From positions 106,742,436 through 106,806,435 of the forward strand of contig NC_056001.1 in assembly GCF_018446385.1 (NCBI RefSeq): a stretch of DNA of 64,000 bases, given 5' to 3'. A model generated the notes under the pieces. That model was not told where the DNA came from. It saw only the letters and a program-made list of their open reading frames with translations, and made no database searches. The first letter of the stretch is position 1. Every line of letters starts with the position of its first letter. This DNA comes from Zingiber officinale (Eukaryota > Streptophyta > Magnoliopsida > Zingiberales > Zingiberaceae). Of the stretch, positions 1-64,000 are shown one piece after another. The translations under genes and the position numbers were made by a program.

Positions 1-1682
1 GACTACCACCTATTAATGTAAAATGTGATAATTTTCACGCCAAACCTTCCTCCTAATAGACTATCAAATCTATCACATGATTACTGACTTGGCTACCTCT
101 TATGACAATAGATTACACCTATTGACAGTAAATTAACGAAACCATCATCTCATCGACCTTTCTAAGTGTCCCTTACTGTTTGAAAGGGAAGTAAATCACG
201 AAGTTTTATCTAGTAACAACAGCGTATACGAGGAGTTAAAACAACCAACAAGACATTCCGCATTACTGAAAATCGACTTCATGTGTATTGACAGTGACAC
301 TCTTATATGAACTAACTGCGCTAGTCCGTGAAGACAATAATAGGTTACCACATATATTTATTATAGAGATTACAAAAGAGACACACATGTGGCAAAGGTG
401 ATTCGCTCATCCCAGCGCTCCTACCAATCCATCCTTAGACAAATACGGAGGAGGTAAATCACAGATGGCTACTAGCCATTAGTGAAAGTGACCAAGGCAA
501 GAGGGAGGGCATCATCAGAAACCTTGTATGACAGCGCCCAATATTTCAACCACTGTGTCGTTCGGGGGGTTGAGAGAGACACATGTTTATATTATCCTAG
601 AAGAGTGATGATGCAATTCCTACGTAACAGTCTACGTCTTCGAATTGTGTTCGTACCATGTCTTGCACATTCGCACACATATTGAGAATCCGTCCCACGT
701 TTCCCACTCATCCTCCCATGCATTTGACCTAGTTTTTGATCGAGCTTAACTCCGATTTGATTATGATCACATGGTTTCACCTTTAATCTTCTGGCCCGAC
801 CCAAGCCTAGCTAGACTTGAGCCAGGCTGGTTTGTCTTGAGCTCAGCTATGAGTCAAGCTGCCCTGGCTCTATGTTGACCGAGTTCAAGGTCGGCTACAT
901 GGTGCTTACTATCTCCGGCATATCAAGATCATTGATTTTGAACGAGAATCGATGAATTTAGAGTTTGCAATTAGAATTTGATAGATTTTCTCTATGGTAT
1001 AAATATAATCCATCATTATTATTCTCTAGAAATAAACATAAAGTTTTTCCTTATGTGTTAGTTATTATTTCAAAAGTTAATAGCCGTCCGTAATTTACCT
1101 CCTCCATATTAATCTTGAAACGAGTTGATAGGGATGTTGAAAACGAATATATTCATCTTTTACAACTATGGAAATAAACATAAAGTAGGACGGAAGGATT
1201 AATTCATGGCATGCCAGTCTTGATGATTGGTTTGCCTTTGGAAATGGAGGTGGAGCAGCACTGCCACTGCAGTAAATTCCAGCCTTCGCAGCCCACACGT
1301 CTAAAAAGAAAAGGTGTGAATTGTAGGAGAAGCAACAAATAGTGGCAAGCACACGGCTATGATTCTATCAGACATGCAGAGTCACTATCTTTCTTTTTGG
1401 GCACTCAGCCACTAACTTACTAAGGAATTGGTGCGAGTCTGTGTGGAATGATCATATTGCAACGAGGAAGATGTTCATCATACAAGTCACTGTTAAACGA
1501 TCAAGAACAATCAATAGACGAAAACCTGTTAACAACGAAGAATCGGACCAAATATGGAGATGAGGTGATCAACTAGATGATAGAACCACAGATTCTCTAC
1601 ACAGACGATGATGATTTAGAGATCAGAATATCTTTTAGAAACTAACCATGTGACGCTGGGTAAGATAACGATTATCCTACGG
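1..1682. other. intergenic stretch, no gene recognised
   Basis: Only short reading frames in unrelated frames occur here. No conserved protein motif, tRNA or clear repeat boundary was recognised. Confidence 0.5.
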
Positions 1683-1874
1683 GCTACAGAGAAAAAAAGA
1701 GGACAACCCGGTGCACGAAACTCCCGTCATGCGAGATCTCGGAGAAGGATCCATTGTACGCAACCTTACCTTGCTTTTTACAATAGGCTGTTTTCAGGAT
1801 TCGAATCCGTGACCTTTTGGTCACATAGCAATAACTTTACCGTTACGCCAAGCTCCCCTTCGCTACAAAGAAAA
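1683..1874 (-). repeat. Au-type SINE with target-site duplication
   Basis: Read on the minus strand, the element starts near 1861 with a GGGGAGCTTGGCGTAACGG box A-like motif, has a GGATTCGAATCC box B-like motif about 45 bases further on, and ends with a CGGGAGTTTCGTGCACC block and a short T-run near 1696. This layout matches the Au SINE family of plants. The flanks GCTACAGAGAAAA (1683-1695) and GCTACAAAGAAAA (1863-1875) look like a 13-bp target-site duplication with one change. It is the same family as the copy at 28583. Confidence 0.85.
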
Positions 1875-2585
1875 GAAGATTGAGGAGAAAATAAAAAGAG
1901 GATCCTCCTAAAACAAAAAAAAATACGCTGCTCTCTAAATTTTACCACAATAAGAAAATTTTATTATGAATAAAAGATAAATCAACGTTTAAACAGAAGT
2001 CTTATATACCATAACTTAAGCCCCAAATAAAGGAAAGAATTACAATTAACAGATCTTAATTTCAATCTTAAGAAAAAAGAAAATAGATCTTTTACCCGTA
2101 AAGGAAAGAACATAACTGAATGATCTTAACTCAAAACAAAACAAGATGTAGATCAAGACAAATCATCTCATATAAATACCAAGAATATCAAAATCATCCT
2201 AAATACCCCAAAAATGAAAATTAGCAAAAATAACAAAATGACTCTGAAAAGGGTTTAAACGGTGGAATATGGGGCCAAAACTTGACAGTTAAGGTTTCAC
2301 CAATAACAAATGTAGGTTTTCAAATTTTGCACGTATGATCACCAACAGAACTTTATTCTGAGTACTGAGTCAAAAGTCATGCTCTTTTGAAGTTTGAAAG
2401 GTCATATTGGATTTTAACATGAGTTGGGTTTGCATCACCATGTATTGTTAACCGCTAAATATGAACTCAAGTTTAGGGTTTGACTGAAAGATTTAATTTG
2501 TATATAAGAAGACAGCTCTTATAAACTTTGGCAATGGCATGAATGGGCTACATCAATTAAAGAGATTGAAGAGAAGAATTGAACC

Positions 2586-4060
2586 AAATGTTCATTCATC
2601 AATAAATAGAAAAATCTATTAAAACTATACAACTATACAAATGAATCCAAAACCGTATAAAAGGATAGGAAAAGGGTTACACTAGGCCTTAACAATGAGC
2701 ATTTAAGTATATCAATGATCACCTCATGAACTAGAAGTGTAACCATATTTATTGTTGTCATATCTATTTTGAGGATTCATTCATTTCGAACCGCCAAAAC
2801 ACACATCCTCATGACTAAATTCTGGCAATGAGGTGAAACACCACTATACTTCTTAAGGCTATTTCTTTTAGCCTCTACCTTTTATAGTGGTAAGGCAAAC
2901 TGTTTGAACCTAGAAAATACCAACTCTTCCTTTTAGTTCTTACTCATTGCTTTGACATTCTTCTTGCAACAATTTAAGAGATCATTGCACTTTTCTTGGA
3001 GCCCTCAAGATCAAATTAAGTGATCATTAGAAAATTTTAAGTTTCAAGTACATTTTAGTCATTCAAGTGGGGTAAAAAAGGTTTAATTCAACTACAGTTC
3101 TTCAAAGAGCCAACTGATTTCTAAACTATATGACCAACAACTATTGTCAACCTTGGCAAAATGTAGTATATATGCAATTGACCAAACAAACAGAATGAAC
3201 TGAGTAGGTCAAATATGCTGGAAGAATTAGGCAAATCAATCAAACCAAACTTAAAATGAATGATTCTATTAGTTAAACTATTTCATTACTACAATCAAAT
3301 AAAGGAATCAAATGGATTATTTTCCCTTTCTCTTCTATTTCATTCATTCTAATTCTAATTCTACACCAAGGGCTTGACTTCTCTTTGATCTTGCATGGAG
3401 ACCTCCACTATCCACAGCATCTCAAATGTTCATTCATGAATAAATAGAAAAATCTGTTAAAACTATACAACTATACAAATGAATCCAAAACCGTATAAAA
3501 GGATAGGAAAAGGGTTACACTAAGCCCTAACAATGAGCATTTAACTATATCAATGACCACCTCATGAACTAGAAGTGTAACCATATTTGTCGTTGTCATA
3601 TCTACTTTGAGGATTCATTCATTTCGATCCGCCAAAACACACATCCTCATGACTTTAGAAAAGCACGCAATCACAATGATAAAATTCTAGCAATGAGGTG
3701 AAGCACCACTACACTATGATAATACCAAATTCTTCTTAAGGCTATTCCTTTAGCCTCTACCTTTTATAATGGAAAGGCAAACTGTTTGAACCTAGAAAAT
3801 ACATACTCTTTCTTTTAGTTCTTAGTCATTGCTTTAACGTTCTTCTTGCAACAATTTGAGAGATCATTACACTTTTCTTGGAGCCCTCAAGATCAACTTG
3901 AGTGATTAGGTCAAACATGCTGGAAGAATTAGGCAAACCAATCAAACCAAACATAAAATGAATGATTCTATTAGTTATAATATTTCATTACTACAATCAA
4001 ATAAAGGAATGAAATAGATTATTTTCCTTTTCTATTCTATTTCATTCATTCTATACCCCA
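2586..4060. repeat. diverged direct duplication, two copies of about 0.6-0.8 kb
   Basis: Copy A (about 2586-3360) and copy B (about 3426-4060) share long near-identical blocks: the block starting TGTTCATTCAT (2588 and 3427), the block at about 2700-3030 and 3540-3905, and the block around GGAAGAATTAGGCAAA (3220 and 3921). Copy B lacks roughly 190 bases present in copy A and holds a short extra stretch near 3655-3680. No coding motif was recognised in either copy. Confidence 0.85.
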
Positions 4061-4558
4061 GTGTAGAATTTTTTTTGATAAAGCTAGAGTACAATTATCA
4101 AAGGAATAAAAAATAGAATTAAGCTCCAAAAGAGAGTCAAATATCCAAATCAACAGATAACAAGTGATGAGATTTTTTCTAACAAAGACATGGCTTTACA
4201 AAACTGGATAATAGAACTAAAACAAAAAAGGGAATACTTCTGCTCTGTTAAATTTTTGATAATGATCGAGCCAATAAAATATTAAAGTGATCAAACATAT
4301 CAAACCTTTTTAACATGAACAAGATCAATCATGATGAACACACTACAAATTATGATGAGCCCAATAAAATATTAAAGTGATTAGACTCATTAAGCCTTTT
4401 GAACAATGAGAAAGATCATTGTGAACTCATGCTAACAATTAGAAGGGTTAGAACTATCAACAAAACATAAAAGCAACAAAAGCTTAAGCTTTCAAGTGTT
4501 GTTCACCTGAAAGTTGGCATTGATGTCCAAATGTAACATTAGTAGTCACCTTCTCCAT

Positions 4559-5944
4559 TCACAAAGACCTCGGCGGCTTTTCTAACAATGCGGAGAGATA
4601 CACCTCGTCTTTCGACTTGAAAGAAATCACCCACTTGCGCTTCTTGTACCTAAACTGGAGGAACATGTATATGTAGTCATCAAGATCCTTTCTGCTACAG
4701 AAGAACTTGTCCAACCACAACAAGCCCCCCGGCCTTAGCACCCTGTCCCAGTCGAACAAGAAAAAGTCCAATAGTTGTAGATCAATCCAACCATCAAGGA
4801 ATACACTAGAGTGTATCAAATCCATGGTGTTGTCGAAGAATGGCAGCCTTTGATTAAGTGTTACATACAGAGGGATTAAACCCCTAAGTGCAATTGTCTC
4901 ACTAAAAGGAGCTCCCAAATTCAACGAAGTCGACACAATTGTCACATTCCACTCCCTCATTCGAGCCGCGAAGCTTCCTGTTCCAACACTAACATCCAAT
5001 CCAATCCTGATTTCCCCTGGTTTAACTGCAAGAACATCAGCAATCAGGAAGTCAGCTAGTGAGACATTGCTAACCCATCTCAGCTTCTCCTTCTCAAATT
5101 CAAAGCATCCAATGCATTTGGAGAAGCTCCTCCTCGGATTCCTACTCGACAAGCACTTGAAGTCCCTGCATTTGTAGTTACTCCACCTCACATTGCGATC
5201 GTCTGGCATAGTCCACAAGGACATGTTAATTGGAAGTGGCTTCTGATATAGGTTGGATGCCGGAGCCAAGCACCTTCTCCGGGGAAGAGGGTCACAACCT
5301 CCGAGCATCAACTTTTGTGCTAGATTCCAATCATCTTTGCAGTAGGAGCCCATGTCGTAATCCATATACTCCTCCAGTTCCTTTCTCATGAGGACACAAG
5401 CATGGCCAATGGTGTTGTAGGTTCTATTAGTACCATACACGCTCAACTTCCCGTCCTTGTTGCCCTTTCCGGTGATATACTTCCTTGTCTCCTCCACTGT
5501 GAAGAAGTTGATTAAGGGGTCCTCCACTGCATCCGGTTTAGGAATGCGAACAAGAGTGAGTGCGACGTGAACACTGTAAAGAGGTTGCATCACTTGCTCT
5601 TCGAGGAAGATTCTGAACTCGGTGTGAGTGATGTTTTTGACAGCGATGCTCCTTTTGTTCTTCAAGCTGGACTGAAGCTTGTTCTGGATATCAGAGATCC
5701 GGGCAAGGACCTCTTCGACACGGTCATGGAGAGCCGTAAGGTCATAGTCAGCATAGCCATTGCTCATCGTCTGGAATTTTTGGCAGTTCTCTTCATTGGC
5801 ATCGAGAAAGTATCCAACATGAAAGAAATGGTGAAGGCTTGCAACACTTAATATGACGAAGACGACCAAGATGATTTGCAGAATAACAATGGCTCTAGTG
5901 AACGAGGATCTGGGAATGTGCCGGGTCTCCATCCTCCACCTCAT
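4559..5944 (-). CDS. membrane-anchored SAM-dependent methyltransferase-like protein (At1g29790-like)
   Basis: An intact single-exon frame of 461 residues. Residues about 17-38 form one strongly hydrophobic segment after a basic N-terminus, so a type II signal anchor is likely, with the catalytic part in the Golgi or ER lumen. A coiled stretch (about 65-100) and a Cys-containing central region (200-285) follow. The C-terminal third is a Rossmann methyltransferase fold: LDVSVGTGSFA (316-326) is the glycine-rich SAM motif I, LPFFDNTMDLIHSS (367-380) the motif around the substrate pocket, and VLRPGG (402-407) the post-core motif. This layout fits the plant family of uncharacterised SAM methyltransferases typified by Arabidopsis At1g29790/At3g05390. 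The substrate is not known to me. The start could also be the Met at residue 5, which would not alter the anchor. Confidence 0.9.
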   Translation of the reverse strand: MRWRMETRHIPRSSFTRAIVILQIILVVFVILSVASLHHFFHVGYFLDANEENCQKFQTMSNGYADYDLTALHDRVEEVLARISDIQNKLQSSLKNKRSIAVKNITHTEFRIFLEEQVMQPLYSVHVALTLVRIPKPDAVEDPLINFFTVEETRKYITGKGNKDGKLSVYGTNRTYNTIGHACVLMRKELEEYMDYDMGSYCKDDWNLAQKLMLGGCDPLPRRRCLAPASNLYQKPLPINMSLWTMPDDRNVRWSNYKCRDFKCLSSRNPRRSFSKCIGCFEFEKEKLRWVSNVSLADFLIADVLAVKPGEIRIGLDVSVGTGSFAARMREWNVTIVSTSLNLGAPFSETIALRGLIPLYVTLNQRLPFFDNTMDLIHSSVFLDGWIDLQLLDFFLFDWDRVLRPGGLLWLDKFFCSRKDLDDYIYMFLQFRYKKRKWVISFKSKDEVYLSALLEKPPRSL

Positions 5945-8321
5945 ACGTAAATGAAGAAAATGATAGAAAGGAAGAACTCTCCTCTCTGTATCTCTATCTT
6001 TCTTACTTTCCTAACAGGCAATTCGTAGAGCAACTTGCAGGCACGAAAGAACTTCGCAAAAATGTCGATCCGACCCAAATTTCGACTCTCGGAACTCTTC
6101 AAAAAGAAACCATGCCCGAGGAGATCTAGCCCACAAAACGAGGCCTTCGACTCTTCGAATTCTACGAACAGAGAACTACGAACAAACGAAGGTACCTGCA
6201 GAGCAGAACAGAGCAAGAACGTGCAGAAAGAAATTTAGCATCGTCCAATGCATGCATTTATTGACGAGAAAGCTTCTGATTTGACGAAGTATGAGCCGAA
6301 TAATTAATGGACAGCCAGAATCTGGCTAGTTAGAATGGACTTTTTAGTAATTTTAAGGATTATTATTACTGGATATGTAAATAATATCATATTTTATAGG
6401 TCAATTATACATTTTCCATTTATTTTAATATTTAATTTTTAAAAATTATCACTTTATATTGATATTGATGATTAATTACATTTCCAATGACATGTATTTA
6501 TCAGAGACGTGCAAATTATCTCTCTATATTAATAACTAATTATATTTCCAAGATAACATGCATTTCTAAGATATATTCATTCATTAAATGAATCCTTTAT
6601 AAATACGAATTTTTAAAAATCTTAAAATTTTTCAAGAATATGAAATGTTCTTTTTTATTGCACATACTCTATTCTTAATGAACTGAAGTTGAAGAGTCTC
6701 GTATGTTTTGCAATGGTAAATCAAAATACATGGGAGACCATACTATCATTAAGAAACTCATCTTGGCCGCCAATTCTAAAAATTTCATTCTCTCAATAAT
6801 CTAATCCTCAATATCCTATTCTATCGTTTCCTTCCCTTTGCCAATAAATATTATTTTTTATTCTTATTTTTGAAATGTTATTATTTTTTATATAAATTTG
6901 ATACGGATTATGAGATATTTCTCTATGTGATAGGGCCACCTCCATAATTTATGGATCCAATCCAAATTTCCATAATATGTAACATCTCATAATACGGATT
7001 ATTGAATAAAATCAATCCTTATTTTAGGAGCTAATTAGTAATTTTTATATATAAATATTATTAATAATATTTAAAAGTAGTATAATTAAGAACGAATTAT
7101 TAATTTTTTATAGGGAAATATCATTAACCGTTTTTAATAAATTCTCTAAATGATTTCTAATAAACAAGATTTACGGATTTATTATATATAAATATTAGTA
7201 ACAATATTTAAAAGTAGTATAATTAAAAACTAATTATTAATTTTTATAGGAAATCTAGCGGGCCAGTTTCCAATAAATTCTTTCACTGATTTCAAGTTTC
7301 TAATAAATTTTCCAATTAATTTTAAGTAATTTCAAGAAAAGAATAAGTAATATTTTAAGTAAGGGCTAATTAGTAATTTATTAAATATAAATATTATTAA
7401 TAATATTTAATTAATTTTCTAACTAGTCAGATTCTGGTCATATAGATAATTATCATATTGTTGATCCAAAAACATATAACCAACTTGAATTTCATAGTTT
7501 AGTCCACCAATAACTAAGATTGCCGACTCGTACATAGGGATGATCATTCGATTAATTTAATATTAATTTTGTATAAATTTTTTTTATTATTATTTTAAAT
7601 AAATTTAATTAATTCGATGTTAACTGAAATAACTAATTCGATTAATTTAATTTTAATAAAATTTTGATTTAATTCAATTAGTAAATATTAAATTAATTTT
7701 TGATTAATCCGATTAATTTATGTATCGAATTAATCAAATGCTCACTTTCGACTCTTGGAAGGAGTTGGTCAATTTGTTGGAACTGATGTTGTTGGGGGGC
7801 GAGTTCACCCCTACATGCTCACCCCTACCCTACTCGTACGATAGCAATGCTATGCACATGGGATCATTGACTTTTGGAAGGAGTTAGTCAATTTGTTGGA
7901 ACTGATGCTGTTGGGGGAGTTAATTAATGCCTTGTCCAATCGGGAAGTATTCAATATTTCAGATTAGTTATCCATGTGATGTGTGTACACATAGTTGAAT
8001 GTATAATTTTTTGACAGGCTTAACTAGCAATTGACTTGATTAACTACATTGATGCATATCAGCAAGATATAGTTGAATGGATGAACGCAAACAGCATCCA
8101 AAAACAAAGTAAATAGACTCACTAGGATGCTCAAGTTCTAGTTTCGCCAATAAGTTGGTTTATGTACATCAGTCCGGTGTTCATGTTCATTTGTTAATTA
8201 CAAGTTAAAACATCTGCCAATGGCTCTCACCTTTCAAGCTAGCATTACAACAAAGCAGTTCAATAGCCAATGAACCCTGGTGAATTGGATGATACCGATA
8301 CCTTCTATTCTCACTCGAAGC
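5945..8321. other. AT-rich intergenic region with short repeats
   Basis: No gene is recognised. Positions 6340-7740 are very AT-rich with many ATTAATT runs. A 55-bp direct repeat occurs at about 7748-7803 and 7869-7922 (GGAAGGAGTT-GTCAATTTGTTGG core, offset about 121). A possible MITE lies between TAGGGATGATCATTCG (7536) and TGCTCACCCCTAC (7817); its ends are only loosely complementary. Confidence 0.5.
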
Positions 8322-11300
8322 TTACGCAACAGTGACAATCTCACCTCTTGAACCTGTAACATCAAACGAACAAATCAGTATTTAGTACGAAGAGAAAACT
8401 GAGAGAAACACAGTCAGTGAAATAGCAATTATGTGAAGGTACATCTCTCAAAAATCTCTTTTGCCAGTAGCAAAAGGGAATCAGTTTCTTCAGCCATCTG
8501 TGCAATCTTCTCGGCCTCCTTGACAGCTTCGGAGGCTAAAAATGATTTGGCTTCGGAATCTGCTATTTTGTAAGCAGCAGTTATCGCAGCCTCTTCTATA
8601 GGGTCCATGGCTTTTGCTGAACTGGTATTCTGAGGTACCCGAGTTCGATTTACTGGGTCTTTTGGTTTGGGAATAGGGGTTTTTGTTGCAAATGATGAAT
8701 CTTTCAGCCTGTAACCCTTTTGGACCTACAACATGATGAACCAACAGAGAACAACCATCATTTGTACTTGCAAAGAAATAGTATGTTTGGTTTATCAGAT
8801 AAATTTAATAAATAAGCTCTCATTCTTAAAGATCTGGCAACTAGTAAATACTATATATTGCGCGCTACTAAGCATTTGGTTCATGATACTGATGCTGTTC
8901 TAGCTGGCGAAAACATTAGGCTGCACCAACCTTTTGAGGGTGTTGAAACTGCCTCATAAAACACTCTGAATCATGTTACCTAAATTGAATATTATTTGTG
9001 GAAAGAAATAAAGAACCCAAAATAGATGCGTTGCATTTTAATGGCCCAAAAACATTCATGTTTGGCCATTAACATATTCCAAACTAACAAAGGTATGTAA
9101 GAATCCATATCCAATCATTGATTAAAACATATTCATTTGACATTAAAAGAACATGATATTCCTTCAACAATAGTCAAAATATGTTTAAAAACTAAATACA
9201 TGTTATAAATAACATACTCTAAAAACATCAACCAAACGACTAAAGAGTTGTTTACCCTTTCTATTTTATTCTGTGCAACAAGCCTTCTTAACTTGGAACT
9301 AAGCACCCTGCGGAAGTTTTGTGGCACCTCTTGTCTTTGCTGCATAAAATAGTAGGGATCAACAATCACTGACTATTGCAAAAATATGTGGATTTTATGA
9401 GATTTTCAGTGGCAAAGTGCCAAAATGTACACGCTAGAAGCCTACACAGGTATAATTTTCATAAGATACAAGCATCAAAAGATTCCCCATAATACACAAC
9501 TTTGGGGAGTAATTTTTAACAAACAATACCTGATATTACCAATAGTGAGTTTAGACATGATACAAGGGTTGATTCAAAAATATCTCAAAATGTCAGCAGA
9601 ACTATTGGATAAGAAATCTTATTTGACAACATAATTTCGTGTTCTGGGTTTTGAACAATACCAGAAGCCATAAAGAGAAAGAAGACCAGTTAATAATGAA
9701 GCCAGCCAAATGGTTATGGGATCAACTAGATAATATAAAAGGAAAGATAAACATAGAAAACATTGCAATGCCCACATTTGAACACAATGCAAAATTACAC
9801 AAGATGTCCCCTCATTTAGACTCTCCAAAAAATTCCATAGTTAGGTAGAATGAAACATTCTCTACACAGATGATGATATAGAGGTCAAAACATCTACGTA
9901 CTTCCTAAACATCAGAGATCTTCAGCACAATATTCAATAGGAAACATCACAGTGACTTTGAAATTGGTAAAATCAGATTCAATTAAAGCTCGGGCATCTT
10001 GAGTATTCAGCATAAAATTTATGTATTGGAAAAGAATACTAACCAAGTAGACAAACTCAATGTAAAATTGTTAAATAGTATAATAGATAAATCTATCCAA
10101 TTTAAAAAGTAAAGCAACAAATAACTATTAGCTAGAAATATGGCTAATTGCTCAATTCAGCTATCAAGAAATGCTTGCTTTTATGTATAAACTTTTGAAA
10201 ATGTAAATATTAAAATCACAGGTCATCTCGTTGTCCAAAGTAATTGTTAATCTGTTGAGGCAGTCTCATGTTGCACTATTTCATAATCTTATGCCACATA
10301 AAGACATTAACTTGGTAAGATGGTTTGAAGTTTGGTGATAAATGGTTCTTTTAACAATTTTTCTTTGATACCACCATGTAGCCTCTGATTCTGAAATAGA
10401 CACATGGTCATGTCATGTTTGCTGATTAACAATTATTTTGGACAATAAACTAGTACATTATTTTAATTTATATTTTTAAAAGCTGATATACATATAAATA
10501 TAATATATAATTTAAACAATTCTTAATTTTGATTATAGTTGGTGAAATCACAAATTTTATGCCATGTTAGCAAATAGCATTTAACCCCTAAACATAACAG
10601 AAATGATTATGGACATAACAATCGTTTACTTCCAAAGTGTTCTAGTCCAGCCTATCTTCAATAGCACAAGATGCAATTCGTAATAAAGAATTAATATTGG
10701 TTATACATGATAAAAAAACCCATGAAGAAACAAACTGAGGGATGGCATATGACAAACTAGTAGTTTGAAGAAGTTCAAGGGCCAAGCTAGTAGTTTGAAG
10801 AAGTCCAAGGGTCAAGCTATGATGAAAATCATACACATATATACCCAACATATATATATATAGGAATTTGTTGCGCTGCACTGCAAATGTCTGTGCCTGT
10901 CGTGCTCGCCTGAGAGGGGAGGGGCCCACGTGGCCACTGTGGGCCCCTCCCCTCTCACACGAAAATTAATTACTTTTTCGTGAAGCATTGGTTAGAACCT
11001 CCACAAAGTGCAATTAAGTTCAAATTTTTAGAACCTTTACCATAAAAGAGGTGCTACATTATTCTCTTGTCAATAGTATATAAAGAAAACTTTTCGATAC
11101 CCAATATAACTGCACAAAATATGAAACTCTGAGCATACTTGAAACGCCAATCAACATATGTCTAAACATGTGGATCTGCCAATCTTAGGAAGCCAAAGAG
11201 ATAAAATGGACAGTGTGTTTTTCAGTTTAAAACTAAACTCATCCAAGATAACCAGGTTCTAATCACAAACCTCTATAAAACTGAAGATAGCACCAATTTC

Positions 11301-13588
11301 TACTCCATTTGGTTCTTGCATTGAAGTAATTGCCTCAATTATTAAAGCAGTGTATCTGACAGACAACAAACAAATGATTCATATAAGAAAATACTCCTAT
11401 AACAAGACAAAGTACGGAGAGTCCATAGTTAATAACACATAAGAAGAAAGAAAAGGAAGACATTTAACATTTATTTATTTTTAGTTGGCACCAGATATCC
11501 AGCTTATACCGACTAATCTTGGGGGTGACCGGCCCAGTCCCACGGAAGTTTCCCACCGGCCACCAGGTAAATAGAGAAGCGCACACAACGGGCGGCCCAT
11601 TAGCCCAACGTTCTTAGTTCAACCTCCCACTAAGGGAAATTCATCCGTTAATTCAAAAATAATGGTGGCACCGACATTTAATATTTATGAACCTACGGAT
11701 TGTTATTTCGTATGCACCTAGGCAGATCTAAGAAATCTCTATGAAATAAGTTATCAAAACTGAAGCATCATGATGCTACAGATTGTTATTTCATATCATT
11801 TCAAGGGCAAGTTAAGAAAACATGAACCTACTTTATAAAATACTATTTCAAGCATGCCTGGCAAAACTTCTTCTCAATTGAGATAAATCATCATTTTCCT
11901 GTATAATTTTTTTTTAACTTGTTACAATGTGTGGCCCTCGTACTCTGAAGAAAGTAAATTTTAAAGATTGAAGAAATAGTCCAGGAAGGGGATACTAGAT
12001 CATGATGGGAAAAAACTTATTTAGACCCAAGAGAATACTCAATTGTAATGGAAAATTGAAACAGATAACATTATGTACCGGGGAGGATTTTTTCCATCTT
12101 GTGCACTTTTTGTAGCATCCGGAGTTGTAGGTGATGCATCTTTATGTGGGAGGGGAGTGGGAGCAGCGCTTGGGGAGTCGGATTCTGGAATGGCTGAAAG
12201 AGGCTTTGGCCTTGGTGTTCTCATCTTTTCTCTAGAACCTTGGCCACTGGCACTAATGCTCATATTCCTCCATTTGTCCTAATTACCATAACTAGTGGAT
12301 CAAATATGATTACAATGGAAAATGGAAAGAAAAAAAAAAAAAAAAACTAAAATCATATCATCCTTTAAAAAAATAGTAATGGCTTTACTGAGATAGTTGT
12401 CTATCTTTCTTCAAAAGTAAAATTTACATGCAAAAATGAAAGTACAACACCTATCCCAGATCACAAAGTTATAAGGGTAAACAAAATATACTCATGGAAG
12501 GAAAATCTGTCAGTACAAATGCTATGAGTGTAGCAAAGACAAGTGAAGAGCAAAAGCACTCCAAATATTATGGTTTCGTTACCAGAATGAAAGGATGGGA
12601 AAACTTATCCTTGATCACAAATTTACTAGGGTAAACTAGATTCACTCATACAGTGGAAAATATTTTTACAACCGTAGCAAGCATGAGGAGAGGAAAAGGA
12701 CTTCAACTAATATGGAGAAATATGGATCATAACATACATCTAGGGTATATAAACAATAATAGTAATCTTAAAGATCACAACTACCTCAGTAATGGTCAAA
12801 CACTTCCCCAGCAATTCAAAGTTCCTGTTTAAATTGTTATTCAAGCATTATCTCCAATTACACATCAAAAACTTAGGACCTCCTAAAACCAATCTATGAT
12901 TTATAGAGCAACGGGCAACCAAGGGAAAAAAATAATGTTCAAAGTTACGTTTTTTATCCTAGTTTCGTTTGATTAATTTTGTTATAAAATATATAGCTAA
13001 AGCTTATCACCAAGAGATAGTAAATCTAAAAGGTTAAACCATCAAGTTATTTAAACCTTAGTAGTTCGCACAGTAGAGAGAGTCGGACACCAAATCTAAG
13101 AATGATTGTATAGATAACAAAACAACACTTGGGTTAGATAATACAATAATACACCGAAGAAGCAACAAAAGTGGAGAAGTATCCAAATAGCGAATACTAA
13201 ATATCACTAGAACACAGCCTGATTTTCTTTGGCTAAATAAACCTGCAGACAAGACAGATGTACGAATAGATTGATCAAAAGCGTTGTTCGTTAGCTCTAG
13301 TGATGTTTCCGCTCCATTATCGATTTCAACTCGAGAATCATAAATGGGATAAAGAGGACATAACCAAAAAACTAAACCAGGGAAACTACATACAATGGAG
13401 TAAAGAAATCGACATAAACCAGTAAAGTTGAAGCAGACCTTGAGGTCGATGTTTGATCGGGTGGATAGGCAGCGGCTGAACTCGGGATCCTTTTGGATGG
13501 TCCTCCATTTCCCGGCGCCATGCTTGTCCACGCCGGCACGCAGCGCCTCCTCCTCCTCCGAGGTCCATTTCTGCTTCGGGGCTCCCAT
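8322..13588 (-). CDS. TRB: telomere repeat-binding factor, single Myb + histone H1/H5-like domain (TRB/SMH family)
   Basis: A six-exon model, all junctions GT-AG and in phase: 13588-13439, 12278-12079, 11355-11271, 9339-9256, 8725-8443, 8353-8322; 277 residues. Residues 1-58 form an N-terminal single Myb repeat ([18 protein letters not shown], then LKDKWRNM, the telobox-recognition signature of plant TRBs, built across exons 1 and 2). A Pro/Ser-rich linker follows (70-115). Residues 117-178 form the H15 linker-histone-like domain ([10 protein letters not shown] ... [18 protein letters not shown]). A C-terminal Ala/Glu-rich coiled coil ends in [12 protein letters not shown], closely matching the end of known family members. 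In this family the protein binds TTTAGGG repeats and telobox promoters in the nucleus and multimerises. The usual length is 280-300, so the gene looks complete. Introns carry several repeats, described separately. Confidence 0.95.
10757..10816. repeat. two tandem 30-bp units in TRB intron 3
   Basis: The unit CTAGTAGTTTGAAGAAG-CAAGGG-CAAG occurs at 10757-10786 and 10787-10816 with two or three differences. Confidence 0.85.
10912..10956. repeat. GC-rich perfect hairpin in TRB intron 3
   Basis: Arms of 18 bases (10912-10929 and 10939-10956; left arm GAGAGGGGAGGGGCCCAC) are perfectly complementary around a 9-base loop. This is strikingly GC-rich in an AT-rich intron and may be part of a foldback element. 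Confidence 0.9.
11470..11665. repeat. probable interspersed repeat in TRB intron 2
   Basis: A moderately GC-rich block stands out from the AT-rich intron. It runs from TTGGCACCAGATATCC to AATGGTGGCACCG and includes CCCACGGAAGTTTCCCACC and GGCGGCCCATTAGCCC. I recall similar blocks as a dispersed repeat in monocots, but I cannot assign a class. Confidence 0.4.
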
Positions 13589-15046
13589 GACTGTTCCGAC
13601 TCTTCCGCTACCTCACACCGTACTTCGGTCACTCGTCGCTTCTTCCCCCTCTTCTTCCTCCGCCCGATTAGGGCAGAACTGAATCACACCCCATGAAGAG
13701 GATCCCCTACGAGACAGGATCCACCTTAACTAGTTTCCTCCGTGTGGGGACCACCTAACTCTACCAATGGGAAAAAAGATTTTGAGTGATTGGTGTCTCG
13801 GACGAGGCAGGTTGGTTCGCAAGCGATTGCCTTGATCCATCGACTCCTCGGCCAGCCAGGATTGATCATCGCGTGCAACGATCTCTGAAAGTTGGCAGAG
13901 ACTTGTGACCACGAACGACCAGGATCTCACAACTTTCCGAAAAGAACGGTTCAGATGCAGTTTATCAGGAGTTTCCAATTTCGAGATGATGGTTCGCTCG
14001 CAGAGGATCCCATCGTTTTGGTCCTTCAACGGGCGGCGACTACGAGTACGCCGAGGAGGGAGTTCGATGCTTTGGACGGAAGGTATTGCCCACGGAAATT
14101 TCCACCGGCCACATCCGCAGCGGCCGTTCTTAGGTATGCACGAAACTGTATATGTTTTAAAAAGTAGGACGAAAAAAGCAGGCCCCTAATCCCTGCTTGT
14201 TCATCCCTGTCGAATATTTTTTATCGGCATTGCTGCTAGCAGTCGACACGAAACATCAAACTTGGTAAGCTCCGTTTAGTGTTGATTGTCGAGTTCAACA
14301 TTTGCTAGTAGTTTCTCTTCTTAAAGTTTCCTCCAAGCCTTCGTCGTCTTTCTCCATTTTAAAAAATGGATTTTTTAGGTTTGGTCTCGTAATACCTAAA
14401 ACTGCTTGGCTCGGGATTTGTAGAAAGCTATGGCTTGGTAATGCGCTGAACCTGGATCAACATGCGTTTGCACTTTATATTGATCTGCTTCACTTGACAA
14501 CCTTGAGAAGAACATGTTAGTGCCGTTCTAAAATCAACTCCCCGTCTGTCTGTGGCTTCGCTTCCCTTTTAAAAATAATGTAATTTATCCCTGAGAAAAG
14601 CATAATTTGGGAAGCTTATTAGCAGTAATAATCATGTTTAGTCCTCAATATGATACAGCCAGCATTTACTTTCATTCTATTGAGCAGGCATGGCTCTAGA
14701 GAAGCCTATAATTCAGCAATTGATTCATGTTAGGTCAAGGAAGTTGAAAGAAGTGATACTTACTTATAAATTCAATTTTGACAACCACCAGCTATAGCTG
14801 TCTTATTTTTCCCTCAAAATTTTCCTTAGAACTGATAATTCATTAGTAGATTACTAGATTTTCAAGAGATAGGTATGACTCCCTTAAAAATGACAGAGTA
14901 GCTTTCTTACTGAATCATTAGCATGAAGATTGTTGTTCTCTTCTTCTTCTTTTTTTGGCAAGTAGATGCAAATTCATTCTTTTCCCAGAAGGAGATGCCT
15001 TTATGATCAAAGTTTTTGTACTATGCAGGGTGTTTGCTAGAGAACC
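13589..15046. other. intergenic and probable 5' regions, no gene recognised
   Basis: 13600-14130 is GC-richer with overlapping short frames on both strands; none shows a known domain. The TRB 5' UTR and promoter must lie here. A splice-acceptor-like TATGCAG at 15022-15028 just before the protease start suggests a 5' UTR intron for the next gene. Confidence 0.4.
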
Positions 15047-16992
15047 ATGAGTGCAGGCAAGTGGATAAGCACGAACGAGTTTGATCAATACTTAGAGAGG
15101 TAAGTTCATTAATTTAAGGCTTCTAGTTGTTAGGTTTAACATCATGAATGCGTCTAATTGCTAACTTTGACATGCCTTGTAGTGTCATATGGCCAAACAT
15201 TCCGCAAGATAGGAAACAGTTGTTCAATCATGTTAATTCATATGTATTTTCAAGTTATGTGATGAATGAAAAAAGAAGGAAGAACTTGGTTCGATGGTTT
15301 GTGAAACAAAACCCATTCTCCACCAATTACTTTGTGATCCCTGTATGCATATGGTAAGTAGTCTTATGTTCTTTATTTTTGTGGATGCGTAAGTCTTGTG
15401 CATGTATACTAAGTTTGTGTTAGACGGTTGTTCTATATCTTAGTAAGGGTGGGCAAAAAAATTGATATATTCAATGCAAACCAAAAATCAAACTGAACTA
15501 ACCCAAAAAAATTTGGATTTTCCAGGTTTCAGATAGTTTTGGGTATTCTGTATTTTGTGTTTCAGAGTTAGATTTCCAGTTTGTTTATATAAATCCGAAA
15601 AAAACTTCTATAACAAATGCATATTATATAAGTTATATCAACCATATTATATATGATCTATCAACTAACTCATTAATAATTATACATTTTATGGTATTAA
15701 ATATCAATTGTATATCTGATTTTTTGTAACTAGTTAATTTTAGAGAAATTGAAAAGCCTTGACTTGCTTTCCTTGTCCTTTGCCTTCATAATTCCTATAT
15801 TTTGCCTTCCACCTTTCATGATGTCACAAGATTGATCGATTTGTTTCCATCACCTGTCCCTATCTTTGTCATCTCGTCTTCTTCTTCCAAGTTGACAATT
15901 TTGTTTTGATGCCCTCGAGATGAGCATGCAAATCACCTACCTATGCCCACACCATAGATAAGCATTTAAATTACTTAGGATATCTAAAACTATCTATAAG
16001 TATCTAAATCATGATTGGCCTCTTGGTAAATTTGAAGTTAAATATGACTTAGGTCACAATGAGTTTGCTACCTTTTGAAAAAATTTTACATCATTATACA
16101 GCATGATCGAAATTTAACGGATCTTTATTTGCAAGAGAGAAGCATGAGGAGACAACCAAGGAGAGGATTAAAGAAACTGAAGAGAGTTATATTAGCAAAA
16201 AAAGAGTCAGAAGAGGTGGGGCAGGAAACAATGAAGACAATAGACACAACTGCATCTTGTTGGATTCATCTAGATTTCAATTATATTAATCCAATCATGA
16301 TTCAACACAATCTTAGCTAGGAATCTTTTATCTTTAGTTGAGTCGAATAGTTGAGAATGTGTTGGCATATGCAGGAGCCATTGGAATGTAGTGATTTTAT
16401 GCAATCTTGGCACTGAGGATGGTTGCATCATTATTCTTGACTCACTCATTGATATTGGGCTGCCTAGTCAGCAAGAACCTTGGATTAGAAGGTCTTTCAT
16501 TTTAATTAGTAATTTCAACTCTCTCTTATTCTGTTTTCATTGATTTCAGTTGGCACTGAAGATGGCTAATTACCATGCAGAATTTTACTTGACGTTTATA
16601 AAGAAGCAGAAAGACCTGAGGATGAAGAATCTATTTACAACATTCCTCTACATGTTCCTCATGTATATATATCTTCAGTGATTTTTTTTGTTGGCATTTT
16701 TCATTACCCTTAGAATGTTAATATTCTTGTTAGTACAGATGCCACAGCAAAAAAATGCCCATGAATGTGGAGTTTATGCATTATACTTCATATTCCTGCT
16801 AGTACGGAGAGGGCTTGGAATTTTTCTCCCAGAAAAACAAAATAATAATGTAAGTTTGTTCTATAAGTCATGTGATCTTTGAGTATGAATAAAAATGAAT
16901 TTTCTTTATCTGACATGCAGGAATGCCATGATTGGTTTTGGATAGAGGAATACTATAGGTTCAAACAAGAAGTGTGCTCATATCGTAGGTAA
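15047..16992 (+). CDS. ULP1-like (C48) SUMO-protease-family cysteine protease
   Basis: Six exons fit in phase with GT-AG junctions: 15047-15099, 15183-15353, 16375-16491, 16581-16662, 16739-16849, 16921-16992, giving about 201 residues. The protein reads MSAGKWISTNEFDQYLE, then a helical region, then VCIWSHWNVVILC with the catalytic His, IIILDSLID with the catalytic Asp, and PQQKNAHECGVYALYF with the conserved Gln and nucleophile Cys. This is the C48/ULP1 triad order, so the enzyme would process or remove SUMO-like modifiers. An alternative donor at 16988 (after CGT AG) would join in phase to an acceptor at 21648, adding a reading frame with ERIHARIIQSTGRI. The gene might therefore run across the nested repeat block to the 22-23 kb region. 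It is short for a full SUMO protease and may be transposon-derived. Confidence 0.75.
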
Positions 16993-17537
16993 TTTGTAGG
17001 ATTTTGATGTTGTTTTATTGTTACGATTGCATAGCTAACTTTCTGTACCTATAGTAGTTGTTAGTATAGTACTGAGAATTTTGTTCAAGAGAATATACAA
17101 ACATTTGGAATCACCATCAAGCTTGCATCAAGGATTGTCATAAGTGGGTTGATTTGTGATTCGAATCATCCAATTCAATTCAGTGACAATTTGAATCAGA
17201 ATCAGTCTCATACAGTTCAAATCAGACCTATTTGGTGCGAAATTTGCGATTCCATGATTCTGATGTGGGCGTCGAGGTGGACGTCGCTATATAGTTGGAA
17301 GTAAATTAGTTACTACCTAATTAACTACTGTTATAGTGGAAATAAATTAATTATTGCCTAATTAGTAGCAAATAAATAATAGCCTAATTTAACTACTACG
17401 ATAGTAGAAACAAATAATGACCTAATTAGTTTTTCTATTTTTAATTCCTTGTTTCCTTTATGGGTTGATTTTTCCTGAATCGTGTCATGTTTGTGTCATG
17501 TTTGACTCCTTATATAAGGAGTGTTATTATTAATAAA

Positions 17538-19222
17538 GCCGTTAGACCAGATGATATTCCAATAGAGGTATGGAAGTACCTAGGGAAACAAGGTATGGAA
17601 TGACTTACACAATTATTTAACATAATATTGAAAACGAAAAAAATGTCTAATCAATGGAGGATAAGTACTCTAGTTCCCTTATATAAGAACAAGGGAGACG
17701 TACAAAATTATGCAAACTATAGGGTATTAAACTAATGAGTTATACCATGAAACTTTTGAAAAAAGTAATAGAAAAAAGATCAAGGAAGGAAACCACAGTG
17801 ATCGAAAATCAATTTGGGTTCATGTTTGGAAAGTCGACAATAAAAGCTATACATTTTCTTAGACAATTAATTGAAAAATATCGGGAGCAAAAATAAAATC
17901 TATATATGACATTCATTGACTTAGAAAAAGCTTATGATAGAGTCCCAAAAAATATTATATGGAGAATTCTAGAAAAGAAAGGTATTAGCGTAACATATAT
18001 TGAACTAATTAAGGATATATACGAGAATGTAACAACCAGAGTAAAGACTTCAGGTGGATTAACTGAAGCATTTCCAACAAAGATAGGCTTACATCAAGAA
18101 TCGGCTCTAAGTCCCTATCTTTTTACACTAATTATGAACGAACTCACTACGCGCATTCAAGACACAATACCGTGGTGCATGTTGTTTGCAGATGATATTA
18201 TTTTGATAGATGAAGCACGTGAAGTGGTAAATGCTAAACTAGAATCTTGACGGAAAACACTAGAAGAGAAAGGTTTTAGGCTTAGTAGATTAAAGATAGA
18301 ATGTATGGAATTTAAGTTTAGCAATATTAGAAGTAATGAGATAATTGTTAAGATAAGAGAGAATGAGTTCCCCGGAACCGAGAGCTTTAAATATTTAGGA
18401 TCATTTTTGCAAAACGATGGAAGGATTGAGAGAGATGTCTTACATAGAATACAAACAGGATGGTTGAAATGGAGGGGAGCGTCGAGTATTTTATGTGATT
18501 GTAAAGTACCTCCAAAACTTAAAGGAAAGTTCTATAAAATCGCAGTTAGACCTACTATATTATATGAAACTGAATGTTGGGATATGACTCGAACACATGA
18601 GCAGAATATGAGAATTGCAGAGATGAGGATGTTAAGGTGGATGTGTGGACATACGAGGATGAACAAAATAAGAAATAAGAACATGAGAGAGAAAGTCAGA
18701 GTTATATTTATTTAGGGAAAACTACACGTTTAAAATGGTACGAACATGTAGTAGACAACCAATAAATGCTCCAGTTAGGCGATGTGAAACTATGACAAAC
18801 ACGTATATCAAACGAGGAAGAGAAAGACAAAAAAAGACTTGATTAATAAAAATAAAATAAGATAAAATGTATTGAAGTATAGGTGATGATATAGTAGGAG
18901 ATAGAGTTCAATGGTGTAAAAGAATTCATATAGCCGACGAGTTATATTTATTTAGGGAAAACTACACGTTTAAAATGGTACGAACATGTATTAGACAACC
19001 AATAAATGCTCCAGTTAGGCGATGTGAAACTATGACAAACACGCATATCAAACGAGGAAGAGGAAGACAAAAAAAGACTTAATTAATAAAAATAAAATAA
19101 GATAAAATGTATTGAAGTATAGGTGATGATATAGTAGGAGATAGAGTTCAATGGTGTAAAAGAATTCATATAGCCGACCCCACCTAGTGGGATAAGGCTT
19201 GGTTGTTGTTGTCGTCTTTATT
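17538..19222 (+). mobile_element. 5'-truncated RTE-clade LINE
   Basis: The insertion starts inside RT sequence (KAVRPDDIPIEVWKYL-like reading at 17538) and continues through IDLEKAYDRVPK (17915-17950), [12 protein letters not shown] (18170-18205, the FADD catalytic box), SFKYLGSFLQNDGRIERDV, and MLRWMCGHTR near the C-terminus. It ends with CCCCACCTAGTGGGATAAGGCTTGG plus a TTG-rich tail, the 3' end typical of plant RTE elements. The endonuclease domain is absent. The frame is interrupted by stops near 17734 and 18248, so it is dead. It lies between TTATTATTAATAAA and TTATTATTATTATTAAA in the host LTR, consistent with a target duplication of about 14 bp. Confidence 0.9.
18701..19178 (+). repeat. 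240-bp tandem duplication inside the LINE 3' region
   Basis: GTTATATTTATTTAGGG starts at 18701 and again at 18941. The two 240-bp copies are nearly identical, ending at TAGCCGAC. The duplication covers the end of the LINE reading frame and most of its 3' UTR. Confidence 0.95.
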
Positions 19223-21648
19223 ATTATTATTATTAAAGAGAGGAAGAAAATTTGAGTAACTTGGACTCTGTCTAGGACGTGTTTTCCCCCTCCCCTTTTC
19301 CCCTTACGTGTTGCATGAGTACGGATCTGGATCTCGACTTGTAACTGGATCCTACACTCAGGACCATAACAACTTGGTATCAAAGCCGATCATGGGTGAG
19401 ACAGATCCTATCACATCCAAACTCGATGCCTTCATAGAATGATTGATCTCGCAACAGCAAGTTCTCATGGAGCAGATTACCTTCCACTAGTGAGAACTAG
19501 AGGAGCAAATGGCTGAGTTATCCCGGACTGTTCAAGAGACAAGACGACAGCGTGTGCCCACCGCAAATAGCCCTACTAGCATGGAATGTGACCCTTCCAA
19601 AGCCTCGGAGGTCAAACCTGAACCACCAATTAGTGGCACCCTGTTTCTGCGGTACTCGAAGATGGAGTTCCCCTCCTATTTTGGAGAAGGGTATCTACTG
19701 GATTGGATTAAAAGGTGCAAAAAATTCTTTGCCAACCAAAGGACCACAGGAACCGACAAGGTTGGCTTTGCTGCCTTCCACTTGGTAGGAGAAGCCCAAC
19801 TTTGATTTGATCAGATGGAACAAGAAGAACCGGATATGACTTGGAAGTAATTCAAAAATCATTGTCATATCCGCTTTGTGCCGCCTGTGAGCAACAACCA
19901 GAGAGCTCTTGATAGAAACTACCAACGACAATTCCAATCCCACCTCGCCCGGACCTCGGACCTCCGACCACAACAACAAGTTGATTTGTTCACTACAGGG
20001 CTAGTTGAAGATCTCTATATCGACATCGAACTGCAGAAGTTTGAAAACCTAGGCATTGCAATGAATATGGCCAGTGCATTAGAATGAAAGCGGTGCTTCC
20101 ATCAAGGCAAGGGGTTGCTGAGCACGAATTCAGGCAGGACCACAACCAAGCTCAACACCAAAAGTGGAGGCCCTCCTTTGGCGAAGACCAAGACAACGGG
20201 GGGCATCAACAAGGAGACTCCACCTGCTTCATTCTTCAAGCATCTGGCCTGCACCGAGATGGCAGAACGGAGAGCCAAGGGCCTCTGTTTTAATTATGAT
20301 GAGTCATACTCCATGAGTCACAAGTGTAGACGGTTGTTTTGGATTAAAGTGTCTGATGATGATAAAGAAGGTGAGGAAGAGGTGGAAGTGGATTCGGAAA
20401 TTTCCCTCCATGCTATTAGTGGCATTATACCCTGCTTTTGAGCTTAAGGACAAGCTCAGCGTCGAGGAGGGGAGTGATGATGTGGATGCCGAGGTGGACG
20501 CCTTTGTTGAATGCCGCTATAGTTGGAAGCAAATTAGTTACTGCCTAATTAGCTACTGTTATAGTAAAAATAAATTAGTTATTACCTAATTAATAAAAAA
20601 AAAAAATAATGGTCTAATTTAACTACTGCTACAGTAGAAACAAATCATGACCTAGTTAGCTTTTTTATTTTTGATTCCTTGTTTTCATTATGAGTTGGTC
20701 TTTCCTAAATCGTGTCATGTTTGACTCTTTATATAAGGAGTGCTATTATTAATAAACAGAGGAAGAAAATTTGAGAAACTTGGACTCTGTTTAGGACGAG
20801 TATTTTCCCCTTCTCTTTTCCCCTTACGTGTTACATGACCAAGTACGGATCCGGATCTCGACCTGTGACTCGATCCTACACTCGGGATGATAACAGATTC
20901 CTTGAATTGAATCAATTCAACTTAGTCCTATTAAAAATGTTACGTGAAATTAGGGTTAAAAAATCCCTTTGTGTTTTGCCTTCATTGGATGATCATTCAT
21001 GTCTCCTGTCCCCTAGCATCCTTCCTGATGGTTGTAGGCATCTTCTTTGTTAGCATCCCTTCCTTTGTTCGTATCTTCTTTGTCAGTGCCTTCATGTCTT
21101 GGCATTGTTCTCAGTAGGCATCATGGATCAACAGACCACTTCAACAGTGGGTGTTGACCACTGGAGACTAGTGTTTCATTGGCTTCTTCCCGGAGAGTCT
21201 TCGCTCATAAGAGGTCTCAGCTCCTCATCCTTCAATAATTGAGTTTGACCAGCAGACATCTTTGACACTGGACTACTTTGTCGAAGGTTGTTTCTTCAGT
21301 GACTTCTTTTTGTCTTTGACAGAAGACCTTCTTCCAACCCTCATCTTTAACCAACAACAGTATTGTTTCTTCTCAGAGAATGTCAAACCGAGTTACAGAG
21401 ACAACTTCTCAACATGATTATGTTTTCTTCCTTTTACTACTTCATTGGTGTTAGTTTATTAATCATATTAGGGTAATGTATTACTGTGTTAAATAGAATG
21501 TTCTTGCAAATTTTAGTAAGTAGAATTTTTTTTGGCTTATTTATATGATTAACATGAACCTCACGATTCACGATTCAAATGATTCATGATTCGAAAGCAT
21601 CAAAACAATTTTTGATTGAAACTTTGATTTGATAACCTTGATGTGCAG

Positions 21649-21824
21649 TATAGGCCCATGTGAACGAATACATGCCAGAATAATACAATCAACTGGAAGA
21701 ATAACAAATATTGCTAAATCAATTTATGAGTTTGTCAGCCAAGGCAATGATATTCTTTACAGAAACATATTGATTTGTTTTCAAACCATGAATTGGAGTT
21801 TAATTCCATTAGAAACTAGAACTT
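21649..21824 (+). CDS. possible exon linking the ULP1 and Transposase_24 regions
   Basis: An open stretch after a GTGCAG acceptor reads IGPCERIHARIIQSTGRI and AKSIYEFVSQGNDILY, ending in a stop at 21822-21824. It joins in phase to the alternative donor at 16988. Coding potential is plausible from composition, but no domain is recognised. Confidence 0.3.
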
Positions 21825-21946
21825 GATTTTAATTGGAATATGAATAACTAATGTTTGGAAATCATGTTAGTTGTAGAGAAATGCCTTGGTCGTTTATTTA
21901 ATTTCGTGTTCAAGTTCACTTCATATCTTCTATTATTGGTAATGGC

Positions 21947-23224
21947 ATGATTTGTCTCAACATCCCTGTGAAATGTACCTTTGTTGCACTTAGTCTGTTT
22001 TCCGAACAAAAACAATATCAAAAAACCGGTCAAAGAAAAACGAGACAACAGACAAAGCAAGAGGAAGTTAAAGATGATGTGGAGGTGAAAGATTACATAT
22101 TGCTTGATGAACAAGAGGAAGAGAGAAAGAATGAAAGAGATGTGCAAGAACAGGGACAAAAGAAAATAAAGGGAATGGCACAAGTGAGATCTGATCGGCC
22201 AAGGACTCGCTCCCAATTAAAAGAGGCAATGATAAAAGGGAGACAACAGTCATGCACATCCACAAGTGGAGATGACGTCGCTTTAAAAGGAATGGGTGAA
22301 CATCACTGTGTCCTGGTTGCTTCAGCAACGAGTGCTTTGGATATAGAGACTAAGCACAAGATTCACATCCAATTCAATGGCAAAGGGAAACCTAATGATA
22401 AAAAATCTACCAAATTGTTATCTGCCTTTTTAAGAAAGATTGCAACCGACGCTGTGGATTGCCCGCTTGATATGAAATGGACAAAGATGCCAATTCAAAA
22501 GAAGCAAGATTTGTGGGCAAAGGTTCAAGTAAGTTTCGAAGAGAAGTTGAGCAAGGCATTTTCTTTGTTTAAATATTTTCCCTAAACTATAAAACTACTG
22601 CTGTGTATCTCCAATCAGAGTACTTTATGCCGTCAATTATGTTACAGGAGAAGTTTCTTGTGCCAAAATCAGCTGAAGATTATATTATGAGGTTAATGGC
22701 CAACAAGGTGAAACACCATCGGCGAGTAATTAAAGCCTCATATTATAAGGACGGTGCAACTAGAGAGAAGAACATCAAGAATCAACCAAATTGTGTGTTG
22801 CCTGAACAATGGGCAAACCTAGTTGACTATTGGAGTTCAGACTCCGCAAGGGTGAGTTATACGTCTAATATTTCTTTTCTTAAAATACTACATACCACTT
22901 ATAACAATGAACTGTCTCTGAAGGAACTGTCTCGAATAAGGAAGCTAGCTGGTCGAAATAAGCAGCCAAAGAACCATAATGTAAGGAAGACAAATTTTGC
23001 ACTTGGAAACAAGAAGGTAAACAATAGTCATTGGCATGCAAGTATGGAACAACTTAGCTCCATCATGCATTCGATCTTGCAAGATAAATGCGTTTCGCGA
23101 AGCACTAAGAACTTATGGATCTTGTACTTTGTTTCTGGAAAATGCAGGTGAGGAAACAGTCAAAACTCGAACGAGAGTAAGCTGTATGCTTAACGACCTG
23201 AGGCAACAACAGCAATTGGCTTGA
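21947..23224 (+). CDS. Transposase_24-like (plant transposon-derived) protein, at least three exons
   Basis: Exon A about 21947-22528 holds a Lys/Glu/Gln-rich charged N-terminal part and then HKIHIQFNGKGKPNDKKSTK, the opening of the plant Transposase_24 / En-Spm-like domain. Donor GTAAGT at 22529. Exon B 22648-22851 reads KFLVPKSAEDYIMRLM, then a WANLVDYWSSDSAR block. Exon C from 22924 reads RIRKLAGRNKQPKNHNVR, the basic motif that closes this domain. The end is uncertain (a stop at about 23149-23151, or a splice into 23224). The family is associated with CACTA transposons, though many copies sit as single host loci. No CACTA ends are visible nearby, so it may be domesticated, stranded or a pseudogene. 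The exact start is unknown. Confidence 0.65.
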
Positions 23225-24584
23225 AAGGGAAAATGGAGTAGAAACAAGCAGCATTTGCAGGATAAAAAGCTTAATTGTTATTGATATAGGCAAGAGTGTC
23301 AGACCATACTCTCTTAATTCAAAGTCGAAATCATTTCTTAATTCAAAAGTTGAAATCAAGGTTGCCAATTGATCTTCTTATTATACTGTCTCGTGAATCT
23401 TGTAAAATATGTTGGAATCTGAGAGAATGTACAATTATATACTCTTTCATTCAATAGAATTATGATAGATTGAGGAAGTTGATGTTCATTTATAATAAAA
23501 AAATGTATAAATTCATATTATTGCTTATTTAAATGAACTTTCTTGTCAAATGTTTATTACTTAGAAAATCATTTGTAAGGAATCTATTATGTTCTTGTCC
23601 TTCTTCTATGTACTATTATCACAAGAAACCTTTGAAAAATATTGAATGGGTGTTCTTTGCAAAAAGAACGCTCATAATTGAACCGCGTGGTCCGATCGCA
23701 AAATAACTCAAAATTAAAATAATGCCCACATGTGGACGACGATTCGATCTCATCCCTAAAAAACAATAATATATATATAATCCAAATATTAAAAAAAATT
23801 AAAAATAATCAATTCAATCCAATAAAATTCTTTAATTAATAACTAAAATAAATTTAAAAATAGTCATATCAATTTATTCAAATAATTATCATTCTTATAG
23901 TCCTATTAAAAGAAAATCTTAATTACTTAGAAGATCTAATACCTAAAATTAGGATTAATCACTAAAAAAGTCTAACCATTTGCATTCCTAAAACCACTAC
24001 GCCGTCCTATTATTCGATATGGATCGCAATCATCAACTATTTTGTTATGCAAATTTTTTATTTTGCCCCTCAAACTTTTCCATATATTACTCTCACGATA
24101 AATCTTACTGCCCCTGAGTGATTTAAGGCGGAAAATTAAATTCTTGGGCTTTTTTATATATATTTTGGTATTAAATGCTGATGGAAGGTCATTGTCGTGT
24201 CCTCTGCTAGTTTATTCTCCACGTGCGTAATTGTTTGAATGATTAGGAAAACAATCCACAAGAAATCCCTAGAATTAAATATGAAAAATATTTTTATTTT
24301 AATTAAGTTAGAAAAAAAATATTTTTTAATCTAGAAATGCGTATTTTTAGCTAAAATTTTTAAAAAACAATTTATATCGCAGTCGATTTTGTTAACTTAA
24401 GACTAGTAATATGTCGCGTGTTCCTATTTCTGATGTACCCAGCTTGCGTTTGGCTGAGAGAATTGATTCTCGCGGACGCAGAAGTGGGTCCATCTTATTG
24501 TGTGGAGAGTGAGATGTTGGGTAAGTTGTATGCGCTCTTGTCTGCTCTCGTTTCCTTAATAAAACCCCTAAAAGCTGCACGGGA
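23225..24584. other. AT-rich intergenic region and hydrolase promoter
   Basis: No gene or clear repeat is recognised. 23700-24400 is AT-rich. The immediate upstream part (24400-24584) turns GC-neutral and should hold the promoter of the next gene. Confidence 0.5.
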
Positions 24585-27500
24585 ATGGAAGAGCTCGGAA
24601 GAGAAGGGAGTGGCTCGGCGATGGTTTTTGCGAAATTGATTGCTTTGGTGGCGCTTTTCGATCTGGTGAGGTCGGCGAGCGTAGCGGGGTCGAAGCTTGA
24701 CGATGCGGCGGGATTCCTGGAGAGGGCCAAGGAGGCGGAGTTCTTCGATTGGATGGTGAGTGTCAGGAGGCGGATTCACGAGAACCCCGAGCTCGGGTAC
24801 GAGGAGTTCGCCACCAGCGAGCTCATCCGGAACGAGCTTGATGCTTTGGGGGTGACTTATCGGTATCCGATCGCGGTCACCGGGGTCGTGGGATACATCG
24901 GCACCGGGAAGGCTCCTTTTGTTGCGCTCAGAGCTGATATGGACGCCCTGTCGTTGCAGGTTTTGGCTACTTGAATTTCATTTCATTTCTAATGCAAACA
25001 TGGAGAACATGAAGTGATCGGAAAAAAGACATCTTGTAGCTTTTTCTTGATGTAAATCGATAGAAAAATTTTGAAAGAGATGAGAAAGTAAAAAATTGAG
25101 TAAAGACTGGCTGATCTAGGAATTTCATATTACTGGCGCCACAGTTTGTTTGTGACTGTTGGTGCAGTGATGTTATTTGTTTGGTAACCTTTTTTGCTTT
25201 TGGAGAAAAAAATCTTTTTTGACGCGTTGCTTACTCTGAATAGGAGGCGGTGGAATGGGAACACAAGAGTAAGGTTCCTGGCAAGATGCATGCTTGTGGC
25301 CATGACGCACATGTTGCCATGTTGCTTGGTGCTGCTAAGATCCTTCAAGAGCATCGTGAAAATTTGCAGGTTTGTCATTCACCAGAACTATTTTGTATAA
25401 AGACGACCTGGAAAAAAGTTTAGGGAGATAATTTATTGAGAAAATAAAACTTCTCCAATTAACTTGTAAGTAATTATTCAATAAAGTTTCATTAAAAATT
25501 TGCTATAGAAAGAATTTGTCAGATGTCTCATGCGTTAGAAAGTATATTCTTCAGTTTGCATAAATTATGTTTTCATGTGAAGAATTAGTAAGAGGCATCT
25601 GCTTATGTATTCAGATTCTATTTACATTTGAAAGTCGAGTGATTATTCAGATTCGGTTTATGTATTTTAACAGATAGCCAGTAAAAAATTCCTTTTTTGT
25701 TATAGTCCTCTTTGAAGATTTCTTTGAATCAATCATAATCTATTTGAGCTGAGATTTTCATACATATTGCAAATTTTCTCATATAAGATGTTTCAAGGTA
25801 GTCAAATACTTGTCCACAAGCTTAGTTGATGAAAATATCACTTAACGCCAAGCAGGAGAATTGCCCTACCTGGGACTTGATTTTATTATCAAGTGATTCT
25901 TTGCTTAATATTGTCATCATTAGATTTCCAGGCCTAATATGGAAGACGGGTATATGCATGTCAGCATTTGATGACTGAGCATCTTGTCCTACATTGGCAT
26001 GGAATGGAAAGCTTAAAGACTAAGAGATCTTCGCCCTTCGAGGCATCATTTGACAAAGGGCATAACTGTTAGGATCTCACTTCTAAAATACACAATAACT
26101 AGGTGACTCTATGATAACATGACCTGGACCAATTATAACAGAATGACCTCATTATAATGGAGTCATCTGTGGGAATAACACATACTTTCATTCTTGGAAT
26201 GGGAGGTTCTGATGGGGAGGCTTTTATCCCACATTAGCAAGGAATGGAGAGCTTCAATGGCTTAAAAGGATCCCCCCCCCCCCCCCCCGAGGGCCTATTC
26301 ATTCATTGGGTGGATGGACTGGACCTAACCTGTTAAACAGGTGGGATCCAGCCCACCCAACCAATGAATGAGCAAGGGACCAGGACCCAAAGGATCCCCC
26401 CCACACACACAACACACACACACAAAAAAAAAAAAAACTTCATCCTTCAATATTCCTTTTGAAAGGGCAGAGTCATCATTCTCTCACTTCTATAGCAGAA
26501 AAGACCTCAAGTTATCCGTGATTCATGCTTCAAGCCTATCATCAAAAAATAACCTCCTCAATATCCATTACATATATGACATTCTAAATTTCAACTAGAT
26601 CTGGAGCCTTATTTTTTATGATGCTCGAGAACCGAGATTGACGACTATTTTTGGTTACATCTGAGCATGCATCTGTGTGCATGTATTGGAAATATAAGTT
26701 ATTTATTCTCAGGTTAGCAAGACAAAATGTGCCATGTATTGTATTCCACCATCATTCTTGGGTTGTATTGATTAGTAACTGCTTCAATCCATTCTATTAC
26801 CTTCATTTTAATTAACTGATGTTCCTCACTTTGCAAAATTTCCTATTTCTTCCATTTCATCTCAAAGCTAGTTTGCTGTTTTATTGGAAGAGCAAAGCAT
26901 GTCAGTGTGGTCTCTTAATTATTTCAGATATAGAACCTTCTAATTCTTCTATGAGTCTACTGATATTATGCCAGTATGGATAAGTTATTTGTTCTAGTTT
27001 TCAAGATTTTATTTGATTGCTTTCGGCTAGTTGATTTTAATGCTCAAACTGTGCTTGTCCTGGAAATAGGGAACTGTTGTGCTCATTTTTCAACCTGCGG
27101 AAGAAGGAGGTGGTGGGGCAAAGAAAATGATAGAAGCTGGAGTTGTTAAAGATGTTGATGCTATTTTTGGGTTTCACGTAGCTCCCGACATACCTTCTGG
27201 TACTGTAGAATCAAGGTCGGGTCCAATAATGGCAGGGAGTGGGTTCTTTGAAGCAGTTATAGGTGGAAAGGGAGGTCATGCTGCCATCCCTCAACACACA
27301 ATTGATCCAATTTTGGCAGCATCAAATGTAATTGTGAGTTTGCAACATCTTGTTTCTCGTGAAGCTGATCCATTGGATTCACAGGTAAATTTTCACACTA
27401 GCCAACCCCACCTAGTGGGAAGGCTTGGTTGTTGTTGTATTTATTCTTTCAAACTCCTTGCTTATATCTGTCTTGGCAACATTTTGATCTAGGTTAATAC

Positions 27501-30500
27501 CATTTCCCCCCTTTTTCCTTTTTGCCTCTGTGCATGGCTAGGGTGTTGATGGCAAAATGATTACAAGAAGGGTCACAATATGAACTTAGACAAGCATAAT
27601 ATATGTGGGCCTAATAAAACAAAAATGTGCTAACTTAGAGCCTCTAGGGAGATAAAGTATTAATTTTCAACTACCTCTCCATGTTTTGGTTATATTATTG
27701 CATCCAGACTGTTAATAATAGTGAAAAAACTGACTTTTTTGCAATATGCTGTCTCCTCCAGCAGTTAGCATACAGCATATTGGTCTTTTGACACTGAGTT
27801 CATTGTTATCATTAAATCTCCTCATCATTTGTCTTTTGCGTATCATTTGACAAACCTTCTATGGATAAGCTGTCCTCTATTATGAACTAAAGAATGCTTG
27901 AGGTAACTTAATGCAGGGCATTAGAATAAACCTTTTTTTCCAAATAACCCAAAGTAAATTGAAATGTTTGAATTATATAAAATTAATAGAATGTAGTGTT
28001 AAAAAATATTAAAATTTGGAAACTGACCTTGTATCTCATGGGACAAAAATGTATATAGAATCCCTTTTATTCTCAAAATTATTGAAACTACAAGTCTTCC
28101 TCTTTCTTTAAGAAGTGTCATCATGCTTGTATTCTATTACCATATTTTTTCATTGATTGGATGGTTAAAAAGGAGATTAGTCACTCAAAGTCTTCTTCTC
28201 TACTCTAGTACTCTTTATCTCAAAATATGTGATAGCTTTACTGTCTGTCTCTATATATATATTTTTGAAGTAATAGCTAGGATTTTACTGTCATTTAACA
28301 TTTTCTCCTCTTTTATTTCTTTTTATAATAGCTGGACACCTATTGGCTTTTGATTTGCAAGTTATCTAAATTTTTTCCTCCATCTTTGTAAGCTTCATAT
28401 TCTCACAGCATTTTTAGATCGAGATGCTAGATGCTTAATACTTGTCCAATGAATACTTTTTGATATCTTCGTCAAATGGTTTAATGGAACACATTTATCT
28501 ATTGTATAACAAATTGGGCATGATTACATATCTTTCCTCCGGTTCAAGTATTAATTTAGTTTCATATCAAATCAATTTCCTATGAAGGGGAGACTTGGTG
28601 TAACGATAAAGTTATTATCATGTGAGCTTGAGATCACGGGTTCGAGTTGTGGAAATAGCTTGATGCAAAAATGCTGGTTAGGCTACGTACAATTGACCCA
28701 ATGTGGTCTAACCCTTCCTCGAGACCCCGCATTAGCGGGAGCTTCGTGCACTAAGCTAATTTTTTTTTTTAATCAAATCAATCTCCTACATGCTTAATAG
28801 CTCTGTTATGTTGTTTGTAGCCAACTCTCTCACTATAGATATCTATTGAATAATAGAGTATGTGAAAATGATTATTTCATCCTCAACTGTAATTCATAAA
28901 AACAACGAAAAGAGTTGACTAGTTTTATTTCAAGAATATCACTATATGCATGATTCGTTGGCATAAATATATGTAGCAAAGCCACTTGTATGGAACAATG
29001 TGTCTTGTCACATCATTTATTGTGGTACTATGTTCAATGGCGGAGCCAAAAATCTTACAGCCCGGATCCTCTGGACCGCTTTTTGCGGTCCAGGGGATGG
29101 TCCCTTGTTGTGGATTGGTGGGGATGAATAGTCCCCACCTATTTTATGAATGGGGATTATTCATTTCACCAATCCATATTAAGGGGCCATTCACTGGACC
29201 GAAAAAAAGCGGTCTAGAGGATCTGCCCTCAAAATCTTATAACCCCTAGGCTGATCGGAAAAAAAAAAAAACATCACCTATTTTCCTCTCTTTTCTTCTC
29301 GGGCTAACCTATCTTCCTCCCTTTTCTTCTTGGGCTATCCCCTCATTTTTTTCCTTTCTTCCGTCACAAATCTGACAGCTGCTCAATATCATCGGTGTTG
29401 GTCCCTCGGGCTACAACCTGGGTAGGCCATCACCCGGCTCCACTCTTGACTATGTTGAGTAACATGTTGACAGTTCTATAGATCATGGCAGCACCTCACC
29501 CGCTAATATTTGGATCTCTGATACAAATTAATACCTGGTGTATAGATATGATAGCCATTGCAACATCCTTTTCTGCCAAAGTTAATTTTCCTAATTTGTT
29601 TTATTGTAGCACTTTTTGTAGAAACTCTGTAACCAGCCCGGATCCTCTGGGCCGCTTTTTGCGGTCCAGGGGATGGTCCCTTGTTGTGGATTGGTGGGGA
29701 TGAATAGTCCCCACCTATTTTATGAATGGGGACTATTCATTTCACCAATCCATATTAAGGGGCCATTCACTGGACCGAAAAAAGCGGTCCAGAGGATCTG
29801 CCCTCAAAATCTTATAACCCCTAGGCTGATCGGAAAAAAAAAAAACCTCACCTATTTTCCTCTCTTTTCTTCTCGGGCTAACCTATCTTCCTCCCTTTTC
29901 TTCCTGGGCTATCCCCTCATTTTTTTCCTTTCTTCCGTCACAAATCTGACAGCTGCTCAATATCATCGGTGTTGGTCCCTCGGGCTACAACCTGGGTAGG
30001 CCATCACCCGGCTCCACTCTTGACTATGTTGAGTAACATGTTGACAGTTCTATAGATCATGGCAGCACCTCACCCGCTAATATTTGGATCTCTGATACAA
30101 ATTAATACCTGGTGTATAGATATGATAGCCATTGCAACATCCTTTTCTGCCAAAGTTAATTTTCCTAATTTGTTTTATTGTAGCACTTTTTGTAGAAACT
30201 CTGTAACCAGCTCAACATAAAACTTATTGTGAACTTTACTTATCCCATACATTTTCAGATGTTCAACAAATAGATATCTAGCAAACGTGGCATGGCCTGT
30301 GAAATGCTGTATATGTTGAAGTTACCATATTACAATTGCATGATGCTATCGCCCATTAACACGGTCTAGTTTGTGAAGGAAGTTCATGATGATGTGGTTC
30401 ATCGTAATTCTCCTAAGAAATTTGCCTTCACCCCAAGTGTGATTACTTCTGGAACAATACAACAATCGATATCCTTGAAAAGGAAATAGCCAGTGTAACA

Positions 30501-31411
30501 ACAATTTCAGATACTCACAAAGTACTGGCAGAATCATTTGGTTATTTCTGTAGGAAAAAATCACAGCCATTTAACTTTTCTAAGACCCCACAATCATTTA
30601 GCTATTATTTCCTGGATTCTCGCCCTTAGAGACCCCACAATCATTTAGCTACTATCTGCAACTCTGTTACTTATAAGTTGCATCATCTGAGAATAAATTT
30701 CTCGGGGCCTTTTAATTGCAGGTAGTAACAGTTGCAAAATTTCAAGGAGGTGGTGCATTCAATGTCATTCCTGATTCAGTTTCCATTGGCGGCACCTTCC
30801 GTGCTTTTTCCAAAGAAAGCTTTTTCCAACTCAAACAACGAATCAAAGAGGTTTGAGATTCAATTCACACTTCTCTAGCTCCTTAGTTTACAACAATCAC
30901 ACTCAACTAAACTAAAGATTTGATAATGGACATGGAGACAGTTTCATGTTTGATAGATTTAGTGTATACCAATTCGCTTAAATGTTTTTTCCTATTGTTT
31001 TCTTAGGTTATCATTGCGCAAGCATCAGTTCAAAGGTGCATCGCAACTGTTGATTTTCTCGACAAAGGTTATCCTTTCTTCCCTGTTACAGTAAACAGCA
31101 AGGCTCTTCATGGCCATTTTCAGAAGGTGGCTGAACGTATGCTTGGGGCCAACAACGTAAGAGACAAGAAACCTGTGATGGGATCAGAAGACTTTTCGTT
31201 TTTCAGCGAGGTTGTCCCTGCTTACTATTATTTCGTTGGGACAATGAACAAATCAGAGGGACCCGTTTACCCTCCGCATTCCCCATTCTTCACTATCAAT
31301 GAAGAGGCACTCCCATACGGCGCGGCGCTTCATGCCTCACTGGCAATGAGCTACCTCTCCAAGGATCATACCACTTCACCATTGACGGCAGAGGTTCATG
31401 ACGAGCTCTAA
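24585..31411 (+). CDS. ILR1-like: IAA-amino acid hydrolase ILR1-like (M20 amidohydrolase) with ER-retention HDEL
   Basis: Five exons, all phase 0 with GT-AG introns: 24585-24959, 25244-25369, 27070-27384, 30722-30850, 31007-31411; 449 residues including the complete C-terminus. It cleaves amide conjugates of auxin (and, in some members, jasmonate) in the ER lumen, releasing free hormone. Metal-binding motif HACGHDAH (141-148) carries the conserved Cys and His ligands; [10 protein letters not shown] (175-184) holds the catalytic Glu pair; GFHVAPD (201-207) gives another His; the dimerisation domain follows ([19 protein letters not shown]); GSEDFSFF lies near the end. The last four residues are HDEL. 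The Met at residue 13 (24621) precedes a hydrophobic signal peptide ([16 protein letters not shown]) and may be the true start. The 1.7-kb intron 2 and 3.3-kb intron 3 are enlarged by repeats. Confidence 0.96.
26260..26400. repeat. foldback repeat with C-runs in hydrolase intron 2
   Basis: CATTCATTGGGTGGATGGACTGGACC (about 26299-26324) is imperfectly complementary to GGATCCAGCCCACCCAACCAATGAATG (about 26344-26370). The block is flanked by GGATCCCC plus a run of about 20 C at 26270 and by GGATCCCCCCAC at 26391, suggesting a terminal GGATCC-bearing foldback element. Confidence 0.65.
27392..27440 (+). repeat. RTE LINE 3' tail remnant in hydrolase intron 3
   Basis: CCAACCCCACCTAGTGGGAAGGCTTGGTTGTTGTTG matches the 3' terminus of the LINE at 17538-19222. 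It lies just 10 bases past the exon 3 donor and no reading frame precedes it, so it is a very short 5'-truncated insertion or the tail of a related SINE. Confidence 0.75.
28566..28788 (+). repeat. Au-type SINE with 17-bp target-site duplication
   Basis: The body at about 28583-28771 has GGGGAGACTTGGTGTAACG (box A region), GATCACGGGTTCGAG (box B), CTACGTACAATTGACCC, CCCGCATTAGCGGGAGCTT and a terminal T-run. ATCAAATCAATTTCCTA (28566-28582) and ATCAAATCAATCTCCTA (28772-28788) form a target-site duplication with one mismatch. Together these mark a SINE insertion of the Au family in intron 3. Confidence 0.93.
29061..30210. repeat. 576-bp tandem duplication containing a GGATC-CTGGACC MITE, hydrolase intron 3
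   Basis: The two copies (about 29061-29636 and 29637-30210) are near identical, differing in only a handful of bases and one or two A-run lengths. Each starts with a 160-bp MITE (29063-29223; 29639-29799) whose ends GGATCCTCTGGACCGCTTTT and AAAAGCGGTCTAGAGGATCT are inverted repeats. The rest of each copy holds no recognised gene, although GGGCTACAACCTGGGTAGGCC-like text looks transposon-derived. Confidence 0.92.
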
Positions 31412-33002
31412 GTTCTTCTCGACTGTGCCTACTGTCTTTCACTTAAAATGAAGCCCGGTATGCAGGTTTGTCGTGTCTAGCGAAGATCATGTTCTATGCT
31501 TAAGCTTCATACCAGGCAAATTCTTGATCGTACAACTGAATATTCTGTATTTTTTTTCATATCAAATGTTGGAACCTCCATGTAATATATGAATCTACAA
31601 ATCCAAGGTAGCCAAACATATATTAAGGAATGAATTATTATGCCACTAATGTTTGTTAAAAGAGGCTTTAAATAAGTTAACATTATTCGTTAACAATAAT
31701 AGCTTAGTGTTTATTTCACATGATATTACTTCCCGAATACATAATTTTGTAGAGAAAATTTATACTGTGAAAGTATTTCTTATGTTTGTTTCTTAGAAGT
31801 AGACACAATTTGATTTATCAGTTCTATCAAAACATAATCTGAAAGAAACAAGGCAGTGAAAATGATAAAGGGTACAGGTTACATTTCTTTTTCTTTATTC
31901 CTAAACTTGTATTACATGTAAATCATTCAAGAGGAAAATTGTATCATTAGTGAACAAGAAAAAAAAAACTACTCTTGAAGCCAGGAAATTCCATCACCGC
32001 CACAACAACCGGAAAGATAGAAACCAGGAAAGGAAAGAAACAGCCAATAGTCCCAGCCAAAGAGTAACCCGACGCCAACCAAACGGGCAGGGATCTTCTG
32101 GTCCAGGATCCCTGGACCAGCCCTGGGGTCCAGAATTTTCTGAACAATCTCTGTCGATACTGCATGACATCACAAACTCTTTCTGCCAATGTAAATCAAT
32201 TTAAAGCATGAAACACTGATTAACAAGTGATCAGGAAAATACGGTCGAGCTTTTCCTTTGGATACAAAAACATTTTTATCGATCATTACATACAAGTATA
32301 CGATACAGTGGGATGATAACAAAACTAGTTCTAATCCCTGTGTAGTTTCTTTGAGCAAATAAGTGGAGTCTGACTCTGATGAGGTTTCAAAAGCCCCTCA
32401 TGTTAAAAATAATTCTAATGACACAACATTGAGATTTAATTCCATGGAAGATTCAACACCATGGACATAAACGAGTTGGTACTTGAGTAGTAAATTGCTA
32501 CATAAGAGCAAGGACTGAATCCCTAGGGATTTTATTTCCTTTCATCTAACTATAGGACCGACAATAAAGGACGCTTGAGGTGAGCATAATCACCCCTTTT
32601 GCACCACTAGTTAAAACATCCCACAATACCTAGGATTGAGTCTACTTTAACGTCCAATCTTACACTCAAATAAAAGGACTGAGCCATTAATATGCCAAAT
32701 AACTTTTTTTTAAAAAAAAAATTGAAAGTCTAAGTTACTGATAGTTCGCTCACTAGCATCATGTAAGACCTAAAACTCCTCTGGGCTAAACTAAGGCATC
32801 ATTGGGACTAGCATCATGTAAGACCTAAAACTCCTCTGGGCTGAACTAGGGCATCATTGGGCATGACATACGCATGCACCACGAGATTACAATAGATGAA
32901 TATTGTGGACTATCAGAACTTATGTACACGACTAAAATTATTCTAACTATGTTATTTGACACTAGATTATGAGAGCTTTTCCTTTCTATTGGAGACTATT
33001 CA
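31412..33002. other. hydrolase 3' UTR and intergenic sequence with a small palindrome
   Basis: No gene is recognised. Near 32095-32130, GGATCTTCTGGTCCAGGATCC and CTGGACCAG form short palindromes that resemble the ends of the foldback family at 29063 and 35196. A 57-bp direct repeat (AGCATCATGTAAGACCTAAAACTCC) occurs at about 32756 and 32811. Confidence 0.5.
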
Positions 33003-34940
33003 ATGCAACAATAACAATCAAGTTTTATTTTACTGGGTGGGATTGGTTATATGGATCCTTCTATGCTATTGGACTCTATTTTCTATTATATCATTATTTA
33101 TATTTAAATAAATTTTATCTTGTTTTATAATTAATAATCAAGTTTTTTTTGTCTTCTTCATTTGTTCATAGTTTCATATCGCCTAATTGGAGCACACGTT
33201 TGCATCATCTTAAACGTGTCTCTCGAAGTTTTTCCTCATTAGATGCAACCCCAACTTTCTCTCTAATATTTTCATTTCTTATTCTGCGCATTCTTGTATA
33301 TCCACACATTCACCTTAAGATTTTTATTTTATACTCATGTGTTCGCATCATAGCCCAACATTCAACTCTATATAACATAGAAGTTCTAGCAATTTCGTAA
33401 CTATTTCCTTTAAGTCTTAGAGGTACTTTACAATCACAAAGAACACCTAACGCTTTCCTCCATTTCAACATTCTCGCTTGTATTCTATGTAAGACATCTC
33501 TCTTAATCCCTCTATCCTTTTACAAAAATAATCTTAAATACTTAAAACTATCAGTTATAGATCATCTCTTATCTTAATAATTGTCTTATTACGTTTAATA
33601 TTCCTAAACTTAAATTTTATATATTATGTCGTTACTCTACTAAGCCTAAAACCTTTTACTTCTATCATTTCCCGCCAAGAGTCGAGTTTAGCATTTACTC
33701 TTTCACATGTCTCATCTACCAAAATAATATCATCTGCAAACAACATGCACCGTGATGTTGTATCTTGGATGTGTCATGATTAGTGTAAAACGATAAATAC
33801 TTAGAACTAGTCTTTGATATAACTCTATCTTTATGGAAAACACTTCGGTTAATCCTCTTAAAATCTTCACTCTTGTCATTGCATCCTCATATATATATTC
33901 TTAATTAGTTTAATATACACTATGTTAACACCTTTTTTTTTTCTAGAGTAGTCCGTATAATTTTCCTTGGAACTCTATTATAAATTTTTTCTAGGTCGAT
34001 GAATACTATGTGTAAGTCTTGCTTCTGTATAATTTTCAATTAGTTGCTAAGAAGATATATAGCTTTTATCATCGATCTTTCAAGCATAAATTCAAATTAA
34101 TTTTTGATCATCATGGTCTCCTTCCTTAGTATTTTTTCTATTAGTATTTTCCAAAATTTCATGTTATGACCCATTACTTTAATACCCCTATCGTTTATAT
34201 AATTTTGTAGTCTCCTTTATTCTTATATAAGAGAAGTAGAGGACTTACCCTCCATTGATAAAATATTTTTTTAATTTTCAATTACAGGTTGAATAACTTT
34301 GTGAACTATTCAATACCTTATTTCCCAATACACTTTCATACATCTATCGAAATATCATCTGGTCTAACTGTTTTTCTATTTTGCATCTCATTTAAACCTC
34401 GCTGTACTTCTGAAGTTTAAATTCTACAATAAAAATTTGTATACTTATTTGACTTACTTAAATTACCTAAATTAAGTTGATCATCTAAACTTTCATTAAA
34501 AATTTGATAAAAATGCCTCTTCTATCGCTCTTCCTAATCATTTAGGAGTACCCTATTGCATTCATCTTTAATATATCTTATTTCGATAAGATCTTTTGTC
34601 TTCCTCTCTCTCACTTTAGTTATTCTATAAATGTCTCATTCCCCTTGTCTTATATTCAATTTTCGACATAAGCATTCAAAAATATTATTCTTAGCTTTAT
34701 TCACTGCTTTCTTAACCTCTTTCTTAGTTATTATATATTTTTTAAAATTTTCTTCATTCTTACAAGTATATAATTCCTATAGGTTGTTCGTTTTTTTCTT
34801 CACTTTCTTTTGAACTTTCACATTCCACCGTCAAAATTCTTTATTTGGTGGTGCACGTCCTTTTGACTTAATATACTTTTGACTATTATTTTTAACTTTG
34901 ATATTATTTTATCCTATGTCATATTTTAATCTTCTAACGG
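33003..34940 (-). mobile_element. degraded RTE-clade LINE, minus strand
   Basis: The minus strand shows the same features as the LINE at 17538: a GTGCATGTTGTTTGCAGATG block coding for the catalytic ADD region (about 33733-33752), a GACAAAAAAAACTTGATTA block near the end (about 33140), and a terminal CCCACCCAGTAAAATAAAACTTG-TTGTTATTG tail at about 33003-33045. No long frame survives and many stops and indels are present, so this copy is older than the one at 17538. The 5' limit near 34940 is approximate. Confidence 0.8.
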
Positions 34941-35192
34941 AAGATAAAAGAAAAAGAATGGCAAGCATACACCTAATGGAAGATTCTTAATTATTATTTC
35001 ACCTTTGTAGCACTATTTTCCTATGAAATTTCTATGAAATTAGGTTGATCATCTCAAGCTAGACATTATCAAACTTGATTAATCATTTTTTTTTTTTTGG
35101 ATAAATTGACGGAGACACTGGGACGATAAACGTATTCGTATTTTGCCTTGAGAGCTAAAATCCATCCCCATTCATCTAATAAATACATTACG

Positions 35193-35571
35193 AGCACAGA
35201 TCTCCTGGACCACTTTTTTGTGGTCCAGGGATGTGTCACTCGTATTTACGGTCGGATCGTGGTCGCGATCCGGTCGCAAATTGTTACAATCCCTTCCTGG
35301 GTTCATCGTCCCCATCAGATTATAGTTTTTGTTCGGAGCGGGCGGTCGGAGGTCGTCCGAAGGCCTCCGGTGGTGGATAAGTGACCAGGTTACTGAGTGC
35401 CAAGCAAAGATGTCCTCCGGGCGGCCTCTAACCGTCCGCTCCGAATAAAAACTATAACCTGATGTGGACGATGAACTCAAAAAAGGATCACAATCATTTA
35501 TGACCGAATCACAATCATATTTCAACTAAAAATACGAATGATACATCTCTTAGATCATGAAAAATGGTACC
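35193..35571. mobile_element. foldback MITE with long arms (about 180 bp)
   Basis: The left arm (about 35196-35370: CCTGGACCACTTTTTTGTGG, then TTATAGTTTTTGTTCGGAGC) is matched in reverse by the right arm (about 35410-35571: GCTCCGAATAAAAACTATAA ... CTTAGATCATGAAAAATGGT). A short spacer near 35375-35410 separates them. Almost the whole element can fold into one stem. It has no coding capacity. Confidence 0.85.
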
Positions 35572-35900
35572 GAAAATCCTGCCTCATACATTACCGTACA
35601 CTGGACGTTTGTTGCACAACAACTGGGTGGCATCAGCCCGAAGACGCACCCGCGGCGTTAAAATGTGAGATGCACGTGATCAATTATATGGGCCTTATAT
35701 GATGTCCACCAACGCGTCCAAATAGGCCTGTGAAGCACTACTGCACCGCTGCACGACAAACTGGACGCTTCGCTTTCGTCTTCGACTACGCCGCCTACCA
35801 AACAAACATCCTTATCCTCTTCAATCGCTCGTCTCCCGATCTCATTCTCCACTCGCCGCTTAGGATTGAGGATTCAAAGTTCGAGGAAGATAGAAGAAGG

Positions 35901-36247
35901 ATGTGCTTCGAGAGCGACAGCGAGTGCCGGCCGCTGGGTTGGTTGCTCGGCCTCCCCTTCGCCTTCCTCGCCCTCCTCCTCTCCGTCGTCGGCGTTCTGG
36001 TCTGGATCGTCGGGTACGTACCGTGGTCCAAACCCTAATTACCCCTCCCGTCCGATCCTCTAATTCGTTCTATCTAGAACAGTCGATTGAATGAAAAGAG
36101 TTCTGGATCGAAACTAATTGCAGGTTGCTGCTCTCTTGCGTCTGCCCCTGCTGCCTCTGCGTCACCATCCTGGTGGAGTTCGCGATCGAGCTCATCAAGG
36201 CGCCGCTCCACGTCATGCGGTGGTTCACCAAACAAATCCCCTGTTAG
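35901..36247 (+). CDS. TAX: TAXIMIN-type cysteine-rich signalling peptide
   Basis: Two exons, 35901-36013 and 36124-36247, joined in phase at a Gly codon (donor GTACGT, acceptor TTGCAG), giving 78 residues. The protein has a short Cys-containing N-terminus ([20 protein letters not shown]), a very hydrophobic stretch (about 13-40), the Cys cluster [10 protein letters not shown], and the closing [15 protein letters not shown] and IPC. This is the pattern of plant TAXIMIN peptides, in which the whole protein is highly conserved. In Arabidopsis TAX1 affects lateral organ separation, and in Taxus cells the peptide affects taxane output. It is shorter than most predicted genes and easily missed. 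GC-rich coding sequence contrasts with AT-rich flanks. Start chosen as the only in-frame Met before the conserved core. Confidence 0.95.
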
Positions 36248-37782
36248 TCTTATTCCGATCGTTGATTCATGCGAGACGATGTTTTCCGGGTCTGTGCGAT
36301 GATTCTTCTTATCTTCCCTTCTTCTACGACGAATTTCTACATTCTTGCAAGCAATTGAGAGGAATAATTCGCCCACGCGGGTTATCTTCGGAGGACGATT
36401 TACTCCATTATTGAAAGCAGAAATCTGTTTCGGTTGGCTAATCCAGTCCGTTGGTAGTTTCGTTTCAGTGGGGAATCTTGTTCTTGGAAAAAGCAGGATG
36501 AATTATGCCATAATTTGTGATTGTTTTCTTTTTGGAATGTAGTACCACTACCAGTCGGTGGTTCACAGTCTCGCTGTTCAATAATTTCTATTGTTGCCCC
36601 GTGGATTGGCGTAGTTGGTATTGATATTGATGTTTATTTTAATAGATTTTGAATTAAGTTCTCAGCTAGTATAAAATGACTGTGAGCTCCCCATGCAAAT
36701 GATTGTAGGCTATGTTAAATTATCCATGCGATTTATCTGTCGGACCGGATATCCGGAGAGCAGATTTCTTGATCTTTGTTTTTAGATTAAGAGATGGATC
36801 ATTTATAATTATTATAGGATCGTAGTTAGAATTCGATTTTAATTGATTACAATTTTTTCTGGGTTTAACGATCTTTTTATATTACAATTTAGTTCGAAGA
36901 GGATGATAAGAGGTTGTTCGGAGGCCATCGATGGTGAACAAATGATTAGGTTATTGGATATTGAGCGGGGATAGTTTTTTAGTGATCTTTGATCGTCTTG
37001 TCTAAATCAAATTATAATCCGGAGGAGACGGTGGATTAAAAAAAATGATAATTAATTATGTTCAAATCACAGTCGTAATTAGAAATGAGATCCTCCGCTC
37101 TCTCGGATATATGCTCCATTAATTTAATACTTTGGTTCCTCAATTTTTTACAGCATGTAATATTATGCAAATGTATTGTAATCAACCTTGACGAGAGCAT
37201 CCACAATAGCTTAGGATATTTCTCTCAAATATTTATGGATCTCATTTCTACATCATTTTTTAAATATTCCACTATTTAAATATCTCAACTTTCATAATAA
37301 AATATCCCACCAATTTTAAGTGGAGCCCATCATATTCAATTAAAAAAAACAAAAAGTAGTAGCAACACACTTTTTGTGGGCCCCACATGAGGAAATCACC
37401 GGGCACATATGTGTGCCCGGTGATTTCCATTAATCCCTCAAATATCCCTCACAATGGGGGATATTTGAGAGGGGGGATATTTGAAAAAATATCCTTTCCA
37501 AATATTCCTCATTGAAGATGCTCTGATTACATCAATGGCCTTGTCACCTTTTTTTTCTTGACCGATGCGACTATAAACAGTAAAAGGACGTTTATTATTC
37601 AATTGTAATAAATTGAAGGACACTTCAAATTATTATTTTTCGAAAATATATTTATTTTCATAACAATTTACGTAATAATAATAATTATAACATAAAATTT
37701 GATTATTTCATTTTTGTGAGAATTATTATTATATTAAAATATTTTTTTAGAAATTTAATCAAATTTATTTAAATATTAATCA
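36248..37782. other. TAXIMIN 3' UTR and repeat-bearing intergenic DNA
   Basis: About 36820-37095 resembles a diverged member of the 35193 foldback family (AAATTATAATCCGGAGGAGACGG and ATCACAGTCGTAATTAGAAA match its right arm). No gene is recognised in the rest, and 37620-37780 is AT-rich. Confidence 0.5.
37193..37525. mobile_element. MITE with 15-bp inverted ends and a strong internal palindrome
   Basis: Ends GAGAGCATCCACAAT (37193-37207) and ATTGAAGATGCTCTG (37511-37525) are inverted repeats with a few mismatches. The centre holds a 38-bp palindrome, arms of 17 bases at 37391-37407 and 37412-37428 (GGAAATCACCGGGCACA) with a 4-base loop. Confidence 0.8.
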
Positions 37783-38704
37783 TGTCTGAGAGCTGAGTCA
37801 ATGGACGTTGGGGATGTGACGCTTTTGTTGACTGGTTGAGGACTCTGAAGACAAAAGTCTCCTGCTGGTGTGGACCTGCAAACACAACGTCGAGCGGGGG
37901 AGGGGTTCTCCGGCGACGGCCCTCCGACGCTCAAGTAAGATCTCCGACGAAAAAAGATTAGAGCAAAGAAGAAACGAGAACTGTAACTACAGTATATATG
38001 TGAGCGTACCTCCGCCGAAGTCTAGGGGGTCTTATATAAGGCTCCCCAGAGGCGCGTGCACGCTCCTCGAAGCGCGCACATGATCCCCGAGACGTGCACG
38101 CTCCTTAAAGCATACCCGGAATGGGTGTGTCAGAAAAATGTGTCTAACGTCATACCTTAGTAGCACAAACATATATCTGACGTGACAGTGGAAGTTTCCC
38201 CCGTACGATTCCCTGTCTAACCATGCCACCGACCATGCCTCTTGTCGGCGGCACTGGTTCCTAGGAAGATATCACCAACTGCTCCCTTTGTCCTTTACCG
38301 GGCCGAGCGTAGGAACCACTCGGCTAACGCCTTTCCCTGGCCGAGCGAAGGAACCGCTCGGCTAACGCCCTCCAGGCGACACCAAGGTCGGACCGACTCG
38401 GATGTCCGCTCGGCCGATGATTTGATGTCCGACTCTGTCTTGTCGAGCGAGGGAGCCTTAACTGTCGGGTTGTTGTCGTGTTCCTAGGTAGCCTAGCGGG
38501 ATGTCTGCTTGGCCTTCGTCTCTTCCCACTCTGCCTTATGAGCGTCGGAAACTCAGTGCCCGGTCGAGATGTCGGGTCTGTTATTCTTCCTGCCGCTTGG
38601 GAAGGTATCTCGCCTGATCGGTCCCCTACCCTGGGTGTTGACCACTTTGACTTCTGACCATTTTGACTTCCTATCATGCGGACCTCATTTACCACCGGAT
38701 TACA
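37783..38704 (-). repeat. 3' LTR of the Tat-lineage element
   Basis: Begins (plus-strand reading) TGTCTGAGAGCTGAGTC and ends ACCGGATTACA. It matches 60823-61659 except for one larger indel and scattered changes. Confidence 0.9.
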
Positions 38705-39450
38705 TGCCTCCTCCTCAAGTCTAGTCGAAGGAGGCTGCAAGTCCGACTGACTGGACAAGTAGTCTAGTGGACGGCTGGCTGGTCGGCTAATAGATGAGTG
38801 GGATCCCGCACGGCTACCGTATGACTGATCTTTCTCCTCGGTCGGTGCTTCGTGCCTTTGTACTTGGATATTTTGGATACTTTTCCTCACCGCTTCCGAA
38901 GGGGCGCGAGCCGGCCGGATAATGTTGACGTTGTCCGCATCTCCTCATGATGTGCGCAAATCACCTCCATTAAGGCCGAGCACACGCTCATTAAATGCTA
39001 CCCTGTGGGAGGACACCACGTGTCATTGGCGTAGTCACCGCACGTTCGAGGTGACAGCTACTGATGTGACGTTTGACGGTTCGAATTCGACGGTCGGATG
39101 TGCACTCCGATTCTCGTGGCCTAGATCACACGGCTCCGTTCAGCCGTACCCTATCTTTATAAAGCCGCCTCGCCGACTCCTGCTTCATCGCTGTTGTTTT
39201 CATGTTCGTGTGTTCCGGCGATTGTCCGCGTTCAGTGCCCCGGCGATTCCCGACTTTCTCCTCTGGCGCTCCATTTTCCTATAAGCTTTGCCTTCTGTTC
39301 CTTCGTCTTCTCTTCTGGCCTTTACTGTTTTCCGGTGTTCCATCGTTCTATTTAGCGAACCCCTTGTCGATCCTGCTCCGTTTTTCCGGCAATCCCCTTA
39401 GCGAATCCTTCTGCTTCTTTGTTTTCTGACTATGGCCAGTTCCTCTCAGC

Positions 39451-39957
39451 TAGGGGTGTAAATGAACCAAGCCGCCCGTGAGCTATTCGAAGCTCGATTC
39501 GATAAAAACTCGTTTGAGCTCGTTTAATGAGGCTCGTTAAGATAAACAAACCAAGCTCAAGCTTCGCAATACTCGGCTCGTTAGCTCGTGAACACGTTTG
39601 TTAAGCTCATGAACCAACTTTTAAATTTAAAAAATAATAATTTTGATATTAAATTTATAGATTTTACACTCTACTTATGAAAAAATATAGACAAATATAT
39701 TAAATTTATTTATTATAATGAAATTATAAATTTTAGTAAGAATATTATAATTTTATCTAAATATATAATTTAATTTTTAATGAATATTTGGATTTATAAT
39801 TTATACTTATTAAGCTCGTTTAGGCTCGATAAAAGCTCGAATAAGCTCGTGAGCCATGAATATATTCGTTAAATAAAGCTCGAGCTCGGCTCGATTATAA
39901 ACGAGCCAAGTTCAAACATTTAAAAGTTCGGCTCAGCTCGGCTCGATTACACCCCTA
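39451..39957. mobile_element. hAT-type MITE, GCTCG-rich
   Basis: Ends TAGGGGTGTAAATGA (39451) and TACACCCCTA (39948-39957) are terminal inverted repeats. Flanks CTCTCAGC (39443-39450) and CTCCCAGC (39958-39965) are an 8-bp target duplication with one change, as expected for hAT. The body is full of GCTCG/CGAGC motifs and otherwise AT-rich, with no frame. Confidence 0.88.
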
Positions 39958-41294
39958 CTCCCAGCCAGTCGACCCCCGCCCCTGGTCTCTGGTATACCAC
40001 CATGGAGACCAGGTTTGATGCGGGTGATGTGTCACACCTTATTAACGCTTTTGACATCCCGCCCGACCACGAGATTGTCCTGGTCGGACCGTCCGATCGG
40101 CCACACCACCCGTCGACCGACACTATCTGTTTCTTCCGAGACCAGTTCGTGGTCGAGCTCCGGTTTCCCATTTATCCATTCATAATCGAAGTTTGTAATT
40201 TTTTTCGAATCTCGCTCGCCCAGCTCGTCCCCAACTCCTTCCGCCTGTTGTGCGGTGTGGTGGTGTTGTTCCGCGTGCACAACATCCCACTGACCCCTCA
40301 GGTCTTCCACTACATCTACCACCCCAAACAATCCGAGTTGGGCACCTATCTGTTTCAATCTCGTATTGGCCTGGTTTTCTTCAACAAGATGCCCTCCTCC
40401 AACAAACACTGGAAGGAGTACTTTTTTTTATTTAAGACTCCCCGAGCGGCCCCACTTCTGAACTCAATGGCAGACTGCCCTGCCACCCCCGCCCGAGCTG
40501 AAGAGGTGCAAGACTCAACCGGATTACCTCCACGTCACTAATATGTTGGTCGGGCCGAAGTTCAACATTCACAAGTTGTTACCAGAAGGCGTGATGTACA
40601 TGTTCAGGCTAAGTCCGAGCCGAGTGAAGCTCCCGAGCAACCTAGGTATGGAATTTCTCAATTTTCTTCCTTTGAGTCTAACTGATTTTGTTCTTCTCTT
40701 GCAGCCGACATCATGATGCGTGCCCGAGCAGCTGGTATAATGAAGACTAAGTAGGTCGAGATCGAAGCAGCTGCTGCTAAGGAGATGAAGCGGTTCGGCT
40801 TGACTCCGGTCGGCTCGCAAGAGGGCACAACTGGGGAAACTACAGTTGCGGGTGACAGGACCGCTGAAAGGACACCCAATGTAGGAGGGGCGATCGAACC
40901 AGGCTTGGTTCGCGACACCCCACCCGTCATTCCTGCTAAGGGATCGGGGTCCTCGGGCGAAGAAGTACCGCTCTCCCGCAAGAGGCGCTGAACGGAGGCG
41001 TCATCCCGATCTGCTACTTCAACCGTCCAAACTTCTGCGGGGGGAGGCGTCCCGTCCCCAGCCCTCGCAACAGTGGAGGCTACTTCCTCCGATCGGACTC
41101 CATCCATGGCTGAGCTACAGGAGCCGCTCTCCGTTCAACCAATCACCTCCCTTCCTCCGGCTAGACAGAAGATAACCTGATCAGCCATTCTTCTAGTATG
41201 CTCTGCCTAAGCCTCCGATCCTTCTGCCTCTACCCAATCGGCACCAGGCGAAAGACGATCCATCACCGCCACCCTTTGCCTACCGATTGAGGAT

Positions 41295-44200
41295 CTTCTC
41301 ACGCCGAGCGACCAGCCCAGCTCTCCCCAGCATCAAGTCTACATTCGGGGTCGGCTCGCCCACGTCTGGGAGGAGGTGAGGGTGCGAGCGGCCATGAAGC
41401 CCCCGGGTGCGCTGGCCGACAACCATTTGGAGATGTCCACCGAGGTTAGTATTTGCGTTAGTTCATAAGTCACCTCCGCTCGGCACTAATTTTTGCTTGC
41501 AGTACTGGGTGGAGAATATCGTCATGTGCCAGCGGCTGCCCCAAGTGGAAGATGAGCTGAAGAGGCACAAAATTTCTGGAGAAGCCTCTTCCCAGGGACT
41601 GTCATCCGCTCGTCTGAAGGCTGAGCTGGAGTTGGTTGCTACTCGGAAAGCCTATAGGTTCCACTGTACAAAAATTTTGTACAAAGATCTGAACTTTTTC
41701 CTAGCTACCATGTGTTCTTTTAAATTAAATTTTGGATCTCCTGCGGAACTTAACACGTTTGATCCAAAACTTAATCTATTTGTTCTTTTAGGTTTTGACT
41801 TGGATCTCCTGCGGAACTTAACACGTTCGACCCAAGTCTCCTTAAGTTATTAATTCCATTAAATATTAATTTCCATAAAAGGTTCCCAGTACTGACGTGG
41901 CGAGGCACATGGCCTTCTTGGATATGGGAGCAACCACCACCGACTAGACAAAACCTTTAATAGAAAGCTAATATTTAATTTCCTAAAATAACTTTAGGTT
42001 AACCAAAGAGAACAATCAAATCACAAGGAAAAGAAAGAAACAAAAGAACACAACTTCGAAAAAACATATTCGAAATACTAGAACGTAAGCCTCTTGTATT
42101 TGGTATTATTTCCATAAATAACTAGCATGATGCGGAAATAGAAATTACTAGTTATACTTTGTAGAAAAAACCTCTTGATCTTCTACCGTATTCCTCTTCT
42201 AACCTCGGACGTTGTGTGGGCAACGATCTTCCAAGATGAGAAACCACAAACCACCTTCTTCTCCTCCAAGCAAGGTTCGGCCACAAAAGACAAGCTTCAC
42301 CAAGGCGCAAAACCAAAATACTAACCAAGCTCCAAGAGAAGCGAGCGTTATCCCCTACTTCTTCTTCTTCTCCGAGTAGTATCCGCCACCACAAGAACTC
42401 CAAGGGAGAGGGAGAGGTTCGGCCACCACAAGAGGAAGAGAAGGAGATGATGGCCGGCCACACCAAGGAACAAAAGAGGGAGAGGAATAATAGATGTTGT
42501 ATCTTGTGAAGGCACCCTCACCCCTTCTTTTATATTCCTTGGCCTAGGTAAATTAGGAAATTTAATTACAATAAATTTTCCTTAATTTCCTTGACATGAT
42601 TTAATTGAGAAAAATAAAATAATATTTCCCCAATTAAACAATGATGGTCGGCCAAATCAATAGGAAGCAAATTGGACAAGTTTCAATCAACAATTAAAAC
42701 TTTCCTTATTTGTTTCCGGAAATTTTAAAAAATAAAATTTCTCTTTAAAATCTCTTCATGGTTAATAAAAGGAAATATCTATAATTTTAATTTTATTAAC
42801 ATGTGAATAATTTTAAAGAGAAAATAAAACATCTCTCCAATCTACAAATAAGGAAAGAGATCTAATCTCTTTCTTTAATCTTTTGTAAATCTTTTACAAG
42901 AGAGATATTTTAATTTTAATTCTCTTTTAAATTAAATCTTCCACATAATAATAAACATTAAAATTAAATTTTCTTTTAATTAATTATGGCCGGCCCTACT
43001 AGCTTGGGTTCAAGCTAGGGCCGACCACCTTAAACCCAAGCTTAGGCCGGCCCTAGCTTGGTTCCCAAGCTAGCTTGGCCGGCCCCCTTTAGGTGGGTAT
43101 AGAAGGTGGGTATATGTGGGTATAGTACTCTATAAATAAGAGGCTACGATAGGGACCGAGAGGAGGAATTGGTTTTGGTCTCCCGATAAAATTAAGCATC
43201 CCATGTTCGCCCAACACACAACTTAATTTTATCAATGATAATTCATTCCACTAGAGAACTATCATTGAACTACCGCACCAATCCCAAATTACATTTTGGG
43301 CTCCTTCTTATTATGAGTGTGTTAGTCTCCTGTTTAAGATATCGAATGTCCACTAATTAAGTGAGTTACCGACAACTCATTTAATTAATATCTAAGTCCA
43401 AGAGTAGTACCACTCAACCTTATTATCATGTCGGACTAAGTCCACCTGCAGGGTTTAACATGACAATCTTTATGAGCTCCTCTTGAGGACATTATCAACC
43501 TAGTATCACTAGGACACAGTTTCCTTCTATAATCAACAACACACACTATGAGTGATACCATTTCCCAATTTATCGGGTTTATTGATTCATCGAACTAAAT
43601 CTCACCCATTGATAAATTAAAGAAATAAATATCAAACATATGTGCTTGTTATTATATTAGGATTAAGAGCACATACTTCCATAATAACTGAGATCTTTGT
43701 TCCTTTATAAAGTCAGTATAAAAGGAACGACCTCAGATGGTCCTACTCAATACACTCTGAGTGTACTAGTGTAATTATATAGTCAAGATAAACTAATACC
43801 TAATTACACTACGACCTTCTAATGGTTTGTTCCTTTCCATTCTGGTCGTGAGCTACTGTTTATAATTTATAAGGTACTGATAACATTATCTTCTGTATGT
43901 GACACCACATACTATGTTATCTACAATATAAATTAAATGAACAACTACAAACAAATGTAGATAATTAGACCAAATGTGATTCTTTATTCATAATGAATGT
44001 TTACAAAGCTTAGGCTTTCAGTATACACTCCAACACTTCTCACGCCGAGCGACCAGCCCAGCTCTCCCCAGCATCAAGTCTACATTCGGGGTCAGCTCGC
44101 CCACGTCTGGGAGGAGGTGAGGGTGCGAGCGGCCATGAAGCCCCCGGGTGCGCTGGCCGACAACCATTTGGAGATGTCCACCGAGGTTAGTATTTGCGTT

Positions 44201-44372
44201 AGTTCATAAGTCACCTCCGCTCGGCACTAATTTTTGCTTGCAGTACTGGGTGGAGAATATCGTCATGTGCCAGCGGCTGCCCCAAGTGGAAGATGAGCTG
44301 AAGAGGCACAAAATTTCTGGAGAAGCCTCTTCCCAGGGACTGTCATCCGCTCGTCTGAAGGCTGAGCTGGAG
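41295..44372 (-). mobile_element. Copia solo-LTR-like insertion between 337-bp direct repeats
   Basis: The segment 41633-44035 (about 2.4 kb) begins on the minus strand with TGTTGGAGTGTATACTGAAA and ends AGTAGCAACCA, the ends of a Copia LTR. No interior retrotransposon sequence is seen, so it is LTR only. It is bordered by two near-identical 337-bp copies of Tat-element sequence (41295-41631 and 44036-44372), far longer than a normal 5-bp duplication. Confidence 0.8.
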
Positions 44373-45108
44373 AAGGTCCAACGACTTCTCACTGAGGAGC
44401 AGCAGAAGTCGGCCGAGCAAGCCAGCAGGCTAGGCCAAATTGAGGCACAATTGAAGACTTATGATAGGAAACTTGATCTGGCCTCCACGAGGAAACAAAG
44501 AGTCATCGCCGATCTGGAAGAAAAGAACAAGGAGGCTCGACAGTTGCCCGAGGATCTGAAGAAAGCAAAAGACTCCCTGTCTACCGAGCGGGAGAGTCGA
44601 TCGGCTAAGGAGGCTGAACTTCAAGGCCAAGTGAAGCGCCTTGAAGAGGAATTAGAGGCTCCGCCCACCGCTCTGAAAAACCTATCAAGAGGCCGAGCCA
44701 GGTCGCTTTGCTGTCCTGAAACAACAGTACCTCCGCTCAGAACCATTCTTGGAGAAGGCGACCACCTGGATTATCCACTCGTTCGAGTTGGCGATCTACA
44801 CCACGCTCGTCCAGCTGAAGGCGAACGGTCATCTCCCTGAAGCTTTCTCCGATAGGGATGTCAACTGAGTCTAGCTTCTCGAGGCTATTCCCGATGAGGC
44901 CTTTGACTGTATTGAGTGAGCGAGGGGGCGCTAGAGTGTTTTTTATAAGCCTTAACTATATTCCTGCCGTTCGGCAGCGTCTATCAATGAAATCTTTTTG
45001 CGTCTTTTTCATATGTTGTTTGTTTGCTAAGTATTTGGTCGCGCAATTCCGATCGGATATGGCGCCCATACTTATTATTGAAATATTCGCGTAGGATCAT
45101 ACTTCCGA

Positions 45109-45530
45109 GGTTTATAGTCACCGCTCGACTTCAGTTTTAGCGTCTCTGCTAGACGATTTTCTAAGGTCGGGGTTTAACGTCGCCGCTCGATGGTCTTCAA
45201 GACAGAGTTTTTATAGTTGTCGCTTCGATCTAGGGTTTAATGTCGTCGCTCGACGGTCTTCAAGGCGGGATTTTTATAGTCGCCGCTCCGACTCTAGGGT
45301 TTAACGTCGCCGCTCGAGGGTCTTCAAAGCGGGGTTTTATAGTCGCCGCTCTGACTCTAGAGTTTAACGTCGCCGCTCGACGATCTTCAAGGCGGAGTTT
45401 TTATAGTCGCCGCTTCGACTCTAGGGTTTAACGTCGCCGCTCGATGGTCTTCAAGGCGGGGTTTTTATAGTCGCCGCTCCGACTCTAGGATTTAACGTCG
45501 CCGCTCGATGGTCTTCAAGGCGAGTTGACC
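45109..45530. repeat. about 63-bp tandem repeat, roughly six units
   Basis: The unit with GTTTAACGTCGCCGCTCGA starts near 45173, 45235, 45298, 45361, 45424 and 45487; the first and last units are more diverged. It lies in the non-coding part of the Tat element between the extra ORF region and the integrase end. Tandem arrays in this position are typical of Tat/Ogre elements. Confidence 0.92.
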
Positions 45531-45856
45531 GTTCAGCGGTAACTTTGTAATCCTTGCTTTAGATTCTAATCCTGCAACCGAAGGACGTAGAAAAATGAAG
45601 ATTACATGGTATTAGTTACATCAGCGCACCTTTCACCCAGCTCGGTATGGCTGGAGGTGGTTTGCACTCCATGGACGCTCTAGCCTTCGTCCGTCCTCGT
45701 CCTCTAGGTAATAAGCACCCGACCGGAGCTTTCCCACGACCTTGAAGGGTCCGGCCCAAGGAGCCTCCAGCTTGGTGACATCCTCGACTGGCTTCATCTT
45801 CTTCCATACAAAGTTGCCGACATGAAAACACTACAAGAAAAAAGCTAAACAACAAC

Positions 45857-46220
45857 GCTTTTTTGGCGTTGTCGTATGTACTTAAAAGTGATGTTGTAGA
45901 AAGTCATATCAAAGACAACGCTTTAAAAGCGTTGTGGTTGGTCACAAAGACAACGCTTTTTAAGCGTTGTCTTTTCGTTCTTAAAAAGCGTTGTTATAGA
46001 TGCTGTTGTAAAAATGCACATATCAAAGACAACGCTTTAAAAGCGTTGTGGTTGGTCACAAAGACAACACTTTTTAAGCGTTGTCTATTCGTTCTTAAAA
46101 AGCGTTGTTAAAGATGCTGTTGTAAAAATGCACATATTAAAGACAACGCTTTAAAAGCGTTGTGGTTGGTCTCAAAGACATTATTTTTTAAGCGTTGTCT
46201 TTTATTACTTAAAAACGTTG
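45857..46220. repeat. CACTA left subterminal palindromic array
   Basis: Three units of about 115 bp start with ATCAAAGACAACGCTTT (45907, 46022) and ATTAAAGACAACGCTTT (46137). Each contains the palindromes ACAACGCTTTAAAAGCGTTGT and ACAACGCTTTTTAAGCGTTGT. Such motifs serve as binding sites for the TNPA-type protein in CACTA elements. Confidence 0.9.
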
Positions 46221-46469
46221 TCTTTTTAAATTTATAAAAAATAGTGTTTTTCTTAATTAAATAGCAAAAATTATAAAAAATACTCAAAATTTACATATAA
46301 TTGAATATCCACAACCACAATCATTTTTATAATAAGACTATTTAACAAATAAATAAAACTTTATATTATACAAACAAAATGTATACATATTGATCCACAA
46401 ATTAAATTTGTATCATACAAGTTATCCTTAACTTCATGACAATAATTTTTCAAACACACAAGTTTTACA

Positions 46470-46605
46470 AAACCTCATCATTGACTAACCACTGTTGTTG
46501 GTGTCCATCGCATGGAATTGCTTCTTTAAGTCCAGCAATCTCTTCTTCTGAAAGGCTTTCAGCTATCACTCTTAGAGCCATCTTCTTCAACTTGTCATCA
46601 TCACA
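46470..46605 (-). pseudogene. captured calcium-dependent protein kinase (CDPK) fragment
   Basis: The minus strand reads DDDKLKKMALRVIAESLSEE and EEIAGLK, the junction/autoinhibitory segment and first EF-hand entry of plant CDPKs. After a one-base frame change the reading continues as FHAMDTNNSG, the start of the EF-hand 1 loop. Only about 45 codons are present, without a kinase domain, so it is a fragment of a host gene captured inside the CACTA. Confidence 0.85.
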
Positions 46606-46959
46606 CCTGGGGTTGTAGGCAATCAAGAAATTTTGTATGAAAACTTTCATACATGTAAATCTCGTACTAAATAATATGTCAATGTTATATATACATGTAA
46701 TTCATACCGTAAGTGTGTTTATATCGTAACTGACAAGTTTTCTTTAGGGCCAACTTCTACTCAAGCTCTTTAAACACTGCATCAAAATAAAAAAATTGGC
46801 ATTAGTTCTGTGCTAAATGAAAATCATATTTAGAGGAAAAAGCGGGAGTGCTGTAGATGGATATGTTAACCAAGCATATTAATGTTTGACCTGTCTTTAC
46901 AAGTTCTAAGCATATATATTAACCAAGCATATAACCTAAGAGGAATAAGTTACAAAATG

Positions 46960-47566
46960 CTACTTGATGTTTGACCTGTCTTTATTGGATTTTGCGGCCC
47001 CGGTCTTCTTGTAGTCAGGCACAATGCAATACTTGATGTTGACTCTACCTTTGCAGTTGTTTCGGCTTGAGGAGTGGCAAAGAATGGTGGAGTAGAGGAT
47101 GGATTTCAGGTATTCATCCGTGCCATCGAGGAAATGACTCCAGTAGGTGACTAGCATGTTGACCAGGGCATGCTTGGAGAAGATGACTTGTTTCAGAAGC
47201 CTTTTAGATCAAAGATACGAAGTGCATTGTTATAAAACTAGATGCACGAACACTTGCTTATACGGTTCTTGAAATAAAATACATTCGTAACCGTCACTAG
47301 CCCAAGCTCAATAAGGAAAATTCACGGTAAATGTGCATAGTATACCTCAGATACTGCAGATGATAGGGAAGGCCAGAAGACAGTTTGACGCAAATATTGA
47401 GATTGCCCAAGCCAATCCATGGTACTAATCCTGACAGCTCCTCCAAATCGCACTGACTTGATTGTGTCCACCCATCCTTGTTCATCAGCTTGGAACCTTT
47501 GAAATGAAAGTCTGCATTGGGTACATGGAAAAAACAACAAAAGGGAGGATAAATGATAGCCACCAA
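46960..47566 (-). other. unidentified exon-like segments inside the CACTA
   Basis: Two open minus-strand stretches look coding in composition: about 46960-47205 (FSKHALVNMLVTYWSHFLDG and RVNIKYCIVPDYKK) and about 47340-47540 (KLMNKDGWTQSSQCDLEELS, then GLVPWIGLGNLNICVKL). They may be further captured host exons. I cannot name the source gene. Confidence 0.4.
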
Positions 47567-48998
47567 CCTAATTGTTCACAAATATCTGTATAAGTTATTA
47601 AGGGTGTTCATAGAAGTTGATCCTTTAGCCGTGTCTGTTAGATGGTCAAATCTAGGCGCCAACTCAAAAATGTTGGCGTCCAAGTGTTAGTGTTCAACTA
47701 CTTCTGATTTTCTTCATCTTTGAATTGTTAAATACATAGGGTATTTATAGGGAATACTCAAGATGTATCTAAATAAATACATGAACCAATATTAAATGAC
47801 ATACATTCATCATCCGAAGAGTCATTCATGAATCCTCCAATATTCATGCTCCAGATGACCATACATTAGATTATAAGTCCAATTAATTTGATTGCAAGGT
47901 TGTAAACAGTCCTTGAGGGCTATTGATAGTGATTCCAGTACGTACTGGAAAATAATGGAACAAACCTATGAAACAGCTATCAAGGGATTCACTTCAACTT
48001 CCCTAAACCAAAGAAGAAACAGATGGATTACAAAAGAAAACAATTTGCACCATCAAACTGAAACTTATAATAAGCCTTAATAAATTAATGAAAAAAGAAT
48101 TGTTTAGAAGTTCACTGAGAAACATATGAAAATACAACAAATGCAACTGCAAAAAAAAAATAAAAAACTAGTATCCAATTAACTTTTTTTATACTTTCGG
48201 ATCAAAAGGTCAAATTTATATACTTTGGTTCATGTTCAAGCAAGAGGATAACAATCTCATCGACAGTTAGTATTTCCTTTTAATATAGAACACTAAAAGA
48301 AGGAATATCAATGATGAAACAAACTGAAAATGCGAGCTACTGAGGCGTGAGCAATCTGCTTGAACAAGGTAATCATGCAGCGTTGGAACTCTGTCGTGAG
48401 CATCAAAGACCAAATATTACCAAATATTAAGATCACTGACAAACCAAATAATACCTTATTTTTAACAGCTATCTAGAGGATCTGGCTTTTTGACTTGAAG
48501 TTGGTTCAAAGAAGACAAATCAAATATACAAATACTAAGATGAAAGCATAATGAAGTAGTTAACTTTTTCTACTTTACCTGATTATAAGATCTACAGCTT
48601 CTTGCTCAATATTTTGCTGCAAGAGTAATTATTAGAAAAACAAACCCAATAGTGGAACAAAAGCTAGATAAAGAAACTAGATAATTTACACTGACAGAAC
48701 TTTACAGAATAACATATAATACAGTGCTTTGTACTTGCATATTAATCCAGAAAACATCCTTTCACCTAAGTGACAATTTTTCCAAAACATCATCATTCAC
48801 AAAACATCATCATTCACTAAAAATTTTCACAAGTTTTTAAACTTCAGTGACAACTTTTCTTTGGGGTCAATTGCTCAAGGTCGATCTGGTAACTATGCAC
48901 TGCATCAAAAAAATTGGCATTAACTATGATTCCACCAAAAAAAACCACCATTCCATGAACTTAAATCTAAATAGAATTATGGCAACTATCATTCCATA
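47567..48998. other. CACTA interior without recognised genes
   Basis: AT-rich sequence with short frames only; probably introns or the 3' region of the minus-strand transposon gene. Confidence 0.4.
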
Positions 48999-51875
48999 CC
49001 TATTCATAAATATGATCTTGTATGCACTCCGCCAACTCGGACCGAACCTCATCAATTTGTTCACGAGAGTACCCTATTTTTGTGAACTGTGAGCATACAC
49101 AATTTATGTTAATGGAAAAAATAATCAACACCGATCACTTTGCAATTTTAAATAGTTTATGTCAAATAATTTGAGATAAGCTAAATAATGTTACTATTGA
49201 TTGCAGCGAATCTCTCTCAATAGTCTCAACTTCTTCAATAATTTCTCTCATAAATCGCATCACAAAAAAACCACATTGTTTCGCATCCGGTTGTTGAGGA
49301 GCCTATATATAGTAATTAGAGTCAAATTGTTAATGAAAATTATACACATTACAATATATGTTAAACAAAAGTACACATACCTTAACTACTTCCCACTTAA
49401 CATTTTTCCTACCTTTCCTTCCCTTGGTTGAATTAAACAATTTTAAGGCCCTTCATACGTTAAGAATATTTGTTAAATAAGATTTTTATTATAATAAATA
49501 TTTACTAAAAGAAATCTGAACTCACATTTCCATTACGTATTTTGAATCATCATCGCGAATGCGGCAACTTAGGGAATCCAGCAGGTAAATAGCATCCTTG
49601 TAAGGTTCAATAACACTAAGATTCCAATGGAAACTAGGCAAATACATAGGATTAGATCATAAAATTGAATAAATTAAATTATCGAAAGGAATCAATTGAA
49701 AGTGATGTTTTACTTCTTGCTTACCCGACATTACATGGCACTAACACTAGTTGATCTGTTGATGCACTTGTCAGCTTATCTGCTAAAAGAGTTGCCCTTT
49801 GATTCAGGGTTTCAAGCTTAACTGATTTGTCTTGTGCCGTTTTTGCCAGATATGGGAGTTTGTGAGGATTCATAAATCTGAATTTCTTTGTCTTGGTATC
49901 TTTCACCATCTTTTTATACAGACACCTATCATTGCAAAGAAAAAAAATATTTAGATACTAAATAATAAAATTTAGATACAAAACACTCATAATAAGTTGG
50001 AAAAAATAATGATCACTCATAACACTAAGTTATGGCTGATGATAGTAACATCCATACATGAGAACTTACTATGAGCAGTCTTGCATATTAAACATACCAG
50101 AAATGTATACATGCAAATTCTTTTATTTCTTGAGGACAAGCACATTTAAGATACTTAAAAATATACAAGAAAAAAGATATGAGCAAAGTACTTCCTGTCT
50201 AGAAGAACAAATGGCATAAGGCAAACATTAAGGGCCGGTTGAAAATGAATGAGCTATATTTATGTAAAGTGTACCACATCAATTGATATTAGTAAACCTC
50301 TCAATAGAAATGATGAACTATTAACTTAATGAGAATAACATGGTATGAGAAAATTACTAGAAGTTGAATTTTTCAAGAGTAAACTTGTTCACACAACAAT
50401 ATTAGTAAACTTCTTGCAGTTCAAATCCGGGATTTTCTGTCTTGCTAGATATTAGAATTTCCCAGCAAACATAAAGCAATGCAGTAATTTCCCAGCATAA
50501 GTAAAGCAATGCAGTTGCAACTGAGAAAATAATATTTAGATACTAAATAATAAAATTTAGATACAAAACAATCATGTGGATTAAAAAATAATGATCACTC
50601 ATAATAAGTTGGTGAAATTGTAACAATAAACCATAATAAGTTGCTAAAATTGGGAAGCAAACATGTGATGAAAAAGTTGTTGAAATTGCTTAAATAAACT
50701 TACTTACCATATGTAGGCAACGATCAAATTTCCTGAAATTGACTCCAAATGATACAAAGAATTGATGTCCTCAAGGTCAAGAAAAAGTTCACAATCTTCA
50801 TCAAACACTTCATTATCTAAGCACATTGATATACATTTTCCTCCATCTAGAGCATGCTATAGAAACCTAGATACAAGGTCAAGAACGTTTCAAACCTGGT
50901 TGATTTATCTGCATCTGTTCTATAGAAACTCTAGCTATCACCTCTAAGTTCTCAATGCATTCACCATTAATTGATTGCAGCAAAAGGAAACCACTGCATG
51001 TAATAGACTTTTCGACTTGATCTCTTCTCCAAGTAAGAACATTTCAAACCTAGATACCTAGTAAATCCACATCTGTTCTATATAAACCCGTCACCTCTAA
51101 GCTCTCAATGCATTCATTCACCATTTACTTCCTCAATACATGCTCTAGTACTGAGAATTCAAGCTATGCAAGGAATGGCTGTTAAACTCCTCATTACACT
51201 GCTTGCCTTGGCTTCCTCACGCAAAGGGTATGCATGCATGCAACTTTACTCTCAAAAACTAGAAGATATATTGAAGTCATTATCAGAAGAACATGAAAAT
51301 TTACTTACAATCTTCTGTACTGTGTCCACCAAATCTTCACCTTCAAACTCTCCTCCTTTGTTGGCGCGTCCTTTCTTCCACATAATAGCTCTATTGATGT
51401 CATTATCATCACATAATTCAGTCCCCTACAACAAAGAAAAATCAAATAACAAATGTGAAATAATTTAATGTGAATCAATTAGAGGGTTCTTAGAGGAAAT
51501 ATATTTTAAAAATACTTACAATTTCTTCAGCAAAGCGTGCATACCCTTTGCGTGAGAGTCGATGAGGATATCTATTTTTTTTCCTTCGCTCTTTTTGTTG
51601 ATCACTGAGTTTCTAGTTATTTCAAACAGGTGACATATCAAATTTGAATAATACATAATGAATTATGATCGAATAGTTTCAAAAGAAAAAATTTAGAATC
51701 TTACAATGAAATCTTCAGAAATGCGACTAATGACAAACGCACGCCAATCTTCTCTTGTAATTTCAAAGCCAACAGGTGGCTCATTCAACTCCTCAGGTTT
51801 GTCACGCCTGCTTAAAATAAATTTTTGGGTGAGATGGGTCTTGTATTGCCTCCACTTACTGTTTGCAGACCTCAA
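48999..51875 (-). CDS. Transposase_24 plus ULP1-like protease gene of the CACTA
   Basis: Several exons on the minus strand follow GT-AG rules and stay open. 51875-51705 (SKWRQYKTHLTQKFI, ITREDWRAFVISR), 51612-51531 (RYPHRLSRKGYARF) and about 51425-51310 make the end of a Transposase_24 domain. About 50810-50708 (EDINSLYHLESISGNLIVAY), 49926-49733 (VKDTKTKKFRFMNP; QLVLVPCNVG), 49636-49528 (FHWNLSVIEPYKDAIYLLDS: catalytic His and Asp), about 49445-49383, 49302-49207 (APQQPDAKQCGFFVMRFM: conserved Gln and catalytic Cys) and 49088-48999 (GYSREQIDEVRSELAE, then stop) make a ULP1/C48 protease domain. All triad residues are present. The fusion is a common accessory gene of plant CACTA elements and may act on SUMO-like modifiers. 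The true start is not certain and may lie upstream. Confidence 0.8.
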
Positions 51876-52022
51876 TTTTTGGGTGAGAGGAACACACGGA
51901 GCTTGAGCGCTTGAGCTGCTTCAAGAAGAACAAGAATCGAGCGAGATGTGGAAACAGAGACCATTGAGGCAAACACTCAAACACGTTACCTGCATTGTAT
52001 AGGTTGGTTGATCCAAATTCAA

Positions 52023-53231
52023 ATGGATGAGGAGGTGGTGTTGGATTTGAACCAGATCAGGGCGGTTCGCGTCCTGGGCCGTGGAGCCATGGCCTCGGTC
52101 TTCCTCGTCAGCGCCGCACCCGGCAGTCGCCTCCCCACGCTCTTCGCCCTCAAGGTGTTCGACAAGCAGTCCGCCGCCAAACCCCACGCTCTCCGCCGCG
52201 CCCGCTGGGAGCTATCCCTATTGTCCCGCCTCTCAGCCGCTCCCGGTGATCATCACCACCCGTTTCTCCCTTCCCTCCTTGGCTCCGTCGAGACGCCGGA
52301 CCTCCTCGCTTGGGCGATCCCCTTCTGCCCCGGCGGCGACCTCCACGCCCTCCGCCGCTCCCTTTCTCCTTCCAACGAGGAGGCGTTCTCCGCGGACGCG
52401 ATCCGCTTCTACCTCTCGGAAATCGTCACCGCTCTCGCCCACCTCCACTCCATGCGCGTCGCCTACCGCGACCTCAAGCCAGAGAACGTCCTCCTCCGCT
52501 CATCCGGCCATATTATGCTCGCCGATTTCGATCTCTCCCGCCACCTCCCTGCCAGATCGACCACCCACTCCTCCCTTCCTCCTCCACTTCCCTCCGACAA
52601 CCACAGCCACGCCCCCCGGAGGAAACTCACACGCGTGTTCTCCTTCGGCGCCGCGGACGACCAGATAAAGAAAGGGAGGTCGGCGAGAGTCTCCCCGGCG
52701 AGTCGCCGTAGGACGAGTTCCTCGTCCATCTCGAAATCCAGAGAAGGATCCGGTGGTGACGACGAGCGGTCGTTCTCGTTCGTGGGGACGGAGGAGTACG
52801 TGGCGCCGGAAGTGGTGCGCGGCGAAGGGCACGGCTTCGCGGTGGACTGGTGGGCGCTTGGGATCCTGGCGTACGAAATGGCATACGGACAGACGCCCTT
52901 CCGGGGGCGGAACAGGAAGGAGACGTTGCGCAACATTCTTACGCTGCCGCCAATGTTCCCAGGCCGGCGCCGCACCGATCTCACTGACATTATCGAGCGG
53001 CTCGTGGTCAAGGACCCGGAGAGGAGATTAGGGTTTAGTGGGGGTGCGGAGGAGGTGAAGGCGCACCCTTTCTTCGATGGGGTGAAATGGGAGCTTTTGC
53101 CAGAGGTGGCGCGGCCTCCGTTCCTGGCGCCGGTAATTTTACCTTTCTTTCTTCCGTTCCTCCTACTCTCGAATCTGCTCTGCGAGGAAGGAACTAAGAT
53201 CGAAGGGTTCAGAGGAGTTGAGGAGCCGTGA
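52023..53231 (+). CDS. captured AGC-VIII-type Ser/Thr protein kinase (UCN/OXI1/PINOID relatives)
   Basis: A long GC-rich frame (open from 51948; Met at 52023 gives the natural start MDEEVVLDLNQIRAVRVLGR). Kinase subdomains in order: GRGAMASVFLV glycine loop, FALKVFDK Lys, RARWELSLLSRL helix C Glu, YRDLKPENVLL catalytic loop, ADFDLSRHL (DFD in place of DFG, the mark of plant AGC-VIII kinases), a long basic Ser-rich insertion before the activation segment, GTEEYVAPEVV, DWWALGILAYEMAYG, KDPERRLGF and HPFFDGVKWELL. Everything needed for catalysis is present. After RPPFLAP at about 53131 a GTAATT donor suggests an intron, so the C-terminal hydrophobic motif would be on a later exon or lost. The gene lies wholly inside the CACTA, divergent from the Transposase_24/ULP1 gene about 150 bp away. 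Confidence 0.85.
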   Translation: MDEEVVLDLNQIRAVRVLGRGAMASVFLVSAAPGSRLPTLFALKVFDKQSAAKPHALRRARWELSLLSRLSAAPGDHHHPFLPSLLGSVETPDLLAWAIPFCPGGDLHALRRSLSPSNEEAFSADAIRFYLSEIVTALAHLHSMRVAYRDLKPENVLLRSSGHIMLADFDLSRHLPARSTTHSSLPPPLPSDNHSHAPRRKLTRVFSFGAADDQIKKGRSARVSPASRRRTSSSSISKSREGSGGDDERSFSFVGTEEYVAPEVVRGEGHGFAVDWWALGILAYEMAYGQTPFRGRNRKETLRNILTLPPMFPGRRRTDLTDIIERLVVKDPERRLGFSGGAEEVKAHPFFDGVKWELLPEVARPPFLAPVILPFFLPFLLLSNLLCEEGTKIEGFRGVEEP

Positions 53232-53369
53232 GAAGATTAGGAAGGGTAAGCTGACTTTGATTGAGGAGATGGGGAAATGCGAGATTAGGGATCTCGACTT
53301 GGAGGAGTTGGGTCGGCGTGAGGAGTTTTGCGTGAGGAGTTTGGGTCGAGATTAGGGTTCAGAGGAGAT

Positions 53370-53560
53370 CACGCGGCAAGGAGAGGAGAAGGCGCTCGTG
53401 GAGAGGAGTGGAGAGGAGAAGGCGCTCGTGGAGAGGAGAAGGAGAGGAGAAGGCACTCGTGGAGAGGAGAAGGAGAGGAGAAGGCACTCGTGGAGAGGAG
53501 TGGAGAGGAGAACTCGTGGAGAGGAGTGGTGAGGAGAAGGCGCGCGCGCGTTGAGGGTTT
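53370..53560. repeat. GAGGAGAAGG minisatellite near the CACTA right end
   Basis: Repeats of GAGAGGAGAAGGCGCTCGTG and close variants, about six to eight units, lie after the kinase frame. The purine-rich strand is plus. Confidence 0.85.
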
Positions 53561-54673
53561 AGAGTTTAGCAAAGCGAGGGCTGCGAATTTATTTTAAGTG
53601 AGTTTAGGGGAAACATACACAACACTTTAAAAAACGTTTTTTTAAAAAAATGTTGTCTTTGACCATAAACAACAACACTAAAGACAACACTTCATTAAAA
53701 ACCGTTGTCTTTAGTAAAAAGTAAATACCATAGACAACGCTTTTCACTAAAAGCGTTGTAAAACAAAGAACGACAACGTTTTTATTAAAAAGCGTTGTCT
53801 ATTGGGTGTTGTTGAATGCAAAAATTCTTGTAGTGAAAGATCTAGGTATTACCCGCTTGTTGTACAGTTGAGTAGGGGCCGAGAGAAAACTTTCTTGTAG
53901 AGTTGATCCCCAATCAGTGTGAATCTTCTTGCTCTCCTTCTCAACTGGTGAGCTTCCTCTCGATCGGACGGTGTAATTCTCGATCACAGGAACTCTGTCA
54001 GTGTTGTCCTCCAGTCGTTTGGGAAGGTGAGTCCTTCCATCCGATCAACGTGTGCCACCAGCGATACTTGCTCAATCGGCTGCGATATAACAATAGGCGA
54101 TATGGAGCTGGCTAGCTTAACCAGCTCATCTGCCACTTGATTTTCCGCTCGGGTATCTTCTGAATAACCACCTCCCGGAAGTTGGCTTTTAGTCTTTCAA
54201 AGGCTTCGGCGTAGAGCTTGAGTCGAGTATTACTTATCTCAAATATTCCTGTGAGTTGCTGAGCGGCTAACTGGGAATCCGAGTGAATCAAGACCCTGAT
54301 AGCTCCAACATGCCGAGTAGCTTGCAGGCCTGCTATGAGCGCCTCGTACTCGACCTCGTTATTAGTTGCCCGATATTCTAGCCGAACAGACAGATGCATC
54401 TGCTCTTCCTGAGGGGAGATCAGTAGTACACCGACTCCGTTCCCTTGCCGAGTGGATGATCCGTCCACATATATTCTCCAAGTGTCTTCTGACTCGAGAT
54501 TCTGTACTTCAGTGACAAAGTCGACCAAGGATTGTGCTTTGATGGTCGTTCGGGGCTGATACTGTATGTCGAACTCACTAAACTCCGTTATCCATTTGAT
54601 CAGCCGCCCGAATGCCTCTGGATTGAGGAGGACTCTACCAGAGGGTTGCTTGTCATTACTATGATCGTATGCG

Positions 54674-55264
54674 TAGGGATGTAAACGAGTCGAACCGAGC
54701 CGAACAGTATCAGGCTCGAGCTCGGCTCGTTTAAGTTATATTCGGGCTCGAGCTCGGCTCGAGCTCGAATCGAGCTTTTATCACAAGGCTCGAGCTCGGC
54801 TCGTTTTAGAATTATCAGGCTCGCGAACAGTTCGAGCTCGGCTCGTTATTAGCTCGATTATCAAAGTTAACGAGCCTAACTCGTTAAGCGAGCTCGGACT
54901 CGTTTTCGGGCTCGTTTAGAGCTCGTTTTTGGCTCGTTTTAGAGCTCGTTTTTTGACTCATTTAAGGCTCGTTTTAGAGCTCATTTTTTTGGCTCGTTTT
55001 AGAGCTCGTTTTTTTGGCTCGTTTAAGGCTCGTTTTAAGGCTCGATTTAAGGCTCGTTTTTTTTTGCTCGCGAGCATATAAACGAACATGTTCGCGAGCT
55101 CACGAGCTGAATATCCTTAAGCTTGAGCTCGGCTCGATAAAACTGTCGAGCTCGAAATCGAGCTCGAGCTCGGCTCGATAAGATAAACGAACGAACTCGA
55201 ACGAGATTTTTACCGAATCGAGCTCCGAATAGCTCGCGAACCGTTTGGTTCATTTACATCCCTA
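54674..55264. mobile_element. hAT-type MITE with perfect 8-bp target duplication
   Basis: Ends TAGGGATGTAAACGA (54674) and TTCATTTACATCCCTA (55249-55264) are inverted repeats. The 8-bp flanks CGTATGCG (54666-54673) and CGTATGCG (55265-55272) are identical. The body is made of GCTCGTTT/GAGCTCGG motifs in a loose array and belongs to the same family as 39451-39957. Confidence 0.93.
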
Positions 55265-56178
55265 CGTATGCGTGAGGAAGATGATCAAAGCCTTCGAGCG
55301 ACGAGTACCAGCGCAAAGACAAGTTTCTCGAGACCAGTATAACGGGATTCAACATCTTTTAAGACATAGCTTAGGAAGTACACTAGTTGTTTCTCGTCGT
55401 TCGGTCACACCAACGCCGAGCCGACAGCGTGCTTGGTCGAAGATAAATAAATGTGAAGCGGCTCGCCGGCCTCTGGCTTAGCCAATACATGCAGATAATT
55501 CAGATATGCTTTTAGTTCTTCAAATGTCTTGTCGCACTCTTCGTCCCATTGGAACTTGATAGCTCGGCGCAGTATCTTGAAGAAAGGGAGGCTTCAGTCA
55601 ACAGACTTGGAGATGAATCGAGATAAGGCAGTTATCCAACCGGTGAGGCGCTAAGTTTCCTTCAAATTTCTTGGCAGTGGCATATCTTGCAGCGCCTTTA
55701 CCTTACTAGGGTTCGCCTTGATGCCCTGCTCGGTGACGATATAGCCGAGGAATTTCCCACCCTTTGCACCGAATAGACATTTGCTTGGGTTCAACTTAAT
55801 TCCATATGTGCAGAGCGTCTGGCAACTTTCTTCTATATCAGCACAGAGGTCGCCAACTCAGAGGGATTTGATGAGTATATCGTCGATATATACCTCCATG
55901 TTCCGTCCGATCTGCTACCAGAACACCTTATTCATGAGCCTTTGGTAGGTAGCCCCAGTATTCTTTAGTCCGAACGATATCACATTGTAGCAATAGGTGT
56001 CATCTACTGTGATGAAACTCACCTTCTCTTGATCCTCCCGGGCGAGCGACACTTGATGATACCCTAGATACGCGTCCAGCATGCATATCATCTTGCACCC
56101 AGCTGTGGAGTCCATCGTCTGGTCGACCCTTGGCAGTGGGTAGAAGTCCTTTGGGCATGCTTTATTGAGGCTTCGAAA

Positions 56179-58139
56179 TGTTAGCTAGAGCCCTAGAGCC
56201 AATCATTTGATGATTGTATTTTGGGCTTGTTGTATCATATTCTATATAAATAAAGACATTTGATTTTTGGTTATTATACTTACTTGTATTGGTGCCAAAT
56301 AAACTAAGTATAATAACGTCCTTGAGTAGAAGGTTTCACCTATATCAATCGGTTAGTTGAACCGATAGTGAGATGATATAGAGAACACTACTCTTAATCA
56401 TTCCTAGTCGAGTATTAACATTCAGGGACAATGTTAATGCAATAAGACTAGCATGTAGGTCAACTCGATGACTTGATCTCACAAGTCATGGATATAGAGA
56501 TATCAAGTTGACACATGGGTATGCATTGGAGAATGTATACTGAATGACCCGCCATGAAAATGTATCATGGATCGTTATATGAGTGTCATATACTTTCTCA
56601 TGTAGCTATTAGTATGACTACTAGTCCTTAGACCTGAAGTCACCATGGTTCCCTACATAAGGAGTTATGTACTTTGGTTTTGTCAAACGTCACCCGTAAC
56701 TGGGTGGACTACGATTACTGGGTATGTAACAAATTATGCGGAGGGATGTGAGTGATGTAGATGAGATCTATCCCTCCTATATGATGGGAGAGACATAGGT
56801 ATTCTTGATAGAGTGAGACCACGAAGTGCATGGCCATGCCCAAATGAGTCAATATGAGATATTGAGCTCATTTGATTGAGTGAGTCTACTTGGAGTTCAA
56901 GATTTAGATTGATTAGAGGATGACACGGTCTATACCTCACATTGATCAATCTATATGTCTAGTATAGAAGGACACTTGTCATATATTGTGAGGAGTCGCA
57001 ATTAGTAGTCACAAGGTGATGTTGAATCTCAACATTATTGTAACTTGGGTAGTAATGATGTATTGCTAGATACTGCTCATTACTTATGTTTCTAAATGAG
57101 TTTAGGGGCATTGTCAACGTTACAAGAAACTATTGGGTCACACACAAAGAACAAGTGGATGGAGATTAGGTTCATATGATGAACCAAGAGGATTAGATTC
57201 ATTTGATGAATCAAATTGGATTAAGAGTAATCCTAATTGGGCTAATTGAGTTGGACTCAAGTTGATTCATGTGTTCAATGAGTCTAATTTAGATTATGAC
57301 TCATTGAATCAATTTAATTAAATAAATTAAATTCATTATATTAAATTGGCTTGAATTAAATGGTTGGATTAGATCAACCATGAGAGAGATTAAGTCAAGT
57401 TTGACTTGACTTGAGAGGAAGATGAAGAGTCAAGTTTGACTTGACTTTATGCCACCTCATTGGTGAGTTGGCATTAAGTGGACCAATGATGATGCTTCAC
57501 ATCATCATGGTTACTTAAGTGAAGTGCCACCTCATGGGAGTTACCAAGAGTTGTGACTCTTGGTATCCCATGGAGGTTACAAACCACTTAATTAGATTAA
57601 AAATAGTTTCATTTTGTAAGTGTAACTCTCATTCAAGTGATCTTCCTCCTCCTAAGATCTCTTCTTGCTCCTTCTCTTCTCTTGGTCGTGGGTTTCAAGC
57701 AAGGGAGAAGAAAGGAGAGTGAATCTAATCCAAGAAGAAAGGTTAGTGAAAGTCACATAGAGATTTTAGAGGAGTGTGTTCTCTTCTTTTCCTTTCTTCT
57801 TCTTCCAATCCTACCCGAGAGCCCTAGAGAGTGCTAGCACACTTGTGGTGCTCTCTTCTCCATCCTTGTGTGTTAGAGAACACATCTTGTTCGTGTGGAT
57901 ACTTCTAGAGGATTGTCTACGTTGACAATCACGAGATCCGGCGTACCTTGGACGAGCAGGATTCGCGAAGGGCACGCATCGAAGGTATAAGATTTTCTCC
58001 ATGTAGATCTAAGTGTAGATCTAGGTAAACTCGTATTCATATGTTTTCAAAATTTTTCTTCGCACGGATCCGTTGGCTAAGGGGTTTCGGGGTTTCCGCG
58101 ACGCGAAAAAGCTATTTTCGCGGCCCGAAAAACCCAACA
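56179..58139 (+). mobile_element. Copia solo LTR (1.96 kb) with perfect target duplication
   Basis: Begins TGTTAGCTAGAGCCCTAGAG and ends AAAAACCCAACA. CGAAA (56174-56178) and CGAAA (58140-58144) are a perfect 5-bp duplication. No interior retrotransposon sequence is present. It is inserted in the reverse transcriptase region of the Tat element. Confidence 0.92.
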
Positions 58140-60822
58140 CGAAAGTCGATGCAAATCCTCCACTTGTTGCCAGGCTTTGAGACTAGTACTACATTTGCGG
58201 GCCGGCTCGGGAACTGAACTTCTCTGATGTGGCCGACCTCTAATAGTTTCTCTACTTCAGCTCGGATGATCTGATTATGCTCGGCGCTGAAGTCCCTTTT
58301 CCTTTGCTTCACCGGTTTGACATCCGGTCGAACGTGAAGCTCATGTTGCGCTACGCTCGGGGAAACGCCGGGTAGTTCATGTGTGGACTAGGTGAAGACA
58401 TCACTATTTTGCTGAAGACATCTAATCAGCTTGTCCTTCTGCTCCACTTGCAGGTCGGCAGCTATGAAAGTCGTTGCATCTGCTCGACCAGGGTGTATCT
58501 GTACCTCTTCTTGGCATCCGGTAAAACGTGAAGCTCATGTTGTGCTACGCTCGGGGAAACACCGGGTAGTTCATGTGTGGACCAGGCGAAGACATCACTA
58601 TTTCGCTGAAGACATCTAATAAGCTTGCCCTTCTGTTGCACTTGCAGGTGGACAGCTATGAAAGTCGTTGCCTCTGCCCGGGCAGGGTGTATCTGTACCT
58701 CTTCTTTTTCTTCATAAACTAGAGTAGGAGGTTTTTCGATTATGACATTTACCTCGTGTCGGGGAATTTTCCGAGCGGACTTAGCCTCCGCCTTCACCAT
58801 CTCGACGTAACAGTGTCGGGCAGCCAGTTGATCTCCTTTGACTTCCCCGACCCGACCCTCTACGGGGAACTTGATCTTCTGGCAATAGGTCGAGAGTACT
58901 GCCCGGAATTCGTTGAGGGTCGGCCGGCCCAGGATGACGTTATAGGATGATGGGGCATCTACGACAATGAAGGTGGTGATCCTGGTCCTTCGAAGTAGCT
59001 CCTCTCCGAGTGATATGGCCAACCTTGTCTGACCGATCGGCTGGACCTTGTTGCCGGTGAACCCGTACAAAGGGGTTGTCATCGGTAGCAACTCGACCCG
59101 ATCGATTTGGAGCTTGTCGAAGGCCTTCCTGAAGATGATGTTGATCGAACTCCCTGTGTCAATAAATATGTGATGAATAGTGTAGTTGACAATTACCGCA
59201 CTGATGATGAGGGCATCTTCGTGCGACACTTCGATCCCATCAAGATCCTTGGGATCAAAGCTGATTTTGGGCCCATTCGCCCTCTCTTGGCTACAGTCTA
59301 CAGCATGGATCTTCAGTCGTCTAGCATACGATTTTCGGGCTCGGTTGGAATCTCCGCTGGTTGGTCCACCAACTATGATGTTGATTTCACCCCGAGCGGC
59401 GTTGCTTCAATTTTCCTCCTCCCGAACGGAGTGCCCGACTTGCCTGTGTGAGGCTGGGGCGCGGTCGTCACTCCTTGCTTGATGATGATGTCGCCGCTCG
59501 GGTGACTGCCTGATCTCCTCTCGTAGTTCAGTACTTGGCCACCTATATCGCAGTTCGGGGGAAGGTGATCGACGACGATGACTCCTGGGAGTCGGCTAGG
59601 CGACTACAGGAACTCTGCGGCAGTCTCGGGTGTTGTGGGTCGCGGATTGATGGAAGACACGGAACATAAAAGTCCCTACCTTTCCCTTGGACCTTGGTCG
59701 TTCGGCTGCCACGTGTTGGACAGTGTGTGACCTTGCTTCCTAATGTAGTCGTGCCACATCGGCTCAGGGCCCTCTTGGAGGCTGGTGGCTGTTTGGCGGT
59801 CTTCGTTCGGCGTGCACAATCGGTTCTGATGGCGCTTCTTTCCTTCAGGCCGCCTGAACTTCCTCCACGTTGATATACTCGCTGGCCTTCTTTAGCATAT
59901 GTTCGTAATCGCGGGGCGGCTTCCTGATGAGCGAGTGGAAGAAGTCTCCGTCGATGAGCCCTTGGGTAAAGGCATGCATCATAGTTTCGGATGAGACCGT
60001 GGGGATGCCCATGACCGCCTGGTTAAAGCGTTGAATGGAGGCCCGTAGAGTCTCTCTCAACCCTTGCTTCATAGAGAACAGACTGACGCTGGTCTTCTGA
60101 TAGCGTCTGCTGCTCACGAAGTGGTGGAGGATGACCGTCCTGAAGTCCTTGAAGCTCTGAATCGATCTGTTCAACAATCTTCGAAACCAATGTTGTGCTG
60201 AGCCAGACAACGCAGTGAGGAAGACTCGGCACTTAACTCCATCCGTGTACTGATGAAGGGTTGTAGCGTTGTCGAATTTGTCGAGGTGGTCGTCCGGATC
60301 AGTCGACCCGTTGTATTTGCCGATCGCCAAGGGTGCGTAGTGCCTTGGCAGAGGATCTTGCAGAATTACCTCATAGAATTGGCGGTTGATCCGTTCGGGA
60401 GATGAGTCGGCTTGGGGCGCTTTACCTTTCCTTGCGCCCCGAGCGGGAGGTTTGTCCGATGAGGACCGGTCCCGATTCGCTTACGCGATTTCAGATGGCG
60501 TCTGGAACAAGGCCCGATAGAATGGAATTGGGGTGGGTGGCACCTCCACCTACGTGCCGGTTAGACCCTTATTTTGTCCCCATATGGAAAGTTATTCCGA
60601 CCGGTCTTCTTGCGCAGCTCGGCCCCCAGATGCTGAGGTTGCTTGTTGCATCATCCGATCGGCTAGCGCCTTCTGTTGCTGCTCTATTATCTTGGCCGCT
60701 CGAGCCTGTATGAGCGCGTCGAGTTCCTCTTGAGAAAGCGGCACAGTGTGCTGGCACCCAACTTCTTTCATCTCCTTGGCTCGGATTCAGGTGCGTTCCC
60801 ACAGACGACGCCAATTTGATCC

Positions 60823-61659
60823 TGTCCGAGTGTTGAGTCGATGGACGCTGGGGATGTGGCGCTCTTGTTGACTGGTTGAGAACTCTGAAGACGTAAGTCT
60901 CCTGCTGGCATGGACCTGCAAACACAACGCCGAACTGGGGAGGGGTTCCCCGGCGACGACCCTTTGACGCTCAAGTAAGATCTCCGACGAAAAAAGAGTA
61001 GAGCAAAGAATAAATGAGAACTGTAGGTACAGTATATATGTGAGCGTACCTCTGTCGAAGTATAGGGGTTCTTATATAATGCTCCCCAGAGGCGCGCACA
61101 CGCTCCCCGAGGCGTGTACGCTCCTCAAAGCATACCTGGAATGAGTGTGTCAGGAAAGCGTGCCTGACGTCATACCCTGTTTGACCATGCTGCCGACCAT
61201 GCCTCTTGTCGGTGACACTGGTTCCTAGGAAGATATCGCCAATTACTCCCTTTGTCCTTTACCGAGCCGAGTGTAGGAACCGCTCGGTTGACGCCTTTCC
61301 CTGGTTGAGCGAAGGAACCACTCGGCTAACGCCCTCCAGGCGACACCAAGGTCGGACCGACTCGGATATCCGCTCGGCCGATGATTTGATGTCCGACTCC
61401 GTCCTGTCAAGCGAGGGAGCCTTAACTGTTGGGTTGTTGCCGTGTTCCTGGGTAGCCGAGTGGGATGTCCGCTCGGCCTTCGTCTCTTCCCATTCTACCT
61501 TATGAGCGTCGGAAATTCGGCGCTCGGCTGAGCTGTCGAGATGTCGGGTCGGCTATTCTTCCTGGCGTTCGGGAAGGTATCTCATCCGATCGGCCGCCTA
61601 CCCTGGGTGTTGACCATTTTGACTTCCTATCGTACGGGCCCCGTCTTACCACCGGATCA
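60823..61659 (-). repeat. 5' LTR of the Tat-lineage element
   Basis: Begins (plus reading) TGTCCGAGTGTTGAGTCG and ends ACCGGATCA. Matches 37783-38704. Confidence 0.9.
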
Positions 61660-62321
61660 AATATTATTAAAATTATTTTAAATTGATCAAAATTAATTTA
61701 AAATAATTATAGAAATTACTGAATAGTTACCGGTTAAATCTTAAATTTTAAAACTTTATATTCTAAATATAAGATAGTGTTATATCCAAGATACTTAACT
61801 AGATCAAAATTATTTTAAAATAGTTGTAGAAAGAATTAAAGTAGTTGCTACTTGCTACCTAATTAAAAATAAATCTTAAATCCTAAACTTTAAAATTTTA
61901 AATCATAAATTATAAATTATAAATTTCAAAATTATTATATATTAAAATATTCTTTAACGATTTAATTAAAATTATAGAAGTTAACATAATTATAAAAGCC
62001 ACTTGTGGGTAACTATTATATATATTATAATAATTTATCATAATTAAAATGAGGTAATATCGAATTTGAGACGTTCAATTTAGTTCTATAAAAAATTTTA
62101 TCTATCGTCAGGATAAATTAAAAAATACTCACAATAAGTAAGTCAGAATCCATGATTATACTCTCTATTTAGAAGAAAAATATTTACAAATAAATCATAA
62201 CTGAAGATTAAATCGTTGATGTTTGAGTCATAACTTAACACCCTTTCACATAAAATAATAGGACATCTTTTGTAAAGTATCCATTTTAACTTCTCTAAAT
62301 ATATAATTTAACTTAAATTTG
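61660..62321. other. AT-rich intergenic sequence
   Basis: Poly-AT sequence with no gene and no clear repeat boundary. Confidence 0.5.
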
Positions 62322-63075
62322 GGAAAATTTACATGCATTCCCCATTGGCAAACACAACTTTGCATGCATTCCCCAATGAAAAAAAATCTTTCTTTTCACT
62401 CCCTAGTCTAATATACTTACATAATTGCCCCTGATATTTTAAGTATAAAAAGTCTAAAAATGAGTATAAATCCTCTTAAATTCAGTACATTAAACTAGAA
62501 TGTTTTCTATCAAATTGAGTACGATTCTTTTTCCACCTCAATTGGATAGAAAATATACTAGATTTTCTTTAAATGGTACTCAATTAGATGTAAAATATAC
62601 TAGATTTTTTTAAATGATACTCAATTGAATGAAAAATATACTAGATTTTTTGCAAATGGTACTGAATTTAGGAGGAATTATATTAAATAGGAAAAAAGTC
62701 GTACTCAATTTAATAGAAAATATACTCGATTCTAGTCTAAAATGCTGAATTTAATAGGAATTATACTCATTTTTAGATTATTTATAGATTATTTATACCT
62801 AAAATATATGAAGGACAATTTTAATTAAAAATATACTCGAATATACTAGGTTTTCTTTAAATGATACTCAATTGGATAGAAAATATATTAGATTTTCTTT
62901 AAATTATACTCATTTTTGGACCTTTTGTACCTAAAAAATCTGAGGGGCAATTAGGTCACAATATTTGCATGAGGGAGTTGAAGCAAATAAAACTTTGCAT
63001 GCAGGGAGTGGAAACAAAGTTTTTTATGAGTGGGGATTGCATGCAAAATTCAAGTTGTGATTGGGGATTTTTCTC
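62322..63075. mobile_element. foldback element with about 60-bp inverted ends and internal tandem repeats
   Basis: The left end (AAATTTACATGCATTCCCC ... AACACAACTTTGCATGC ... CCCCAATGAAAAAA, 62322-62390) pairs with the right end (TTTTTTATGAGTGGGGATTG ... CAAAATTCAAGTTGTGATTG ... GGGGATTTTTC, about 63010-63075). The inside holds about six diverged copies of a 60-bp unit with ATACTAGATTTTCTTTAAAT and GGTACTCAATT motifs. No reading frame. Confidence 0.8.
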
Positions 63076-63399
63076 TAGTTTACTCCTTAAAAATTTTATA
63101 TTTTAAGAAAAAATCATTGCAAAATTCTCAAATTAAAATGAAATCTATTTATTAAATATTATTTAATTTGGAGGAAGAAAAGATAAAGGAAATAAATTAA
63201 GGCAAAAATAGATATTAAAAAACAATAAAATATAAAGATAGAATAAATTATAAGGAAATTGATATATTAAAAATATATATATTTAAATTTAATTAATTAA
63301 TTTTTTTATGATAAATTTTAAATAGAAAATTTGATGCTATTAATTTTAAAGATGTAGGGATGACTGTGGATTAATGGATGAATTAAGAACGCTTGATGC

Positions 63400-63431
<32 letters not shown>

Positions 63432-63882
63432 TGTTTTTTTTTTTTTTTTTTGTTTCCCCCGGTATTCGGTCCTCCAGCAGGGGGCGCTTCGGCGAGAAAC
63501 CCCGGTTTCCGAATTCCGACAACTGTTTCTTTTTCATTATTAGTCACGTTGAATAGAAGTAAAACCATTCGTGGTGTCAAAAAGTAAAACCATTCGTGAA
63601 ATGCGCCGATGATTTATTATTTTATTCATTCTGCATAATCTACGCCGGCCGGCGTCTTTGTCTTTTGCAGTGGAAAAACTGTATTTTGACTCACCCAGTT
63701 TCAAGGCAGCAGACGAATCAGTCGCCCATGGTTTCCACTTTCCAGTGTCCACTTCCACTGTAAACGCCTCATCTGCTTTCCATGTCGCCAATAAAATAAG
63801 GCCCTTGCTTTGTTTGCTTTCCCGTATCAACCGGCCGCGAGCGATTCGAGCAATTCAGACTTGCGTTCGATCGGCTTTCAGA
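63076..63882. other. intergenic region and decarboxylase promoter
   Basis: AT-rich up to 63400, then a TTA microsatellite (63402-63430) and a T-run. 63600-63882 is more balanced and is the likely promoter and 5' UTR; AATAAAATAAGG near 63790 is a candidate TATA element. Confidence 0.5.
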
Positions 63883-64000
63883 ATGCAGGACGGCAGCGCG
63901 CGTCGGGGCCCGGGGACGCTGGGGCGGCATCTGGCCCGGCGGCTAGTGCAGGTGGGCGTCCGCGACGTCTTCTCCGTGCCCGGCGACTTCAACCTCACCC
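63883..64000 (+). CDS. PDC: pyruvate decarboxylase, N-terminal start only (runs off the window)
   Basis: The frame starts MQDGSARRGPGTLGRHLARR and continues LVQVGVRDVFSVPGDFNLT at the window edge. TLGRHLARRLVQVG and VFSVPGDFNLTL are the first blocks of plant pyruvate decarboxylase, the thiamine-diphosphate enzyme that converts pyruvate to acetaldehyde in ethanolic fermentation. Only about 39 codons are visible. The very GC-rich start is usual for monocot genes. The Met is chosen as the first in-frame ATG after the upstream non-coding sequence. Confidence 0.9.
   Translation, partial: MQDGSARRGPGTLGRHLARRLVQVGVRDVFSVPGDFNLT

Follow-up and report, generated by a model that had tools for sequence, protein, structure and literature searches.

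The 64,000-nucleotide stretch of Zingiber officinale DNA analysed here (the window, to which all coordinates refer) contains a CACTA transposon with an AGC-VIII protein kinase frame inside it. We conclude that this arrangement very probably reflects a single, young capture from a locus now on C7/C8 by a non-autonomous CACTA element, which then spread to at least 20 sites with the kinase as a passenger. The features on which the argument draws are as follows, with the basis of each in brackets.

45826–45828, unstranded: left target-site duplication AAA (direct reading; a single AAAA run is retained in the empty site).
45829–53835, unstranded: 8007-bp transposon of the CACTA (En/Spm) type, bounded by 11-bp terminal inverted repeats (TIRs) CACTACAAGAA (direct reading, TIR comparison, empty-site pattern).
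45852–46205, unstranded: left subterminal repeats of the ACAACGCTTTTTAAGCGTTGT type, in three 114-bp units (sequence repeats).
49165–51890, minus strand: probable remains of the transposon's own gene (weak domain pieces, all under curated cut-offs).
51820–51834, plus strand: apparent source of the 15-nt filler AATTTTTGGGTGAGA (sequence match).
51874–51888, plus strand: second AATTTTTGGGTGAGA copy, a templated filler at the 5' capture junction (junction at 19 places, control 0).
51888–53138, plus strand: captured host DNA, 1251 bp, 99.1% and 98.8% identical to the C7 and C8 donor, respectively (genome comparison).
52023–53231, plus strand: kinase reading frame, 402 aa, made up of donor codons 1–372 and 30 codons of transposon sequence (translation, donor comparison).
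53135–53138, unstranded: AATT microhomology at the 3' capture junction, common to the donor and the kinase-free transposon (junction at 20 places, control 1).
53139–53835, unstranded: right end common to kinase-free relatives (300 places carry their junction string, control 0).
53613–53802, unstranded: right subterminal repeats with the same ACAACGCTTTTTAAGCGTTGT-type motif as the left end (sequence repeats).
53836–53838, unstranded: right target-site duplication AAA (direct reading; empty-site pattern).

The complete element is nested inside a Ty3-gypsy-like element. Its terminal repeat starts at 45829 and the inverted copy, matched over 11 bp, ends at 53835; the subterminal repeats occur at both ends in direct and inverted order. 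With CACTA-type TIRs, a 3-bp target duplication and subterminal repeats, the element belongs to the CACTA (En/Spm) superfamily. A pattern representing the insertion-free site, with the flanks fused and a single AAAA, matched 125 places, each with 1 to 3 mismatches and none exactly, whereas the reversed-pattern control gave 0, and the well-defined CACTA ends and AAA duplication of the original prediction proved exact. Perfect 3-bp target duplications (AGT, TCA and ACA) also flank the three further copies for which the left end was analysed, so that the four of the 20 copies with both ends to hand were all positive. For two other copies, allelic empty sites were sought through the flanks and none was recovered, the flanks themselves being repeats; of the 39 matches listed per search, all but the self-match and, in one search, a single short match stopped no more than about 10 bases from the border of the element.

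A scan of 15 ORF pieces (10 + 5), which cover part of the small ORFs of the element, gave no match to TNP2 (Transposase_21, PF02992), yet a TNP2 domain is present some 1.8 kb inward of the kinase-free right junction at no fewer than four places, on C1, C2, C3 and C4, when 150 scored matches are set against 100 listed of the 300 kinase-free junction places. Because TNP2 was not found in the window element but is present in relatives with the same right junction, the element is apparently non-autonomous, and TNP2-type transposase from these relatives, acting in trans, would have moved it to its 20 or more sites. The probable remains of its own gene consist of a Transposase_24 piece (51493–51612, E 0.041) and two Peptidase_C48/Ulp1 pieces (49165–49302, E 0.0033; 49525–49656, E 0.097), all below curated cut-offs, and the kinase lies antisense to them.

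The kinase frame spans 438 codons from stop to stop, with the ATG of the 402-aa product at 52023, and scores 8.9e-47 against PF00069; among the best 60 of 315 solved structures, the top-scoring ones are the AGC kinases RSK, S6K, SGK, AKT and PKC. GRGAM, ALKV, YRDLKPEN, DFDL, SFVGTEEYVAPE and DWWALG are all found in the window copy, and its GC content (64.7% at 52023–53132) stands against 33.1% at 46241–51880, which bears out the predicted GC-rich frame with every catalytic subdomain, DFD included. The expected near-completeness holds for the N-terminus and the catalytic core; the final 40 codons of the gene are absent, swapped for the 30 transposon codons, and the AGC-VIII C-terminal tail that the donor keeps is thereby missing from the transposon copy. 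Judged by size, the kinase may belong with UCN/UCNL in the AGC2 subgroup. AGC-VIII kinases are described in excerpts of PMC3499706 as having a 36–118-residue insertion preceding SxSFVGTxEY; as in the plant AGC2-group UCN/UCNL described there, the element kinase has DFDLS in place of DFG as its magnesium loop (DFDL at residue 168) and a 77-residue insertion before the activation loop SFSFVGTEEY, and the 412-aa donor is close in size to UCN/UCNL (404/408 aa), whereas the transposon copy, unlike the AGC2 kinases of that account, is without the donor's C-terminal 40 residues.

The parental gene, intact with 412 codons, was found on C7 and C8, which are apparent homologues, and matches the window solely over the captured segment, an intron-free piece that comprises a 135-bp leader and codons 1–372. 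The TATA-like stretch of the donor lies outside this segment and is therefore missing from the element. A gene on C15/C16 is 84% identical and was ruled out as the donor; because the C7/C8 gene matches at 98.8–99.1% over exactly the captured segment, the C15/C16 gene is a paralogue. The original prediction had suggested searching for a parental locus, and since one exists on both apparent homologues, the objection that no parent can be found falls; in the element, moreover, the kinase meets the transposon sequence at sharp junctions. The copies' consensus differs from C7 at 7 of 1251 sites and from C8 at 11, and C7 differs from C8 at 12; an old capture held open by selection was rejected because the divergence between consensus and donor does not exceed that between the two alleles. 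Of the three options raised beforehand, the data favour a recent capture, and the openness of the kinase frame would follow from its youth (0.6–0.9% divergence between consensus and donor).

At the 5' junction, the filler duplicates sequence 54 bp away, and the captured DNA occupies a position where a kinase-free relative (L036) has different sequence. The same captured DNA is present at 20 places, indicating mobilisation as a unit, and because these insertions share the 3' junction (20 places, control 1) and the 5' junction (19 places, control 0), they point to one capture event. The 1251 bp would have been acquired when a break or gap within the element was being repaired and the copying strand switched to the kinase locus.

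No allelic pairs are apparent among the 20 insertions, a finding that assumes C1/C2, C3/C4 and so on to be homologue pairs and would miss an allelic insertion minus the kinase: no two of the 19 right flanks compared represent the same site, and the remaining copy (L020), whose right end is mutated, was omitted from this comparison and its flank matched against the rest by visual inspection alone. Since L029 and L033 represent a single place, L033 was dropped ahead of counting. The frame is intact in 14 of the 20 copies and broken or shortened in six; nine encode identical proteins. Two intact copies carry R149H, which removes the catalytic arginine, and one carries G21R, which removes a P-loop glycine. 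The window copy differs from the consensus by four changes, all synonymous.

If the kinase is transcribed, read-through would be likelier than initiation from its own promoter because the kinase is antisense to the element's gene pieces. We regard as very unlikely that a kinase without its C-terminal tail is expressed from at least some of the 20 insertions, to act as an AGC-VIII kinase that is constitutively active or interfering, or that antisense RNA from them acts on the donor; if true, the differing sets of copies on the two haplotypes would give heritable signalling variation in a clonally propagated crop. It is very doubtful that the element acts through RNA, the donor kinase gene being silenced or tuned by small RNAs from read-through or antisense transcripts of the copies. 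The kinase is opposite in orientation to the Transposase_24/Ulp1-like gene pieces, so that the element's gene, if transcribed from the right end, would yield RNA antisense to it, and about 99% of the 1251 bp are identical to the donor; however, the promoter position is assumed, and the donor is under ordinary constraint (dN/dS 0.25 to the paralogue), which is no direct test of the RNA reading.

It is also very unlikely that the mobile kinase has a function for which selection keeps its frame open, making it a retained extra or dominant-negative kinase in many copies. The intact frames, the identical proteins and the complete catalytic motifs of the window copy would agree with such a role, as would dN/dS between the window copy and the C7 donor (0.096; 2 nonsynonymous and 7 synonymous changes), although this value, like those of the consensus (0.226 against C7, 0.509 against C8), rests on few changes, including donor-side ones. 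Among the copies, 25 of 48 changes are nonsynonymous, somewhat below the 30.9 expected under neutrality (one-sided P=0.054, approximate omega 0.6); one of them, tallied as nonsynonymous, is a spurious stop at S71 in L025 that arises when two neighbouring changes are taken one at a time, the frame being open there. This borderline result is no significant departure from neutrality and leaves room for weak constraint; the suggestion of selection is unsupported at significance. Seven of the 20 copies are uninformative on selection because their captured segment is identical to the consensus, and the branch leading to the copies' ancestor has no power because just two changes are specific to it, one of each kind. 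Against a functional kinase also stand the six broken or shortened frames, the changes at conserved catalytic positions of intact copies, the lost C-terminal tail and the uncaptured TATA-like stretch. As judged from the sequences, there is no sign yet of a function for the copied kinase, and its frame is better seen as a passenger that would be open through youth, with some copies already broken or minus catalytic residues.

That CACTA ends were mis-paired around a native kinase gene, the insertion merely adjoining it, is practically ruled out by the identical kinase–transposon junctions at 20 (3') and 19 (5') places, the matching target duplications of three further copies and the intact native gene on C7/C8. 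The reverse direction, in which the C7/C8 gene derives from the transposon, would give the same high identity but is scarcely credible, as the C7 locus and the C15/C16 paralogue have flank pieces in common outside the captured segment, as well as a conserved C-terminal tail, and no 11-bp CACTA ends lie within the 1.5-kb flanks of either donor copy.

The capture is probably a Pack-CACTA-like transduplication, a known process of which ginger offers a clean, recent case; capture of host gene sequences by CACTA elements is already documented (excerpts of PMC8903248, PMC1947982 and PMC8978399). Our literature search found no paper on CACTA in ginger, the word being absent from the main text of the two ginger genome papers, nothing on intact Pack-MULE copies and, for a CACTA element that carries a kinase and a whole captured coding sequence, a single paper on a snapdragon genome; we do not claim that no such case is in print. 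Because the capture is young, the donor, the recipient family, the two junctions and those descendants that were detected are all readable in one genome, and the seemingly non-allelic descendants form a system for asking how fast a captured frame decays.

Like Pack-CACTA elements (PMC8903248; Catoni et al. 2019 as described in PMC13317346; both in excerpt), the ginger element combines CACTA ends with host coding DNA of identifiable donor (C7/C8, 98.8–99.1% over 1251 bp), TNP2 was not found in it and its copies derive from one chimera. It differs in retaining probable weak remains of its own gene, the sub-threshold Transposase_24 and Peptidase_C48 pieces, and in carrying one nearly whole kinase frame rather than the 163- and 58-bp pieces of a Pack-TYPE example. 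Pack-CACTA formation is described in these sources as fusion of neighbouring insertions following aberrant excision; because the element around the ginger piece is still recognisable and the junctions show filler and microhomology, repair with template switching would fit better, and filler beside microhomology informs how CACTA elements acquire host DNA. Soybean Tgm-Express1 is likewise a CACTA element with host gene sequence, but as excerpted from PMC1947982 it holds five unrelated host fragments with demonstrated spliced chimeric transcripts, whereas the ginger element holds one intron-free segment. Chenopodium CACTA-like elements (PMC8978399, in excerpt) also captured host fragments, and some have Transposase_24 and Peptidase_C48 domains; one captured AP2 fragment there measures 80 bp, against 1251 bp with a full catalytic domain in ginger.

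The original prediction placed a CACTA transposon at 45829-53835, and these limits proved exact, with 11-bp inverted ends and an AAA duplication on both sides; subterminal repeats of one motif are found at both ends. The genome (3,090,333,446 bases in 211 contigs, the window lying on contig 16) was searched with a string in which the flanks were joined through a single AAAA run. This empty-site string recurred at 125 places, 100 of which were listed, with 1 to 3 mismatches and none exact (reversed control, 0), which establishes the element borders and the target duplication. Judged by its sequence, the flanking DNA is a Ty3-gypsy-like retroelement that is repeated in the genome and within which the CACTA element inserted.

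Other features of the window
4559-6010, minus strand: 483-codon open frame matching Methyltransf_29 and Methyltransf_11, with a 99% partner on contig C15; probably an ordinary host gene
39924-40538, plus strand: frame with a Transposase_28 domain match (putative gypsy-type transposon family)
54112-60480, minus strand: Ty3-gypsy-like frames matching RNase H, aspartyl protease (weakly) and gag, adjoining the right side of the CACTA element

The kinase frame carried by the element encodes 402 residues from an ATG at 52023 (Pkinase match, 8.9e-47), and AGC kinases came out on top when solved structures were ranked against it. A UCN/UCNL (AGC2) placement is likely, judged by size only. The frame contains DFDLS, a 77-residue insertion and SFSFVGTEEY, in agreement with the plant AGC-VIII description in PMC3499706.

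When the kinase DNA was used as a query, 42 matches were obtained, and the parental locus was found at C7:89303880-89305028 and C8:78015908-78017056. Both genes, of 412 codons, match the window only at 51888-53138 (identity 99.1% for C7 and 98.8% for C8), and their C-terminal tail is also present in an 84% paralogue on C15/C16. Each of the two C7 donor flanks, about 1.5 kb long, resembles its C8 counterpart (96% and 90%) and, in pieces, that of the paralogue. These comparisons indicate that the transposon holds a 135-bp donor leader plus codons 1-372; the last 40 donor codons are absent and are replaced by 30 transposon codons. By eye, the donor has a TATA-like stretch directly 5' of this leader, beyond the limit of the captured segment.

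The 3' junction string (at 53138) was found at 20 places (19 exact, one with one mismatch; reversed control, 1), all among the 42 kinase-DNA matches, and the 5' junction string (at 51888) at 19 places (18 exact, one with one mismatch; control, 0), the copy without it, L030, being truncated on its 5' side. On this sequence evidence, the 20 kinase-bearing insertions go back to one capture.

Close gene pairs on C7/C8, C13/C14 and C15/C16, with large contigs encountered up to C22, suggest 11 chromosome pairs in two haplotypes, a layout that fits the published haplotype-resolved ginger assembly, which has 11 homologous pairs and 3.09 Gb before Hi-C scaffolding (PMC8342452). No shared insertion site was seen among the right flanks of the 19 of 20 kinase copies compared; those of L010 and L026 have a common 92% repeat in opposite orientation, and those of L011 and L014 are weakly similar. 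Neither junction string was found on C15, despite its 99% partner of the window methyltransferase gene. Given the distinct flanks and the missing C15 junction, each of the 20 insertions appears, as far as could be seen, to be confined to a single haplotype.

In L036, a kinase-free relative, the transposon continues directly past GACCTCAA for 1144 bp and then enters the shared right end. In the window, the AA of GACCTCAA opens a second copy of AATTTTTGGGTGAGA, 54 bp to the right of the first, after which donor DNA follows; at the 3' junction, AATT is common to donor and transposon. Repair with template switching leaves templated filler and microhomology, and capture by such repair would match the filler at one junction and the AATT at the other. 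These features are unlike the neighbouring-insertion model by which Pack-CACTA capture is described in PMC13317346 and PMC8903248.

A search for the right junction in its kinase-free form gave 300 places (control, 0; 100 listed), and the left interior of the element was matched at 99-100% in 40 of 40 scored places, which include the window element as well as several of the other kinase copies. Comparison of the 100 listed junctions with 150 scored Transposase_21 (TNP2) matches revealed at least four places with a stop-free TNP2 domain some 1.8 kb inwards from the junction, in open frames of 592 (C1), 237 (C2), 603 (C3) and 273 (C4) codons. Since the 15 ORF pieces scanned in the window element gave only sub-threshold Transposase_24/Peptidase_C48 and other weak unrelated matches, this element is apparently non-autonomous and is presumably mobilised by relatives. 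Its right end contains GGAGAAGGCGCTCGTGGAGA-type repeated units (53378-53538). Right-end length varies from 640 to 717 bp among kinase copies, and in the region of these units L036 differs from L037, which is also kinase-free.

The consensus of the copies differs from the donor alleles at 7 (C7) and 11 (C8) of 1251 sites, and the alleles from each other at 12. When polarised by the C15/C16 paralogue, the copies have derived states in common with either allele, so the allele they came from was about as deep as C7 and C8. Two changes, a synonymous one and L323I, belong to the ancestor of the copies alone; at a third site, 52177, the copies agree with the paralogue, and it is the two donor alleles that depart from it. 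Right ends of 19 copies diverge from their consensus by 0-0.62% (mean about 0.3%), which, assuming about 1.3e-8 substitutions per site per year, would correspond to a few hundred thousand years. What the original prediction observed is correct, and the recent capture that it offered as one option is supported. The openness of the kinase frame is accounted for by the short time available for breaking it.

Selection, another of those options, is not significantly supported. Pairwise dN/dS between copies and parent came to 0.226 for consensus versus C7 (2 N, 3 S), 0.509 for consensus versus C8 (6 N, 4 S) and 0.096 for the window copy versus C7 (2 N, 7 S), each value resting on few changes and including donor-side ones. 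Donor versus paralogue gave 0.25. Among the copies, 25 of 48 coding changes are nonsynonymous, where a context-matched neutral model that counts distinct changes as independent predicts 30.9; this deficit is not significant (one-sided P=0.054, approximate omega 0.6). Function of the captured kinase is possible, and the present data hold no strong argument for it. The 402-codon frame is intact in 14 of 20 copies and the protein identical in 9 of 20 (L030, lacking the start, is untranslatable); R149H, at the arginine of YRD, is found in two intact copies and G21R, in the glycine loop, in one. Frameshifts account for three of the damaged copies; of the others, one has lost 45 nt in frame, one has a deletion of 137 bp and one is truncated. 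The kinase copy L020 (C2:156406959-156408299), which also has R149H, may be immobile because its right terminus is mutated (GTAGCG for GTAGTG). Another copy, L010 (C14:51052856-51054196), has an internal deletion joining the window equivalents of 48147 and 50822.
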